Assembly: GCA_938084715.1 (NCBI GenBank)
Contig: CALKES010000023.1
Coordinates: forward strand, 1-38,545
Direction of reading: 5' to 3'
DNA from: Candidatus Bipolaricaulota bacterium
Lineage (GTDB): Bacteria; Bipolaricaulota; Bipolaricaulia; Bipolaricaulales; Bipolaricaulaceae
Length of the DNA stretch: 38,545 nucleotides
A program made the translations under genes and the position numbers. Below the pieces are notes generated by a model that saw only the letters and a program-made list of their open reading frames with translations, ran no database searches and had not been told where the DNA came from. Below are positions 1 through 38,545 of this stretch, in pieces (the stretch's first letter is position 1; every line of letters starts with the position of its first letter).

Positions 1-239
1 CGGTCCGCTGTTCGATGATCTGGTTGAGGACCGAGGGCGGTAGCTCCTGGTTGGCTGGGTTGGTGAGGACCGCCGCCCCAACCTGGTTTCGAATCTCGCT
101 CCTGCGGATGTCGTCGAGCTTCCCCCCCCATGTTGACGATCGGGAACGTGAGGTAGAGGGCGACGACCACCGCGAGCCCCTGGGTCACGGCCCGGAGGGC
201 CATGTACCGACCGAACCTCAGCGCGTTGCCACCCCGCAT
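1..239 (-). pseudogene. ABC transporter permease, N-terminal part, frameshifted, runs off left edge
   Basis: The first ~37 residues from the ATG at 237-239 (MRGGNALRFGRYMALRAV and a hydrophobic stretch ending TFPIVNMGG) look like the cytoplasmic start and first membrane helix of a DppB-type oligopeptide ABC permease. After MGG the reading frame only makes sense if one G is dropped from the eight-base G run (plus-strand C run at 122-129). The other frame then reads KLDDIRRSEIRNQVGAAV and later LPPSVLNQIIEQR, which is typical of the periplasmic loop of these permeases. An AAGGAGG ribosome site lies about six bases before the ATG. No stop is met in either frame before the window edge. The shift may be a true mutation or a homopolymer error; the rest of the gene is outside the window. 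Family assignment is by recognition of the N-terminal pattern only. Confidence 0.6.
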
Positions 240-487
240 GGCCCCCTCCTTCCGATACCGGTTTCTACATCAATATGCAGTCGAGGGGGGAATGAGTTTA
301 CATGACCTCCAAGGCCGGAGGAACGCTGTTCCGAACCGGAATACAAGTTCCTCTTGGGCTTGGAGAGGCTTCAGGCGACGGCCGTTCCCGCGGTCGGCTC
401 AACTCCAAAGGCCGACGAGTGGACCTCAGTCTGGGCAATGACTGAAACCACGGGACGGGCCATCCTCTCCACGCGAGGCGTTCTAGA

Positions 488-825
488 TCAGGCCTCGTTT
501 GAGTCCTGGTTGCTGCCCGTTGGACTGCATCGCCCAACGAGGGGTTCTTCCTCGACCGTGGGGTACAGGGTGGCGATCCCGGCTTGGATCTCGATGGTCG
601 TGGAGAGGGCGGTGATGATGCGGCACTGGCTCTGGCTACATTGCTTGAACAGGATCCAGGCTTCTTCTTCAGACTGTGTCTGGAGGAGAGCTTGTGCCTT
701 GCGTGCTGCTTCCTCAGGTGCTGGCCCATCCTGGGGAAGGTGGGGTTGTCGAGGTGGGAGGGGTCCGTGGTCATCTCCACCACGCCTTGGCCGGCCTGGG
801 CGATCTTCCGCCATCCTCGCGGCGG
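488..825 (-). pseudogene. Possible decayed or frameshifted small hypothetical gene
   Basis: Two adjoining minus-strand frames each give protein-like sequence that would form one product if joined. The upstream part reads RKIAQAGQGVVEMTTDPSHL and then DNPTFPRMGQ. After a shift near 712-722 the next frame reads PEEAARKAQALLQTQSEEEA and then WILFKQCSQSQCRIITALST, ending at the stop at 488. The second half has the heptad-like spacing of an amphipathic helix and balanced composition, unlike the Pro/Arg-rich shadow frames typical of this DNA. No family is recognised and no start codon with a ribosome site is obvious. It could also be chance open frame. Confidence 0.25.
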
Positions 826-862
826 CGAGGACGCAGTGTAGAGCCCGCATCCCACGGACCAG

Positions 863-877
863 GGGTGTCCGACACCC
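863..877 (-). other. Inverted repeat downstream of the tRNA-Val gene
   Basis: GGGTGTC and GACACCC (7 bp arms, 1 nt centre) lie about 36 nt past the tRNA-Val 3' end in the direction of tRNA transcription. It could be a terminator or processing hairpin for the tmRNA-tRNA transcript, but no U-run follows, so the role is uncertain. Confidence 0.3.
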
Positions 878-912
878 TCTTGGGAGAAGTGCCGGCGGCG
901 ATACGCGGGTTC

Positions 913-989
913 TGGTGGGTGGTGCAGGAGTTGAACCTGCGACCCCGCGCACGTCAAGCGCGTGCTCTCCCAAGCTGAGCTAACCACCC
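913..989 (-). tRNA. tRNA-Val (anticodon GAC)
   Basis: The minus strand folds as a complete cloverleaf. The acceptor GGGTGGT pairs with ACCACCC, the D-arm has GCTC/GAGC, and the anticodon stem CGCGC/GCGCG holds the loop TTGACGT, so positions 34-36 are GAC. The T-arm GCAGG/CCTGC holds the loop TTCAACT. The discriminator is A and the CCA end is encoded (913-915). Its first base directly abuts the CCA of tRNA-Cys, so the 5' end must be made by RNase P cutting a tandem precursor. Confidence 0.96.
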
Positions 990-1065
990 TGGAGGCGGCG
1001 CCCGGATTTGAACCGGGGAATAAGGGATTTGCAGTCCCTCGCCTTTGCCGCTTGGCTACGCCGCC
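990..1065 (-). tRNA. tRNA-Cys (anticodon GCA)
   Basis: Cloverleaf on the minus strand. The acceptor GGCGGCG pairs with CGCCGCC, and the anticodon stem AGGGA/TCCCT holds the loop CTGCAAA, giving anticodon GCA. The T-arm CCCGG/CCGGG holds the loop TTCAAAT. The discriminator is U and CCA is encoded (990-992). There is no spacer to tRNA-Val downstream and only three bases to the tmRNA 3' end upstream, so the three RNAs are almost certainly cut from one precursor. Confidence 0.96.
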
Positions 1066-1068
1066 CTC

Positions 1069-1424
1069 TGGTGGAGGTGGGGGGAGTTGAACCCCCGTCC
1101 GAAAACCCCTCGGCTTCGGCTTCTACAAGCTTAGCCCGCGTTTTTGGTCTCGGGCCTCGCGCTCCCACGGGCGGGATCGCTCAGCCCCCAGCCCCGTTGA
1201 GGTTCACCTGAGCAGCCCAAGGCCAGCTGCCCTGGCTAGCCCGCCTTGTCGACGCCCATCAGCACCCCGCGGGCGGGGGCACCGTGGACGGCCTACGCTA
1301 GTTCAGAGCGTAAGCAGGAACAGTTGCGTAGTCGGCATTTGTTTGCCGTTCCGCCGGTTTTAGGAGGAGACGGACCTCCGCTTGCCGCCTGGCCTCGGTG
1401 TTCCCGTCGAGACCGGTCACCCCC
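1069..1424 (-). ncRNA. ssrA: tmRNA (transfer-messenger RNA)
   Basis: The 3' end has a tRNA-like T-arm (GGGGG, loop TTCAACT, CCCCC) followed by an acceptor strand, discriminator A and encoded CCA (1069-1071). The 5' strand GGGGGTGACCGGTCTCGACG (1424 downward) pairs with it and contains the GGTCTCGACG element typical of tmRNA 5' ends. Length is about 356 nt, normal for the family. The tag region is near 1298-1347: the helix GCTTACGC/GCGTAGGC encloses a loop with the stop codons, as in other tmRNAs. The best tag reading begins at GCC (1336-1334) and gives ADYATVPAYALN before UAG at 1300-1298. Frames starting at GGC 1347 or GCA 1346 also reach stops and cannot be excluded. The RNA rescues stalled ribosomes together with SmpB. 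Confidence 0.93.
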
Positions 1425-1434
1425 AAGCGCGCCC

Positions 1435-1440
1435 ATTATA
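1435..1440 (-). promoter_or_regulatory. Promoter -10 box of the ssrA-tRNA unit
   Basis: A perfect TATAAT on the minus strand ends 10 nt before the tmRNA 5' end, the right distance for a transcription start a few bases upstream of, or at, the mature end. The -35 position 17 bp upstream (CTGGCC) is only a partial match. The box lies about 23 bp before the comEC start on the other strand, so the two start regions overlap. Confidence 0.7.
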
Positions 1441-1462
1441 CTCCGGGCGGAGGCGATGGCCA

Positions 1463-2911
1463 GTGCGGCGGGCCCTCCTTCCCGGCTTGGGAGCTGCCCT
1501 CGGCTTTGGGATCGCGTTCGGCTACGCCTTCTTCCCCGGGCCCCTGGCCCTCGTCCCCGCCGGAGCCTCCTTCCTCCTCGCCCTTGGCCGGCGGTCGGCC
1601 CTCGCCCTGTGGGGGGCCGCGTTCGCCGTCGGGCTCGCTCTGCCCGTCCGGGAGACCCTCCCTCCCCACCTCGCCTTCCAGCTCCCCAACCTCCGGGAGG
1701 TCGGGGGCGTTGTCCTCGACCTCCCCGAGCCCCGGACGAAAAACGCCTCCTTCACCTTGGCTGTGGAGACCCTGGGGGTGAGACTCCTGGCCTACATTCC
1801 GCTTGGGACCGAGCTTGGTCCTGGCGACCGGGTGCGGCTCGTCGGGCGGTGGGGGGTTCCCCAGCCGCCGGCGTGGCGGGAGGCCCTCCTCCGCCGGGGG
1901 ATCCACGGCCTCTTCTGGGCCGACGGGGCGGAGGTCGAGGCGCCGGGGGGACCAGGCCTCCTCCGCCTGGCGTGGAGGGTCCGGGGGGCCCTCCTCTCCC
2001 GCCTGGACGCCGGGCTCCCCTGCCCGGCGGCGGACCTCCTCTCCGCCCTCCTCCTCGGGGCCCGGGGGAGGCTCCCGGACGACGAGGCGGAGGCGTTCCG
2101 TCGGGCCGGGGTGGCCCACCTCCTCGCGCTTTCGGGGCTCCACGTGGGGATCCTCGCTGCAGGGGGCTGGTGGTTTCTAGGGCTCCTGCGCGTCCCCCGG
2201 GCCTGGCGGTATCCCCTCCTTGTACCGGCGGCGGGGTTCTACGTCCTCCTCGGGGGGGCGCGGGTGTCCCTCCTCCGGGCGGGGATCATGTTCGCCCTCT
2301 TGGGCCTGTTCTGGCTTCTCTGGGAGCGGGGGTGGGTCCTCCGGCGGTGGCTCGACCCCCTCCAGGGGCTCTCCCTCGCCGCGATCGTGGTCCTCCTCCT
2401 CTGGCCGTGGTCGGCCCTTGACGTGGGGTTCCAGATGTCGTTTCTTGCCACCGCGGGGATCGTCCTCCTCCTCCCGGGGTGGACGGGCTCCCCCCTCCGG
2501 GGGAGGCTTCCCCGGTGGGTGAGGCCGGCGGCGGATCTCCTCGCGGTGACGCTCTGCGCTCAGGCCGGGGCGGTCCCCGTGGTGGGCTCGGCGTTCGGCT
2601 ACCTCGCCCCGTACGGGTTCGTGGCCAACCTCGTCCTCGTCCCCTGGACGGGGGCCCTCCTCTGGGCCGGGCTCCTCGCCCTCGCTCCGCTTCCGCTGGG
2701 GGTTGCGGTGGAACGGGCCGTCGTGGGCCCCTACCTCACCGTGGTCCGATGGCTCGCCGCGCTCCATGGGGCGTCCCTCCCGGTGGGGCCTGGGTTCGGG
2801 GCCTGGTGCGTCCTCGCCGCCGTGGGGTTCCTCCTCCTTCGGGCCCTGACTGACGAGATGCCCGATGGGGGCTACTTCGCGATCCGCCAGAGTTGGACGT
2901 CCCCGGAGTAG
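1463..2911 (+). CDS. comEC: ComEC/Rec2-type DNA-uptake channel protein
   Basis: This is an integral membrane protein of 482 residues that would carry single-stranded DNA across the inner membrane. The start is taken as GTG 1463, preceded by GGAGG at 1449-1453; the frame is open further upstream, but that part lies over the tmRNA gene. Two early hydrophobic segments are followed by a soluble OB-like region (DUF4131-like, from about residue 50). The Competence domain follows, with the family signature HLLALSGLHVGILAAG near residue 220 and many later membrane helices (e.g. GARVSLLRAGIMFALLGL). The usual C-terminal metallo-beta-lactamase domain is absent: the protein ends shortly after the last helix. 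Its last 40 bases overlap the convergent WD40 gene. dprA, another competence gene, lies 1 kb away. Confidence 0.88.
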   Translation: MRRALLPGLGAALGFGIAFGYAFFPGPLALVPAGASFLLALGRRSALALWGAAFAVGLALPVRETLPPHLAFQLPNLREVGGVVLDLPEPRTKNASFTLAVETLGVRLLAYIPLGTELGPGDRVRLVGRWGVPQPPAWREALLRRGIHGLFWADGAEVEAPGGPGLLRLAWRVRGALLSRLDAGLPCPAADLLSALLLGARGRLPDDEAEAFRRAGVAHLLALSGLHVGILAAGGWWFLGLLRVPRAWRYPLLVPAAGFYVLLGGARVSLLRAGIMFALLGLFWLLWERGWVLRRWLDPLQGLSLAAIVVLLLWPWSALDVGFQMSFLATAGIVLLLPGWTGSPLRGRLPRWVRPAADLLAVTLCAQAGAVPVVGSAFGYLAPYGFVANLVLVPWTGALLWAGLLALAPLPLGVAVERAVVGPYLTVVRWLAALHGASLPVGPGFGAWCVLAAVGFLLLRALTDEMPDGGYFAIRQSWTSPE

Positions 2912-3858
2912 TCGGTGCTGTACTCCCCCGAGGTCGTGACCACCCGCTCCCCGTCCGGGAACACGATCAGCCCCCAAATCGATTCCCTGGCCCCGGTGTA
3001 CTCGGCGATCTTGGCCCTGCTGCCGAGGTCCCAGACCTCGATCTTCTTCCCGAACCCCGCGGCGAGGATCCTCCCCCCGTCGGGCGAAAAGGCGAGAACG
3101 TAAAGCGAGCTCGTCACCCCCTGCCGGAGCCGGAGCTCCTCGCCCCACCCGTCCGTCCGGTAGACCCGGATCTCACCGGGGTTGTTCACGCACGCCAGGC
3201 GCCTCCCGTCCGGGGAGAAGACAACCCGGTACACGTTGATCCCGGCCTGGATCGGATCAAGCCTCAGCCGGAGGGTGTCGGTGTCCCAGATCCGGATGAA
3301 CCCGTCGCAGCCGCTCGTGGCCAGGGTCCGGCCGTCGGGGGAGAAGGTGACGCAGCGGACCCAGCTCATGTGGGCGCGGTCCTTCTCCTCGGCGTTGACG
3401 AGCCGGGGGTCGATGAAGATCCCCACCTGGACCCCGGAGGGCACCTCCCAGAGCTTCACCCGGCCGTCGAACCCCCCCGAGGCGAGGAGGGCCCCGTCGG
3501 GGGAGAACGCCACCGACCACACGGTGAAGACGTGGGCGCGCTTCCGGAAGAGCAGGGCCCCCGTGCCGAGGTCCCAGACGAGGATGCTTCCGTCCTGGTC
3601 CCCGGCGGCGAGGAGGCGCCCGTCGGCCGTGGCCGCGAGGGACGACACCCGTCCCTCGGCCCCGGACAGGGAACGCAGCGGGCGGGCGGGGCTCGCAACC
3701 GACCGGATCTCCACCGTCCGCCCGGAGGCCACGGCGAACCGATCCCCGTCGATCCGGGCCAGGGCGTGCATGTGGAAGCTCCCCTCGAGGGCCGTCTGGG
3801 CCGCAAGCCCAACCCCGATTCCGGCTACCGCGACGAGCGTTCCGGCGATCTTCTTCAT
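2872..3858 (-). CDS. Secreted WD40-repeat beta-propeller protein
   Basis: 328 residues. A signal peptide (MKK, then GTLVAVAGIGVGLAAQ) is followed by WD40 repeats. At least six blades can be seen, with the motifs FSPDGALLASGGFDGRVKLW, FSPDGRTLATSGCDGFIRIW, FSPDGRRLACVNNPGEIRVY and FSPDGGRILAAGFGKKIEVW, and a last blade ending DVQLWRIAK. A seventh blade may be formed by the N-terminal strand region. No enzymatic domain is present; such proteins act as protein-binding scaffolds. The start ATG at 3858 has a GGAGG site eight bases upstream, and a TACCAT box lies at 3877-3882. It is convergent with comEC (40 nt overlap) and divergent from dprA (59 nt gap). The partner and role are unknown. Confidence 0.85.
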   Translation of the reverse strand: MKKIAGTLVAVAGIGVGLAAQTALEGSFHMHALARIDGDRFAVASGRTVEIRSVASPARPLRSLSGAEGRVSSLAATADGRLLAAGDQDGSILVWDLGTGALLFRKRAHVFTVWSVAFSPDGALLASGGFDGRVKLWEVPSGVQVGIFIDPRLVNAEEKDRAHMSWVRCVTFSPDGRTLATSGCDGFIRIWDTDTLRLRLDPIQAGINVYRVVFSPDGRRLACVNNPGEIRVYRTDGWGEELRLRQGVTSSLYVLAFSPDGGRILAAGFGKKIEVWDLGSRAKIAEYTGARESIWGLIVFPDGERVVTTSGEYSTDYSGDVQLWRIAK

Positions 3859-3876
3859 AGGACCACCTCCGGGGGG

Positions 3877-3910
3877 ATGGTACCCAGGCCGGGGCCCTCC
3901 CGGCTACCAT
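3877..3910. promoter_or_regulatory. Divergent -10 boxes for the WD40 gene and dprA
   Basis: In the 59 nt between the two divergent start codons, TACCAT occurs on the minus strand at 3877-3882 (18 nt before the WD40 ATG). It occurs again on the plus strand at 3905-3910 (7 nt before the dprA GTG). Neither has a good -35 box. The dprA box is so close that its transcript would begin at or next to the start codon. Confidence 0.45.
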
Positions 3911-3917
3911 CGGCCCG

Positions 3918-4979
3918 GTGGACCGGAAGATTGCCTGGGTTGGCCTGAACCTCGTTCCCTCCCTCACCCCCCGGCGCCGGGAGCTCCTCCTCCGGCGGTA
4001 CGGGGGGCCGGTTGGGGCGTGGGAGGCCCTCCGCTTGGGGCTCCCCGACGACCTCCGGGCGGAGGTGGGGGACCGGGCCCTCGCCGAGGCCCGACGTGCC
4101 GACCCGGAGCGGGAGCTGCGCCTGGCGGAGCGGGCCGGGGCGCGCGTCGTCACCCCTGACGACCCGGGCTACCCCCCCTCCCTCAGGGGGATCCCGGCCC
4201 CGCCCCCGGTCCTCTACGTCCTGGGGGAGGTCACCCCCGCGGACGCCCGGGCGGTGGCGGTCGTCGGAACCCGCCGCTGCACGAGCTACGGCCGTCTCGT
4301 GGCCAAGCGGCTCGCCTCCGAGCTGGGGGCCCACGGGGTCACCGTCGTCTCCGGCCTCGCCCCGGGGATCGACACCGCGGCCCACGAGGGGGCGTTGACC
4401 ACGGGGCGAACGATTGCCGTCCTGGGGACGGGGCTTGGCAAGCCCTACCCCGCGGGGAGCGAGCGCCGGATCCAGGAGATCGCCGCCCGGGGGGCCGTTC
4501 TCTCGGAGTTCCCGTGGGAGATGCCCGGGACCCAGTGGACGTTCCCCCGCCGGAACCGGATCGTAGCGGGCTTGTCCCAGGTCGTGGTCGTCGTCGAAGC
4601 CCCGGAGCGCTCCGGGGCCCTCCTCACCGCGGACTTCGCCCTCGCCCAGGGGAAGGAGGTCCTTGCCGTCCCTGGGCCCATCACCTCCGAGGCCTCCCGG
4701 GGGACGAACCGGCTCATCCAGGATGGGGCCAAGCCCGTCCTGTCGGTGGCCGATGTTCTCGCCGAGCTGGGGATCCTCCCCCTAGGACCCGCCCCCCGGC
4801 CCCCGCTCTCCCCGGACGCCCAGCGGGTGTACGACCTCCTGGGGAAGGAGCCCCTTGACCCCTCGGAGATCGTGGAACGGACGGGTTTTCCGCATTCCAA
4901 AGTGGCCCAGATCGTCCTCGAGCTCGTCCTGGCGGGCCAAGTGGAGGAACTCCCGGGGCGGAAGTACGTCCGGGTGTAG
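3918..4979 (+). CDS. dprA: DNA processing protein DprA
   Basis: 353 residues, the usual length. DprA binds incoming single-stranded DNA and loads RecA during transformation. The N-terminal SAM-like region (about 1-70) precedes the Rossmann domain with the diagnostic VAVVGTRRCTSYG, VVSGLAPGIDTAAHEGAL, GTGLGKPYPAGSERR, FPRRNRIVAGLS and SGALLTADFALAQGKEV motifs. The C-terminal winged helix (about 295-353) has the pattern DPSEIVERTGFPHSKVAQIV. The start is GTG 3918. There is no ribosome binding site, but a TACCAT box ends seven bases before it, so the mRNA is probably leaderless. comEC upstream makes a DNA-uptake role likely. Confidence 0.95.
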   Translation: MDRKIAWVGLNLVPSLTPRRRELLLRRYGGPVGAWEALRLGLPDDLRAEVGDRALAEARRADPERELRLAERAGARVVTPDDPGYPPSLRGIPAPPPVLYVLGEVTPADARAVAVVGTRRCTSYGRLVAKRLASELGAHGVTVVSGLAPGIDTAAHEGALTTGRTIAVLGTGLGKPYPAGSERRIQEIAARGAVLSEFPWEMPGTQWTFPRRNRIVAGLSQVVVVVEAPERSGALLTADFALAQGKEVLAVPGPITSEASRGTNRLIQDGAKPVLSVADVLAELGILPLGPAPRPPLSPDAQRVYDLLGKEPLDPSEIVERTGFPHSKVAQIVLELVLAGQVEELPGRKYVRV

Positions 4980-4992
4980 AGTGTAGCATCCG

Positions 4993-5024
4993 TTACAGAT
5001 CAGAACAGAATTCCTCGCTATACT
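4993..5024 (+). promoter_or_regulatory. Probable promoter for the VWA/RTX protein gene
   Basis: TATACT at 5019-5024 is a good -10 box in the gap after dprA. TTACAG at 4993-4998 resembles a -35 box, but the 20 bp spacing is long, and no better hexamer lies at 17 bp. The start of transcription would fall near 5031, giving a leader of about 80 nt. Confidence 0.45.
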
Positions 5025-5035
5025 GTGCCAGCTGT

Positions 5036-5049
5036 CCCCTCGCGAGGGG
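5036..5049. promoter_or_regulatory. Perfect 14-bp palindrome just after the promoter
   Basis: CCCCTCGCGAGGGG is a perfect palindrome lying about 5-18 nt after the expected transcription start of the VWA/RTX gene. Its position suits a repressor operator or a small leader hairpin. No second copy was noticed. Confidence 0.35.
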
Positions 5050-5110
5050 TCCCGTGGGCCGCGCGGAGGGGACGAAGCGGAAGGGTGGAGTTGGATCAAG
5101 GGAGGCGATG

Positions 5111-7201
5111 ATGCGAACGACCCTGGTGTTCGTCCTTTTGTTCGGGCTGGTCCTCGCGGCGGGGGCGGCCCCCGAGCGGCTGGCGTTCATCCTCGACGCG
5201 TCGGACTCGATGAACCTGGCCCTGGCCGGGGGGCCGACCCGCTTTGCCTGGGCCCAGGAGGCGCTCACGCTGGTCCTGGGGAAGCTATCCGATGAGACGG
5301 TGTTTTCGATCACGGTGTTTGGGCACCGGATCCCCAAGGCCCAGGAGCGGGCCACGTGCCGGGACATCGAGCTCCTGGGGGAGTTCACGGCCCGGACCGC
5401 GGCCGAGCGGGAGGAGCTTGCGGCCCGGGTTCGCGGGCTCACCGCGATGGGGAAGACCCCGCTGGCGGAGTCCCTGCGGTTCACGGCAGCGCGGGTTCCG
5501 GCCCCGGCGCGGATCATCCTCCTCACCGACGGGGGGGAGACCTGCGGGGGAGACCCGGTTGCCGAGGCCCGGCGGCTGTGCGCGCTCGGGTACACGGTGG
5601 ACGTGGTCGGCCTCTCCCTCACCCCTGCCGATGAGCAGGCGCTTCGCGCCATTGCCGCAGCGGGGTGTGGGCAGTTCATCGTCGTTGGGGAGCCCAAGGA
5701 CCTCGTCCCCCTGTTCCGGGAGTTCGTGATCCCAACCCCCACTCCGACGGTCCCGAACTGCCTCGCCCAGTACAAGGTGGATCCGGCGATCGTTGCCCTG
5801 CTCGTGAAGCACCTCCCCTACGATCCGTGCACCGACCCGATGTGGCCGGTCATCCTGTGCTTCCTGGAGCAGAACCCGCCGGCCAAGGTCATCGTGGGGA
5901 CGGTCGGCGACGACGTCCTGTTCGGAACGCCCGGAAACGACCTCATCCTCGGCCTGGGCGGCGACGACCAGATCTTCGGCTTTGCGGGGAACGACCTCCT
6001 CATTGGGGGGCCCGGGAACGACCTCATCCAGGGCGGGGACGGCGACGACCTGATCCTCGGTGGACCGGGCGACGACCTCCTGTTCGGAGGGGCTGGCGAC
6101 GACGTGATCTACGGTGAGGACGGCGACGACCGGATCGAGGGCGAGGCCGGAAACGACAAACTGTTCGGTGGCCCGGGCCACGACATCATCCTCGGGGGAC
6201 CGGGCTGCAACGTGATCGACGGTGGTCCAGGGAAGAACTTCGTCTACGACGAAGGGACCTGCGCCCCGCGCCCCCTGCCCACGCCGGTCAGTACCCCCCT
6301 TGCTCCCCCGACCCCCAAGCCTTCCGTCTCACCCGTGTGCCAAGTCGCCCCCGAGATCAAGACGGTCGTTGAGGGGGGGAGCATCGTCCTCCGGGCAATC
6401 GTACACGATCCCGATGGTGACCCCGTTCGGGTAACCTGGTCTGCCCCCAAGGGGCAGTTCTCCGATCCTCATGCGTTCGAGCCGACGTACTACGCGCCAT
6501 GGGTCAAATCCTGCGACGGCGAACTGGTGGAGATCACCCTTACCGCCGTCGACGCCTGCGGCGCGCAAGCGGTAGACAAGCTCATCCTCCACGTCCTCAA
6601 CGTGAACCACCCGCCGGCGGTGGACGCCGGGCCTGACCTTGCCGTGGACGAAGGCGGCCGGGTGCGGCTCCTCGCCTCGGCGTCCGATCCGGACGGCGAC
6701 GCCCTCACGTTCTTGTGGACGATCCCCTGCGGACGGGGCGCGCTCGACAACCCGCGGGCCCTCCAGCCGGTCTACACCGCCCCCCTCACCAGTCGGTGCG
6801 AGGGGGAGACGGTGGAGCTCGTCCTCACCGTGACCGATGCCTGCGGGGCAGTGGCCACGGACACAGTGCGGATCCACATCCGGAACCTCAACAGAGCCCC
6901 CTGGGCCGACGCCGGTCCGGACCTCCAGGTCCCGGAGAAGGCCCAGATCATGATCCTCGGCAAGGCCGGCGACCCCGATGGAGAGAAGCTCGTCGTGTCG
7001 TGGGTCGCCAGCGCGGGAACCCTCCTCAACGCCGACACCCTGTGCCCGATCTTCGTCGCCCCCGAGGTGACGGGGTGCGACTACCTCCTGGTCACGGTGA
7101 CCTTGTGCGTCGTCGACCCGTGCGGGGCGGTGGCCCAGGATAGTCTGGTGATCAAGGTCCTCAACGTGAACCACCCGCCGCAGGTGAAGGCGGATCCGTA
7201 A
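5111..7201 (+). CDS. Secreted VWA domain / RTX repeat / Ig-like repeat protein
   Basis: 696 residues from ATG 5111, chosen because GGGAGG at 5100-5105 lies five bases before it; the ATG at 5108 is too close. Order: signal peptide (1-19), then a von Willebrand factor A domain (about 24-205). The complete metal-ion site is D29-A-S31-D-S33 of DASDSM, the Thr of GKTPLAESL and the Asp of LTDGGETCGG. Residues 260-385 hold about twelve RTX-type calcium-binding nonapeptides such as GGPGNDLIQ, GGAGDDVIY and GEDGDDRIE. A Pro/Thr linker is followed by three PKD/cadherin-like repeats, each beginning like NHPPAVDAGPDLAVDEGG and ending DACGA...V. The protein stops just inside what looks like a fourth repeat (NHPPQVKADP). 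It is Sec-exported, probably calcium-dependent and adhesive. A strong terminator follows. Confidence 0.88.
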   Translation: MRTTLVFVLLFGLVLAAGAAPERLAFILDASDSMNLALAGGPTRFAWAQEALTLVLGKLSDETVFSITVFGHRIPKAQERATCRDIELLGEFTARTAAEREELAARVRGLTAMGKTPLAESLRFTAARVPAPARIILLTDGGETCGGDPVAEARRLCALGYTVDVVGLSLTPADEQALRAIAAAGCGQFIVVGEPKDLVPLFREFVIPTPTPTVPNCLAQYKVDPAIVALLVKHLPYDPCTDPMWPVILCFLEQNPPAKVIVGTVGDDVLFGTPGNDLILGLGGDDQIFGFAGNDLLIGGPGNDLIQGGDGDDLILGGPGDDLLFGGAGDDVIYGEDGDDRIEGEAGNDKLFGGPGHDIILGGPGCNVIDGGPGKNFVYDEGTCAPRPLPTPVSTPLAPPTPKPSVSPVCQVAPEIKTVVEGGSIVLRAIVHDPDGDPVRVTWSAPKGQFSDPHAFEPTYYAPWVKSCDGELVEITLTAVDACGAQAVDKLILHVLNVNHPPAVDAGPDLAVDEGGRVRLLASASDPDGDALTFLWTIPCGRGALDNPRALQPVYTAPLTSRCEGETVELVLTVTDACGAVATDTVRIHIRNLNRAPWADAGPDLQVPEKAQIMILGKAGDPDGEKLVVSWVASAGTLLNADTLCPIFVAPEVTGCDYLLVTVTLCVVDPCGAVAQDSLVIKVLNVNHPPQVKADP

Positions 7202-7223
7202 CGGACGGACTCCAGGGACGGAC

Positions 7224-7254
7224 GAGGGGCCGCCTCCGGGCGGCCCCTCACGTT
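7224..7254 (+). terminator. Intrinsic terminator after the VWA/RTX gene
   Basis: The stem GAGGGGCCGCC/GGCGGCCCCTC (11 bp, loop TCCG) is followed by ACGTTTT. The right arm overlaps the stop codon of the convergent DUF501 gene. The inner stem is the same sequence as that of the terminator at 11821. Confidence 0.85.
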
Positions 7255-7799
7255 TTGGGCCGGGTTCGGGCGGCGCAGAGAACCCGCCTGGGGGAGCAGA
7301 AGAGGCGGAGAAGCTCCCGGGCTACCGCCTCCCCGATGGGGTTCTCCCCCCGGGCGAGGAAGTGGGCAAGCTGGGCGTGGAGGCACTTCACCCGGCGCGG
7401 GTTCCCAAGCCCGGCGATCCCCGTTTCGAGGCGGTCCAGGGCGCCCACCTGCTGAAGGAAATCCCGGTCTTCCGGGGAGAGGAGGGCCGAGCGTTCCCTC
7501 CGGTAGGCGTCGTGGGCGGAGGCGTAAGCGCGGGCGAGGTTGGGGTCGGCCAGGAGCCGGGCCTCGTACCTCTGGACCCCCCCGGCGGACTCGAGGCGCG
7601 CCACCTCGGCCACAAGGAACGGGCAGGTGAGCCAGAATAGGGTCGGGAAGACGACGAACCCCGTTTCTGTCCGGTGGAGGGGGTGGGTGAGGACGACCTG
7701 GGGGTAGCCGTAGGGGCAGCGGCGGGCCACGGCCAGGGCCCCCGTGGGCGGCCGCCCGAGCTGCCAGGCCACGACCGCTAGGTCCTGGGGATCAAGCAC
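7248..7799 (-). CDS. DUF501 family protein
   Basis: 183 residues, start GTG 7799. The family pattern is clear: QLGRPPTGALAVARRCPYG, VVLTHPLHRTETGFVVFPTL, FWLTCPFLVAEVARLES, then EDRDFLQQVGALDRLETGIAG and GNPRRVKCLHAQLAHFLARG. Conserved Cys and His residues (RRCPYG, LTCP, VKCLHAQLA) suggest a metal- or substrate-binding site, but the function of the family is not established as far as I know. It is the last gene of the lipoate operon and overlaps the lplA-like gene by eight bases, so it is co-translated with it. DUF501 genes elsewhere are not specifically linked to lipoate, so the association may be local. Confidence 0.82.
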   Translation of the reverse strand: MLDPQDLAVVAWQLGRPPTGALAVARRCPYGYPQVVLTHPLHRTETGFVVFPTLFWLTCPFLVAEVARLESAGGVQRYEARLLADPNLARAYASAHDAYRRERSALLSPEDRDFLQQVGALDRLETGIAGLGNPRRVKCLHAQLAHFLARGENPIGEAVARELLRLFCSPRRVLCAARTRPKT

Positions 7800-8514
7800 C
7801 GGGGGATCCAGGGAAGGCCAGGGCGTCGGCCAGGGCCCACTCCCGCAGGGAGAGTTCGTCCCGCTTGGGGTGGCCCAGGGGCCGGAACGCGTCGATCACC
7901 GCCCGCACCGCCTCCTCCAGGGTCACCTCCCGCTCCAGGAGGGAGGAGAGGTCCCCCACGGGGGAGGGATGGGAGGGCACCCCCCGCGGCCGGTAGGCCG
8001 GTCGGTGGGCGAGGAGGACCTCCTCCAGGGAAACCGCGTCGGAGGCGAAGAGGAGGGTCCCGTGGTGGAGGAGGGCCCGCCGCCGGAGCTGGGCCGAGCC
8101 CGACACCTTGAGCCTCCCCACGAACACCGCCCCCCCCTCCACCCTTGCCTCCACCCCCAGCTCCCGGACGAGTGCCTCGGCCAGGAGGGAGGCGAGCTCC
8201 TTTTGGGAATCCCGGACCGAGGTCCAGGGGGGGACGAGGGGGAGGAAGAGGGAGAAGTTGAGGTTCCCGGGGTGGTGGTACACGGTCCCCCCGCCGGACG
8301 CCCGGCGGAGGACGGGGATCCGCAGGCGCCCACACGCCTCCAGGTCCGCCTCGTCCTCGATCCGCTGCCCCCGGCCGACGACGACGCACCGCCCGTTGCG
8401 CCACACCCGCAGCGCCGGTTCCCCCCCAGCCCGGGCCACCGAGGTCAGGATCGCCTCGTCCAGAGCCAGGTTGAGGCGGGGCGGCCGGAACGCCAGGTCG
8501 AGGAGGAGCCTCAT
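7792..8514 (-). CDS. lplA: LplA-family lipoate/octanoate protein ligase or transferase
   Basis: 240 residues. It carries the cofactor-transferase fold with LRRASGGGTVYHHPGNLNFS (residues 69-88) and the catalytic lysine K136 in VGRLKVSGSAQ, both hallmarks of the LplA/LipM/LipL superfamily. It lacks the extra C-terminal accessory domain of E. coli LplA. It could therefore be a one-domain ligase that needs a separate partner, or an octanoyl/lipoyl amidotransferase. Sequence alone does not decide between ATP-dependent ligation and transfer. The ATG at 8514 overlaps the lipA stop as ATGA, so expression is coupled to lipA. Together with LipB it gives the operon two different acyl-attachment enzymes. 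Confidence 0.82.
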   Translation of the reverse strand: MRLLLDLAFRPPRLNLALDEAILTSVARAGGEPALRVWRNGRCVVVGRGQRIEDEADLEACGRLRIPVLRRASGGGTVYHHPGNLNFSLFLPLVPPWTSVRDSQKELASLLAEALVRELGVEARVEGGAVFVGRLKVSGSAQLRRRALLHHGTLLFASDAVSLEEVLLAHRPAYRPRGVPSHPSPVGDLSSLLEREVTLEEAVRAVIDAFRPLGHPKRDELSLREWALADALAFPGSPGA

Positions 8515-9368
8515 CGGGACGCGTAGGCCTCCCCTGCCCGAAACGACGTCCGGGCCAGGGGAGAGGCCACTACGGCCCGGAACCCCATCCTCCGGGCCCG
8601 GGCTTCCCACGCCGCGAACTCCTCCGGGGGGACGTACCGTGCCACGGGCAGCTGCCGCGGGGTCGGTCGGAGGTACTGGCCGAGGACCACGATGTCCACC
8701 TCCACGTGCCGGAGGTCGCCGAGGGCTTCGCCCACCTCCCCCTCCGTCTCCCCAAGGCCGAGGAGGAGGGAGGATTTGGTGACCAGCCCGGGCTCGAGGT
8801 CCTTGAGGGTCCGGAGGACCCCCAGGGACAGGTCGTAGCCCGCCCGGCGATCGCGGACGGAGGGGGTGAGCCGCCGGACCGTCTCCAGGTTGTGCCCGAC
8901 CACGTGGGGCCCCGCCTCGACGACCGTGGCCAGCGCCTGGCGGCTCCCCGAAAAATCGGGGATCAGGGCCTCCACGAGGGCCTGGGGGGCTTCGGCCCGC
9001 AGGGCCCGGATGGCCTGGGCCCAATGGCCAGCCCCCCCGTCGGGGAGGTCGTCCCGGTCCACCGAGGTCAGGACGACGTACCGCAGCCCAAGCTCGGCCA
9101 CGGCCCGGGCAAGCCGCGCCGGCTCCGTGGGGTCCGGGGGCTGTGGCCGGCCGTGGCCCACGGCGCAGAAGGCGCAAGCTCTTGTGCACACCTCCCCAAG
9201 GATCATGAACGTCGCCGTCCCGCTTCCCCAGCACGTGGGGAGGTTCGGGCACCGAGCGGAGCGGCAAACGGTCCCCAGGCGCCCCCGGCGGAGAACTCCC
9301 TCGACGTGGACGAAGGCGGAGGAGGAAGGAACAGGGACCTTCAGCCAGTCAGGCTTCCGGCCTTCCAA
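8511..9368 (-). CDS. lipA: Lipoyl synthase LipA
   Basis: 285 residues. A radical-SAM enzyme that inserts two sulfurs into protein-bound octanoyl groups. Both iron-sulfur cluster motifs are intact: the auxiliary cluster C35-x4-C40-x5-C46 (CRSARCPNLPTC) and the radical-SAM cluster C61-x3-C65-x2-C68 (CTRACAFC). The C-terminal RTSFRAGE matches the conserved RSSY/F-type motif that contacts the auxiliary cluster. The frame is open to 9413, but the best start is TTG 9368: a near-perfect AGGAGGTGAT site lies just before it and the resulting length is normal. The start lies inside lipB (28 nt overlap), and the stop overlaps the lplA-like start. Confidence 0.95.
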   Translation of the reverse strand: MEGRKPDWLKVPVPSSSAFVHVEGVLRRGRLGTVCRSARCPNLPTCWGSGTATFMILGEVCTRACAFCAVGHGRPQPPDPTEPARLARAVAELGLRYVVLTSVDRDDLPDGGAGHWAQAIRALRAEAPQALVEALIPDFSGSRQALATVVEAGPHVVGHNLETVRRLTPSVRDRRAGYDLSLGVLRTLKDLEPGLVTKSSLLLGLGETEGEVGEALGDLRHVEVDIVVLGQYLRPTPRQLPVARYVPPEEFAAWEARARRMGFRAVVASPLARTSFRAGEAYASR

Positions 9369-10033
9369 TCCGCGATCACCTCCTGTCCCGCCGGGACGAG
9401 GGAGACGTTCCACACCTCGTGCACGGCCCTCCGCATCGCCTCCTGGGCTTCCCCCATGGACACGGGCCTCCCGAGGATCTCGGCCAGGGATACGGCCCGC
9501 GCCCCCGGGATCCCGCAGGGGACGATGAGCCGGAACCCATCAGGTTCGAGGTTCACGTTGAACGCCAGCCCGTGCATCGTGATCCAGCGGCGGACGTGGA
9601 CCCCCACTGCCCCGAGCTTTCCCAGCCCGTGCCAGACCCCGGGGTACCCTTCCCGGCGGAAGGCCTCCACCCCCAGATCCCGGGCAGCCCGAATCATGAT
9701 CTCCTCCAGGTCGGCCACGTAGGTGCGGAGGTCCCTCCCCCACCCCCGGAGGTCGAGGATCGGGTAGAGGACGAGCTGGCCCGGGCCGTGGTAGGTGACG
9801 TCGCCCCCCCGCTCGACGGCGTACACCTCCACCCCCAGGCGCTGGAGCTCCTCCGGGGAGGCGAGCACATGCTGGGCTCGCCCCCGGCGGCCCATCGTGA
9901 TCACCGGCTCGTGCTCCAGGGAGAGGACGACGTCCCCTACCTCGCCCCGGGCTCGGAGGAGGTGGAGGCGACGCTGGAGTTCGAGGGCCGGACCGTACCG
10001 GATCCGGCCGAGCTCGGCCCAGAGGAGGCTCAC
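9341..10033 (-). CDS. lipB: Octanoyltransferase LipB
   Basis: 230 residues. Moves octanoyl from acyl-carrier protein to a lipoyl-domain lysine. The conserved RGGDVTYHGPGQLVLYPI (from residue 76), the lysine K139 in GKLGAVGVHVRRWITMHG and the catalytic C173 in VPCGIPG are all present. GTG 10033 overlaps the stop of the upstream lipoyl-domain gene (GTGA, 4 nt), so it is translationally coupled. lipA follows with 28 nt overlap. A de novo lipoate route (LipB then LipA) is therefore complete here. Confidence 0.95.
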   Translation of the reverse strand: MSLLWAELGRIRYGPALELQRRLHLLRARGEVGDVVLSLEHEPVITMGRRGRAQHVLASPEELQRLGVEVYAVERGGDVTYHGPGQLVLYPILDLRGWGRDLRTYVADLEEIMIRAARDLGVEAFRREGYPGVWHGLGKLGAVGVHVRRWITMHGLAFNVNLEPDGFRLIVPCGIPGARAVSLAEILGRPVSMGEAQEAMRRAVHEVWNVSLVPAGQEVIADWKAGSLTG

Positions 10034-10260
10034 CCTTCCCTCACCCGGGCGATGGGATCGCCGGGGCGGACCGGGTGGCCCTCGGGGACCAGGAGGTGGG
10101 CCACCACCCCGGCCTTCGGGGACTCCACGACGAACACGGCCTTGTCCGCCTCGACCTCGGCCACGGCCTGGCCGGCCGCGACCCTCTCCCCCGGCTCCAC
10201 AAGCCAGCGGACGAGCTTCACCCCTTCCACTGCGCCCAAATCGGGGACCACGATGTCCAT
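10030..10260 (-). CDS. Stand-alone lipoyl (E2-type) carrier domain protein
   Basis: 76 residues consisting of a single biotinyl/lipoyl domain. It starts MDIVVPDLG like the outer lipoyl domain of 2-oxoacid dehydrogenase E2 subunits and carries the modifiable lysine K40 in VEADKAVFVVESP at the hairpin tip. The remainder (GVVAHLLVPEGHPVRPGDPI) completes the beta-barrel. There is no peripheral-subunit-binding or catalytic domain, and it is not GcvH-like in length or motif. The ATG at 10260 has GGAGG at 10265-10269; a GTG or ATG further upstream has no site. It heads the operon with LipB, LipA and LplA, so it is almost certainly lipoylated. The enzyme complex it serves is not in the window. Confidence 0.87.
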   Translation of the reverse strand: MDIVVPDLGAVEGVKLVRWLVEPGERVAAGQAVAEVEADKAVFVVESPKAGVVAHLLVPEGHPVRPGDPIARVREG

Positions 10261-10276
10261 GGCGCCTCCGTGGGGC

Positions 10277-10282
10277 ATTCTA
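10277..10282 (-). promoter_or_regulatory. Putative -10 box of the lipoate operon
   Basis: TAGAAT on the minus strand lies 16 nt before the lipoyl-domain ATG, placing the transcription start close to the GGAGG ribosome site. No clear -35 box is seen; that position falls in a GC-rich hairpin. Confidence 0.45.
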
Positions 10283-10293
10283 CGGGAAAGGGT

Positions 10294-10317
10294 CCGCCCC
10301 CCGCGAGGGAGGGGCGG
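10294..10317 (-). terminator. Possible hairpin terminator of the Cys-rich protein gene
   Basis: CCGCCCC and GGGGCGG form a 7 bp stem with a 10 nt loop about 20 nt past the stop of the Cys-rich gene. No U-run follows, so it may be a weak terminator or simply a structured stretch upstream of the lipoate promoter. Confidence 0.3.
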
Positions 10318-10338
10318 CGGATCGGACGAGCCCCGAGC

Positions 10339-10962
10339 TCAACCCTTGGGGCGGGTGACGACGACCTCCTTGCCCATCCCCCCGCATCCGCCCTCCTGGA
10401 GGGGGGCGTTGCAGAGGCCTCGGTAGCAGGAACCGTTCCCGGGGAGGAAGAGGCCGTAGTCGGTGGGGTTCTTCCCCAGGTCGACCAGGGCCCGGGCCAC
10501 GTAGTAGTCCCCATGGGCAAACCGGAGCCACCCCTCCATGGCCTGGGTCACGATGTCCGGGGAATAGCCCTCCCGGATGAGGTACTTCCCCAGCCCCCGG
10601 GCGGTGCGGACGAGGTTGCAGATAAGACCCCCCCGCTCGCAACAGCAGGCGGCGAGGGGGTTGTCATCGCAGCACGGGGCCCGGAGGGGGGCCAGGGCGG
10701 CGGCGAACATCTCCCCTTCTTCCGCCGTTAGCTCGATTTCATCGTACCAGCGGGCCAACGTCGGGGCGTTGGCCCAGGCGAGGGGCATCCCATAGGGCGT
10801 TTCCGTCCCTTCGGCGGGCACCTCTTGGGCGTACAGTTCGGCCAAAACCGGGTGAGGTGCTTTCCCGGCGAACAAAAACCCCGTCATCCCCAAACCGACC
10901 GCGACCCAAGCCACGGCCCTCGCCCACGGGTACCGTCGCGTTCTACGCGCGAGATCCAGCAT
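10339..10962 (-). CDS. Cys-rich membrane-anchored or exported protein of unknown function
   Basis: 207 residues. A basic N-terminus (RRTRRYPWARA) precedes one hydrophobic segment (VAWVAVGLGMTGFLFAG, about residues 19-35), a signal peptide or anchor. The exported part has the striking cluster PCCDDNPLAACCCERGGLIC, followed by NLVRTARGLGKYLIREGYS. A second Cys-rich end (GSCYRGLCNAPLQEGGCGG) closes the protein. The spacing suggests metal or cluster binding, or disulfides. I recall similar CC-dense motifs in unnamed bacterial proteins, but I cannot name a function. The start is ATG 10962 behind AAGGAGG; a GTG at 10971 overlaps that site. It is divergent from the next gene and upstream of the lipoate operon on the same strand (78 nt gap). 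Confidence 0.7.
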   Translation of the reverse strand: MLDLARRTRRYPWARAVAWVAVGLGMTGFLFAGKAPHPVLAELYAQEVPAEGTETPYGMPLAWANAPTLARWYDEIELTAEEGEMFAAALAPLRAPCCDDNPLAACCCERGGLICNLVRTARGLGKYLIREGYSPDIVTQAMEGWLRFAHGDYYVARALVDLGKNPTDYGLFLPGNGSCYRGLCNAPLQEGGCGGMGKEVVVTRPKG

Positions 10963-11073
10963 CGCGTCCACCTCCTTGCCCGAAGCCTACGCCCGGCGGC
11001 GTGGAAGCCCCAGGGAGGTCCGGGGGAACGACCGTGGAGGCCCTTAGGCTGGGGGCCTCGTTCTCGTTGGGGG

Positions 11074-11102
11074 TTGCCGCTCCTCCTCTCCGGCACTAGA
11101 AT
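11074..11102 (+). promoter_or_regulatory. Promoter of the secreted unknown protein
   Basis: TTGCCG (11074-11079) and TAGAAT (11097-11102) are separated by exactly 17 bp. Transcription would begin near 11109, about 20 nt before the GTG start. This is one of the clearest sigma-70-type promoters in the window. Confidence 0.75.
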
Positions 11103-11129
11103 GCCCTCATCTTCTGGGGGGTGATTCTT

Positions 11130-11798
11130 GTGGTCACCAAGAAGCTTGGGTTGTCCCTTGGCTTGGCCCTTTTCGTGGCGGGCGTGGCCGTGGGGCAGGC
11201 GGTTCAGATCAGGGTCTTCACCGGAGGAACCCAGGCGGTCTACTGGTTCGGGAACGGAACTGGCAAGGCGGTGGACGGGTTCCGGGTGGTGTTCGATGGC
11301 CCTGTCGCCCTCACCGGGAAGGTCGAGGTGTTTGGAGGGCTGACGAACGTCACCGGAACGAACGAGGGGATAGAGTTTCTGTTCCAGGGGAAGCTGGCGC
11401 CGATGGGGTTTGTGGAACTCCGCTGGGAGCCCGCGGGGGCGAAGCCGGTCCTGGCGATGTGGCTTTCCGGAGGCCGGCCGGCGGGGATGCTCTACGCGAC
11501 CTCCGTTCAGGCCCTGATCAAGGTCCTCGCCGAGGGGCTCGTTGGGCTGCGGGAGGCGGATCCGGGGGCGTTCACGACCCTTCTGGAGACCTTCTTCGCC
11601 ACGAACCCCACCCTGGCGACGTCCCTGGGGCAGCTTGGGCTGACGCCCCAGGTGCTCACCGGGATGCTCCTGGTGGCCCCGGCGGACGGGATCGAGAACC
11701 TCCTCCTCACCCTTGTGAGCTCGTTTGGCCTCGATACGGTGGAGAAGTTCATGGGGGCCCTCGACTGGTCCCTCATCTTCGGGGCCCTCGGCCTGTAG
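11130..11798 (+). CDS. Secreted protein of unknown function
   Basis: 222 residues. The start is GTG 11130, preceded at 5 nt by GGGGGTGAT, an almost full complement of the 16S rRNA tail; a GTG at 11121 lies inside that site. The signal peptide (VTKKLGLSLGLALFVAGVAVGQA) is followed by a beta-rich first half (e.g. VQIRVFTGGTQAVYWFGNG, VVFDGPVALTGKVEVFGG) that resembles an immunoglobulin-like or carbohydrate-binding sandwich. The second half is helical and hydrophobic (LLETFFATNPTLATSLGQLG, ENLLLTLVSSFGLDTVEKFM). No family is recognised. It has its own promoter and a strong terminator, so it is a single-gene unit. Confidence 0.75.
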   Translation: MVTKKLGLSLGLALFVAGVAVGQAVQIRVFTGGTQAVYWFGNGTGKAVDGFRVVFDGPVALTGKVEVFGGLTNVTGTNEGIEFLFQGKLAPMGFVELRWEPAGAKPVLAMWLSGGRPAGMLYATSVQALIKVLAEGLVGLREADPGAFTTLLETFFATNPTLATSLGQLGLTPQVLTGMLLVAPADGIENLLLTLVSSFGLDTVEKFMGALDWSLIFGALGL

Positions 11799-11820
11799 GG
11801 TTCTTCAGGTCGGACGACAG

Positions 11821-11850
11821 GGGGCCGCCTCGGGGCGGCCCCGTTCTTTT
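11821..11850 (+). terminator. Intrinsic terminator after the secreted unknown protein
   Basis: The stem GGGGCCGCC/GGCGGCCCC (9 bp, loop TCGG) is followed by GTTCTTTT. It lies 22 nt past the stop and 5 nt before the stop of the convergent esterase gene. It shares its stem sequence with the terminator at 7224. Confidence 0.88.
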
Positions 11851-11854
11851 CCCC

Positions 11855-13546
11855 TCAGCCTCCCCGGAGGTGGCGGTCGAAGAACTGGCGGACGAGCTCG
11901 TCCACCGCGGGATCTCGCCGCACCGAACCGATCCCGTGGCCGGCCCCGCGGACGATGTACAAGGTGGAGGAGACCCCGGCCGAGGTGAGGGCGCGGTGGA
12001 GCCGCTCGGATTGGTCCAAGGGGACCGTCGTGTCCCGGTCCCCGTGGATGAGGAGGAACGGGGGGTCGTCGGCGCCCACGTGGGCCACGGGGCTCGCGAG
12101 CCGGGCGAGGTCGACCCGCTCCGCCACCGGGCCCCCGAGGAGGAGCGCGACCGGGGCGGTGGAGGAGGCTTGGGAAGGCCACGCACCGGGTTCCAGGGCG
12201 GCGAGGAGGTCTGTCGGCCCGAAGAAGACGCAAACCGCCTGGACGCGGCTCTCCTGGTCGAGGTGCCCGCCCACGGCCCCCTCCAGCTCGGCCACCCCGC
12301 CCGAGGTCCCGAGGAGGGCGGCGAGGTGCCCGCCGGCCGACGAGCCCCACACCCCAATCCGCTTCGGGTCGAGCCCGTAGCGGTCGGCGTGGGCACGGAG
12401 CCAGCGGACCGCCGCCTTGCCGTCGTGGATCTGGGCGGGGAACGTCGCCTCCAGGCTCAAGCGGTAGGTGATGCTCGCCACGGCGTAGCGGTCCCCCAGC
12501 ACCTCCGGGGCCGGGGTCCCCGACTTGTCCCCGCCCAGCCACCCTCCCCCGTGGATCCACACCACGACCGGAAGCCGGCACCCCTCCTCCCGAGGGGGGA
12601 GGTAGAGGTCGAGCCGAAGGGGTTTCCCATCCACGCGGGCGTACTCGAGGTCCCGGAGGACCTCGGCCGGAAGCGGCCCCCCGGTTTTCTCCCCAACTGC
12701 CTCCGTCAGGAACGCAAGGACCCGGGCCGTCGTCGCGTCCCCGGGCTTCCCAAGGTCGCGGTTCACCCCGGGGTGGTCCTTGTCCGCGGCGTGGTAGAGC
12801 TCAACCCGGACCCCGGCCTTGCCGAGCGCCGCGGCAAGCTCCAGGGACCTCTCCCGCGACGCCGCCCGGTCCCCGGCGTAGACGAGGAGGAACGGGGGGA
12901 TCCCCTTCCCCGGGGCCACGTGGGCGATGGGCGAGGCCTCCCACCACCCGGCCCGATCGTCCCCAAACGCCTGAAGGTAGAGGAGGGACGACACGGACCC
13001 CTCGGCAAGCGCCCCGGGGATGTTGTACCCGGCCCCGTCGAGGCCCACCACGCCGGAGAGGGCGTCCAGGCCCAGGCCGTGGAGGCCGAGGTACGCCTCG
13101 TCCGTGGCCACCAGGGCCACCAGGTGCGCCCCCGCGGAGTGGCCGATGAGAAAGATCTTCCCCGGATCGCCTCCGTAGCGGGCGATGTTCCGGTGGACCC
13201 AGGCGATCGCCGCGGCCACGTCCTGGACGTGGGCGGGGTGCTGCACGGCGGGGGAGAGGCGGTAGTTGACGCTCACGAACACGTACCCCGCGGCGGTGAA
13301 CGCCGCGGGTTTCGCTTCGACGTTGCCCTTGTCCCCTCGGCTCCACCCTCCCCCGTGGACCCACACCACCACAGGAAAGCCCGCTCCGTCCAGGGGGGAG
13401 TAGACGTCGAGGCTCGTGAGGCGGACGTCCCCCCCCGGGACCTCGGCATAGGGGATGTCGAGAACGGTGCGCCACGGCGGGTTGGCACCTGCGGGGCCCC
13501 AGGCCAGGGACCCGGCGACCACCAGACTGGCCCAAACCTTGGTCAT
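11855..13546 (-). CDS. Secreted esterase with two tandem alpha/beta-hydrolase domains
   Basis: 563 residues. A signal peptide (1-21) is followed by two complete alpha/beta-hydrolase domains of the carboxylesterase/BD-FAE type. Domain 1 (about 27-285) has the oxyanion loop HGGGW 64-68, nucleophile S137 in GHSAG, and probable D226 (YAGDRA) and H258 (DKDHPGVN). Domain 2 (about 298-563) has HGGGW 332-336, S403 in GSSAG, D505 (HGDRDTTVP) and H537 (GAGHG). Both triads appear intact, so both halves may be active. The halves are clearly related but diverged, indicating an old internal duplication. The substrate is unknown; acetylated sugars, peptides or kynurenine-like formamides are family options. 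ATG 13546 has only a weak upstream site; it follows the MFS gene with a 9 nt gap. Confidence 0.88.
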   Translation of the reverse strand: MTKVWASLVVAGSLAWGPAGANPPWRTVLDIPYAEVPGGDVRLTSLDVYSPLDGAGFPVVVWVHGGGWSRGDKGNVEAKPAAFTAAGYVFVSVNYRLSPAVQHPAHVQDVAAAIAWVHRNIARYGGDPGKIFLIGHSAGAHLVALVATDEAYLGLHGLGLDALSGVVGLDGAGYNIPGALAEGSVSSLLYLQAFGDDRAGWWEASPIAHVAPGKGIPPFLLVYAGDRAASRERSLELAAALGKAGVRVELYHAADKDHPGVNRDLGKPGDATTARVLAFLTEAVGEKTGGPLPAEVLRDLEYARVDGKPLRLDLYLPPREEGCRLPVVVWIHGGGWLGGDKSGTPAPEVLGDRYAVASITYRLSLEATFPAQIHDGKAAVRWLRAHADRYGLDPKRIGVWGSSAGGHLAALLGTSGGVAELEGAVGGHLDQESRVQAVCVFFGPTDLLAALEPGAWPSQASSTAPVALLLGGPVAERVDLARLASPVAHVGADDPPFLLIHGDRDTTVPLDQSERLHRALTSAGVSSTLYIVRGAGHGIGSVRRDPAVDELVRQFFDRHLRGG

Positions 13547-13555
13547 GCCGGCATC

Positions 13556-14692
13556 TTACGCCTTCTTACGGAGGACCCGTCCCGCCGTTGCCCAGGCCAG
13601 GGCCACGCCGGTCCCGAGGGCGAGGAGGAGGGGACCGCTGGGGGTGGCCCCGTACGCCCAGGCGGCCCCGAGGGGGCCCACCGCTTGGCCCACCGTGGCC
13701 AGAACCCCGGTGAGCCCAAACGCCACCCCCCGCCGAGCGGTGACCTGCGTCCCGATCTCCGCCCGGAGGAGGGAGTAGACGACCCGGTCGGACCCGAGGA
13801 GCAGGAGCCCCGGGACGATCCCCCCCGGGAGGAGGAGGAGCCCCGCCCCGGCCGCCCCGAGGGCGAGCCCGCCTGCTAGTGCCCGGCCGCGGTCGCGGTC
13901 CGCCCAGTGGCCGAGGGGCCAGGCGAGGGCGAACTCCCCCAGGGCGAGGAGGGATCCGGCGGCGAGGATCCACGGGCGGGGGAAGGCCCGCACGTCCTCC
14001 AGGAACGGGGGGACGAAGGTCCGGATCCCCGCGCTCGCCGCCGAGGCGACCACGAGGACCCCAATCAGAAGGGGCAGGGGCCGGCCCGTTCCCCGCCGGG
14101 GAGACGGATCGGGTTGAGCCCGGGGCCGTTGGGGCCGCATCGTGGCGATGAGGAGGGTCGAGAGGGCGAAGAGGAAAAAGGCCGAGATGAACAGGCCCCG
14201 CATCCCCACGGCCGGGAGAAGAGCTGCCCCGAGGAGGGGGGACGGGACCGCCCCCAGGGCGTAGCCGGAGTTCGTGACGGCGAACGCCCTCCCCAGGGCC
14301 TCGGGCGGGACGGAGTCGGCGATGTAGGCCTCCATGGCCGGCCAGCCAAGGAACATCCCGTACAGGAGGACCCCAGGGACGAGGGCAGGCCACGTGGGGG
14401 CGAGGGCAAACGCCAGGGGGGCCAGGGACGCCAGGCCCCACGTCACAAGCATGATCCCCCGCCGCTCCCGCCGGTCGGCGAGCCACCCCCCAGGGAGGAG
14501 GGTGAGGGCCATCGTCCCGTACATGAGGGCGGTGAGGTACCCAATGGCCCCGGCGTCTCCCCCAAGGTCCCGGACGTGGTTGGGCCACACGAAGGTGTAC
14601 AGGCCGGCCCCAAAGGTCCAGAAGGCGTTGGACCAAAAGAGCTTCCGAAGGTCGGGGTGAGCGCGGAGGATCCAGACGCTCGGGCGGAGCAC
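13556..14692 (-). CDS. Major facilitator superfamily transporter
   Basis: 378 residues, about 11-12 hydrophobic helices. The MFS loop 2-3 signature is visible as GGWLADRRERRG, and the second half repeats it as GHWADRDRGR. A central basic loop (MRPQRPRAQPDPSPRRGTGR) separates the two six-helix halves, as usual. The substrate cannot be told from sequence. The start is taken as GTG 14692, one base after the stop of the NIF3-like gene; an in-frame TTG 12 nt further upstream is an alternative. Neither has a ribosome site, so translation is probably coupled to the upstream gene. The esterase follows 9 nt downstream. Confidence 0.85.
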   Translation of the reverse strand: MLRPSVWILRAHPDLRKLFWSNAFWTFGAGLYTFVWPNHVRDLGGDAGAIGYLTALMYGTMALTLLPGGWLADRRERRGIMLVTWGLASLAPLAFALAPTWPALVPGVLLYGMFLGWPAMEAYIADSVPPEALGRAFAVTNSGYALGAVPSPLLGAALLPAVGMRGLFISAFFLFALSTLLIATMRPQRPRAQPDPSPRRGTGRPLPLLIGVLVVASAASAGIRTFVPPFLEDVRAFPRPWILAAGSLLALGEFALAWPLGHWADRDRGRALAGGLALGAAGAGLLLLPGGIVPGLLLLGSDRVVYSLLRAEIGTQVTARRGVAFGLTGVLATVGQAVGPLGAAWAYGATPSGPLLLALGTGVALAWATAGRVLRKKA

Positions 14693-14693
14693 G

Positions 14694-15518
14694 CTACGGG
14701 GCCACAAGCCCCAGGTCGACCACCTCAAGGCCCCTCTCCCGGAGCGCCGCGAGGAACGGGTGGATCCCCAGGGAGTCGCTCGCGATGTGGCCGGTGACGA
14801 CGAGGTTCTTCCCCTTCCCCCCGTACTCCTGGGCCAGGCGGCGGGCGTCCCCGGGGGCGACGTGGATGTAGACCACGGTGTCGACCCCGTGGTCGAAGTA
14901 GGCCTTGGCCACCGGGTACCCCCCGTTCGTCCCCGCCCCGTGGGCGATGGCGACCTTCCCGAGGCGGTTCTGGGCCTCCCCCACCACGCAGGCGATCCCG
15001 GTGAGGGCATGGCGGAACTCCCCGAACCGGGACCGGAAGTGGGCCACAAGGTCGGCCACCGTGGCCTCCGGGGGGAGCTCGGCGGCGGCCTCGGCCATCC
15101 GCCTCCGGCCGATCTCATCGAGGGGGGTGTGGACGTTCATGTACGCGATCCCCAGGGCCCGGGCCAGGGCGGGGAGACGGTCGTAGTTCCGGGTCGGGCC
15201 GGCGATCCGGTCTTCGTAGAGCCTGTCGGAAACCGCCGCCCTGGCCACGGCCTCGGGCACCCCGGCGTTCACCATGAGTTCCACGTGGCGGTCAAACACC
15301 CGGTCCATCCCCAGGGCCGCCGTCCCGCCCCCCGGGTGGTGGGCGAGGGCGAGGTCGAAGCCCCGCTCCTTGGCGAACAGGAGCTCGGGGCCCTCGAGGT
15401 CGATCGCCGCCAGGACCTTCCGGATCCCCGTCCCCGGGACGTAGATCGCCGTGTCCGCCGGGACCTCGGGGAGCCCAGCCATCTCGAGGGCGAGCTTCAG
15501 GATTTCTTCGGTCGTCAT
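14694..15518 (-). CDS. NIF3-family dinuclear metal-binding protein
   Basis: 274 residues. Metal-ligand motifs of the NIF3/YbgI family are visible: LALAHHPGGG near residue 57, MNVHTPLDEIG near 130 and the C-terminal VVTGHIASDSLGIHPFL. The mid-region has AHGAGTNGGYPVAKAY. Family members are hexameric and bind two metals; a clear biological reaction is not established for most of them, and annotation as GTP cyclohydrolase type 2 is not justified from sequence alone. ATG 15518 has no ribosome binding site. A TACAAT box ends 9 nt before it, suggesting a leaderless transcript separate from the 5'-nucleotidase gene. Confidence 0.82.
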   Translation of the reverse strand: MTTEEILKLALEMAGLPEVPADTAIYVPGTGIRKVLAAIDLEGPELLFAKERGFDLALAHHPGGGTAALGMDRVFDRHVELMVNAGVPEAVARAAVSDRLYEDRIAGPTRNYDRLPALARALGIAYMNVHTPLDEIGRRRMAEAAAELPPEATVADLVAHFRSRFGEFRHALTGIACVVGEAQNRLGKVAIAHGAGTNGGYPVAKAYFDHGVDTVVYIHVAPGDARRLAQEYGGKGKNLVVTGHIASDSLGIHPFLAALRERGLEVVDLGLVAP

Positions 15519-15527
15519 CGGACGCGC

Positions 15528-15533
15528 ATTGTA
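15528..15533 (-). promoter_or_regulatory. -10 box directly before the NIF3-like start codon
   Basis: TACAAT on the minus strand ends 9 nt upstream of ATG 15518. Normal spacing would start the RNA at or within two bases of the ATG. The -35 position falls inside the GC-rich palindrome at 15541-15574 and shows no consensus. Confidence 0.5.
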
Positions 15534-15540
15534 GCCGCAA

Positions 15541-15574
15541 GGGGCGGGGGCAGGGCCCGCCCTGCCCCCGCCCC
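15541..15574 (-). terminator. 16-bp near-perfect hairpin after the 5'-nucleotidase gene
   Basis: GGGGCGGGGGCAGGGC and its exact complement are separated by two bases, 15 nt past the nucleotidase stop. The stem is extremely GC-rich and no U-run follows. It probably ends or stabilises the nucleotidase mRNA and insulates the NIF3-like promoter next to it. Confidence 0.55.
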
Positions 15575-15589
15575 GCACCTCTAGCTGGG

Positions 15590-17281
15590 CTACTTCCGCT
15601 CTGTGATCCGCCCCTCGACCTCGGGGCTCACCGGGGAGTGAACCCGCAGGTACTCGGCGAGGACCTCGGCGTCCACGAACCCCAGCACGATCTTCTCCTT
15701 GGCCTCGGTGAACACGGTGTAGCCGTCCCCGCCCCCGGCAAGGAAGTTGTTCGTGACCACCTGGTACGTGGAGGTCCGGCGGATCGCCCGGTACCCCTCG
15801 GGGGTGAGGACCTCGGCGGAGACGATCCGGCTCCCGGCGGGCTTCGTGGGGTCCCAGGTGAACCGGAGGCCCGCCACCTGGGGGAACCGGCCGGCCACGG
15901 TCTCGACCTGGGAGACCCCGTTCTCCAGGGCGGCCAGGATCTGCTCCCCAGTGAGGGTCAGGACGACGAGGTAGTTCCCAAACGGGAGGACCTCCAGGGC
16001 CTGGCCGAGGGTGATCGGGCCCGCGGGGATCGAGGCCCGGATCCCGCCGCCGTTCTGGATCGCGATCTGGGCCCCCGCCCCGGCGGCCTTCCACAGCATC
16101 GCATCAGCGATCAAGTTTCCCAGGTTCGTCTCCCGCGTCCGGACCCGGCCCCGGTCCCCGTCGAGGTCCACCTTCGTCTCGCCCACCCGCTCGGCCTTCA
16201 GGGAGTCGATGGGCGCCCGGAACTCGGCGAGCTGGGCCTCGATCCGGGGCTCGAGGGGGGCCTTGTCCACGGGGAGGAGCTCCCCGGTCCAGGACTGGAG
16301 GACCCCCTGGTCGTCGAAGGTCACCGTGAGGCGGCCGAGGTGAGATCCCCGCTCCCCCGCCTGGACCACGAGGCCGGGGACCGTGGCGTCAACAAGGGAA
16401 ATCCGATCCCGGATCCCGGCGAAGGTGGCCGGGCCGATCCCCCGGACCTCCATGATCTCCTCGGGGGTCTTGAACCCGCCGCGGGCCTCCCGGTACTCGA
16501 TGATCCGCTGGGCGAGCACGGGCCCGATCCCGCGCAGGGTCTGGAGCTCCTCAGCGGAGGCGGTGTTGATGTTCACGAGCTTCCGCTCCACCACGAACGG
16601 GTACTCCTTGGGGAGGGTGTGGGAGTGGCCCCCGACGACGATGTCGATCCCGGTCACGGACTGGATGAGCTCGAGGTCCCGCTCCCACCCGAGGTGGGTC
16701 AGGGCGACGATCGCGTTCACCCCCAGGGCCTGGAGCTCAGCCACCGCCCACCGGGCCGCGGCGAGGGCGTCCCCGATCTTGATGTTCGGTCCGGGGTTTG
16801 AGCTCCAGGAGGTGCTCTCCGGGGTGAGCCCAAGGATCCCCACCTTCCCCCCCTCGACCTCGACCACGATGTACGGGAGGACCTTGCCTGCCAGGAGGGG
16901 CTCCGCGGTGAAGTCGAAGTTGGCCGAGAGGAGGGGGATGCCCGCCGCCTCGGCAAACCGGGCCAGGCCCGCCGGCCCCTCGTTGAACTCGTGGTTTCCG
17001 AGGGCCATCGCCGTGAACTCCATCTCCCGGAGGACCCACGCCTCGGCCAAGCCCTTGTGGACGGTGTAGTATAGAGTCCCGACCACCGTGTCCCCTGCGT
17101 GGAGGAGGATCACGTTTGGGACCTGGAGCCGAATCTCCTGGACAAGCGTTGCCTGCCGGGCCATGTTCTCAAGCTGCGAATGGGTGTCGTTCGTGTGAAG
17201 AATAGTCAGAGTCCAAGGAGCGGCTCCGCTCCCAAGACCAACTGCAAACGCAAGGAAAAGAACTGCCAACAGCCTGTGCAT
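15590..17281 (-). CDS. Secreted 5'-nucleotidase with inserted ComEA-type HhH domain
   Basis: 563 residues from ATG 17281 (AGGAGG 5 nt upstream; the GTG at 17287 overlaps that site). After a signal peptide (1-21) comes the calcineurin-like metallophosphatase domain. All metal motifs are present: NDTH 31-34, GDTV 63-66, GNHEF 95-99, THLG 195-198 and GGHSH 217-221. Residues about 234-296 are a complete ComEA-like double helix-hairpin-helix domain (KLVNINTASAEELQTL, RGIGPVLAQRIIEYREARGG, RGIGPATFAGIRDRI). It is inserted where the family normally runs straight from GGHSH to the VQAGERGSHLGRL segment, which here resumes at 303. The C-terminal substrate domain follows with GNLIADAML, NGGGIRASI and NFLAGGGDGY. 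It probably dephosphorylates nucleotides outside the cell while held on DNA; the DNA-binding part is inference from the ComEA match. Confidence 0.92.
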   Translation of the reverse strand: MHRLLAVLFLAFAVGLGSGAAPWTLTILHTNDTHSQLENMARQATLVQEIRLQVPNVILLHAGDTVVGTLYYTVHKGLAEAWVLREMEFTAMALGNHEFNEGPAGLARFAEAAGIPLLSANFDFTAEPLLAGKVLPYIVVEVEGGKVGILGLTPESTSWSSNPGPNIKIGDALAAARWAVAELQALGVNAIVALTHLGWERDLELIQSVTGIDIVVGGHSHTLPKEYPFVVERKLVNINTASAEELQTLRGIGPVLAQRIIEYREARGGFKTPEEIMEVRGIGPATFAGIRDRISLVDATVPGLVVQAGERGSHLGRLTVTFDDQGVLQSWTGELLPVDKAPLEPRIEAQLAEFRAPIDSLKAERVGETKVDLDGDRGRVRTRETNLGNLIADAMLWKAAGAGAQIAIQNGGGIRASIPAGPITLGQALEVLPFGNYLVVLTLTGEQILAALENGVSQVETVAGRFPQVAGLRFTWDPTKPAGSRIVSAEVLTPEGYRAIRRTSTYQVVTNNFLAGGGDGYTVFTEAKEKIVLGFVDAEVLAEYLRVHSPVSPEVEGRITERK

Positions 17282-17392
17282 ACTCACCTCCTCGAGGAAA
17301 GTCCCGCGGCTGAATGGGTCAGGAGCGCTCAGCCGTAACCTCGACTCTCACCCCCTTCCCCGCCCGTGGGGCGGGCCGTGTGTGCACCACAA

Positions 17393-17417
17393 ATTATACG
17401 GCTCTGGGCGAGCCCAG
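17393..17417 (-). promoter_or_regulatory. Promoter and inverted repeat upstream of the 5'-nucleotidase
   Basis: TATAAT on the minus strand (17393-17398) would start an RNA near 17386, giving a leader of about 105 nt. The -35 region has no consensus but holds the inverted repeat CTGGGC-GA-GCCCAG (17404-17417), placed like an activator or repressor site or a hairpin ending the PNP transcript. The leader contains a small hairpin around 17361-17377 (CCCGCC/GGCGGG) and GGCTGA...TCAGCC pairing further down. I do not recognise a known riboswitch. Confidence 0.5.
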
Positions 17418-17444
17418 GGCCCAAGCGTCCTCGGGGGAGTTGGG

Positions 17445-18254
17445 TTAGAGTCGGGGGACGAGGGCGGACAGGAGGCAGCCCAAGTCTCCCGCCCGGCGGC
17501 GGGAGGTCTCGATCACCTCGTCGTGGGAAAGGGGCGCCGGCGACACCCCGGCGGCGAGGTTCGTGACGCAGGAGATGGCCAGGACCTTCATTCCGGCGTG
17601 GCGGGCGGCGATCGCCTCGGGCACGGTGGACATCCCCACGAGGTCCGCCCCGAGGGCCCGGAACGCCCGGATCTCGGCCGGGGTCTCGTAGGAGGGTCCG
17701 AGGGTCGCGAGGTACACCCCCTCCTTGAGCCGGATCCCCAGCTCCCCCGCCACCCGGTGGGCCAACTTCCGCAGCCCCCGGTCGTAGACCTCGGTCATGT
17801 CGGGGAACCGCGGGCCCAAGGGCTCCAGGTTCGGGCCCCGCAGGGGGTTGTCCCCGAGGAGGTTGATGTGGTCGGAGAGGAGGACGAGGTCGCCGGCCTC
17901 CAGCCCGTGGGCGATCCCCCCCGAGGCGTTGGTGAGGACAAGGGCCTTCACCCCGAGGCGGGCGTAGGCCCGGACGGGGAGGACCACGTCGGCCATGGGG
18001 TGCCCCTCGTAGAGGTGGATCCGCCCCCGCTGGACGAGGACCTCCCGGCCCCCCACCTCCCCCACGGCCACCTCCCCGGCGTGGCCGGCCACGGTTGGGG
18101 CCGGAAAGCCGGGGATGTCGGGGAAGGAGAGCTTCCGCTCCCGTTCCAGGGGGAACACCCCCGACAGCCCCGAGCCGAGGACCACCGCCACCTTCGGTTT
18201 CCCAAGCTCAGAAAGCTTCCGAGCAGCCCTCTCGATCCGCTCCAGTTCCTCCAC
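17445..18254 (-). CDS. Purine nucleoside phosphorylase (trimeric PNP family)
   Basis: 269 residues. Splits purine nucleosides with phosphate into base and ribose-1-phosphate. The conserved order is intact: VVLGSGLSGVF (phosphate loop), GHAGEV, GRIHLYEGHP, TNASGGI, LLSDHINLLGDNPLRGPN, GPSYETPAEIRAFRALGADL, GMSTVPEAIAARHAGMKVLA, then SCVTNLAAG with the base-contacting Asn. This is the family of trimeric PNP and MTAP; the Asn-type base site favours guanosine/inosine. GTG 18254 has a GGGAGG site overlapping the disA stop (9 nt gap). A stem-loop and the nucleotidase promoter follow. Product supply from the secreted nucleotidase next door fits a salvage route. Confidence 0.92.
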   Translation of the reverse strand: MEELERIERAARKLSELGKPKVAVVLGSGLSGVFPLERERKLSFPDIPGFPAPTVAGHAGEVAVGEVGGREVLVQRGRIHLYEGHPMADVVLPVRAYARLGVKALVLTNASGGIAHGLEAGDLVLLSDHINLLGDNPLRGPNLEPLGPRFPDMTEVYDRGLRKLAHRVAGELGIRLKEGVYLATLGPSYETPAEIRAFRALGADLVGMSTVPEAIAARHAGMKVLAISCVTNLAAGVSPAPLSHDEVIETSRRRAGDLGCLLSALVPRL

Positions 18255-18263
18255 CTTCCCTCC

Positions 18264-19328
18264 CTAAAAGCCGTCCAAAGTCCCCGTGTAGCCGTCCTTG
18301 AACCGTCCAAGCCCGAACTCGATGGCCCTCGCCCGGGCCTGGGCGATTCCCTTCACCCGATCCAGCTGCCGCCGCGAGGCCCGGTACACCTTGTCCACCG
18401 TCCCGATCTCCTCGATCAGCCGCTCGATTACGGAGAGGGGGAGGCGCGGTACCTTGGACAGGAGCCGGTACCCCCGGGACGGGATCGGCTCCTCGAGCTC
18501 CTGGTCCGCGGAGATCCCCAGGGGTCGGAGCACGGCCTCGGGGCGGAGGACCTCCTCTGGGGGGAGGGCGAGGAGCTCGTCGAGGATCTCCTCCGCCGGC
18601 CGGGGGTCGCTCTTGAAGTCCCGGATGAGGAGTTCCAGCTCCTCCCACACCCCGCGCATGAGGGTCGCCAGGTGACGCTCGGGGAGCTCCCGGTGGACCC
18701 CGAGCTCCACGAGCGTCCGCTCCACCTCCCGCTCCAAATCAAGCATGTAGAGCCCCCGCTGGAGGACCGCCGCGACGTGGGACGGGAACACCCGCCGCTC
18801 GAACTCCAGGCCCGCGAGCTCCGCGAGGAGGTCCCGGAGCTCCCGGCGGTAGCGATCGAGGATCTGGAGCCCCTGGGACACCTGAGCGAACAGGGTCCCG
18901 ATCTCCTGGAGCTCGTGCCGCCACGCCCCGTGGAACAGGGTCACCCGCCGCACGTCCTCGGAGATCGCGATCACGAGCCGCTCGATCTGGCGGGCGACCT
19001 GCTCGGCCACCCGGTGCCGGGTCCCCGTCTCCTGGGACGGGATCGCGGGGTCGGGGACGAGGTGGGCGTTGGCGTAGAGGATCATCCGGAGGTCCTCGTC
19101 CACCACCACGGCCCGGTCCATCTTCGAGAGCTCGACGATCGCCTGGGGCGTGAATGGGGCGTTGAGGGTGAACCCGGCGGCGACCAGGGGCTCGACGACG
19201 TCGCGGTCGGCGACGACGATGAGGCCGCCGCGACCGAGCTGGACCACCCGGTCCACGGCGTCCCGTAAGGGAGTGCCGGGGGCGGTCCGGCGGAGGATCT
19301 CGAGCCGCGGATCCCTCTTCCCGGCCAT
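18264..19328 (-). CDS. disA: DNA integrity scanning protein DisA (diadenylate cyclase)
   Basis: 354 residues, normal length. The N-terminal DAC domain (about 1-145), helical linker and C-terminal HhH DNA-binding part (about 300-345, VDKVYRASRRQLDRVKGIAQ) are all present. The catalytic TGTRHR motif is intact (RHR 104-106). The DGA motif, however, reads MDRAVVVD, with D71-R72-A73 in place of the glycine seen in the DisA proteins I know. The arginine codon is CGG, so it is not an obvious single-base reading slip. This could change or abolish c-di-AMP synthesis while leaving DNA binding. radA stops one base before the disA start, the same radA-disA pairing seen in Firmicutes and Actinobacteria. 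Confidence 0.93.
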   Translation of the reverse strand: MAGKRDPRLEILRRTAPGTPLRDAVDRVVQLGRGGLIVVADRDVVEPLVAAGFTLNAPFTPQAIVELSKMDRAVVVDEDLRMILYANAHLVPDPAIPSQETGTRHRVAEQVARQIERLVIAISEDVRRVTLFHGAWRHELQEIGTLFAQVSQGLQILDRYRRELRDLLAELAGLEFERRVFPSHVAAVLQRGLYMLDLEREVERTLVELGVHRELPERHLATLMRGVWEELELLIRDFKSDPRPAEEILDELLALPPEEVLRPEAVLRPLGISADQELEEPIPSRGYRLLSKVPRLPLSVIERLIEEIGTVDKVYRASRRQLDRVKGIAQARARAIEFGLGRFKDGYTGTLDGF

Positions 19329-19329
19329 C

Positions 19330-20646
19330 TCAGGCGAGCTCCAGGGCCTCCATCCCCTGGGCGAGGGTCTGCACCTGGATCACGTCCAACGGTAGCCGCT
19401 TGGGGAGGGGGCCTTTGGGGGCCACGGCCCGGGAAAACCCGAGCTTGGCCACCTCGGCCAGGCGCTCCGGTCCCCGCCGGACGGGACGGACCTCCCCCGC
19501 CAGCCCCACCTCCCCCAGGACCACGGTCCCGGCGGGGATCGGCCGGTTCCGCACGCTCCCCAGGATCGCCGCGCACACGCCGAGATCCGCCCCTGGCTCC
19601 CGGACCTCGAAGCCCCCGGCCACCGCGAGGTAGACGTCCATCGCCCGGACGTGGACCCCGAGGTGCTTTTCCATCACCGCCAGGAGGACGCTCGTCCGGT
19701 TGAGGTCAAGGCCCGCCGTCCGCCGCTGGGGAGGCCCGTACCCGCTTCCCGGGGCGACGAGGGCCTGGACCTCCACGAGGAGCGTCCGCGAACCCTCAAG
19801 GACGGGAACGACGGCCGCCCCGGGCTTGGGGGGACCGTCCCCGGAGATGAAGAACAGGGACGGATTGGGGACCTCCGCGAGGCCCGTAGGCCCCATCTGG
19901 AGGACCGCGACCTCGGACGTGGACCCAAACCGGTTCTTCACGCAGCGGAGGAGGCGGAGGTCCCCCTCCCGGACCCCCTCGAGCTGGACCGTGGCATCGA
20001 CGAGGTGCTCGACGGTCTTAGGGCCCGCGAACTCGCCCCCTTTGGTGATGTGGGAGACGAGGAACGCCACCATCCCCAGCCCTTTGGCCAGGCGGGCGAG
20101 GTGCGCGGCTGCCTCCCGCACCTGGACGAGGCTTCCGATCTCGCCCCCGTCGGGCCGGGCGAGCACGGTCTGAAGGGAGTCCACGACGAGGACTGCGGGC
20201 TCCAGGTCCTCGATCGCCTGGACGATCCGGAGGAGCTCCTGCTCGGACTGGAGGTAGAGGTTGGGCTCGGCGATCCCCAGGCGGTCGGCGCGGAGCTTCA
20301 CCTGGGCCACCGCCTCCTCGCCGGAGACGTAGAGGACCTTCCCACGCTGGGCGAGGCGGGAGGCAAGCTGGAGGAGAAGGGTTGACTTCCCCACCCCCGG
20401 TTCCCCACCGAGGAGGACGACCGCCCCCGGGAGGAGTCCCCCGAGGACCCTGTCCACCTCGGGGAGACCCGTGGTGAGCCTCTCCCCGGAAAGAGGAGGG
20501 ACCTCGGGAAGGGGGTGCGGGGGCTCGCCTCCGGGGGCGGGGGCCTGTGCCCCCGAATCCTCGAAGGAATCCCACGCCCCGCAGCGGGGGCAGCGGCCCA
20601 GCCACTTCGGGGACTGGTAGCCGCACCCCCGGCACCGGTAGGGCAT
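19330..20646 (-). CDS. radA: DNA repair protein RadA/Sms
   Basis: 438 residues. RecA-like branch-migration helicase. The N-terminal zinc finger has C5, C8, C19 and C22 (CRGCGYQSPKWLGRCPRC). Walker A is GEPGVGKS at 81-88, Walker B-like LVVDSLQT ends at 160, and the RadA-specific KNRFG is at 237-241. The C-terminal Lon-protease-like domain follows, with ADLGVCAAILGSVRNRPIP and GEVGLAGEVRPV. The start is taken as ATG 20646, whose A is the last base of the clpC stop codon (TGATG), with AAGGAG two bases before; translation is therefore coupled to clpC. The longer open frame upstream lies in clpC and lacks family features. Confidence 0.96.
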   Translation of the reverse strand: MPYRCRGCGYQSPKWLGRCPRCGAWDSFEDSGAQAPAPGGEPPHPLPEVPPLSGERLTTGLPEVDRVLGGLLPGAVVLLGGEPGVGKSTLLLQLASRLAQRGKVLYVSGEEAVAQVKLRADRLGIAEPNLYLQSEQELLRIVQAIEDLEPAVLVVDSLQTVLARPDGGEIGSLVQVREAAAHLARLAKGLGMVAFLVSHITKGGEFAGPKTVEHLVDATVQLEGVREGDLRLLRCVKNRFGSTSEVAVLQMGPTGLAEVPNPSLFFISGDGPPKPGAAVVPVLEGSRTLLVEVQALVAPGSGYGPPQRRTAGLDLNRTSVLLAVMEKHLGVHVRAMDVYLAVAGGFEVREPGADLGVCAAILGSVRNRPIPAGTVVLGEVGLAGEVRPVRRGPERLAEVAKLGFSRAVAPKGPLPKRLPLDVIQVQTLAQGMEALELA

Positions 20647-23057
20647 CACTCCTTCCGGAGGGCGATCTCCCCGTCCCGGGCCTCGGCCACGACCCGGCAC
20701 CCGGGGGGGAATTCCTTCGTCAGGATCTTCTCGGCAATCGGGTCCTCCAGGAGCCGCTCCACGGCTCGGCCCATGGGGCGGGCCCCGTACTTCTCGTCGT
20801 ACCCCCGCTCGGTGAGGAGCTCCCAGGCCGAGGGCTCGACCTGAAGCTCAATCCCGTGTTCCTCCCGCAGGCGGTCCTGGAGCCGACGGACGAACAGGTT
20901 TGCGATTTCCCGCACCTGCTCCTTCGTGAGGGCGTGGAACACGATCACGTCGTCGAGGCGGTTGAGGAACTCGGGGGAGAACTCCTTCCTCACCTCGCTC
21001 ATCACCCGGCTCTTCATGTCCTTGTACGCCTGCTCGCTCTCGATGTCGGCCGTGGTGAACCCGACCCCGGTCCGGTCCACGATGAGCTTGCTTCCCACGT
21101 TGGAGGTCATGATGAGGACCGTGTTTCGGAAGTCGACCTTCCGGCCCTGGGAGTCGGTGAGGATCCCGTGGTCCATGACCTGGAGGAGGATGTTGAACAC
21201 GTCCCGGTGGGCCTTCTCGATCTCATCAAACAGGACGACGGAGTAGGGCCGCCGGCGGACGGCCTCGGTCAGTTGCCCGGCCTCCTCGTACCCCACGTAC
21301 CCCGGGGGAGCGCCCACCAGCCGAGAGACGGCGAACCGCTCTACGTACTCCGACATGTCGATCCGGATCAGGGCGTCGTCGTCCCCAAACAGGAACCCGG
21401 CGAGGACCCGCGCGAGCTCCGTCTTCCCGACCCCGGTGGGCCCCAGGAACAGGAACGAGCCGATCGGCCGCCGGGGGTCCTTGACACCGGCGTAGGCGCG
21501 GCGGATCGCCCGGGCCACGCTCTTGACCGCCTCGTCCTGGCCCACGTACCGCTCGTGGATCTTCTCCTCCATCCGGACGAGCCGCGCCGTGTCCTCCTCC
21601 TGGAGGTGGCGGACGGGGATCCCGGTCCAGGCGGAGACGGTCGCCGCCACGTGCTCCCCCGTGACCACGGGGACGACCGGCTCCCGGCCGGCCTCCTCGT
21701 AGCGCTTGAGCTCCTCCACCTTGAGGGTCCGCTGGTCGCGGATCCGGGCGGCGAGCTCGTAGTTCTGCTCGGCCACCGCGGCCTCCTCCTCGTCCTCCAG
21801 GCGGGTGATCTCCTCGAGGAGCTCCCGGGCCTCCGGGGGGAGCTCGGTCGCCGCGAGCCGCACCTTGGCCGCGGTCTCGTCGATGAGGTCGATCGCCTTG
21901 TCGGGGAGGAACTGGTCGGTGATGTAGCGGTCCGAGAGCCGGGCCGCCTGCCAGAGGGCGCCGTCGGTGATCTGGACCCCGTGGTGCTCCTCGTAGCGGT
22001 GCCGGAGCCCGTGGAGGATCTTCACCGTGTCCTCCACCGAGGGTTCGTCCACGTACACCGTCTTGAACCGCCGCTTGAGGGCCGGGTCCTTCTCGATCGA
22101 TTTCCGGTAGTCGTCGGGGGTCGCCGTGCCGATGCACTGGATCGCGCCCGAGGCCAAGGGGGGCTTGAGGATTGCCGAGGCGTCGATTGCCCCTTCAGCC
22201 CCCCCGGCCCCGACCACGGTCTGGAGCTCGTCGATGAAGAGGATGATGTTGTCCACGCTCATGACCTGGTTGAGGATCGTCTTCAGGCGCTGCTCGAACT
22301 CCCCGCGGTACTTGGTGCCGGCCACGATCCCCGCCATATCGAGCTCCACGATCTCCTTGTTGGCCAGGGCCGAGGGGACGTCGCCGGCGGCGATCTTCTG
22401 GGCCAGGCCCTCGACGATGGCGGTCTTTCCCACCCCCGACTCCCCGATGAGGGCGGGGTTGTTCTTCTTCCGGCGGCACAGGATCTCGATTACCCGCTCG
22501 AGCTCCCGCTCCCGCCCGATCACTGGATCGAGGAGCCCCTGGGACGCCTCCTCGACGAGGTTGCGGCCGAACTCCCCCAGTTCCCCCGGAAGCCGGCTGT
22601 GGCCGGTCCGGACCCGCACCCCGCCCCGGCGGTTGAGGGAGAGCTGCTCTCGAGCCATCCGGAGGTCGATCCCCTGGGCGCGGAGGATCTCCGCGGCCGT
22701 GCACTCCCCCTCCCGGAGGATCCCGAGGATCAAGTGCTCGGGCTCGATCGCCTCCACCCCGTCCCGGCGTGCCTCCTCGTAGGCGAGCTTCATGACCCGC
22801 CGCAGGCGCTGGGTGGGCTCCAGCTCATCGGGGGAGATGCTGATCTTCCCCCGGCCCTTTTGGCGCTCGACGAACCGGGCGATCCGATCGTAGTTCAGGC
22901 CCTTGGAGTCCAAGAAACGCGCCACCCGGGACCCCTCCATCCGGGCCGCCGCAAGGAGGAGGTGCTCCGTCCCGACGTAGCGGTGGCGCCAGTCGCCCGC
23001 CTCCTCCTGGGACGCGGCGAGGAGCTTCATGGATTCCTTGGAAAACTTCTCGTACAT
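20646..23057 (-). CDS. clpC: ATP-dependent Clp protease ATPase subunit ClpC
   Basis: 803 residues. Two Clp-N repeats (about 1-145), AAA+ domain 1 with Walker A GESGVGKT, and a short UVR-type M domain (EEAAVAEQNYELAARIRD). AAA+ domain 2 has GPTGVGKTE and DMSEY, and the C-terminal D2-small domain ends the protein. The ClpP-docking loop appears as TGVGF. The short coiled M domain places it with ClpC rather than ClpB. One conserved position is changed in D1 (FIDELQTVVGAG, usually DELH). ATG 23057 has GGAGGT upstream and its own TATAAT promoter inside the pth end. No CtsR, McsA or McsB genes accompany it here. Confidence 0.95.
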   Translation of the reverse strand: MYEKFSKESMKLLAASQEEAGDWRHRYVGTEHLLLAAARMEGSRVARFLDSKGLNYDRIARFVERQKGRGKISISPDELEPTQRLRRVMKLAYEEARRDGVEAIEPEHLILGILREGECTAAEILRAQGIDLRMAREQLSLNRRGGVRVRTGHSRLPGELGEFGRNLVEEASQGLLDPVIGRERELERVIEILCRRKKNNPALIGESGVGKTAIVEGLAQKIAAGDVPSALANKEIVELDMAGIVAGTKYRGEFEQRLKTILNQVMSVDNIILFIDELQTVVGAGGAEGAIDASAILKPPLASGAIQCIGTATPDDYRKSIEKDPALKRRFKTVYVDEPSVEDTVKILHGLRHRYEEHHGVQITDGALWQAARLSDRYITDQFLPDKAIDLIDETAAKVRLAATELPPEARELLEEITRLEDEEEAAVAEQNYELAARIRDQRTLKVEELKRYEEAGREPVVPVVTGEHVAATVSAWTGIPVRHLQEEDTARLVRMEEKIHERYVGQDEAVKSVARAIRRAYAGVKDPRRPIGSFLFLGPTGVGKTELARVLAGFLFGDDDALIRIDMSEYVERFAVSRLVGAPPGYVGYEEAGQLTEAVRRRPYSVVLFDEIEKAHRDVFNILLQVMDHGILTDSQGRKVDFRNTVLIMTSNVGSKLIVDRTGVGFTTADIESEQAYKDMKSRVMSEVRKEFSPEFLNRLDDVIVFHALTKEQVREIANLFVRRLQDRLREEHGIELQVEPSAWELLTERGYDEKYGARPMGRAVERLLEDPIAEKILTKEFPPGCRVVAEARDGEIALRKE

Positions 23058-23070
23058 GGGCGACCTCCGG

Positions 23071-23643
23071 TCAGATTATACGGGGACCTCTTTCCCCCTC
23101 ACGGGAGAAGCGGTCGAGGGCGGCCGGGAGCCCGGCGGTGAGGAAGGTCCAGGCGAGCTCCGCCGCGAGGTCGGCGGCGTGGGCCAGGGCCTCCGCCTCC
23201 TCGGGCGGCGGCGGAGAGAGGACGTGGTCCACCCAGTCCCCCTCGTCGGGGGGGCGGCCGATCCCCACCCGGAGCCGCGGGACGCCCTCCGTCCCCAGGG
23301 CCTCGAGGACGGACCGCATCCCCCGGTGCGTCCCGGGCCCTCCCCGGGCGCGGAGGCGGACGGCCCCCACGGGGAGGTCCGCCTCGTCGTAGACGACGAG
23401 GAGGTCTGAGGGAAGGAGGGGGGTCTCGGCGAGGAACCCCCGCACGGCGTCCCCGGACCGGTTCATGTACGTGGCCGGGCGGAGGAGGTAGCCGGGGGAG
23501 GCACGGAACACTTCCCCCCACGGGTACACCCGGCGCCGCCAGGGCGCCCGGGGGAGGAGGCGCTCGATCACCCAGAACCCGACGTTGTGGCGGCTCGGGG
23601 CGTACTCCGGTCCGACGTTTCCCAGCCCGACGACGGCCCTCAA
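23071..23643 (-). CDS. pth: Peptidyl-tRNA hydrolase
   Basis: 190 residues. Recycles peptidyl-tRNA dropped from ribosomes. Catalytic and tRNA-site motifs: GLGNVGPEY (N9), SRHNVGF (catalytic H19), TYMNRSGDAV, VVYDEADLPVGAVRLRARGG with the conserved Asp, and GTHRGMRSVLEALGT. The Asn of the usual GHNG motif is Arg, a change seen in other lineages. The start is TTG 23643, overlapping the L25 stop as TTGA (4 nt), which suits coupled translation; no other start fits. The rplY-pth pair is common in bacteria. Confidence 0.93.
   Translation of the reverse strand: MRAVVGLGNVGPEYAPSRHNVGFWVIERLLPRAPWRRRVYPWGEVFRASPGYLLRPATYMNRSGDAVRGFLAETPLLPSDLLVVYDEADLPVGAVRLRARGGPGTHRGMRSVLEALGTEGVPRLRVGIGRPPDEGDWVDHVLSPPPPEEAEALAHAADLAAELAWTFLTAGLPAALDRFSREGERGPRII
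23075..23080 (-). promoter_or_regulatory. Promoter -10 box of clpC-radA-disA-PNP
   Basis: A perfect TATAAT within the last codons of pth, 17 nt before the clpC ATG. The -35 position is poor, and no direct-repeat CtsR operator or CIRCE element was seen. Confidence 0.55.
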
Positions 23644-24275
23644 CCCGTGGGGGTCTCCCCTTCGGAGGGCTTGGCCGCCTCGCCCTCCGCCGGCCCGGCC
23701 GCCGCCTCCGCGGCGGGGGCGGCCTCGACCTCGAGGGCCCGGCGGGCGGCGACGGTGACGAGGGCGTCGTCCAAGGGGAGGAGTGGCACGACCCCCTCCG
23801 GCCACGGGACGTCCTTCACCAGGATCGCCTGACCGACCCCGAGCTCCGAGACGTCGAGCTCGATCCGGGGCGGCATCTTCGCGGGAAGGGCCTGAACGGG
23901 GATCGAGCTGTGGAGCACCTCGAGGATCCCCCCGTCCTTGATCCCCCGGGCCATCCCCACCACCCGGACGGGGACGTTCATCTCCAGGGGGCGGTTCGGG
24001 TCGGCGACGTAGAGGTCGAGGTGGAGGAACTTCTCCGTGATCGGATGGACCTGGATCTCCTTGAGGAAGACGTGGTAGGTCTCCCGCCCGTCCACCTTGA
24101 CCTCCACCGGGGTGGAGCGGGTGACGTGGTCGAGGAGCTCCAGGAGCTCCTTCTCCGGGATCGAGACGTGGAGGGAGGCCACGTGGGCTCCGTACAGGAC
24201 TGCGGGGACGTACCCCTGGCGGCGGAGGGCCTTCGCCTTGGCCGTGAGGGGCCGTCGCACTGCGTTGACCATCAT
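23640..24275 (-). CDS. rplY: 50S ribosomal protein L25/Ctc (long form)
   Basis: 211 residues. The N-terminal 5S-rRNA-binding L25 domain (about 1-90) has VNAVRRPLTAKAKALRRQGY, VPAVLYGAH and FLKEIQVHPITEKFLHLDLY. The C-terminal TL5/Ctc beta domain (about 95-180) has VPVRVVGMARGIKDGGILEV and IELDVSELGVGQAILVKDV. An Ala/Glu/Pro-rich acidic tail closes the protein, as in many Ctc proteins. AAAGGAGG lies six bases before ATG 24275. The gap to the prs stop is 12 nt. Confidence 0.93.
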   Translation of the reverse strand: MMVNAVRRPLTAKAKALRRQGYVPAVLYGAHVASLHVSIPEKELLELLDHVTRSTPVEVKVDGRETYHVFLKEIQVHPITEKFLHLDLYVADPNRPLEMNVPVRVVGMARGIKDGGILEVLHSSIPVQALPAKMPPRIELDVSELGVGQAILVKDVPWPEGVVPLLPLDDALVTVAARRALEVEAAPAAEAAAGPAEGEAAKPSEGETPTG

Positions 24276-24287
24276 CTCCGTCCTCCT

Positions 24288-25316
24288 TTAGGTCGGCGTT
24301 GACGCCAAGAGATCCGTCATCGACTCGTGGCGGTGGATACGGCGAATCGCGTCCGCGAAGAACTCGGCGACCGAAACGATTTCGATCTTGGGGGCCTTGC
24401 GGACCTCGTCGCGGTGCGCAATCGTATCGGTGACAAGCACCGCTTGCAACTCCGACCCCGCGAGAAGCTCCAGCGACCCCGGGGTGAACACGCCGTGGGT
24501 ACAGGCGGCGAAGATCTCCTTCGCCCCGGCCGACCGGAGTTCGGTGGTGGCAGTGGCGAGGGTCGAGCCGCTGGAGAGGATGTCGTCCACAAGGAGTACC
24601 TTCCGTCCCCGGACCTTGCCGATGACCTCCTTCACCACGATCTTCTTGTCCCGCTCGTCCCGCTGGGTGACGACCACCACCATCGGGAGCTCCTTCTTCT
24701 TTGGGGTGAGTTCGCCCAGGCGCTTGGCCATTCGCCGGGCCCGCCACACCCCCCCGAGGTCGGGGGAGGCCACGGTGAGGTTCCCTAGCCAGTCGGGGTG
24801 CTCGGTGTGGATGTGCCGGGCGAGCAATCGGTCCGAGCGGAGGTGGTCCAGGGGCACGGTGAAGAAGCCCTGGATCTGCCCCGCGTGGAGGTCCATCGTC
24901 AGGACCCGGCTCACCCCGGCGGTCTCCAAGAGGTCCGCCACGAGCCGGGCCGAGATGGGAACCCGTCCGGTGGTCTTCCGGTCCTGGCGGGCGTAACCGA
25001 GGTAGGGGATCACGGCGCAGATCTCCCGGCACGAGGCCCGCCGGAGGGCGTCCACGAGGATGAGGAGCTCCACGAGGTGGTCGTTCACCGGGGGAGAGAG
25101 GGGCTGGATCACGAACACGTCTTTGCCGCGCACCGTCTGGCGGATTTGGACGCTCACCTCTCCGTCGGGGAACCGCCCCGGGCCGTACCCCCCCTTGGCC
25201 CCGGCGCTCGCCTGGCACAGCTCGACCCCGAGGAGCTCGGCGATCCTCAGGGCGAGGGGTAGGTTGGCGTTTCCGGACAGGATGCGCAGGTCCGTGTTAA
25301 GCGTTCGTCTGGCCAT
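24288..25316 (-). CDS. prs: Ribose-phosphate pyrophosphokinase (PRPP synthetase)
   Basis: 342 residues, about 25 longer than the common ~315. Makes PRPP for purine, pyrimidine, His and Trp synthesis and for base salvage. Motifs: LPLALRIAELLG, PDGEVSVQIRQTVRGKDVF, YLGYARQDRK, VLTMDLHAGQIQGFF and VASPDLGGVWRARRMAKRL. The ribose-5-phosphate loop reads VDDILSSGST instead of the usual DDMIDTGGT. The normal ~4-residue regions are expanded at GAKGGYGPG and around ELTPKKKELP. The altered loop still keeps both Asp residues, and the enzyme is probably functional. ATG 25316 lies 20 nt inside the glmU end, with GGAGG upstream. Confidence 0.92.
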   Translation of the reverse strand: MARRTLNTDLRILSGNANLPLALRIAELLGVELCQASAGAKGGYGPGRFPDGEVSVQIRQTVRGKDVFVIQPLSPPVNDHLVELLILVDALRRASCREICAVIPYLGYARQDRKTTGRVPISARLVADLLETAGVSRVLTMDLHAGQIQGFFTVPLDHLRSDRLLARHIHTEHPDWLGNLTVASPDLGGVWRARRMAKRLGELTPKKKELPMVVVVTQRDERDKKIVVKEVIGKVRGRKVLLVDDILSSGSTLATATTELRSAGAKEIFAACTHGVFTPGSLELLAGSELQAVLVTDTIAHRDEVRKAPKIEIVSVAEFFADAIRRIHRHESMTDLLASTPT

Positions 25317-26688
25317 CGTCTCGCTCCTCCAGGGCCCAACCGGGTTTGACGATCTGAGGGGCCCGTTCCAAGGCCAGGGCGTAGGGGGGCACGTCCCGGG
25401 TGATCACCGACCCTGCGCCCACCACGGCCCCCTCCCCGATCCGGATCGGGGCGACGAGGGACACGTTCGTCCCGATGAACGCGCCCCGCCCGATTTCGGT
25501 CCGGAACTTCTCCTTCTTGCCAGGCTGGAAGTTGCAGGTGATCGCCCCGGCCCCGATGTTCGTCCCGGGCCCCACCTCGGCGTCGCCGATGTAGGCGAGG
25601 TGCCCGGCCCGGACCCCCTCCCCGAGGGTCGCGGCCTTGACCTCGACGAAGTTCCCCACCCGGGCCCGGCGGCCGATCCGCGCCCCCGGGCGGAGATGGG
25701 CGTAGGGCCCGACCTGGGCCTCTTCCTCCACGGTCGCCCCCTCGAGGACCGAGTACCACACCCGGGCCCCGTCCCCCACCGCGGAGTCCACGAGGTAGGC
25801 CCCGGGACCCACGACGCACCCCCGGCCGATCACGGTCCGGCCGAGGAGGTAGGTTCCGGGGAAGAGGACCGTGTCCTCCCCCACGGAGGCGTCAGGGGAG
25901 GGGTAGATGGCGCGGGGGTCGACCACCGTGACCCCGTCCCGCATCCAGGTGGTGAGGATCCTCTCCCGGAGGAGGGCCTCGACCGCGGCGAGGTCGGCCC
26001 GGTCGTTCACCCCCCGCAGGTCCTCCGGGCAGGGCCAGCGGAGGGCCGCCGCCCTTCCCGAACGGGCGAAGGGGGCCACGAGGTCGGTGAGGTAGTACTC
26101 ACCCTTGGCGTTGTCCGGGGAGAGGGAGGAGAGGGCCGCCCACAGCTCCGGGGCGTTCTCGAGGGCCCAGATCCCCGAGTTCACCTCCCGGAGGGCGAGC
26201 TCCGCGGGCGAGGCGTCGCCCGCCTCCACGATCCGCTGGGGCCGGCCGTCCTCCCCCCGGACGAGGCGGCCGTAGGAGCCGGGGTCCGGGGGTTCGGCCG
26301 TGAGGACGGTGACGACGGCCCGCTCCGCGCGGTGGTGGTCGAGGAGGGCCTGGAGGGCCTCCGTCGGGACGAGGGGGACGTCCCCGGGGAGGACGAGGAC
26401 TGTGCGGCCGTGGATCGCGTCCCGGGAGGCGAGGACGGCGTGGCCCGTCCCCCGGGGCTCCCCCTGGTCGACGGCCGTGACCTCCCACCGGGCGAGGAAG
26501 GCCCGGACCTCCTCTCCCCCGTGGCCGACGACGACCACGGTTTCCTGGGGAGCAAGGCTTTGGGCGACGCGGAGGACGTGCTCGAGGAGGGGGAGGCCGG
26601 CCAGGGGATGGAGGACCTTGGGGAGGCGGGAACGCATCCGCGTTCCCTTGCCCGCGGCCAGCACCACAACGGTAAGCGAGTCCTCCAT
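25297..26688 (-). CDS. glmU: Bifunctional GlmU (GlcN-1-P acetyltransferase / UDP-GlcNAc pyrophosphorylase)
   Basis: 463 residues. The N-terminal nucleotidyltransferase domain has VVLAAGKGTRMRSRLPKVLH, GEPRGTGHAVLAS and LPGDVPLVPT. The C-terminal left-handed beta-helix has hexapeptide repeats and the acetyltransferase motifs VGNFVEVKAATLGEG, GHLAYIGDAEVG and NIGAGAITCNF. It supplies UDP-GlcNAc for peptidoglycan and, in diderms, lipid A. The start is ATG 26688 with GGGAGG upstream; a longer open frame exists but crosses the promoter at 26702-26730. The end overlaps prs by 20 nt. The glmU-prs pairing is a classic bacterial arrangement. Confidence 0.95.
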   Translation of the reverse strand: MEDSLTVVVLAAGKGTRMRSRLPKVLHPLAGLPLLEHVLRVAQSLAPQETVVVVGHGGEEVRAFLARWEVTAVDQGEPRGTGHAVLASRDAIHGRTVLVLPGDVPLVPTEALQALLDHHRAERAVVTVLTAEPPDPGSYGRLVRGEDGRPQRIVEAGDASPAELALREVNSGIWALENAPELWAALSSLSPDNAKGEYYLTDLVAPFARSGRAAALRWPCPEDLRGVNDRADLAAVEALLRERILTTWMRDGVTVVDPRAIYPSPDASVGEDTVLFPGTYLLGRTVIGRGCVVGPGAYLVDSAVGDGARVWYSVLEGATVEEEAQVGPYAHLRPGARIGRRARVGNFVEVKAATLGEGVRAGHLAYIGDAEVGPGTNIGAGAITCNFQPGKKEKFRTEIGRGAFIGTNVSLVAPIRIGEGAVVGAGSVITRDVPPYALALERAPQIVKPGWALEERDDGQTNA

Positions 26689-26701
26689 CCGCCCCTCCCG
26701 G

Positions 26702-26730
26702 ACTATAGCGGGGCGGAACGGGGGTCGCAA
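26702..26730 (-). promoter_or_regulatory. Promoter of glmU-prs-rplY-pth
   Basis: On the minus strand TTGCGA (26725-26730) and TATAGT (26702-26707) are 17 bp apart. They lie in the 45 nt between the MoaD-like stop and the glmU ATG. Transcription would begin near 26695, so the leader is only a few bases and contains little of the GGGAGGGG ribosome site. Confidence 0.72.
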
Positions 26731-26733
26731 AAG

Positions 26734-27015
26734 CTAGCCCCCGCCCACGGGGGGAAGGAGGGTGAGCCGGTCCCCGTCCCGGAGGGGGGTGGCGAACCCG
26801 TCCTTGAACTGGACCGCCGTCCCGTTCACCAGGGCCGAGACGTGGCGGCGGATCCTCCCGCCTGAGTCCAGAAGGCGCTCCCGGAGCTGGGGGTAGCGCT
26901 GGGCGAGGGCCTCCACGGCCCCGGCGACGTCCGTCCCAGGCGGGAGATCGAGGAGGACCGGCCCTCCCCCGATCTCCTCCCGGAACGGGAAGAACACGTG
27001 GACCTCGACCTTCAT
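26734..27015 (-). CDS. MoaD/ThiS-family ubiquitin-like sulfur carrier protein
   Basis: 93 residues. Beta-grasp fold pattern: KVEVHVFFPFREEIGGGPVL, LPPGTDVAGAVEALAQRYPQ, LVNGTAVQFKDGFATPL and DGDRLTLLPPVGGG. The C-terminal Gly-Gly is the site normally adenylated and thiocarboxylated by an E1-like enzyme; here the tail has three glycines. Insertions make it look more like MoaD or archaeal small modifier proteins than ThiS. ATG 27015 overlaps the amidohydrolase stop as ATGA, so the two are co-translated. It may serve molybdopterin synthesis, or thiolate another product. No E1-like gene is in the window. Confidence 0.85.
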   Translation of the reverse strand: MKVEVHVFFPFREEIGGGPVLLDLPPGTDVAGAVEALAQRYPQLRERLLDSGGRIRRHVSALVNGTAVQFKDGFATPLRDGDRLTLLPPVGGG

Positions 27016-28370
27016 GGGCCCACAAGCCTTCGGGTGATCTCCCGCTGCCGGGGGACGAGGGCGTAGAGGTCCTCGTCGAGGAGCCTCCCCCCCCGGACCC
27101 GGATCTCCCCGTTGACCATCACGAGGTCGGCGTACTGGGCCCCGCAGTGGACGAGGGCGGCCACGGGGTCCGCCGCCCCGGCGAACTCGAGGGCCGAGAG
27201 GTCCCAGAGGGAGAGGTCGGCGCATTTGCCCGGCTCCAGGGACCCGATCTCGGCCTCCCGGTGGAGGACCCGCGCCCCGCCCAAGGTGGCGATCTCGAGG
27301 GCCGTCCGGGCGCTCATCGCTCCCGCCCCGTACCTCACCCGGGCGAGGAGCATCGCCTGCCGCGCCTCGCGGATCATGTTCGAGGCGTCGTTCGAGGCCG
27401 AGCCGTCCACCCCGAGGCCCACCGCGACCCCGGCCCGGAGGAACTCCGGAACCGGGGCGATCCCCGAGCCGAGGATCATGTTCGAGCTCGGGCAGTGGGC
27501 CATCCCCACCCCGGCCTTGGCCAGCCTCGGGATGTCCTCTTCGGTGACGTGGACGAGGTGGGCGAGCCACACGTCGGGGGCGAGCCACCCCACCCGTTCG
27601 AGGTAGTCCACGGGCCGGACCCCGAACTTCGCGAGGCAGAACTCCTCCTCGTCCGTCGTCTCCGCAAGGTGGGTGTGGAGGAGGACCCCCCGCTCCCGGG
27701 CGAGGGCGGCCGTGTCCCGCATGAGCTCCGGGGTCACCGAGAACGGGGAGCAGGGGGCGAGCGCGATCCGGACCATGGCCCCGAACGAGGGGTTGTGCCA
27801 CCGCCGGATCAGCCGGTCGCTGTCCCGGAGGATCTCCTCCTCCGTCTGGACCACGTCGGGGGGCGGGAGCCCCCCCTCCTCCCGGGACAGGGACATCGAC
27901 CCCCGGGTGGGGTGGAACCGGATCCCGACCCTCAACGCCGCCTCGATCTCGAGGTCGGTGAGCCCCTCCCTCCCCCGGGGGAAGAGGTAGAGGTGGTCCG
28001 TCGTCGTCGTGCACCCGGAGAGGAGGAGCTCCAGGCACCCCACCGCGGCCGAGGTGTACACCGCCTCCTCGTCGACCCCCCGCCACCTCTCGTAGAGGAA
28101 GAGGAGCCAGTCGAAGAGCTCCTTGTCCTGGGCCCCCGGAACGGCCCGGAACAGGCTCTGGTAGAGGTGGTGGTGGACGTTGACCATCCCTGGGACCATC
28201 ACCCGGTCGGCCCCGGAGACCACCTCGTCGAACGGGCCCTGGGGTGGAGCTCCCTCCCCCAGGGCGGCGATCCGGTTTCCCTCGACAAGGAGCCACCCTC
28301 CCTGGAGCTCCCGCCGTTTCGGGTCGAAGGTGGCGATGACCTCGACGTCCCGGAAGAGAACCCGCCTCAC
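27012..28370 (-). CDS. Amidohydrolase, 8-oxoguanine deaminase-like
   Basis: 452 residues, TRZ/ATZ subgroup of the amidohydrolase superfamily. Metal and substrate motifs: MVNVHHHLYQSLFRAVPGAQ, SGCTTTTDHLYLFP, FHPTRGSMSLSREEGGLPP, IALAPCSPFSVTPELM, HTHLAETTDEEEFC, AHLVHVTEEDI, MAHCPSSNMILGSGIAP and VGLGVDGSASNDASNM. The HHHLYQSLFRAVP and TRGSMS segments closely follow 8-oxoguanine deaminase as I recall it from Pseudomonas. Another purine or triazine deaminase is possible. Deaminating 8-oxoguanine to urate would dispose of oxidised guanine. GTG 28370 has GGAGG overlapping the M42 stop. The gene is coupled to the MoaD-like gene. Confidence 0.85.
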   Translation of the reverse strand: MRRVLFRDVEVIATFDPKRRELQGGWLLVEGNRIAALGEGAPPQGPFDEVVSGADRVMVPGMVNVHHHLYQSLFRAVPGAQDKELFDWLLFLYERWRGVDEEAVYTSAAVGCLELLLSGCTTTTDHLYLFPRGREGLTDLEIEAALRVGIRFHPTRGSMSLSREEGGLPPPDVVQTEEEILRDSDRLIRRWHNPSFGAMVRIALAPCSPFSVTPELMRDTAALARERGVLLHTHLAETTDEEEFCLAKFGVRPVDYLERVGWLAPDVWLAHLVHVTEEDIPRLAKAGVGMAHCPSSNMILGSGIAPVPEFLRAGVAVGLGVDGSASNDASNMIREARQAMLLARVRYGAGAMSARTALEIATLGGARVLHREAEIGSLEPGKCADLSLWDLSALEFAGAADPVAALVHCGAQYADLVMVNGEIRVRGGRLLDEDLYALVPRQREITRRLVGP

Positions 28371-28379
28371 CCCCGCCTC

Positions 28380-29411
28380 CTACAGGGAGAGGTCCGCGGT
28401 GTGGCAGGTCTCGAGGAACGCGGTGAGGAGCTTGACCGCGGCCTCGATGTCGTCGACGTGGGCGGCCTCGACCACGGAGTGGACGTACCGGGTGGGCACC
28501 GACAGGGTGACCACCGCCGCCCCCTCCCGGGCGAGCTGGATCGCCCCCGCGTCGGTCCCCCCCCGGGGGAGGATCTCCATCTGGTAGGGGATCTTCTTCT
28601 TCTCCGCCAGGTCCACGAGGAACCGCACCAACCCCGGGTGGGAGATGGACGCGGAGTCCTTGAGCTTGATCGCCACCCCCTTCCCGAGCTTGGTGACCTG
28701 CTCGTGGGCCGACACCCCAGGCATGTCGCAGGCTAGCGTCACGTCGAGGGCGACCCCGATCTCCGGGTCGAGGGCGAACGCGCTGGCCCGCGCTCCCCGG
28801 AGCCCCACCTCCTCCTGGACCGTCCCCACGAAGTACACGTCCGCCTCGTGCTTCTTGAGGCGCCGCATTGCCTCGATCCCCACGTAGACCCCCACCCGGT
28901 CGTCGAGGGCCTTCCCCGACACGAGGTCCCCGACCCGGGTGAAGGACTGGACGAGGGTCACGGGGTCCCCGACCCGGACCTTCTTGGCCACGGTTTTCCC
29001 CGGGAGCCCGAGGTCCACGAACAGGTCTTGGATCCGAATTTCCTTCTTCCGCTCCTCATCGGTGAGGATGTGGACCGGTTTCGTCCCGATGAGCCCGGTG
29101 AGGGGGCCAGCCTTGGCGTGGACCGTGACCCGGGAGGCGATGAGGGTCCGGGGGTCAAAGCCGCCCACGGGCTCCAGGCGCAAGAACCCCGTCTCCTCGT
29201 CCACGTGGGACACAAGGAACCCGATCTCGTCCATGTGCCCGGCCACGACAACCCGCGGGCCCTTCCCCTTCGTGTGGGCGATCACGTTTCCCAGTCGATC
29301 CACGTGGATCTCGTCCACGTGGCGCTTGAGGGCATCCCGGACGATGGCCCGGACCTCGTCTTCCCGGCCGGGGATCCCGGCCGCCTCGGACAGCTTCTGT
29401 AGGAGTTCCAC
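28380..29411 (-). CDS. M42-family metalloaminopeptidase
   Basis: 343 residues. Dizinc TET-type aminopeptidase/endoglucanase-like peptidase. Metal and catalytic residues: H59 in AGHMDEIGF, D170 in KALDDRVGVY, the Glu pair of VQEEVGLRGA near 200, D223 in ALDVTLACDMPG, and the late His in RYVHSVVEAAH. The PDZ-like insert (about 75-160) with GFDPRTLIASRVTV is present. The start is GTG 29411, five bases after AAGGAGG; the open frame continues upstream through the divergent promoter and is not coding there. It has a good promoter at 29434-29462 and heads the long minus-strand block. Confidence 0.93.
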   Translation of the reverse strand: MELLQKLSEAAGIPGREDEVRAIVRDALKRHVDEIHVDRLGNVIAHTKGKGPRVVVAGHMDEIGFLVSHVDEETGFLRLEPVGGFDPRTLIASRVTVHAKAGPLTGLIGTKPVHILTDEERKKEIRIQDLFVDLGLPGKTVAKKVRVGDPVTLVQSFTRVGDLVSGKALDDRVGVYVGIEAMRRLKKHEADVYFVGTVQEEVGLRGARASAFALDPEIGVALDVTLACDMPGVSAHEQVTKLGKGVAIKLKDSASISHPGLVRFLVDLAEKKKIPYQMEILPRGGTDAGAIQLAREGAAVVTLSVPTRYVHSVVEAAHVDDIEAAVKLLTAFLETCHTADLSL

Positions 29412-29433
29412 CGTTGCCTCCTTGTGGGAGGGC

Positions 29434-29462
29434 ATGGTAGTGGTGCGGGGGGGTGGGGACAA
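29434..29462 (-). promoter_or_regulatory. Promoter of the M42 peptidase operon
   Basis: On the minus strand TTGTCC (29457-29462) and TACCAT (29434-29439) are 17 bp apart. The RNA would start near 29427, leaving a 15 nt leader that holds the AAGGAGG site. Confidence 0.7.
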
Positions 29463-29463
29463 C

Positions 29464-29492
29464 TTTCCGAGGCTCCCGCGGGGGGCTAGAAT
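29464..29492 (+). promoter_or_regulatory. Promoter of the rhomboid gene
   Basis: TTTCCG (29464-29469) and TAGAAT (29487-29492) are 17 bp apart. The -35 box starts two bases after the -35 box of the divergent M42 promoter. The RNA would start at or within three bases of ATG 29502. Confidence 0.7.
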
Positions 29493-29501
29493 GGGACAAC
29501 G

Positions 29502-30335
29502 ATGATTCCCCTCCGGGATAGCCGCCCCAGTGGCATCGTGCCCTACGTCACGATCGCCCTCATCGCCCTGAACGTCCTTGCCTTCTTCTACACCCTGAGC
29601 TTCTCCGACCAGAAGCTCGTGTTCCTCGACCGGTGCGCCTGGGAGGGGACGTTTGGGAGCGCGCCGGGGTTCGACCCCCTCCTCTACCGCCGGTTCGGGC
29701 GGGGCTGCCTCTACCCGGTCACCGAGCGGGACGAGTTCGTGATCCGCTACGGCCTCGTTCCGGCGGAGCTCTGGTCGGGGACGGATCTCCCCCCCACGGT
29801 CCCCTTTCCGACATGGCTCACGATCCTCACCGCGATGTTCCTCCACGGGGGGTGGCTCCATCTTCTTGGGAACATGCTGTACCTTTGGGTGTTCGGGGAC
29901 AACGTGGAGGCGGCGCTCGGGCGGTGGAAATTCCTCCTATTCTACCTCCTTTCGGGGGTGGCGGCGGCCCTTCTCCAGGCCGCGATCTACCCCAGGACCA
30001 CGGTCCCCATGGTGGGGGCGTCGGGGGCGATCGCCGGGGTTCTCGGGGCGTACCTCGTCCTCTTCCCCTGGGCGCGGGTCCTCACCGTGGTCCCGTTCTT
30101 CTTCTTCCTCCACTTCGTGGACGTCCCGGCCCTCGTGTTCTTGGGCCTGTGGTTTCTGATCCAGTTCTTCTCGGGGATCGTCGACCTCGGGGGGATGGGG
30201 GGAGTGGCGTGGTTTGCCCACATCGGGGGGTTCCTGGCTGGGATGACCCTGGCGTTCGCCCTCAAGCGACGGGACGTCGTCCCTGGCCTTGTGACCTGGT
30301 GGCGGTGGCGGCGGGCCCGCCGGTACTGGCGGTAG
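29502..30335 (+). CDS. Rhomboid-family intramembrane serine protease
   Basis: 277 residues with about six membrane segments. The family core is intact: WLTILTAMFLHGGWLHLLGN, MLYLWVFGDNVE, the nucleophile S174 in GASGAIAGVLGAYL and the partner H240 in FAHIGGFLAGM. A 60-residue loop between the first two helices (from about 33) is longer than in the shortest bacterial rhomboids. The basic tail (WWRWRRARRYWR) is cytoplasmic. There is no ribosome binding site before ATG 29502; the TAGAAT box ends 9 nt upstream, so a leaderless mRNA is likely. rnhB begins one base after its stop. Confidence 0.93.
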   Translation: MIPLRDSRPSGIVPYVTIALIALNVLAFFYTLSFSDQKLVFLDRCAWEGTFGSAPGFDPLLYRRFGRGCLYPVTERDEFVIRYGLVPAELWSGTDLPPTVPFPTWLTILTAMFLHGGWLHLLGNMLYLWVFGDNVEAALGRWKFLLFYLLSGVAAALLQAAIYPRTTVPMVGASGAIAGVLGAYLVLFPWARVLTVVPFFFFLHFVDVPALVFLGLWFLIQFFSGIVDLGGMGGVAWFAHIGGFLAGMTLAFALKRRDVVPGLVTWWRWRRARRYWR

Positions 30336-30336
30336 G

Positions 30337-31161
30337 GTGGCGACGGTCCTCGGGGTGGACGAGGCGGGACGGGGCGCAGTTCTTGGGCCCCTCGTCGTGG
30401 CGGGGGTGGCGGTGGAAGAGGGCGACCTCGGCTCCCTGTGGGACCTGGGTGTTCGGGACTCCAAGCTCGTCCCCCGGGCGCGGCGCACGGAGCTCGTTCG
30501 GGCGGTCGCTCGCGCTGGTGCCCGGGGCCGGGCGGTGGTGATCCCCGCCGGGCGAATCGACAGGGAGAACCTCACCGCGCTGGAGCTCGAGGCGGCCGCC
30601 CTCCTCATCCGCGCCCTCGCCCCGAGCCGGGCCGTCGTGGACGCGCCCGTGGCCCCGCGGGCCATTGGGCAGTTTCGGGAGGCGCTTGGCGCTCTCTCGG
30701 GTCTCGACCCCAAGCGGATCGCGGCCTTCCCCCGTGCCGACCGGACCCACCCCGCCGCCGCGGCGGCCTCCCTCCTCGCCAAGGTCGTTCGGGACGGGTA
30801 CGTCCTCCACCTGGGAAGGGCGTACGGGGACTTCGGGTGGGGGTACCCGGGGGAGCCGAAGGTTCGGGCGTTTCTCGAGGGATGGATGGCGCGCCAGGGG
30901 TCCCTTCCCCCGATCTGCCGAACGCGCTGGCGGTCCGTTCAGGTGCTTCTCGCCCCATCGCTTCTGGAAAGGGTTGCGGGGGGAAGTGAGCCGGGGGAGA
31001 ATGGGGGCCAGCTTCGGACGAAGGAGGAGGTATGCCCAAGCGCACCTATCAACCCCATCGCCGGCGCCGGCACCGGGTCCACGGGTTTCTGGCCCGGACG
31101 CGGACGCCGGCCGGTCGGGCCGTTCTCGCCCGGAGGCGGAGGAAGGGCCGGCACCGGCTGA
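30337..31161 (+). CDS. rnhB: RNase HII, archaeal-like, with long C-terminal read-through over rpmH
   Basis: Cuts RNA in RNA/DNA hybrids. Catalytic residues D8, E9 (VDEAGRG), D102 (VVDAPVAPR) and D135 (RADRTHP) are present. [32 protein letters not shown] and [11 protein letters not shown] match archaeal RNase HII (typically GYPSDP and PPIVRRSW) better than the usual bacterial form. The folded protein should end near residue 205-215 ([13 protein letters not shown]). The frame, however, stays open to residue 274 and overlaps the rpmH gene by 130 nt; the last 60 residues are Gly/Pro-rich and look non-native. Either a stop was lost, or there is a frameshift near 30960-31020. The start is GTG 30337, one base after the rhomboid stop. 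Confidence 0.85.
30974..31002 (+). promoter_or_regulatory. Promoter of rpmH inside the rnhB reading frame
   Basis: TTGCGG (30974-30979) and GAGAAT (30997-31002) are 17 bp apart, followed by AAGGAGGAGG and the rpmH ATG at 31032. Transcription would begin near 31009. Confidence 0.55.
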
Positions 31162-31172
31162 CGCCGGCCTGA
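31032..31172 (+). CDS. rpmH: 50S ribosomal protein L34
   Basis: 46 residues: [20 protein letters not shown], then [20 protein letters not shown] and a short RLTPA-type tail. This is an unmistakable L34 (usual MKRTYQPSxRKRxRxHGFxxRM). A strong AAGGAGGAGG site lies just before ATG 31032. In most bacteria rpmH sits beside rnpA near the replication origin; here it sits between rnhB and infB. It overlaps the out-of-frame tail of the rnhB open frame. Confidence 0.95.
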
Positions 31173-31185
31173 GACGGGGGGCTGT

Positions 31186-32910
31186 GTGACGAAAAAGCGT
31201 GTTTACGAGGTCGCCCGGGAGCTCGGGGTCTCGTCCAAGGAGGTCCTCGAGGCCTTGGGCGAACTTGGCATGACCGGGCTGCGGGCGGTGAGCACGCTTT
31301 CGGACGAAGACGCCCAGCTCCTCCAGGAGTTCTTCCGGGAGAAGGGGGCCCCGGTTGTCGAGGCCCCTCCGGCCCCCGAGCCCCCACCTCCCCCGAAGCC
31401 CAAGGGTGTCCCCCGCCCCCCCGTCGTCGCGGTGCTGGGGCACATCGACCACGGGAAGACGACCCTGCTCGATACGATCCGCAAGACTCGCGTCGCGGCC
31501 GGGGAGGCCGGCGGGATCACCCAGTCCATCGGCGCCTACCAGGCCACGTTCCACGGCCGGGCGATCACGTTCATCGACACCCCGGGTCACCGGGCGTTCA
31601 CGGCGATGCGGGCCCGGGGGGCCCAGATCACGGACATCGCCGTCCTCGTCGTGGCCGCCGACGATGGGGTCATGGCCCAGACCATGGAGGCCATCGACCA
31701 CATCAAGGCCGCCGGGGTCCCGATGATCGTGGCGATCAACAAGATGGACAAGCCCGGCGCGAACAAGGACCGGGTGGTCCAGGACCTGGCGAAGCTCGGG
31801 TTCACCCCCGAGGAGTGGGGCGGCTCGACGATCATGGTCCCCCTTTCGGCCCTCACCGGGCAGGGGGTGGACGACCTTCTCGAGATGATCCTCCTCGTGG
31901 CGGACATGGAGGGGTTCTCCGGGGATCCCGACGGGGAGCTTGAGGCGATGGTCATCGAGTCGAGCCTCGACCCGGCCCGGGGGCCCCTGGCCACGGTGAT
32001 CGTGAAGAACGGAACCCTACGGGAGCGGGACGCGATCGTGGTCGGGTCGGCCTACGGGCGGATCCGCGCCCTCCTCGATCACCGGGGGGAGCGGCTCCCC
32101 GCCGCCCCGCCGGGGACCCCGGCCCTCGTCCTTGGGCTGTCCGCGGTCCCCCCGGCCGGGGAGCGGGTGGAGCGGGTCGCGGACCCCACCGAGGCCCGGC
32201 GGATTGCGGAGGCGCGGGAGCGGGCGGCGGTGGAGGCCCGGCGGGGGACGCGGTCGCCCCGCACGTTCGAGGACCTCCTCCAGGCGGCCCAGACGAAGAA
32301 ACTCGTCGTCGTCCTCAAGGCCGCCACCGCCGGCGGGCTTGAGGCCGCCCGGCACGAGCTTGGGAACCTCAAGGCGGATGGGGTGGAGCTCGAGATCCTC
32401 CACGCCGGGATCGGCCCGGTCACGGAGTCGGACGTCCTCCTCGCCTCCGCCGAGCAGGACATGCAGCCCCTGATCGTGGGGTACGCGGTGCGGGTGGAGG
32501 GGAAGGCGGCGCGCCTGGCCGAGGCCCGGGGGGTCCCGGTTCGGACCTACGACATCATCTACGACCTTGCCTTGGACGTAGAGCGGGCCCTCAAGCGGTT
32601 GCTGGGGCCCGAGCTCCGGGAGGTCAAGGTGGGGGAGGCTGAGGTCCTCAAGACGTTCGACATCGACGGGGTGGGGAGGGTCGCGGGGTGCAGCGTCCGC
32701 TCCGGCCGCGTGGTCCGCGGGGCGAAGGTGAGGGCGTACCGGAATGGAGAGGAGGTGTTCGTGGGGGAGATCGCCTCCCTCAAGCGGTTCGCCGACGACG
32801 TGCGGGAGGTCCAGGCTGGCCGGGAGTGCGGGATCCGGATCCGGGATTGGAACAGCGTCCAGCCGGGGGACGTCCTGGAGATCTACACCGTGGAGGAAGT
32901 CCCGGCCTAG
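31186..32910 (+). CDS. infB: Translation initiation factor IF-2 (short form)
   Basis: 574 residues, among the shorter bacterial IF-2 proteins: only one N-terminal IF2_N helix bundle (about 3-50) and a 25-residue Pro linker precede the G domain. G1 is GHIDHGKT (85-92), the switch region [11 protein letters not shown] replaces the common GITQHIGAY, and G3 is DTPGHRAF with the catalytic His. G4 is NKMDKP. Domain II, the IF2 fold domain ([20 protein letters not shown]) and the C-terminal fMet-tRNA-binding domain ([20 protein letters not shown]) are complete. The start is GTG 31186, 13 nt after rpmH. DUF503 and rbfA follow closely, the common infB-ylxP-rbfA order. Confidence 0.95.
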
Positions 32911-32913
32911 GCG

Positions 32914-33195
32914 ATGCCCGTGGGAGTGCTCACCGTTCAGCTCCGGATCCCTGGGGCCCAGAGCCTGAAGGACAAGCGGTCCGTGGTGAGCGGGCTTCTC
33001 GTCCGGGTGCGGCGGGAGTTCGGGGTCTCGGCAGCCGAGCTCGACGGCCTGGACAACCCCAAGGGGGCCGTCCTTGGGTTCGCCTACCTCTCCAACGACG
33101 CCCGGCACGCCGACGAGGTCCTGATGACCCTCCTCGAAAGCCTCCGCGGGAGCCGGGACTACTACGTGGAGGGCCACGAGCTCTCCGTTCTGTGA
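32914..33195 (+). CDS. DUF503 / YlxP-like protein
   Basis: 93 residues, the normal size. Family features: MPVGVLTVQLRIPGAQSLKD, KRSVVSGLLVRVRREFGVS, AAELDGLDNPKGAVLGFAYL and the closing YYVEGHELSVL. Members sit between infB and rbfA in many bacteria, and a link to ribosome assembly or translation is presumed. The stop shares one base with the rbfA start (TGATG). Confidence 0.9.
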   Translation: MPVGVLTVQLRIPGAQSLKDKRSVVSGLLVRVRREFGVSAAELDGLDNPKGAVLGFAYLSNDARHADEVLMTLLESLRGSRDYYVEGHELSVL

Positions 33196-33509
33196 TGCCC
33201 CCCTACGGCCGGCTCCGTCTGGAATCCACGATCGTCCGCGCCGTGGCGGAGATCCTCGAGTTCGAGGTCAAGGACCCCGCGGTGCGAGCCCTCCTCCCCA
33301 CCGTGGTGGGGGCCCGGCTCTCCCCGGGGGGGGAGGAGGCCACCGTGGCGGTGGCCGTGGAGGGGGGAGACGAGGCCCAGGCCCTCGCCGCCCTCCGCCA
33401 CGACAAGGGGTTCATCCGGGCCCAGCTCGCGCGCAGGCTCTCCCTGCGAAGGGTCCCGGAGCTCCGGTTCATCGTCGTCCGCCCCTTGGGCGGAGAGTCC
33501 GGTGGATAA
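33195..33509 (+). CDS. rbfA: Ribosome-binding factor A
   Basis: 104 residues, at the short end of the family. KH-like fold: RLRLESTIVRAVAEILEFEV, KDPAVRALLPTVVGARLSPG, EEATVAVAVEGG, the helix ALAALRHDKGFIRAQLARRL and the final strand RVPELRFIV. It helps 30S maturation. ATG 33195 is coupled to DUF503, and the end overlaps the next gene by 8 nt. Confidence 0.9.
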   Translation: MPPYGRLRLESTIVRAVAEILEFEVKDPAVRALLPTVVGARLSPGGEEATVAVAVEGGDEAQALAALRHDKGFIRAQLARRLSLRRVPELRFIVVRPLGGESGG

Positions 33510-34695
33510 GCCCAGGCTCCCCGTCCTCCCCCTCCTCTCGAGCCTTCACTCGGGCGCGGAGAAGCTGACCCGAGAGGTCACCATCGCCTTTTCGGAGAGG
33601 AGCGGGGTCGAGCTCCTCCCGTTGGGGGAGGTGGAGGCCCTCGCCGAGCCCGTCCCCGTCCTCCTCGTCCTCACCGGGGGGACCGAGGAGCGGGCGCTGG
33701 AGTTCCTCGCCAGGGCGCGAGGGGGGGCTGTCCTCCTCTCCCATCCGGCCCACAACTCCCTCCCCGCGGCCCTGGAGATCGCGGCCCGGCTGCGGGAAGA
33801 GGGGAAGGCCGCCCGCCTCGTCCACCTCGGGGCGGGAGCGGAGGAGCTCCCCGTCCTCGCCCGGGCGGTCGCCCTCGCCCGCGCCCTCCGGGGGAAGCAG
33901 GTGGGTCTCGTGGGCGAGCCCTCGCCCTGGCTCGTCGCAAGCTCCCCGGATCCGGCGATTCTTCGGGGAAAGCTCGGAATCGAGGTGGTCCCGATCCCCC
34001 TCGAGGAGGTCCTTGCCCGGGTGCCCGCGGCCGCCCCCCCGGTGGAGGGAGAAGGGAAGGGGATCGGGGCAGAGGAGCGGGGGGTGGGAGCGCGGGTCCA
34101 CGTCGCCCTCCGGAGTTTGGTAGAGGAACGGGGTCTCGATGCTTTCTCGATTGCCTGCTTCGGGCTCCTCCCCCACCGGATGACCGCCTGCTGGGCCCTG
34201 GCGTGTTTGGCTGACGACGGGGTCCCCGCGGGCTGCGAGGGGGATCTCCCCGCCCTCCTCGCCCTCCTGGTCGCCCAGGAGCTCACCGGGGGGCCGGGGT
34301 TCCTCGCCAACCCGGCCGACGTCGACCTCAAGGGGGAGACCCTCACCCTGGCCCACTGCACGGTCCCCCTCGCCCTCACCCGTTCCCGTCTCCTCCGCAC
34401 CCACTTCGAGTCGGGCTTGGGGCTCGCCGTGGCCGGGGAGGTGAAGCCGGGTCCGTACACCCTCGTCCGGTTCGGGGGAAAGGATCTCGATCAGGGGTTC
34501 TTCGTCGAGGGGCGGGTGCTCGACGAGCGGGTCGGGCGGGAGGACCTGTGCCGGACCCAGGTCCGGTTCAAGATGCCCCGGGGGGCGATGGAGCGCCTCC
34601 TCCGGGAGCCCCTGGGGAACCACCACGTCCTCGTCCCCGGCCACCACCGGGGGGTCCTCGAAACGTTTGCTGACCTGGTCCTTCGGGTAGGCTAG
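33502..34695 (+). CDS. L-fucose/L-arabinose isomerase-like protein
   Basis: 397 residues. The first half is a Rossmann-like sugar-isomerase fold (VPVLLVLTGGTEERALEFLA, LLSHPAHNSLPAALEIAARL, GKQVGLVGEPSPWLVASS). The second half has the metal-site region ACWALACLADDGVPAGCEGD, followed by FLANPADVDLKGETLTLAHC and a C-terminal domain resembling FucI-C. These match distant L-fucose isomerase relatives, but the sugar is unknown. GTG 33502 overlaps the rbfA end by 8 nt. Being at the end of the infB-rbfA unit, where a DHH phosphoesterase or truB usually stands, is odd. It ends in a CTAG shared with the convergent surface-protein gene, so no terminator separates them. Confidence 0.75.
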   Translation: MDKPRLPVLPLLSSLHSGAEKLTREVTIAFSERSGVELLPLGEVEALAEPVPVLLVLTGGTEERALEFLARARGGAVLLSHPAHNSLPAALEIAARLREEGKAARLVHLGAGAEELPVLARAVALARALRGKQVGLVGEPSPWLVASSPDPAILRGKLGIEVVPIPLEEVLARVPAAAPPVEGEGKGIGAEERGVGARVHVALRSLVEERGLDAFSIACFGLLPHRMTACWALACLADDGVPAGCEGDLPALLALLVAQELTGGPGFLANPADVDLKGETLTLAHCTVPLALTRSRLLRTHFESGLGLAVAGEVKPGPYTLVRFGGKDLDQGFFVEGRVLDERVGREDLCRTQVRFKMPRGAMERLLREPLGNHHVLVPGHHRGVLETFADLVLRVG

Positions 34696-37600
34696 AACCG
34701 GAAGTTCCAGCCGACGGAAAGCCCCGTCGGCCCCCCAAGGACGTCGGCTGCCACCTTGACCTCGACGGTCATCCCGGGAAAGAGGGGAACCCCCCCGGAG
34801 AGGAGGACGCGGGAGATCCCAAACAACGTACCCGTGCGGGCAAAGTACACGGTCCCCTCAAGGGAGTAGCTCCCCCCACAGCAGGCCGGCCCGCAGAAGC
34901 CGAACTTCACGTACTCGAACTCCTCTCCCTGGAACCCCCCCGGCACCTGGGCCGGGTCCAGGGCGGTGACGAACTCAACAAAAGGGGACGATACCGCTCC
35001 CCCGGGGCACGAGCCGCCCCAGCAGCAGTAGACCTTGAACCCGTGGACGGCGATCCCCTCCCAGGTGCGGGTGGCGTCGTTCCATAGCGCGTTACCGTAC
35101 AGGGTGAGGCAGCCCTGGCACGGCCCCTCCCACTTGGGGAGGAGGCTCACCTCCTTGGCGCCGGGGGTGAACTTCACCGCGGCGCCCAGGGACACCCCAC
35201 AGCAGAGCTGAACGAGGCCGTCCACGGTGGCCTGGACGTAGGAGAAGCCGGCCTTGGAGAAGGAGAGGGAGACCTGGGCCGTGATTTCGCAACACAGCTC
35301 CAGCGAGGTGATGGTGGCGAGGGCATCGCGAAACCTCGCCCCCCCGTCCTTCTCCTCGAACCGCGCGGTGAACGACATGTTCCCGGCCCTCAGCGAGAGG
35401 ACGGTGAGGAGGTACGGCCCCGGCGGGGTACCGGCCTGGGCGTAGTGGGTCACCCGGAGGCTCGTGGTGAGCCCTGGGATTCGGTGGAGGAGGGCCAGGT
35501 AGCCGGTCCTGTACGCGGGGACCGTGGGGTCGAACGTGAGCCCACCCCCCACCTGGATCTCCCCCATCTTCCCCGAGCCGTGGAGCTGGAAGTTTGTCCA
35601 GGTGGATGAGACGAAGTTGGCGACCGCCCGGAAGGTCCACGGGACGGACCCGTAGCGGAGGACGTACCGAAGGTCGAGGGTCATCCGCTCCACGTCCGGG
35701 GAGGGGAGGAGGGAGACCGACCCCTGCAGGGAGCCGCCGACGGTGAAGGACTGGGGGATCCGCTCAAACCGGGCCTCGAGGACCCGATCCCGCTCCGCGG
35801 TGAACTCCAGGTCCGGGGTCAGACCGATCCGCTCCCGATCTTCGTACCAACCGACGAACTGGAATCCCCACGAGGGGAGGGCGGTGAGGCGGACCGTGGC
35901 CCCATGGGGGTAGATCCCGTCCCCGTCCACGGCCCCGCCCTCGGCGGGGGTCGCGTAGGTCTGGATCAGGACCGTGCTCCCTTGGGCGGAGACCGCGGCG
36001 GTGAGGACGCCGAGGGTGAGAAGCCCCAGGCCGAGGGCCTTCGGGTGGTGGCGGAAACGGAGGCCGAGGAACCCCAAGAGGCCCGCGCCCGCCAGCCCCA
36101 CCCACAGCCCCCAGCGGCCGATCCCCCCAGGGGAGAGGACTTGGAGCTCGAGGGACGAGCTGTCGTCGGGGTCGTCGTCGGCGGGGACGTAGGGGCTCTG
36201 ATCGGTGGGGATGGGGAGGTCCTGGGCGTCGAACCCGAAAGCCCACATCCGGTTCCGCAGGGTCTCCCCACGAGGTGCCTTGTCGGTGACGAGGGCCTCG
36301 AACACGACAACGAGGGCCTCCCCGGGGTCAAGGGAAGCCCCCAGGAACCAGAAGAGCTCAGGCCCGGGAGCCCCGAGGGGATCCGCGGTTGACCGCCCTC
36401 CAGGCCAGGCGGCCCGGGTCGACTCCGGGACGTAGCTCAGCCCTGGCGGGAGGAGGTCCTCGACCCGGACGTTGTACGCCCGGCTGTGGCCCACGTTGCG
36501 GACGGCGAGCTGGAACCGGACCCTGTCTCCGACCGCGAAGACAAACGGCGGCTTGGGGCACGGATTGCAGGGCTCCTCGGCACAGGGGTCGCAGTAGATC
36601 CCCTTCTCGGTCACCAGGGCCGGGACCCCAAGGAGGATCCGCGTCGCGTCCTCGTCGGGGTAGGGGTCGCCCACGTCGGGGTTGAACTCGGGGATCGGGG
36701 TCCCGGCCCCGTCCCGGCCCGTGACCCGGGCGAGGTTCACGAGGTACTGGCCCGCTGGGGCTTCGGGAAGGACCCGGGCCCGGTAGAGGCCGACGAGGGT
36801 TCCGCCCCCGGCGACCGTGGCCGAGATGTCCGCGGAGATCGTCCCCGTGGCCCCGTCGGGGATTCCAAGCGCCCCGGACGCCGGGGGGGTGTCGACGGTC
36901 CAAGTTCCGTCTCCGCTTGCGTCGTAGGCGAGGCCGAACGGAAGGGTGTCCGTGAGGTCCACGTCGTAGGCGGTGCCGAGCCCGACGTTGCGCACGGTGA
37001 CCCGGTACACGATCACATCGCCCCAGAGGACGATCGGCGTGGGCCAAACGCTCACCCCGCCCCGCAAGACGTCGATGATCTCTTTCTCCAGGGCGAGGCC
37101 GGGTTCGGCCACGGGGATTCGGGTGGAGTCCCGGTCGGGGTAGGTGTCACCCGTATCCGGGTTGTACTCGGGAATCGGTGTCCCCGCCCCGTCCTCCCCG
37201 GTCGCGACGGCGTAGTTGACGAGGTCCACACCCTGGGCGGCGGTGCTGCCGATGCGGGCGCGGTAGGCGGCGACGAGGGTCCCTCCGGGGTGGATCGTGG
37301 CCGAGATATCCGCGGTGATCGTTCCCGTGGCCCCATCCGGGATCCCCAGCGCCCCGGCCGCGGGCGGGCTGTCCACGGCGTACGTCCCATCGCCATAGGT
37401 CGTGTCGTACTCGACCTCTGGCGGGAGGAGGTCGGTGAAGTCCACGTTGTAGGCGACCCCGAACCCCACGTTGCGGATCGTCACCGTGTAGACGATCACG
37501 TCGCCCGGCTCGACCGGGCCGCTCGGCCCCCGGCTTGCCCCGGCCCGCAGGACGTCGGTGATCGCCTTGTTCAACGCCAGGGCCGGGACCGCCGCCGGGT

Positions 37601-38545
37601 GGACGACCCGGTCGGAGTCGTCCGGGTCGTCGTCGCCAGGCAGGCCGCTATCGGGGGGAATCGGGGTTCCCTCCCCCTCCTCTCCGGTGGCCCCCATGGT
37701 GTTCGTGTAGCTGAACCCCTGGCGGGCCAAGCTCGTCACGACGGCCACGAACCGGAGCACGAGGGTCTCTCCAGGGAGGAGGGTCGCCGAGAGGTCCCAG
37801 CCCAGGTACGGACCCGGGGCCCCCGCCGGATCGGCGGTGGAGCCCCCGCCTGGCCAGGTGGCGTTCGTGCTCCCCAAGACGTAGGAGAACTCCTCGGGAA
37901 GCTCGTCCCACAGGTCCACTCCGAACGCCCAGCCCATGCCGACGTTCGTCACGGTCAGGGTGTAGGTAATGACGTCCCCCGGCTCCACCGGGGAGTTTGG
38001 CGGCACGGGAGCCCCCGCCCGCAGGATCTGGGTGGTCGCCTTGTCCGTCACCAGGGCCGGGCAGCCGCAGGAGGCGAGGGTCTCCAGCTCGTTGTTCCCC
38101 GCGTTGCACTCGCAGATCGCGTCGCCTTCGTCCACCACCAGCCGGAACCGATGCTCCACCCCGCACTTCAGGGGCGGCGAGGTCCAGCTGATCGAGGCCG
38201 ATCCACCAATCGGAAGGGCCTCGACGGCGAAGGTGTGGGCCAGGATCCCGTCTACGTAGATCCGGACGTGGGTGGCCGGCGAGGCCTCGGTCCCGAGGTT
38301 CCAGGCCGTGGCCGTGACGGAGAAGCTCCCGTCCCCTCGGCACGTGACCCCGAGGTCGGTGAGGGTGAGGTCAGGATCGACCACCGTGAACCCCGCCCCA
38401 AGGGCGTTGTTCGCTGAGGAGCACTCACAGATCTGCTCATCCGGGTCCGCCGTGACCACGATCTCATGGAGGCCGCAGGGGAGGATTTCGCTGAGCTCTA
38501 CCGTGACGGTTGTGGTCCCCCCCGCGGGGATCGCAGGAAGCGCAG
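34692..38545 (-). CDS. Giant surface protein: CARDB and DUF11 repeats, membrane hairpin, Cys-rich barrel-like domain (5' partial)
   Basis: At least 1283 residues; the frame is open through the right edge, so the N-terminus is missing. Order from the upstream side: two CARDB-like beta domains (e.g. CEC-containing DEQICECSSANNAL and DAICECNAGNNELE), then four DUF11-type repeats. The repeat starts read PALVTDK, PALALNK, PGLALEK and PALVTEK, each with VxNVGxxxAxxVxxxDxLP. Repeats 2 and 3 are nearly identical over GALGIPDGATGTITADIS. Next are two hydrophobic segments (GLWVGLAGAGLLGFLGL and ALGLGLLTLGVLTAAVSA) joined by RFRHHPK, around 36130-35985. An InlB-B-like WGFQFVGWYED module and a ~360-residue beta-rich, CC-dense domain ending SVGWNFRF follow. 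A final Phe is typical of outer-membrane barrels. No internal start codon separates the halves. Confidence 0.85.
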   Translation of the reverse strand, partial: ALPAIPAGGTTTVTVELSEILPCGLHEIVVTADPDEQICECSSANNALGAGFTVVDPDLTLTDLGVTCRGDGSFSVTATAWNLGTEASPATHVRIYVDGILAHTFAVEALPIGGSASISWTSPPLKCGVEHRFRLVVDEGDAICECNAGNNELETLASCGCPALVTDKATTQILRAGAPVPPNSPVEPGDVITYTLTVTNVGMGWAFGVDLWDELPEEFSYVLGSTNATWPGGGSTADPAGAPGPYLGWDLSATLLPGETLVLRFVAVVTSLARQGFSYTNTMGATGEEGEGTPIPPDSGLPGDDDPDDSDRVVHPAAVPALALNKAITDVLRAGASRGPSGPVEPGDVIVYTVTIRNVGFGVAYNVDFTDLLPPEVEYDTTYGDGTYAVDSPPAAGALGIPDGATGTITADISATIHPGGTLVAAYRARIGSTAAQGVDLVNYAVATGEDGAGTPIPEYNPDTGDTYPDRDSTRIPVAEPGLALEKEIIDVLRGGVSVWPTPIVLWGDVIVYRVTVRNVGLGTAYDVDLTDTLPFGLAYDASGDGTWTVDTPPASGALGIPDGATGTISADISATVAGGGTLVGLYRARVLPEAPAGQYLVNLARVTGRDGAGTPIPEFNPDVGDPYPDEDATRILLGVPALVTEKGIYCDPCAEEPCNPCPKPPFVFAVGDRVRFQLAVRNVGHSRAYNVRVEDLLPPGLSYVPESTRAAWPGGRSTADPLGAPGPELFWFLGASLDPGEALVVVFEALVTDKAPRGETLRNRMWAFGFDAQDLPIPTDQSPYVPADDDPDDSSSLELQVLSPGGIGRWGLWVGLAGAGLLGFLGLRFRHHPKALGLGLLTLGVLTAAVSAQGSTVLIQTYATPAEGGAVDGDGIYPHGATVRLTALPSWGFQFVGWYEDRERIGLTPDLEFTAERDRVLEARFERIPQSFTVGGSLQGSVSLLPSPDVERMTLDLRYVLRYGSVPWTFRAVANFVSSTWTNFQLHGSGKMGEIQVGGGLTFDPTVPAYRTGYLALLHRIPGLTTSLRVTHYAQAGTPPGPYLLTVLSLRAGNMSFTARFEEKDGGARFRDALATITSLELCCEITAQVSLSFSKAGFSYVQATVDGLVQLCCGVSLGAAVKFTPGAKEVSLLPKWEGPCQGCLTLYGNALWNDATRTWEGIAVHGFKVYCCWGGSCPGGAVSSPFVEFVTALDPAQVPGGFQGEEFEYVKFGFCGPACCGGSYSLEGTVYFARTGTLFGISRVLLSGGVPLFPGMTVEVKVAADVLGGPTGLSVGWNFRF

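Follow-up and report, generated by a model that had tools for sequence, protein, structure and literature searches.

The cytochrome b/c1 precursor encoded by fbcH of Bradyrhizobium japonicum is a precedent for polyproteins that carry an internal signal. The bunyavirus Gn/Gc precursor is also a polyprotein with an internal signal (PMC7926653), and LtaS of Staphylococcus aureus is cut by signal peptidase I after a membrane segment that does not lie at the N-terminus (PMC10865820). The fused protein described here, encoded by a member of the Bipolaricaulota, resembles the Gn/Gc and fbcH precursors in having an N-terminal and an internal signal peptide, an anchor before the internal signal and, as predicted, cutting by signal peptidase. 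It differs from both in that the sequences are unrelated, one product is a predicted outer-membrane barrel, its cleavage is a prediction, and a single bacterial family contains both split and fused forms. The likeness to LtaS lies in a signal peptidase I cut, again predicted here, after a non-N-terminal membrane segment, whereas LtaS is a single enzyme and not two fused exported proteins. Gn/Gc and LtaS illustrate separate steps of the mechanism proposed below, which is already known elsewhere; its cargo and lineage are new.

For the individual halves, other described proteins serve for comparison. The upstream half is akin to surface proteins with DUF11 and CARDB repeats (TIGR01451, PF01345, PF07705), the likeness being the repeats themselves, which exceed curated cut-offs. 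The C-terminal domain is similar to outer-membrane porins, such as OmpF and the Rhodobacter blasticus porin, in its long antiparallel strands, a C-terminal Phe after an aromatic motif and the local fold; unlike them, it has 22 predicted strands and conserved Cys pairs, shares no sequence similarity with porins and belongs to no Pfam family. To our knowledge, DUF11/CARDB repeat proteins are not normally followed, in the same chain, by a second exported protein, and the joining of two exported proteins by a membrane hairpin into a polyprotein is rare among bacterial envelope proteins. As for the envelope in which such a protein would reside, the first closed genome of the phylum (Acetothermia) left the choice between a monoderm and a diderm organization undecided and reported no adhesins (PMC6092417), and a later paper described an outer membrane in Bipolaricaulota that is detached at the poles (PMC10665443).

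The window, that is, the whole stretch of 38,545 nucleotides that was analysed, is an entire contig (C23) of a Bipolaricaulota draft genome (G000). The features of the fused gene are listed below, with residues numbered within the part that the window encodes.

34692..38543, minus strand: whole fused reading frame in the window, the C-terminal 1,283 aa of a 3,231-aa protein whose 5' part is on another contig (G000:C18)
38082..38330, minus strand: CARDB domain, residues 72-154 (Pfam PF07705, E 9e-20)
36138..37997, minus strand: four DUF11 repeats, residues 183-802 (Pfam PF01345, E 2.1e-36, 4 stretches; NCBIfam TIGR01451)
36054..36110, minus strand: TM1, residues 812-830, a helix like a C-terminal anchor of the upstream half (hydropathy 1.49; terminates the upstream gene in split relatives)
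36039..36059, minus strand: basic loop RFRHHPK, residues 829-835, predicted to be cytoplasmic (sequence; positive-inside rule)
35985..36038, minus strand: TM2, an internal signal-peptide-like stretch, residues 836-853, with a predicted signal peptidase I site AVSA|QG after residue 853 (sequence, hydropathy; Q at +1 is enriched in the signal peptides of the lineage)
35757..35957, minus strand: InlB B-repeat (Flg_new_2) domain, residues 863-929 (Pfam PF18998, E 7.9e-10)
34695..35750, minus strand: Cys-rich beta-barrel-like domain, residues 932-1283, with 22 predicted strands (models, conservation, the C-terminus GWNFRF, alternation)
34695..34712, minus strand: C-terminal beta-signal-like motif GWNFRF (GWx3F in 18 of 18 readable C-termini of the family)

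The chain runs from the CARDB and DUF11 repeats through TM1, the basic loop and the signal-like TM2 ending in AVSA|QG to the InlB repeat and the Cys-rich beta domain ending in GWNFRF; a Cys-rich insert, CDPCAEEPCNPCP, precedes the last of the four DUF11 repeats. An earlier note, made from the DNA letters only, had spoken of adhesion repeats: the DUF11 and CARDB repeats are present, and adhesion is a putative role read from them. A sortase-type surface protein with a C-terminal sorting signal was considered and rejected, as no NCBIfam model for a sorting motif passes at the TM1 anchor.

On the minus strand, 1,283 codons with no stop lead from the contig edge at 38543 to the stop codon at 34692-34694, and the N-terminus of the gene lies outside the window. 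With a split relative (G010) as the query, the N-terminal part was located on contig C18 of the same genome, where it runs off the contig end. C18 and C23 overlap by 141 identical bases, which completes the contig extension proposed in the earlier note and gives a full protein of 3,231 aa. The joined gene begins MRRSDRGRG, its product starts with an ordinary signal peptide that ends near AGVG|QTVDL, and its 3,231 codons are in line with an open frame of 3,283 codons (3,283 aa) in a closed genome of the family (G009). Downstream, the stop codon of the fused gene overlaps that of a convergent plus-strand gene (33502-34695) at 34692-34695 (CTAG on both strands), leaving no space for a terminator between them. 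This neighbour encodes 397 aa, is found family-wide at the locus with 60-82% identity and has no Pfam match at E <= 0.001.

The same frame, with TM1, the basic loop and TM2, is carried by six Bipolaricaulaceae genomes besides this one (G011, G009, G020, G036, G005 and G032), of which G009 is closed and G005 has a frame break in a repeat upstream. In four relatives (G001, G002, G008 and G010), the locus is split and the TM anchor is kept: the upstream gene ends with a TM segment and a basic tail, its stop codon overlaps the ATG or GTG of the downstream gene, and the latter has its own signal peptide. Two more (G006 and G026) are split and lack the TM anchor. Most fused and split loci are convergent with the same neighbours as in the window, namely the 33502-34695 gene, DUF503 and IF2, and the two forms are therefore positional orthologues. 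The fusion is almost certainly real. The proposal that two ancestral exported proteins had been fused in frame is borne out, since split relatives hold the halves as overlapping genes at the same place and several genomes share the conserved fused frame; the suggested search for the halves as separate genes thus succeeded, and the possibility raised against it, that relatives always keep them separate, fails on the seven genomes with the fused form. Such a series of fused and split forms at one locus offers a natural experiment in how two exported proteins become one polyprotein via a membrane hairpin.

On a 13-genome tree, parsimony requires three changes to account for the distribution of the two forms, the AU test for fused forms as a single clade gives p 0.054, and G026 (split, without TM) falls outside all others under midpoint rooting. 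A plausible history comprises an ancestral split state, one fusion and later fissions. In G022, the same syntenic place holds only broken InlB and barrel pieces (L056:6731-7229, minus strand), and the locus is decaying there; the G032 frame contains one TAG within the barrel domain (L051:14305-14307, plus strand).

Comparison of the window with its relative G011 (78% identity) reveals whole-codon indels of 4 and 3 residues in the hairpin. There dN/dS reaches 0.64, against 0.19 upstream, 0.30 in the InlB domain and 0.23 in the barrel. The codon-sized indels and these ratios therefore indicate that selection maintains both halves and the frame. Within the hairpin, hydrophobicity is better kept than the sequence itself.

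The last ~350 residues of the protein have no Pfam, NCBIfam or PDB sequence match, and matches to ribosomal protein L15 (E ~0.5) were discarded as chance. Three standalone secreted relatives of this domain, each with its own signal peptide, are encoded in the same genome. By profile search, members are present in 39 of 40 Bipolaricaulaceae genomes and in a further 17 genomes, all belonging to one other family of the phylum. GWx3F terminates every family member with a readable C-terminus (18/18), an ending that fits the beta-signal of outer-membrane proteins. The lag-1 autocorrelation of hydropathy is -0.248, a value equalled by none of 2,000 shuffles. AlphaFold2, run with six orthologues, yields the InlB domain followed by 22 antiparallel strands (pLDDT 73, pTM 0.47), and a barrel-only model gives the same 22 strands, with pLDDT 70-73 and pTM 0.46-0.47 over both models. 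When the longer model is compared with the PDB by Foldseek, OmpF and other porins rank at the top (E 4e-6 to 1e-4; 125 matches at E <= 0.001), at low TM-scores of 0.2-0.4; the barrel-only model has no PDB match at E <= 0.001, its top matches still being mostly outer-membrane barrels.

The features of this half listed in the earlier note are confirmed: the chain ends in Phe (GWNFRF), the alternating beta-strand pattern exceeds chance, the Cys pairs LELCCE, VQLCCG, VYCCWGG and PACCGG are present as given, and the description "barrel-like" agrees with the 22-strand models, the porin fold matches, the terminal Phe and the strand alternation. The barrel prediction that it recommended returns 22 antiparallel strands with porins as the top matches, at moderate model confidence and with low TM-scores. 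The C-terminal domain is very probably an outer-membrane barrel, and its family has no entry in Pfam. Barrel-like, Phe-ended proteins of this family occur across the lineage in multiple copies and, together with Omp85, provide concrete outer-membrane candidates. The Cys residues of the domain occupy positions 1084/85, 1114/15, 1173/74 and 1221/22, plus 1142/1145, 1179 and 1217; ten of the 12 are invariant among six orthologues, and in both models the conserved ones lie at or beside the turns of strands 10/11, 12/13, 14/15, 16/17 and 18/19. If both ends of the barrel lie in the periplasm, these models predict all conserved Cys to be on the periplasmic rim. A disulfide ladder or a metal ring is a candidate role for the ten invariant Cys at these predicted turns.

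The hairpin between the halves consists of two hydrophobic stretches, residues 812-830 and 836-853, separated by RFRHHPK. By the positive-inside rule, we infer that the repeats are outside, TM1 leads in, RFRHHPK is cytoplasmic, TM2 leads out, and the InlB and barrel domains are outside. The two halves, which have separate-gene counterparts, stand in one frame, and the stretch between them reads as an internal signal peptide that ends in a predicted cleavage site for signal peptidase I; a polyprotein with an internal signal peptide is, with modest confidence, the best explanation of the fused gene, and the layout, called unrecognizable beforehand, matches this type. The N-terminal signal peptide would take a rod of ~2,800 residues of DUF11/CARDB repeats across the inner membrane until TM1 halts transfer, with the basic loop RFRHHPK remaining cytoplasmic. 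TM2 would then resume transfer as an internal signal peptide, so that the InlB and barrel domains end up outside, and signal peptidase I would cleave after AVSA, at AVSA|QG, leaving QGSTVLIQTYATPAEGG as the predicted new N-terminus. The first product would be a giant repeat rod anchored in the inner membrane, and the second a free InlB-barrel protein that enters the outer membrane via BAM (Omp85). One cut would in this way yield the same two products as in the split relatives, in 1:1 amounts. Omp85 is encoded in all 12 genomes tested, and the host encodes signal peptidase I; TamB was not found in this genome. A long rod anchored in the inner membrane beside an outer-membrane barrel would suit an envelope whose outer membrane detaches at the poles, and the rod could, at a guess, act as a tether or spacer in such a toga-like envelope.

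Cleavage at AVSA|QG is judged rather likely from the sequence. Signal peptides of the lineage were surveyed over ~440 kb, comprising twenty 20-kb stretches of two genomes (G000 and G009; L071-L090) and the window. Among 33 signal-peptide-like N-termini, 11 have Q as the first polar residue beyond the hydrophobic core, against 2.9 expected (binomial p 6e-5). This excess is exploratory, as an earlier and cruder cleavage-site predictor, which placed sites too early and was replaced by this second rule, gave 2/65 with Q at +1 and no excess. Ten of the 11 have an A-x-A-like site before the Q, and the internal stretch TM2 (VSA|QG) shows the same A-x-A|Q signature. Signal peptides of the lineage seem to obey a "Q-rule", with Gln at +1 behind A-x-A, as in the genes at 2875-3903 (minus strand) and 11100-11795 (plus strand) of the window; the published rule is described as specific to Bacteroidetes (PMC5837995). 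The A-x-A site after TM2 is not clean in three fused relatives (G036, G005 and G032), and cleavage may therefore not be general.

Two proteins could also arise if translation started again in the hairpin region, giving the barrel protein a separate signal peptide. This reading, which we consider unlikely, draws on the split relatives, which begin there with ATG or GTG, and on several fused relatives with start codons within or near the loop (ATG in G036, GTG in G009). In the window itself, the earlier statement that no start codon lies between the halves holds for the gap: no ATG, GTG or TTG occurs between TTG823, inside TM1, and GTG872, beyond the signal-like stretch, so that loop and TM2 are free of start codons. 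A start at TTG823 is formally possible on sequence grounds and would give a plausible signal peptide, but no Shine-Dalgarno-like sequence precedes this codon, and G011 has no counterpart at the same aligned position.

A slightly less probable alternative is a chain that stays uncut and tethers the two membranes, its hairpin remaining in the inner and its barrel in the outer one. Neither a stop nor a start codon separates the halves, some fused relatives have no clear A-x-A site, and tethers could help where the outer membrane is detached at the poles (PMC10665443). Against this, the link from the end of TM2 (853) to the first barrel strand (~930) measures only ~76 residues, most of them in one folded InlB domain a few nm in size. 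Such a link is too short for a usual periplasm; an uncut chain would therefore hardly lie in both membranes. The short link and the good, typical signal peptidase site AVSA|QG together make cleavage into two proteins likelier, and split relatives manage without any link. Threading of one protein through inner membrane, periplasm and perhaps outer membrane, as first suggested, is consequently not the likeliest arrangement: the topology places both halves beyond the inner membrane via the hairpin, and one chain in both membranes is improbable. Its boldest version, an uncut, 3,231-residue single-chain transenvelope tether with an inner-membrane hairpin, a Cys-ringed 22-strand outer-membrane barrel and a giant Ig-like rod, special to the toga-like Bipolaricaulota envelope, is more doubtful still.

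Equally doubtful is a two-partner-secretion or autotransporter-like pair, in which the barrel would bring the giant repeats out to the cell surface. At a conserved place, a large exported protein of repetitive sequence is indeed found beside, or joined to, a predicted outer-membrane barrel, but two TM helices between passenger and barrel would hold the passenger in the inner membrane, and paralogous barrels occur alone, without such partners. Pfam yields no POTRA or autotransporter family match, and an autotransporter or a POTRA-containing FhaC-type transporter was rejected on this ground.

That the join is a sequencing or assembly artefact, such as an error that removed a stop and start, is very improbable: although the window is a single contig of a draft genome and frame breaks or a stop occur nearby in G006, G005 and G032, the same fused frame is seen in independent assemblies, one of them a closed genome, and the codon-sized indels between G000 and G011 and purifying selection on both sides of the join reject it.

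Beyond the polyprotein gene, the window encodes another candidate surface protein at 5054-7201 (plus strand), in which a von Willebrand A domain is combined with Ig/PKD domains and three calcium-binding repeats of the RTX type. At 15590-17287 (minus strand), it encodes a secreted 5'-nucleotidase whose metallophosphatase and C-terminal domains are separated by an inserted helix-hairpin-helix domain.
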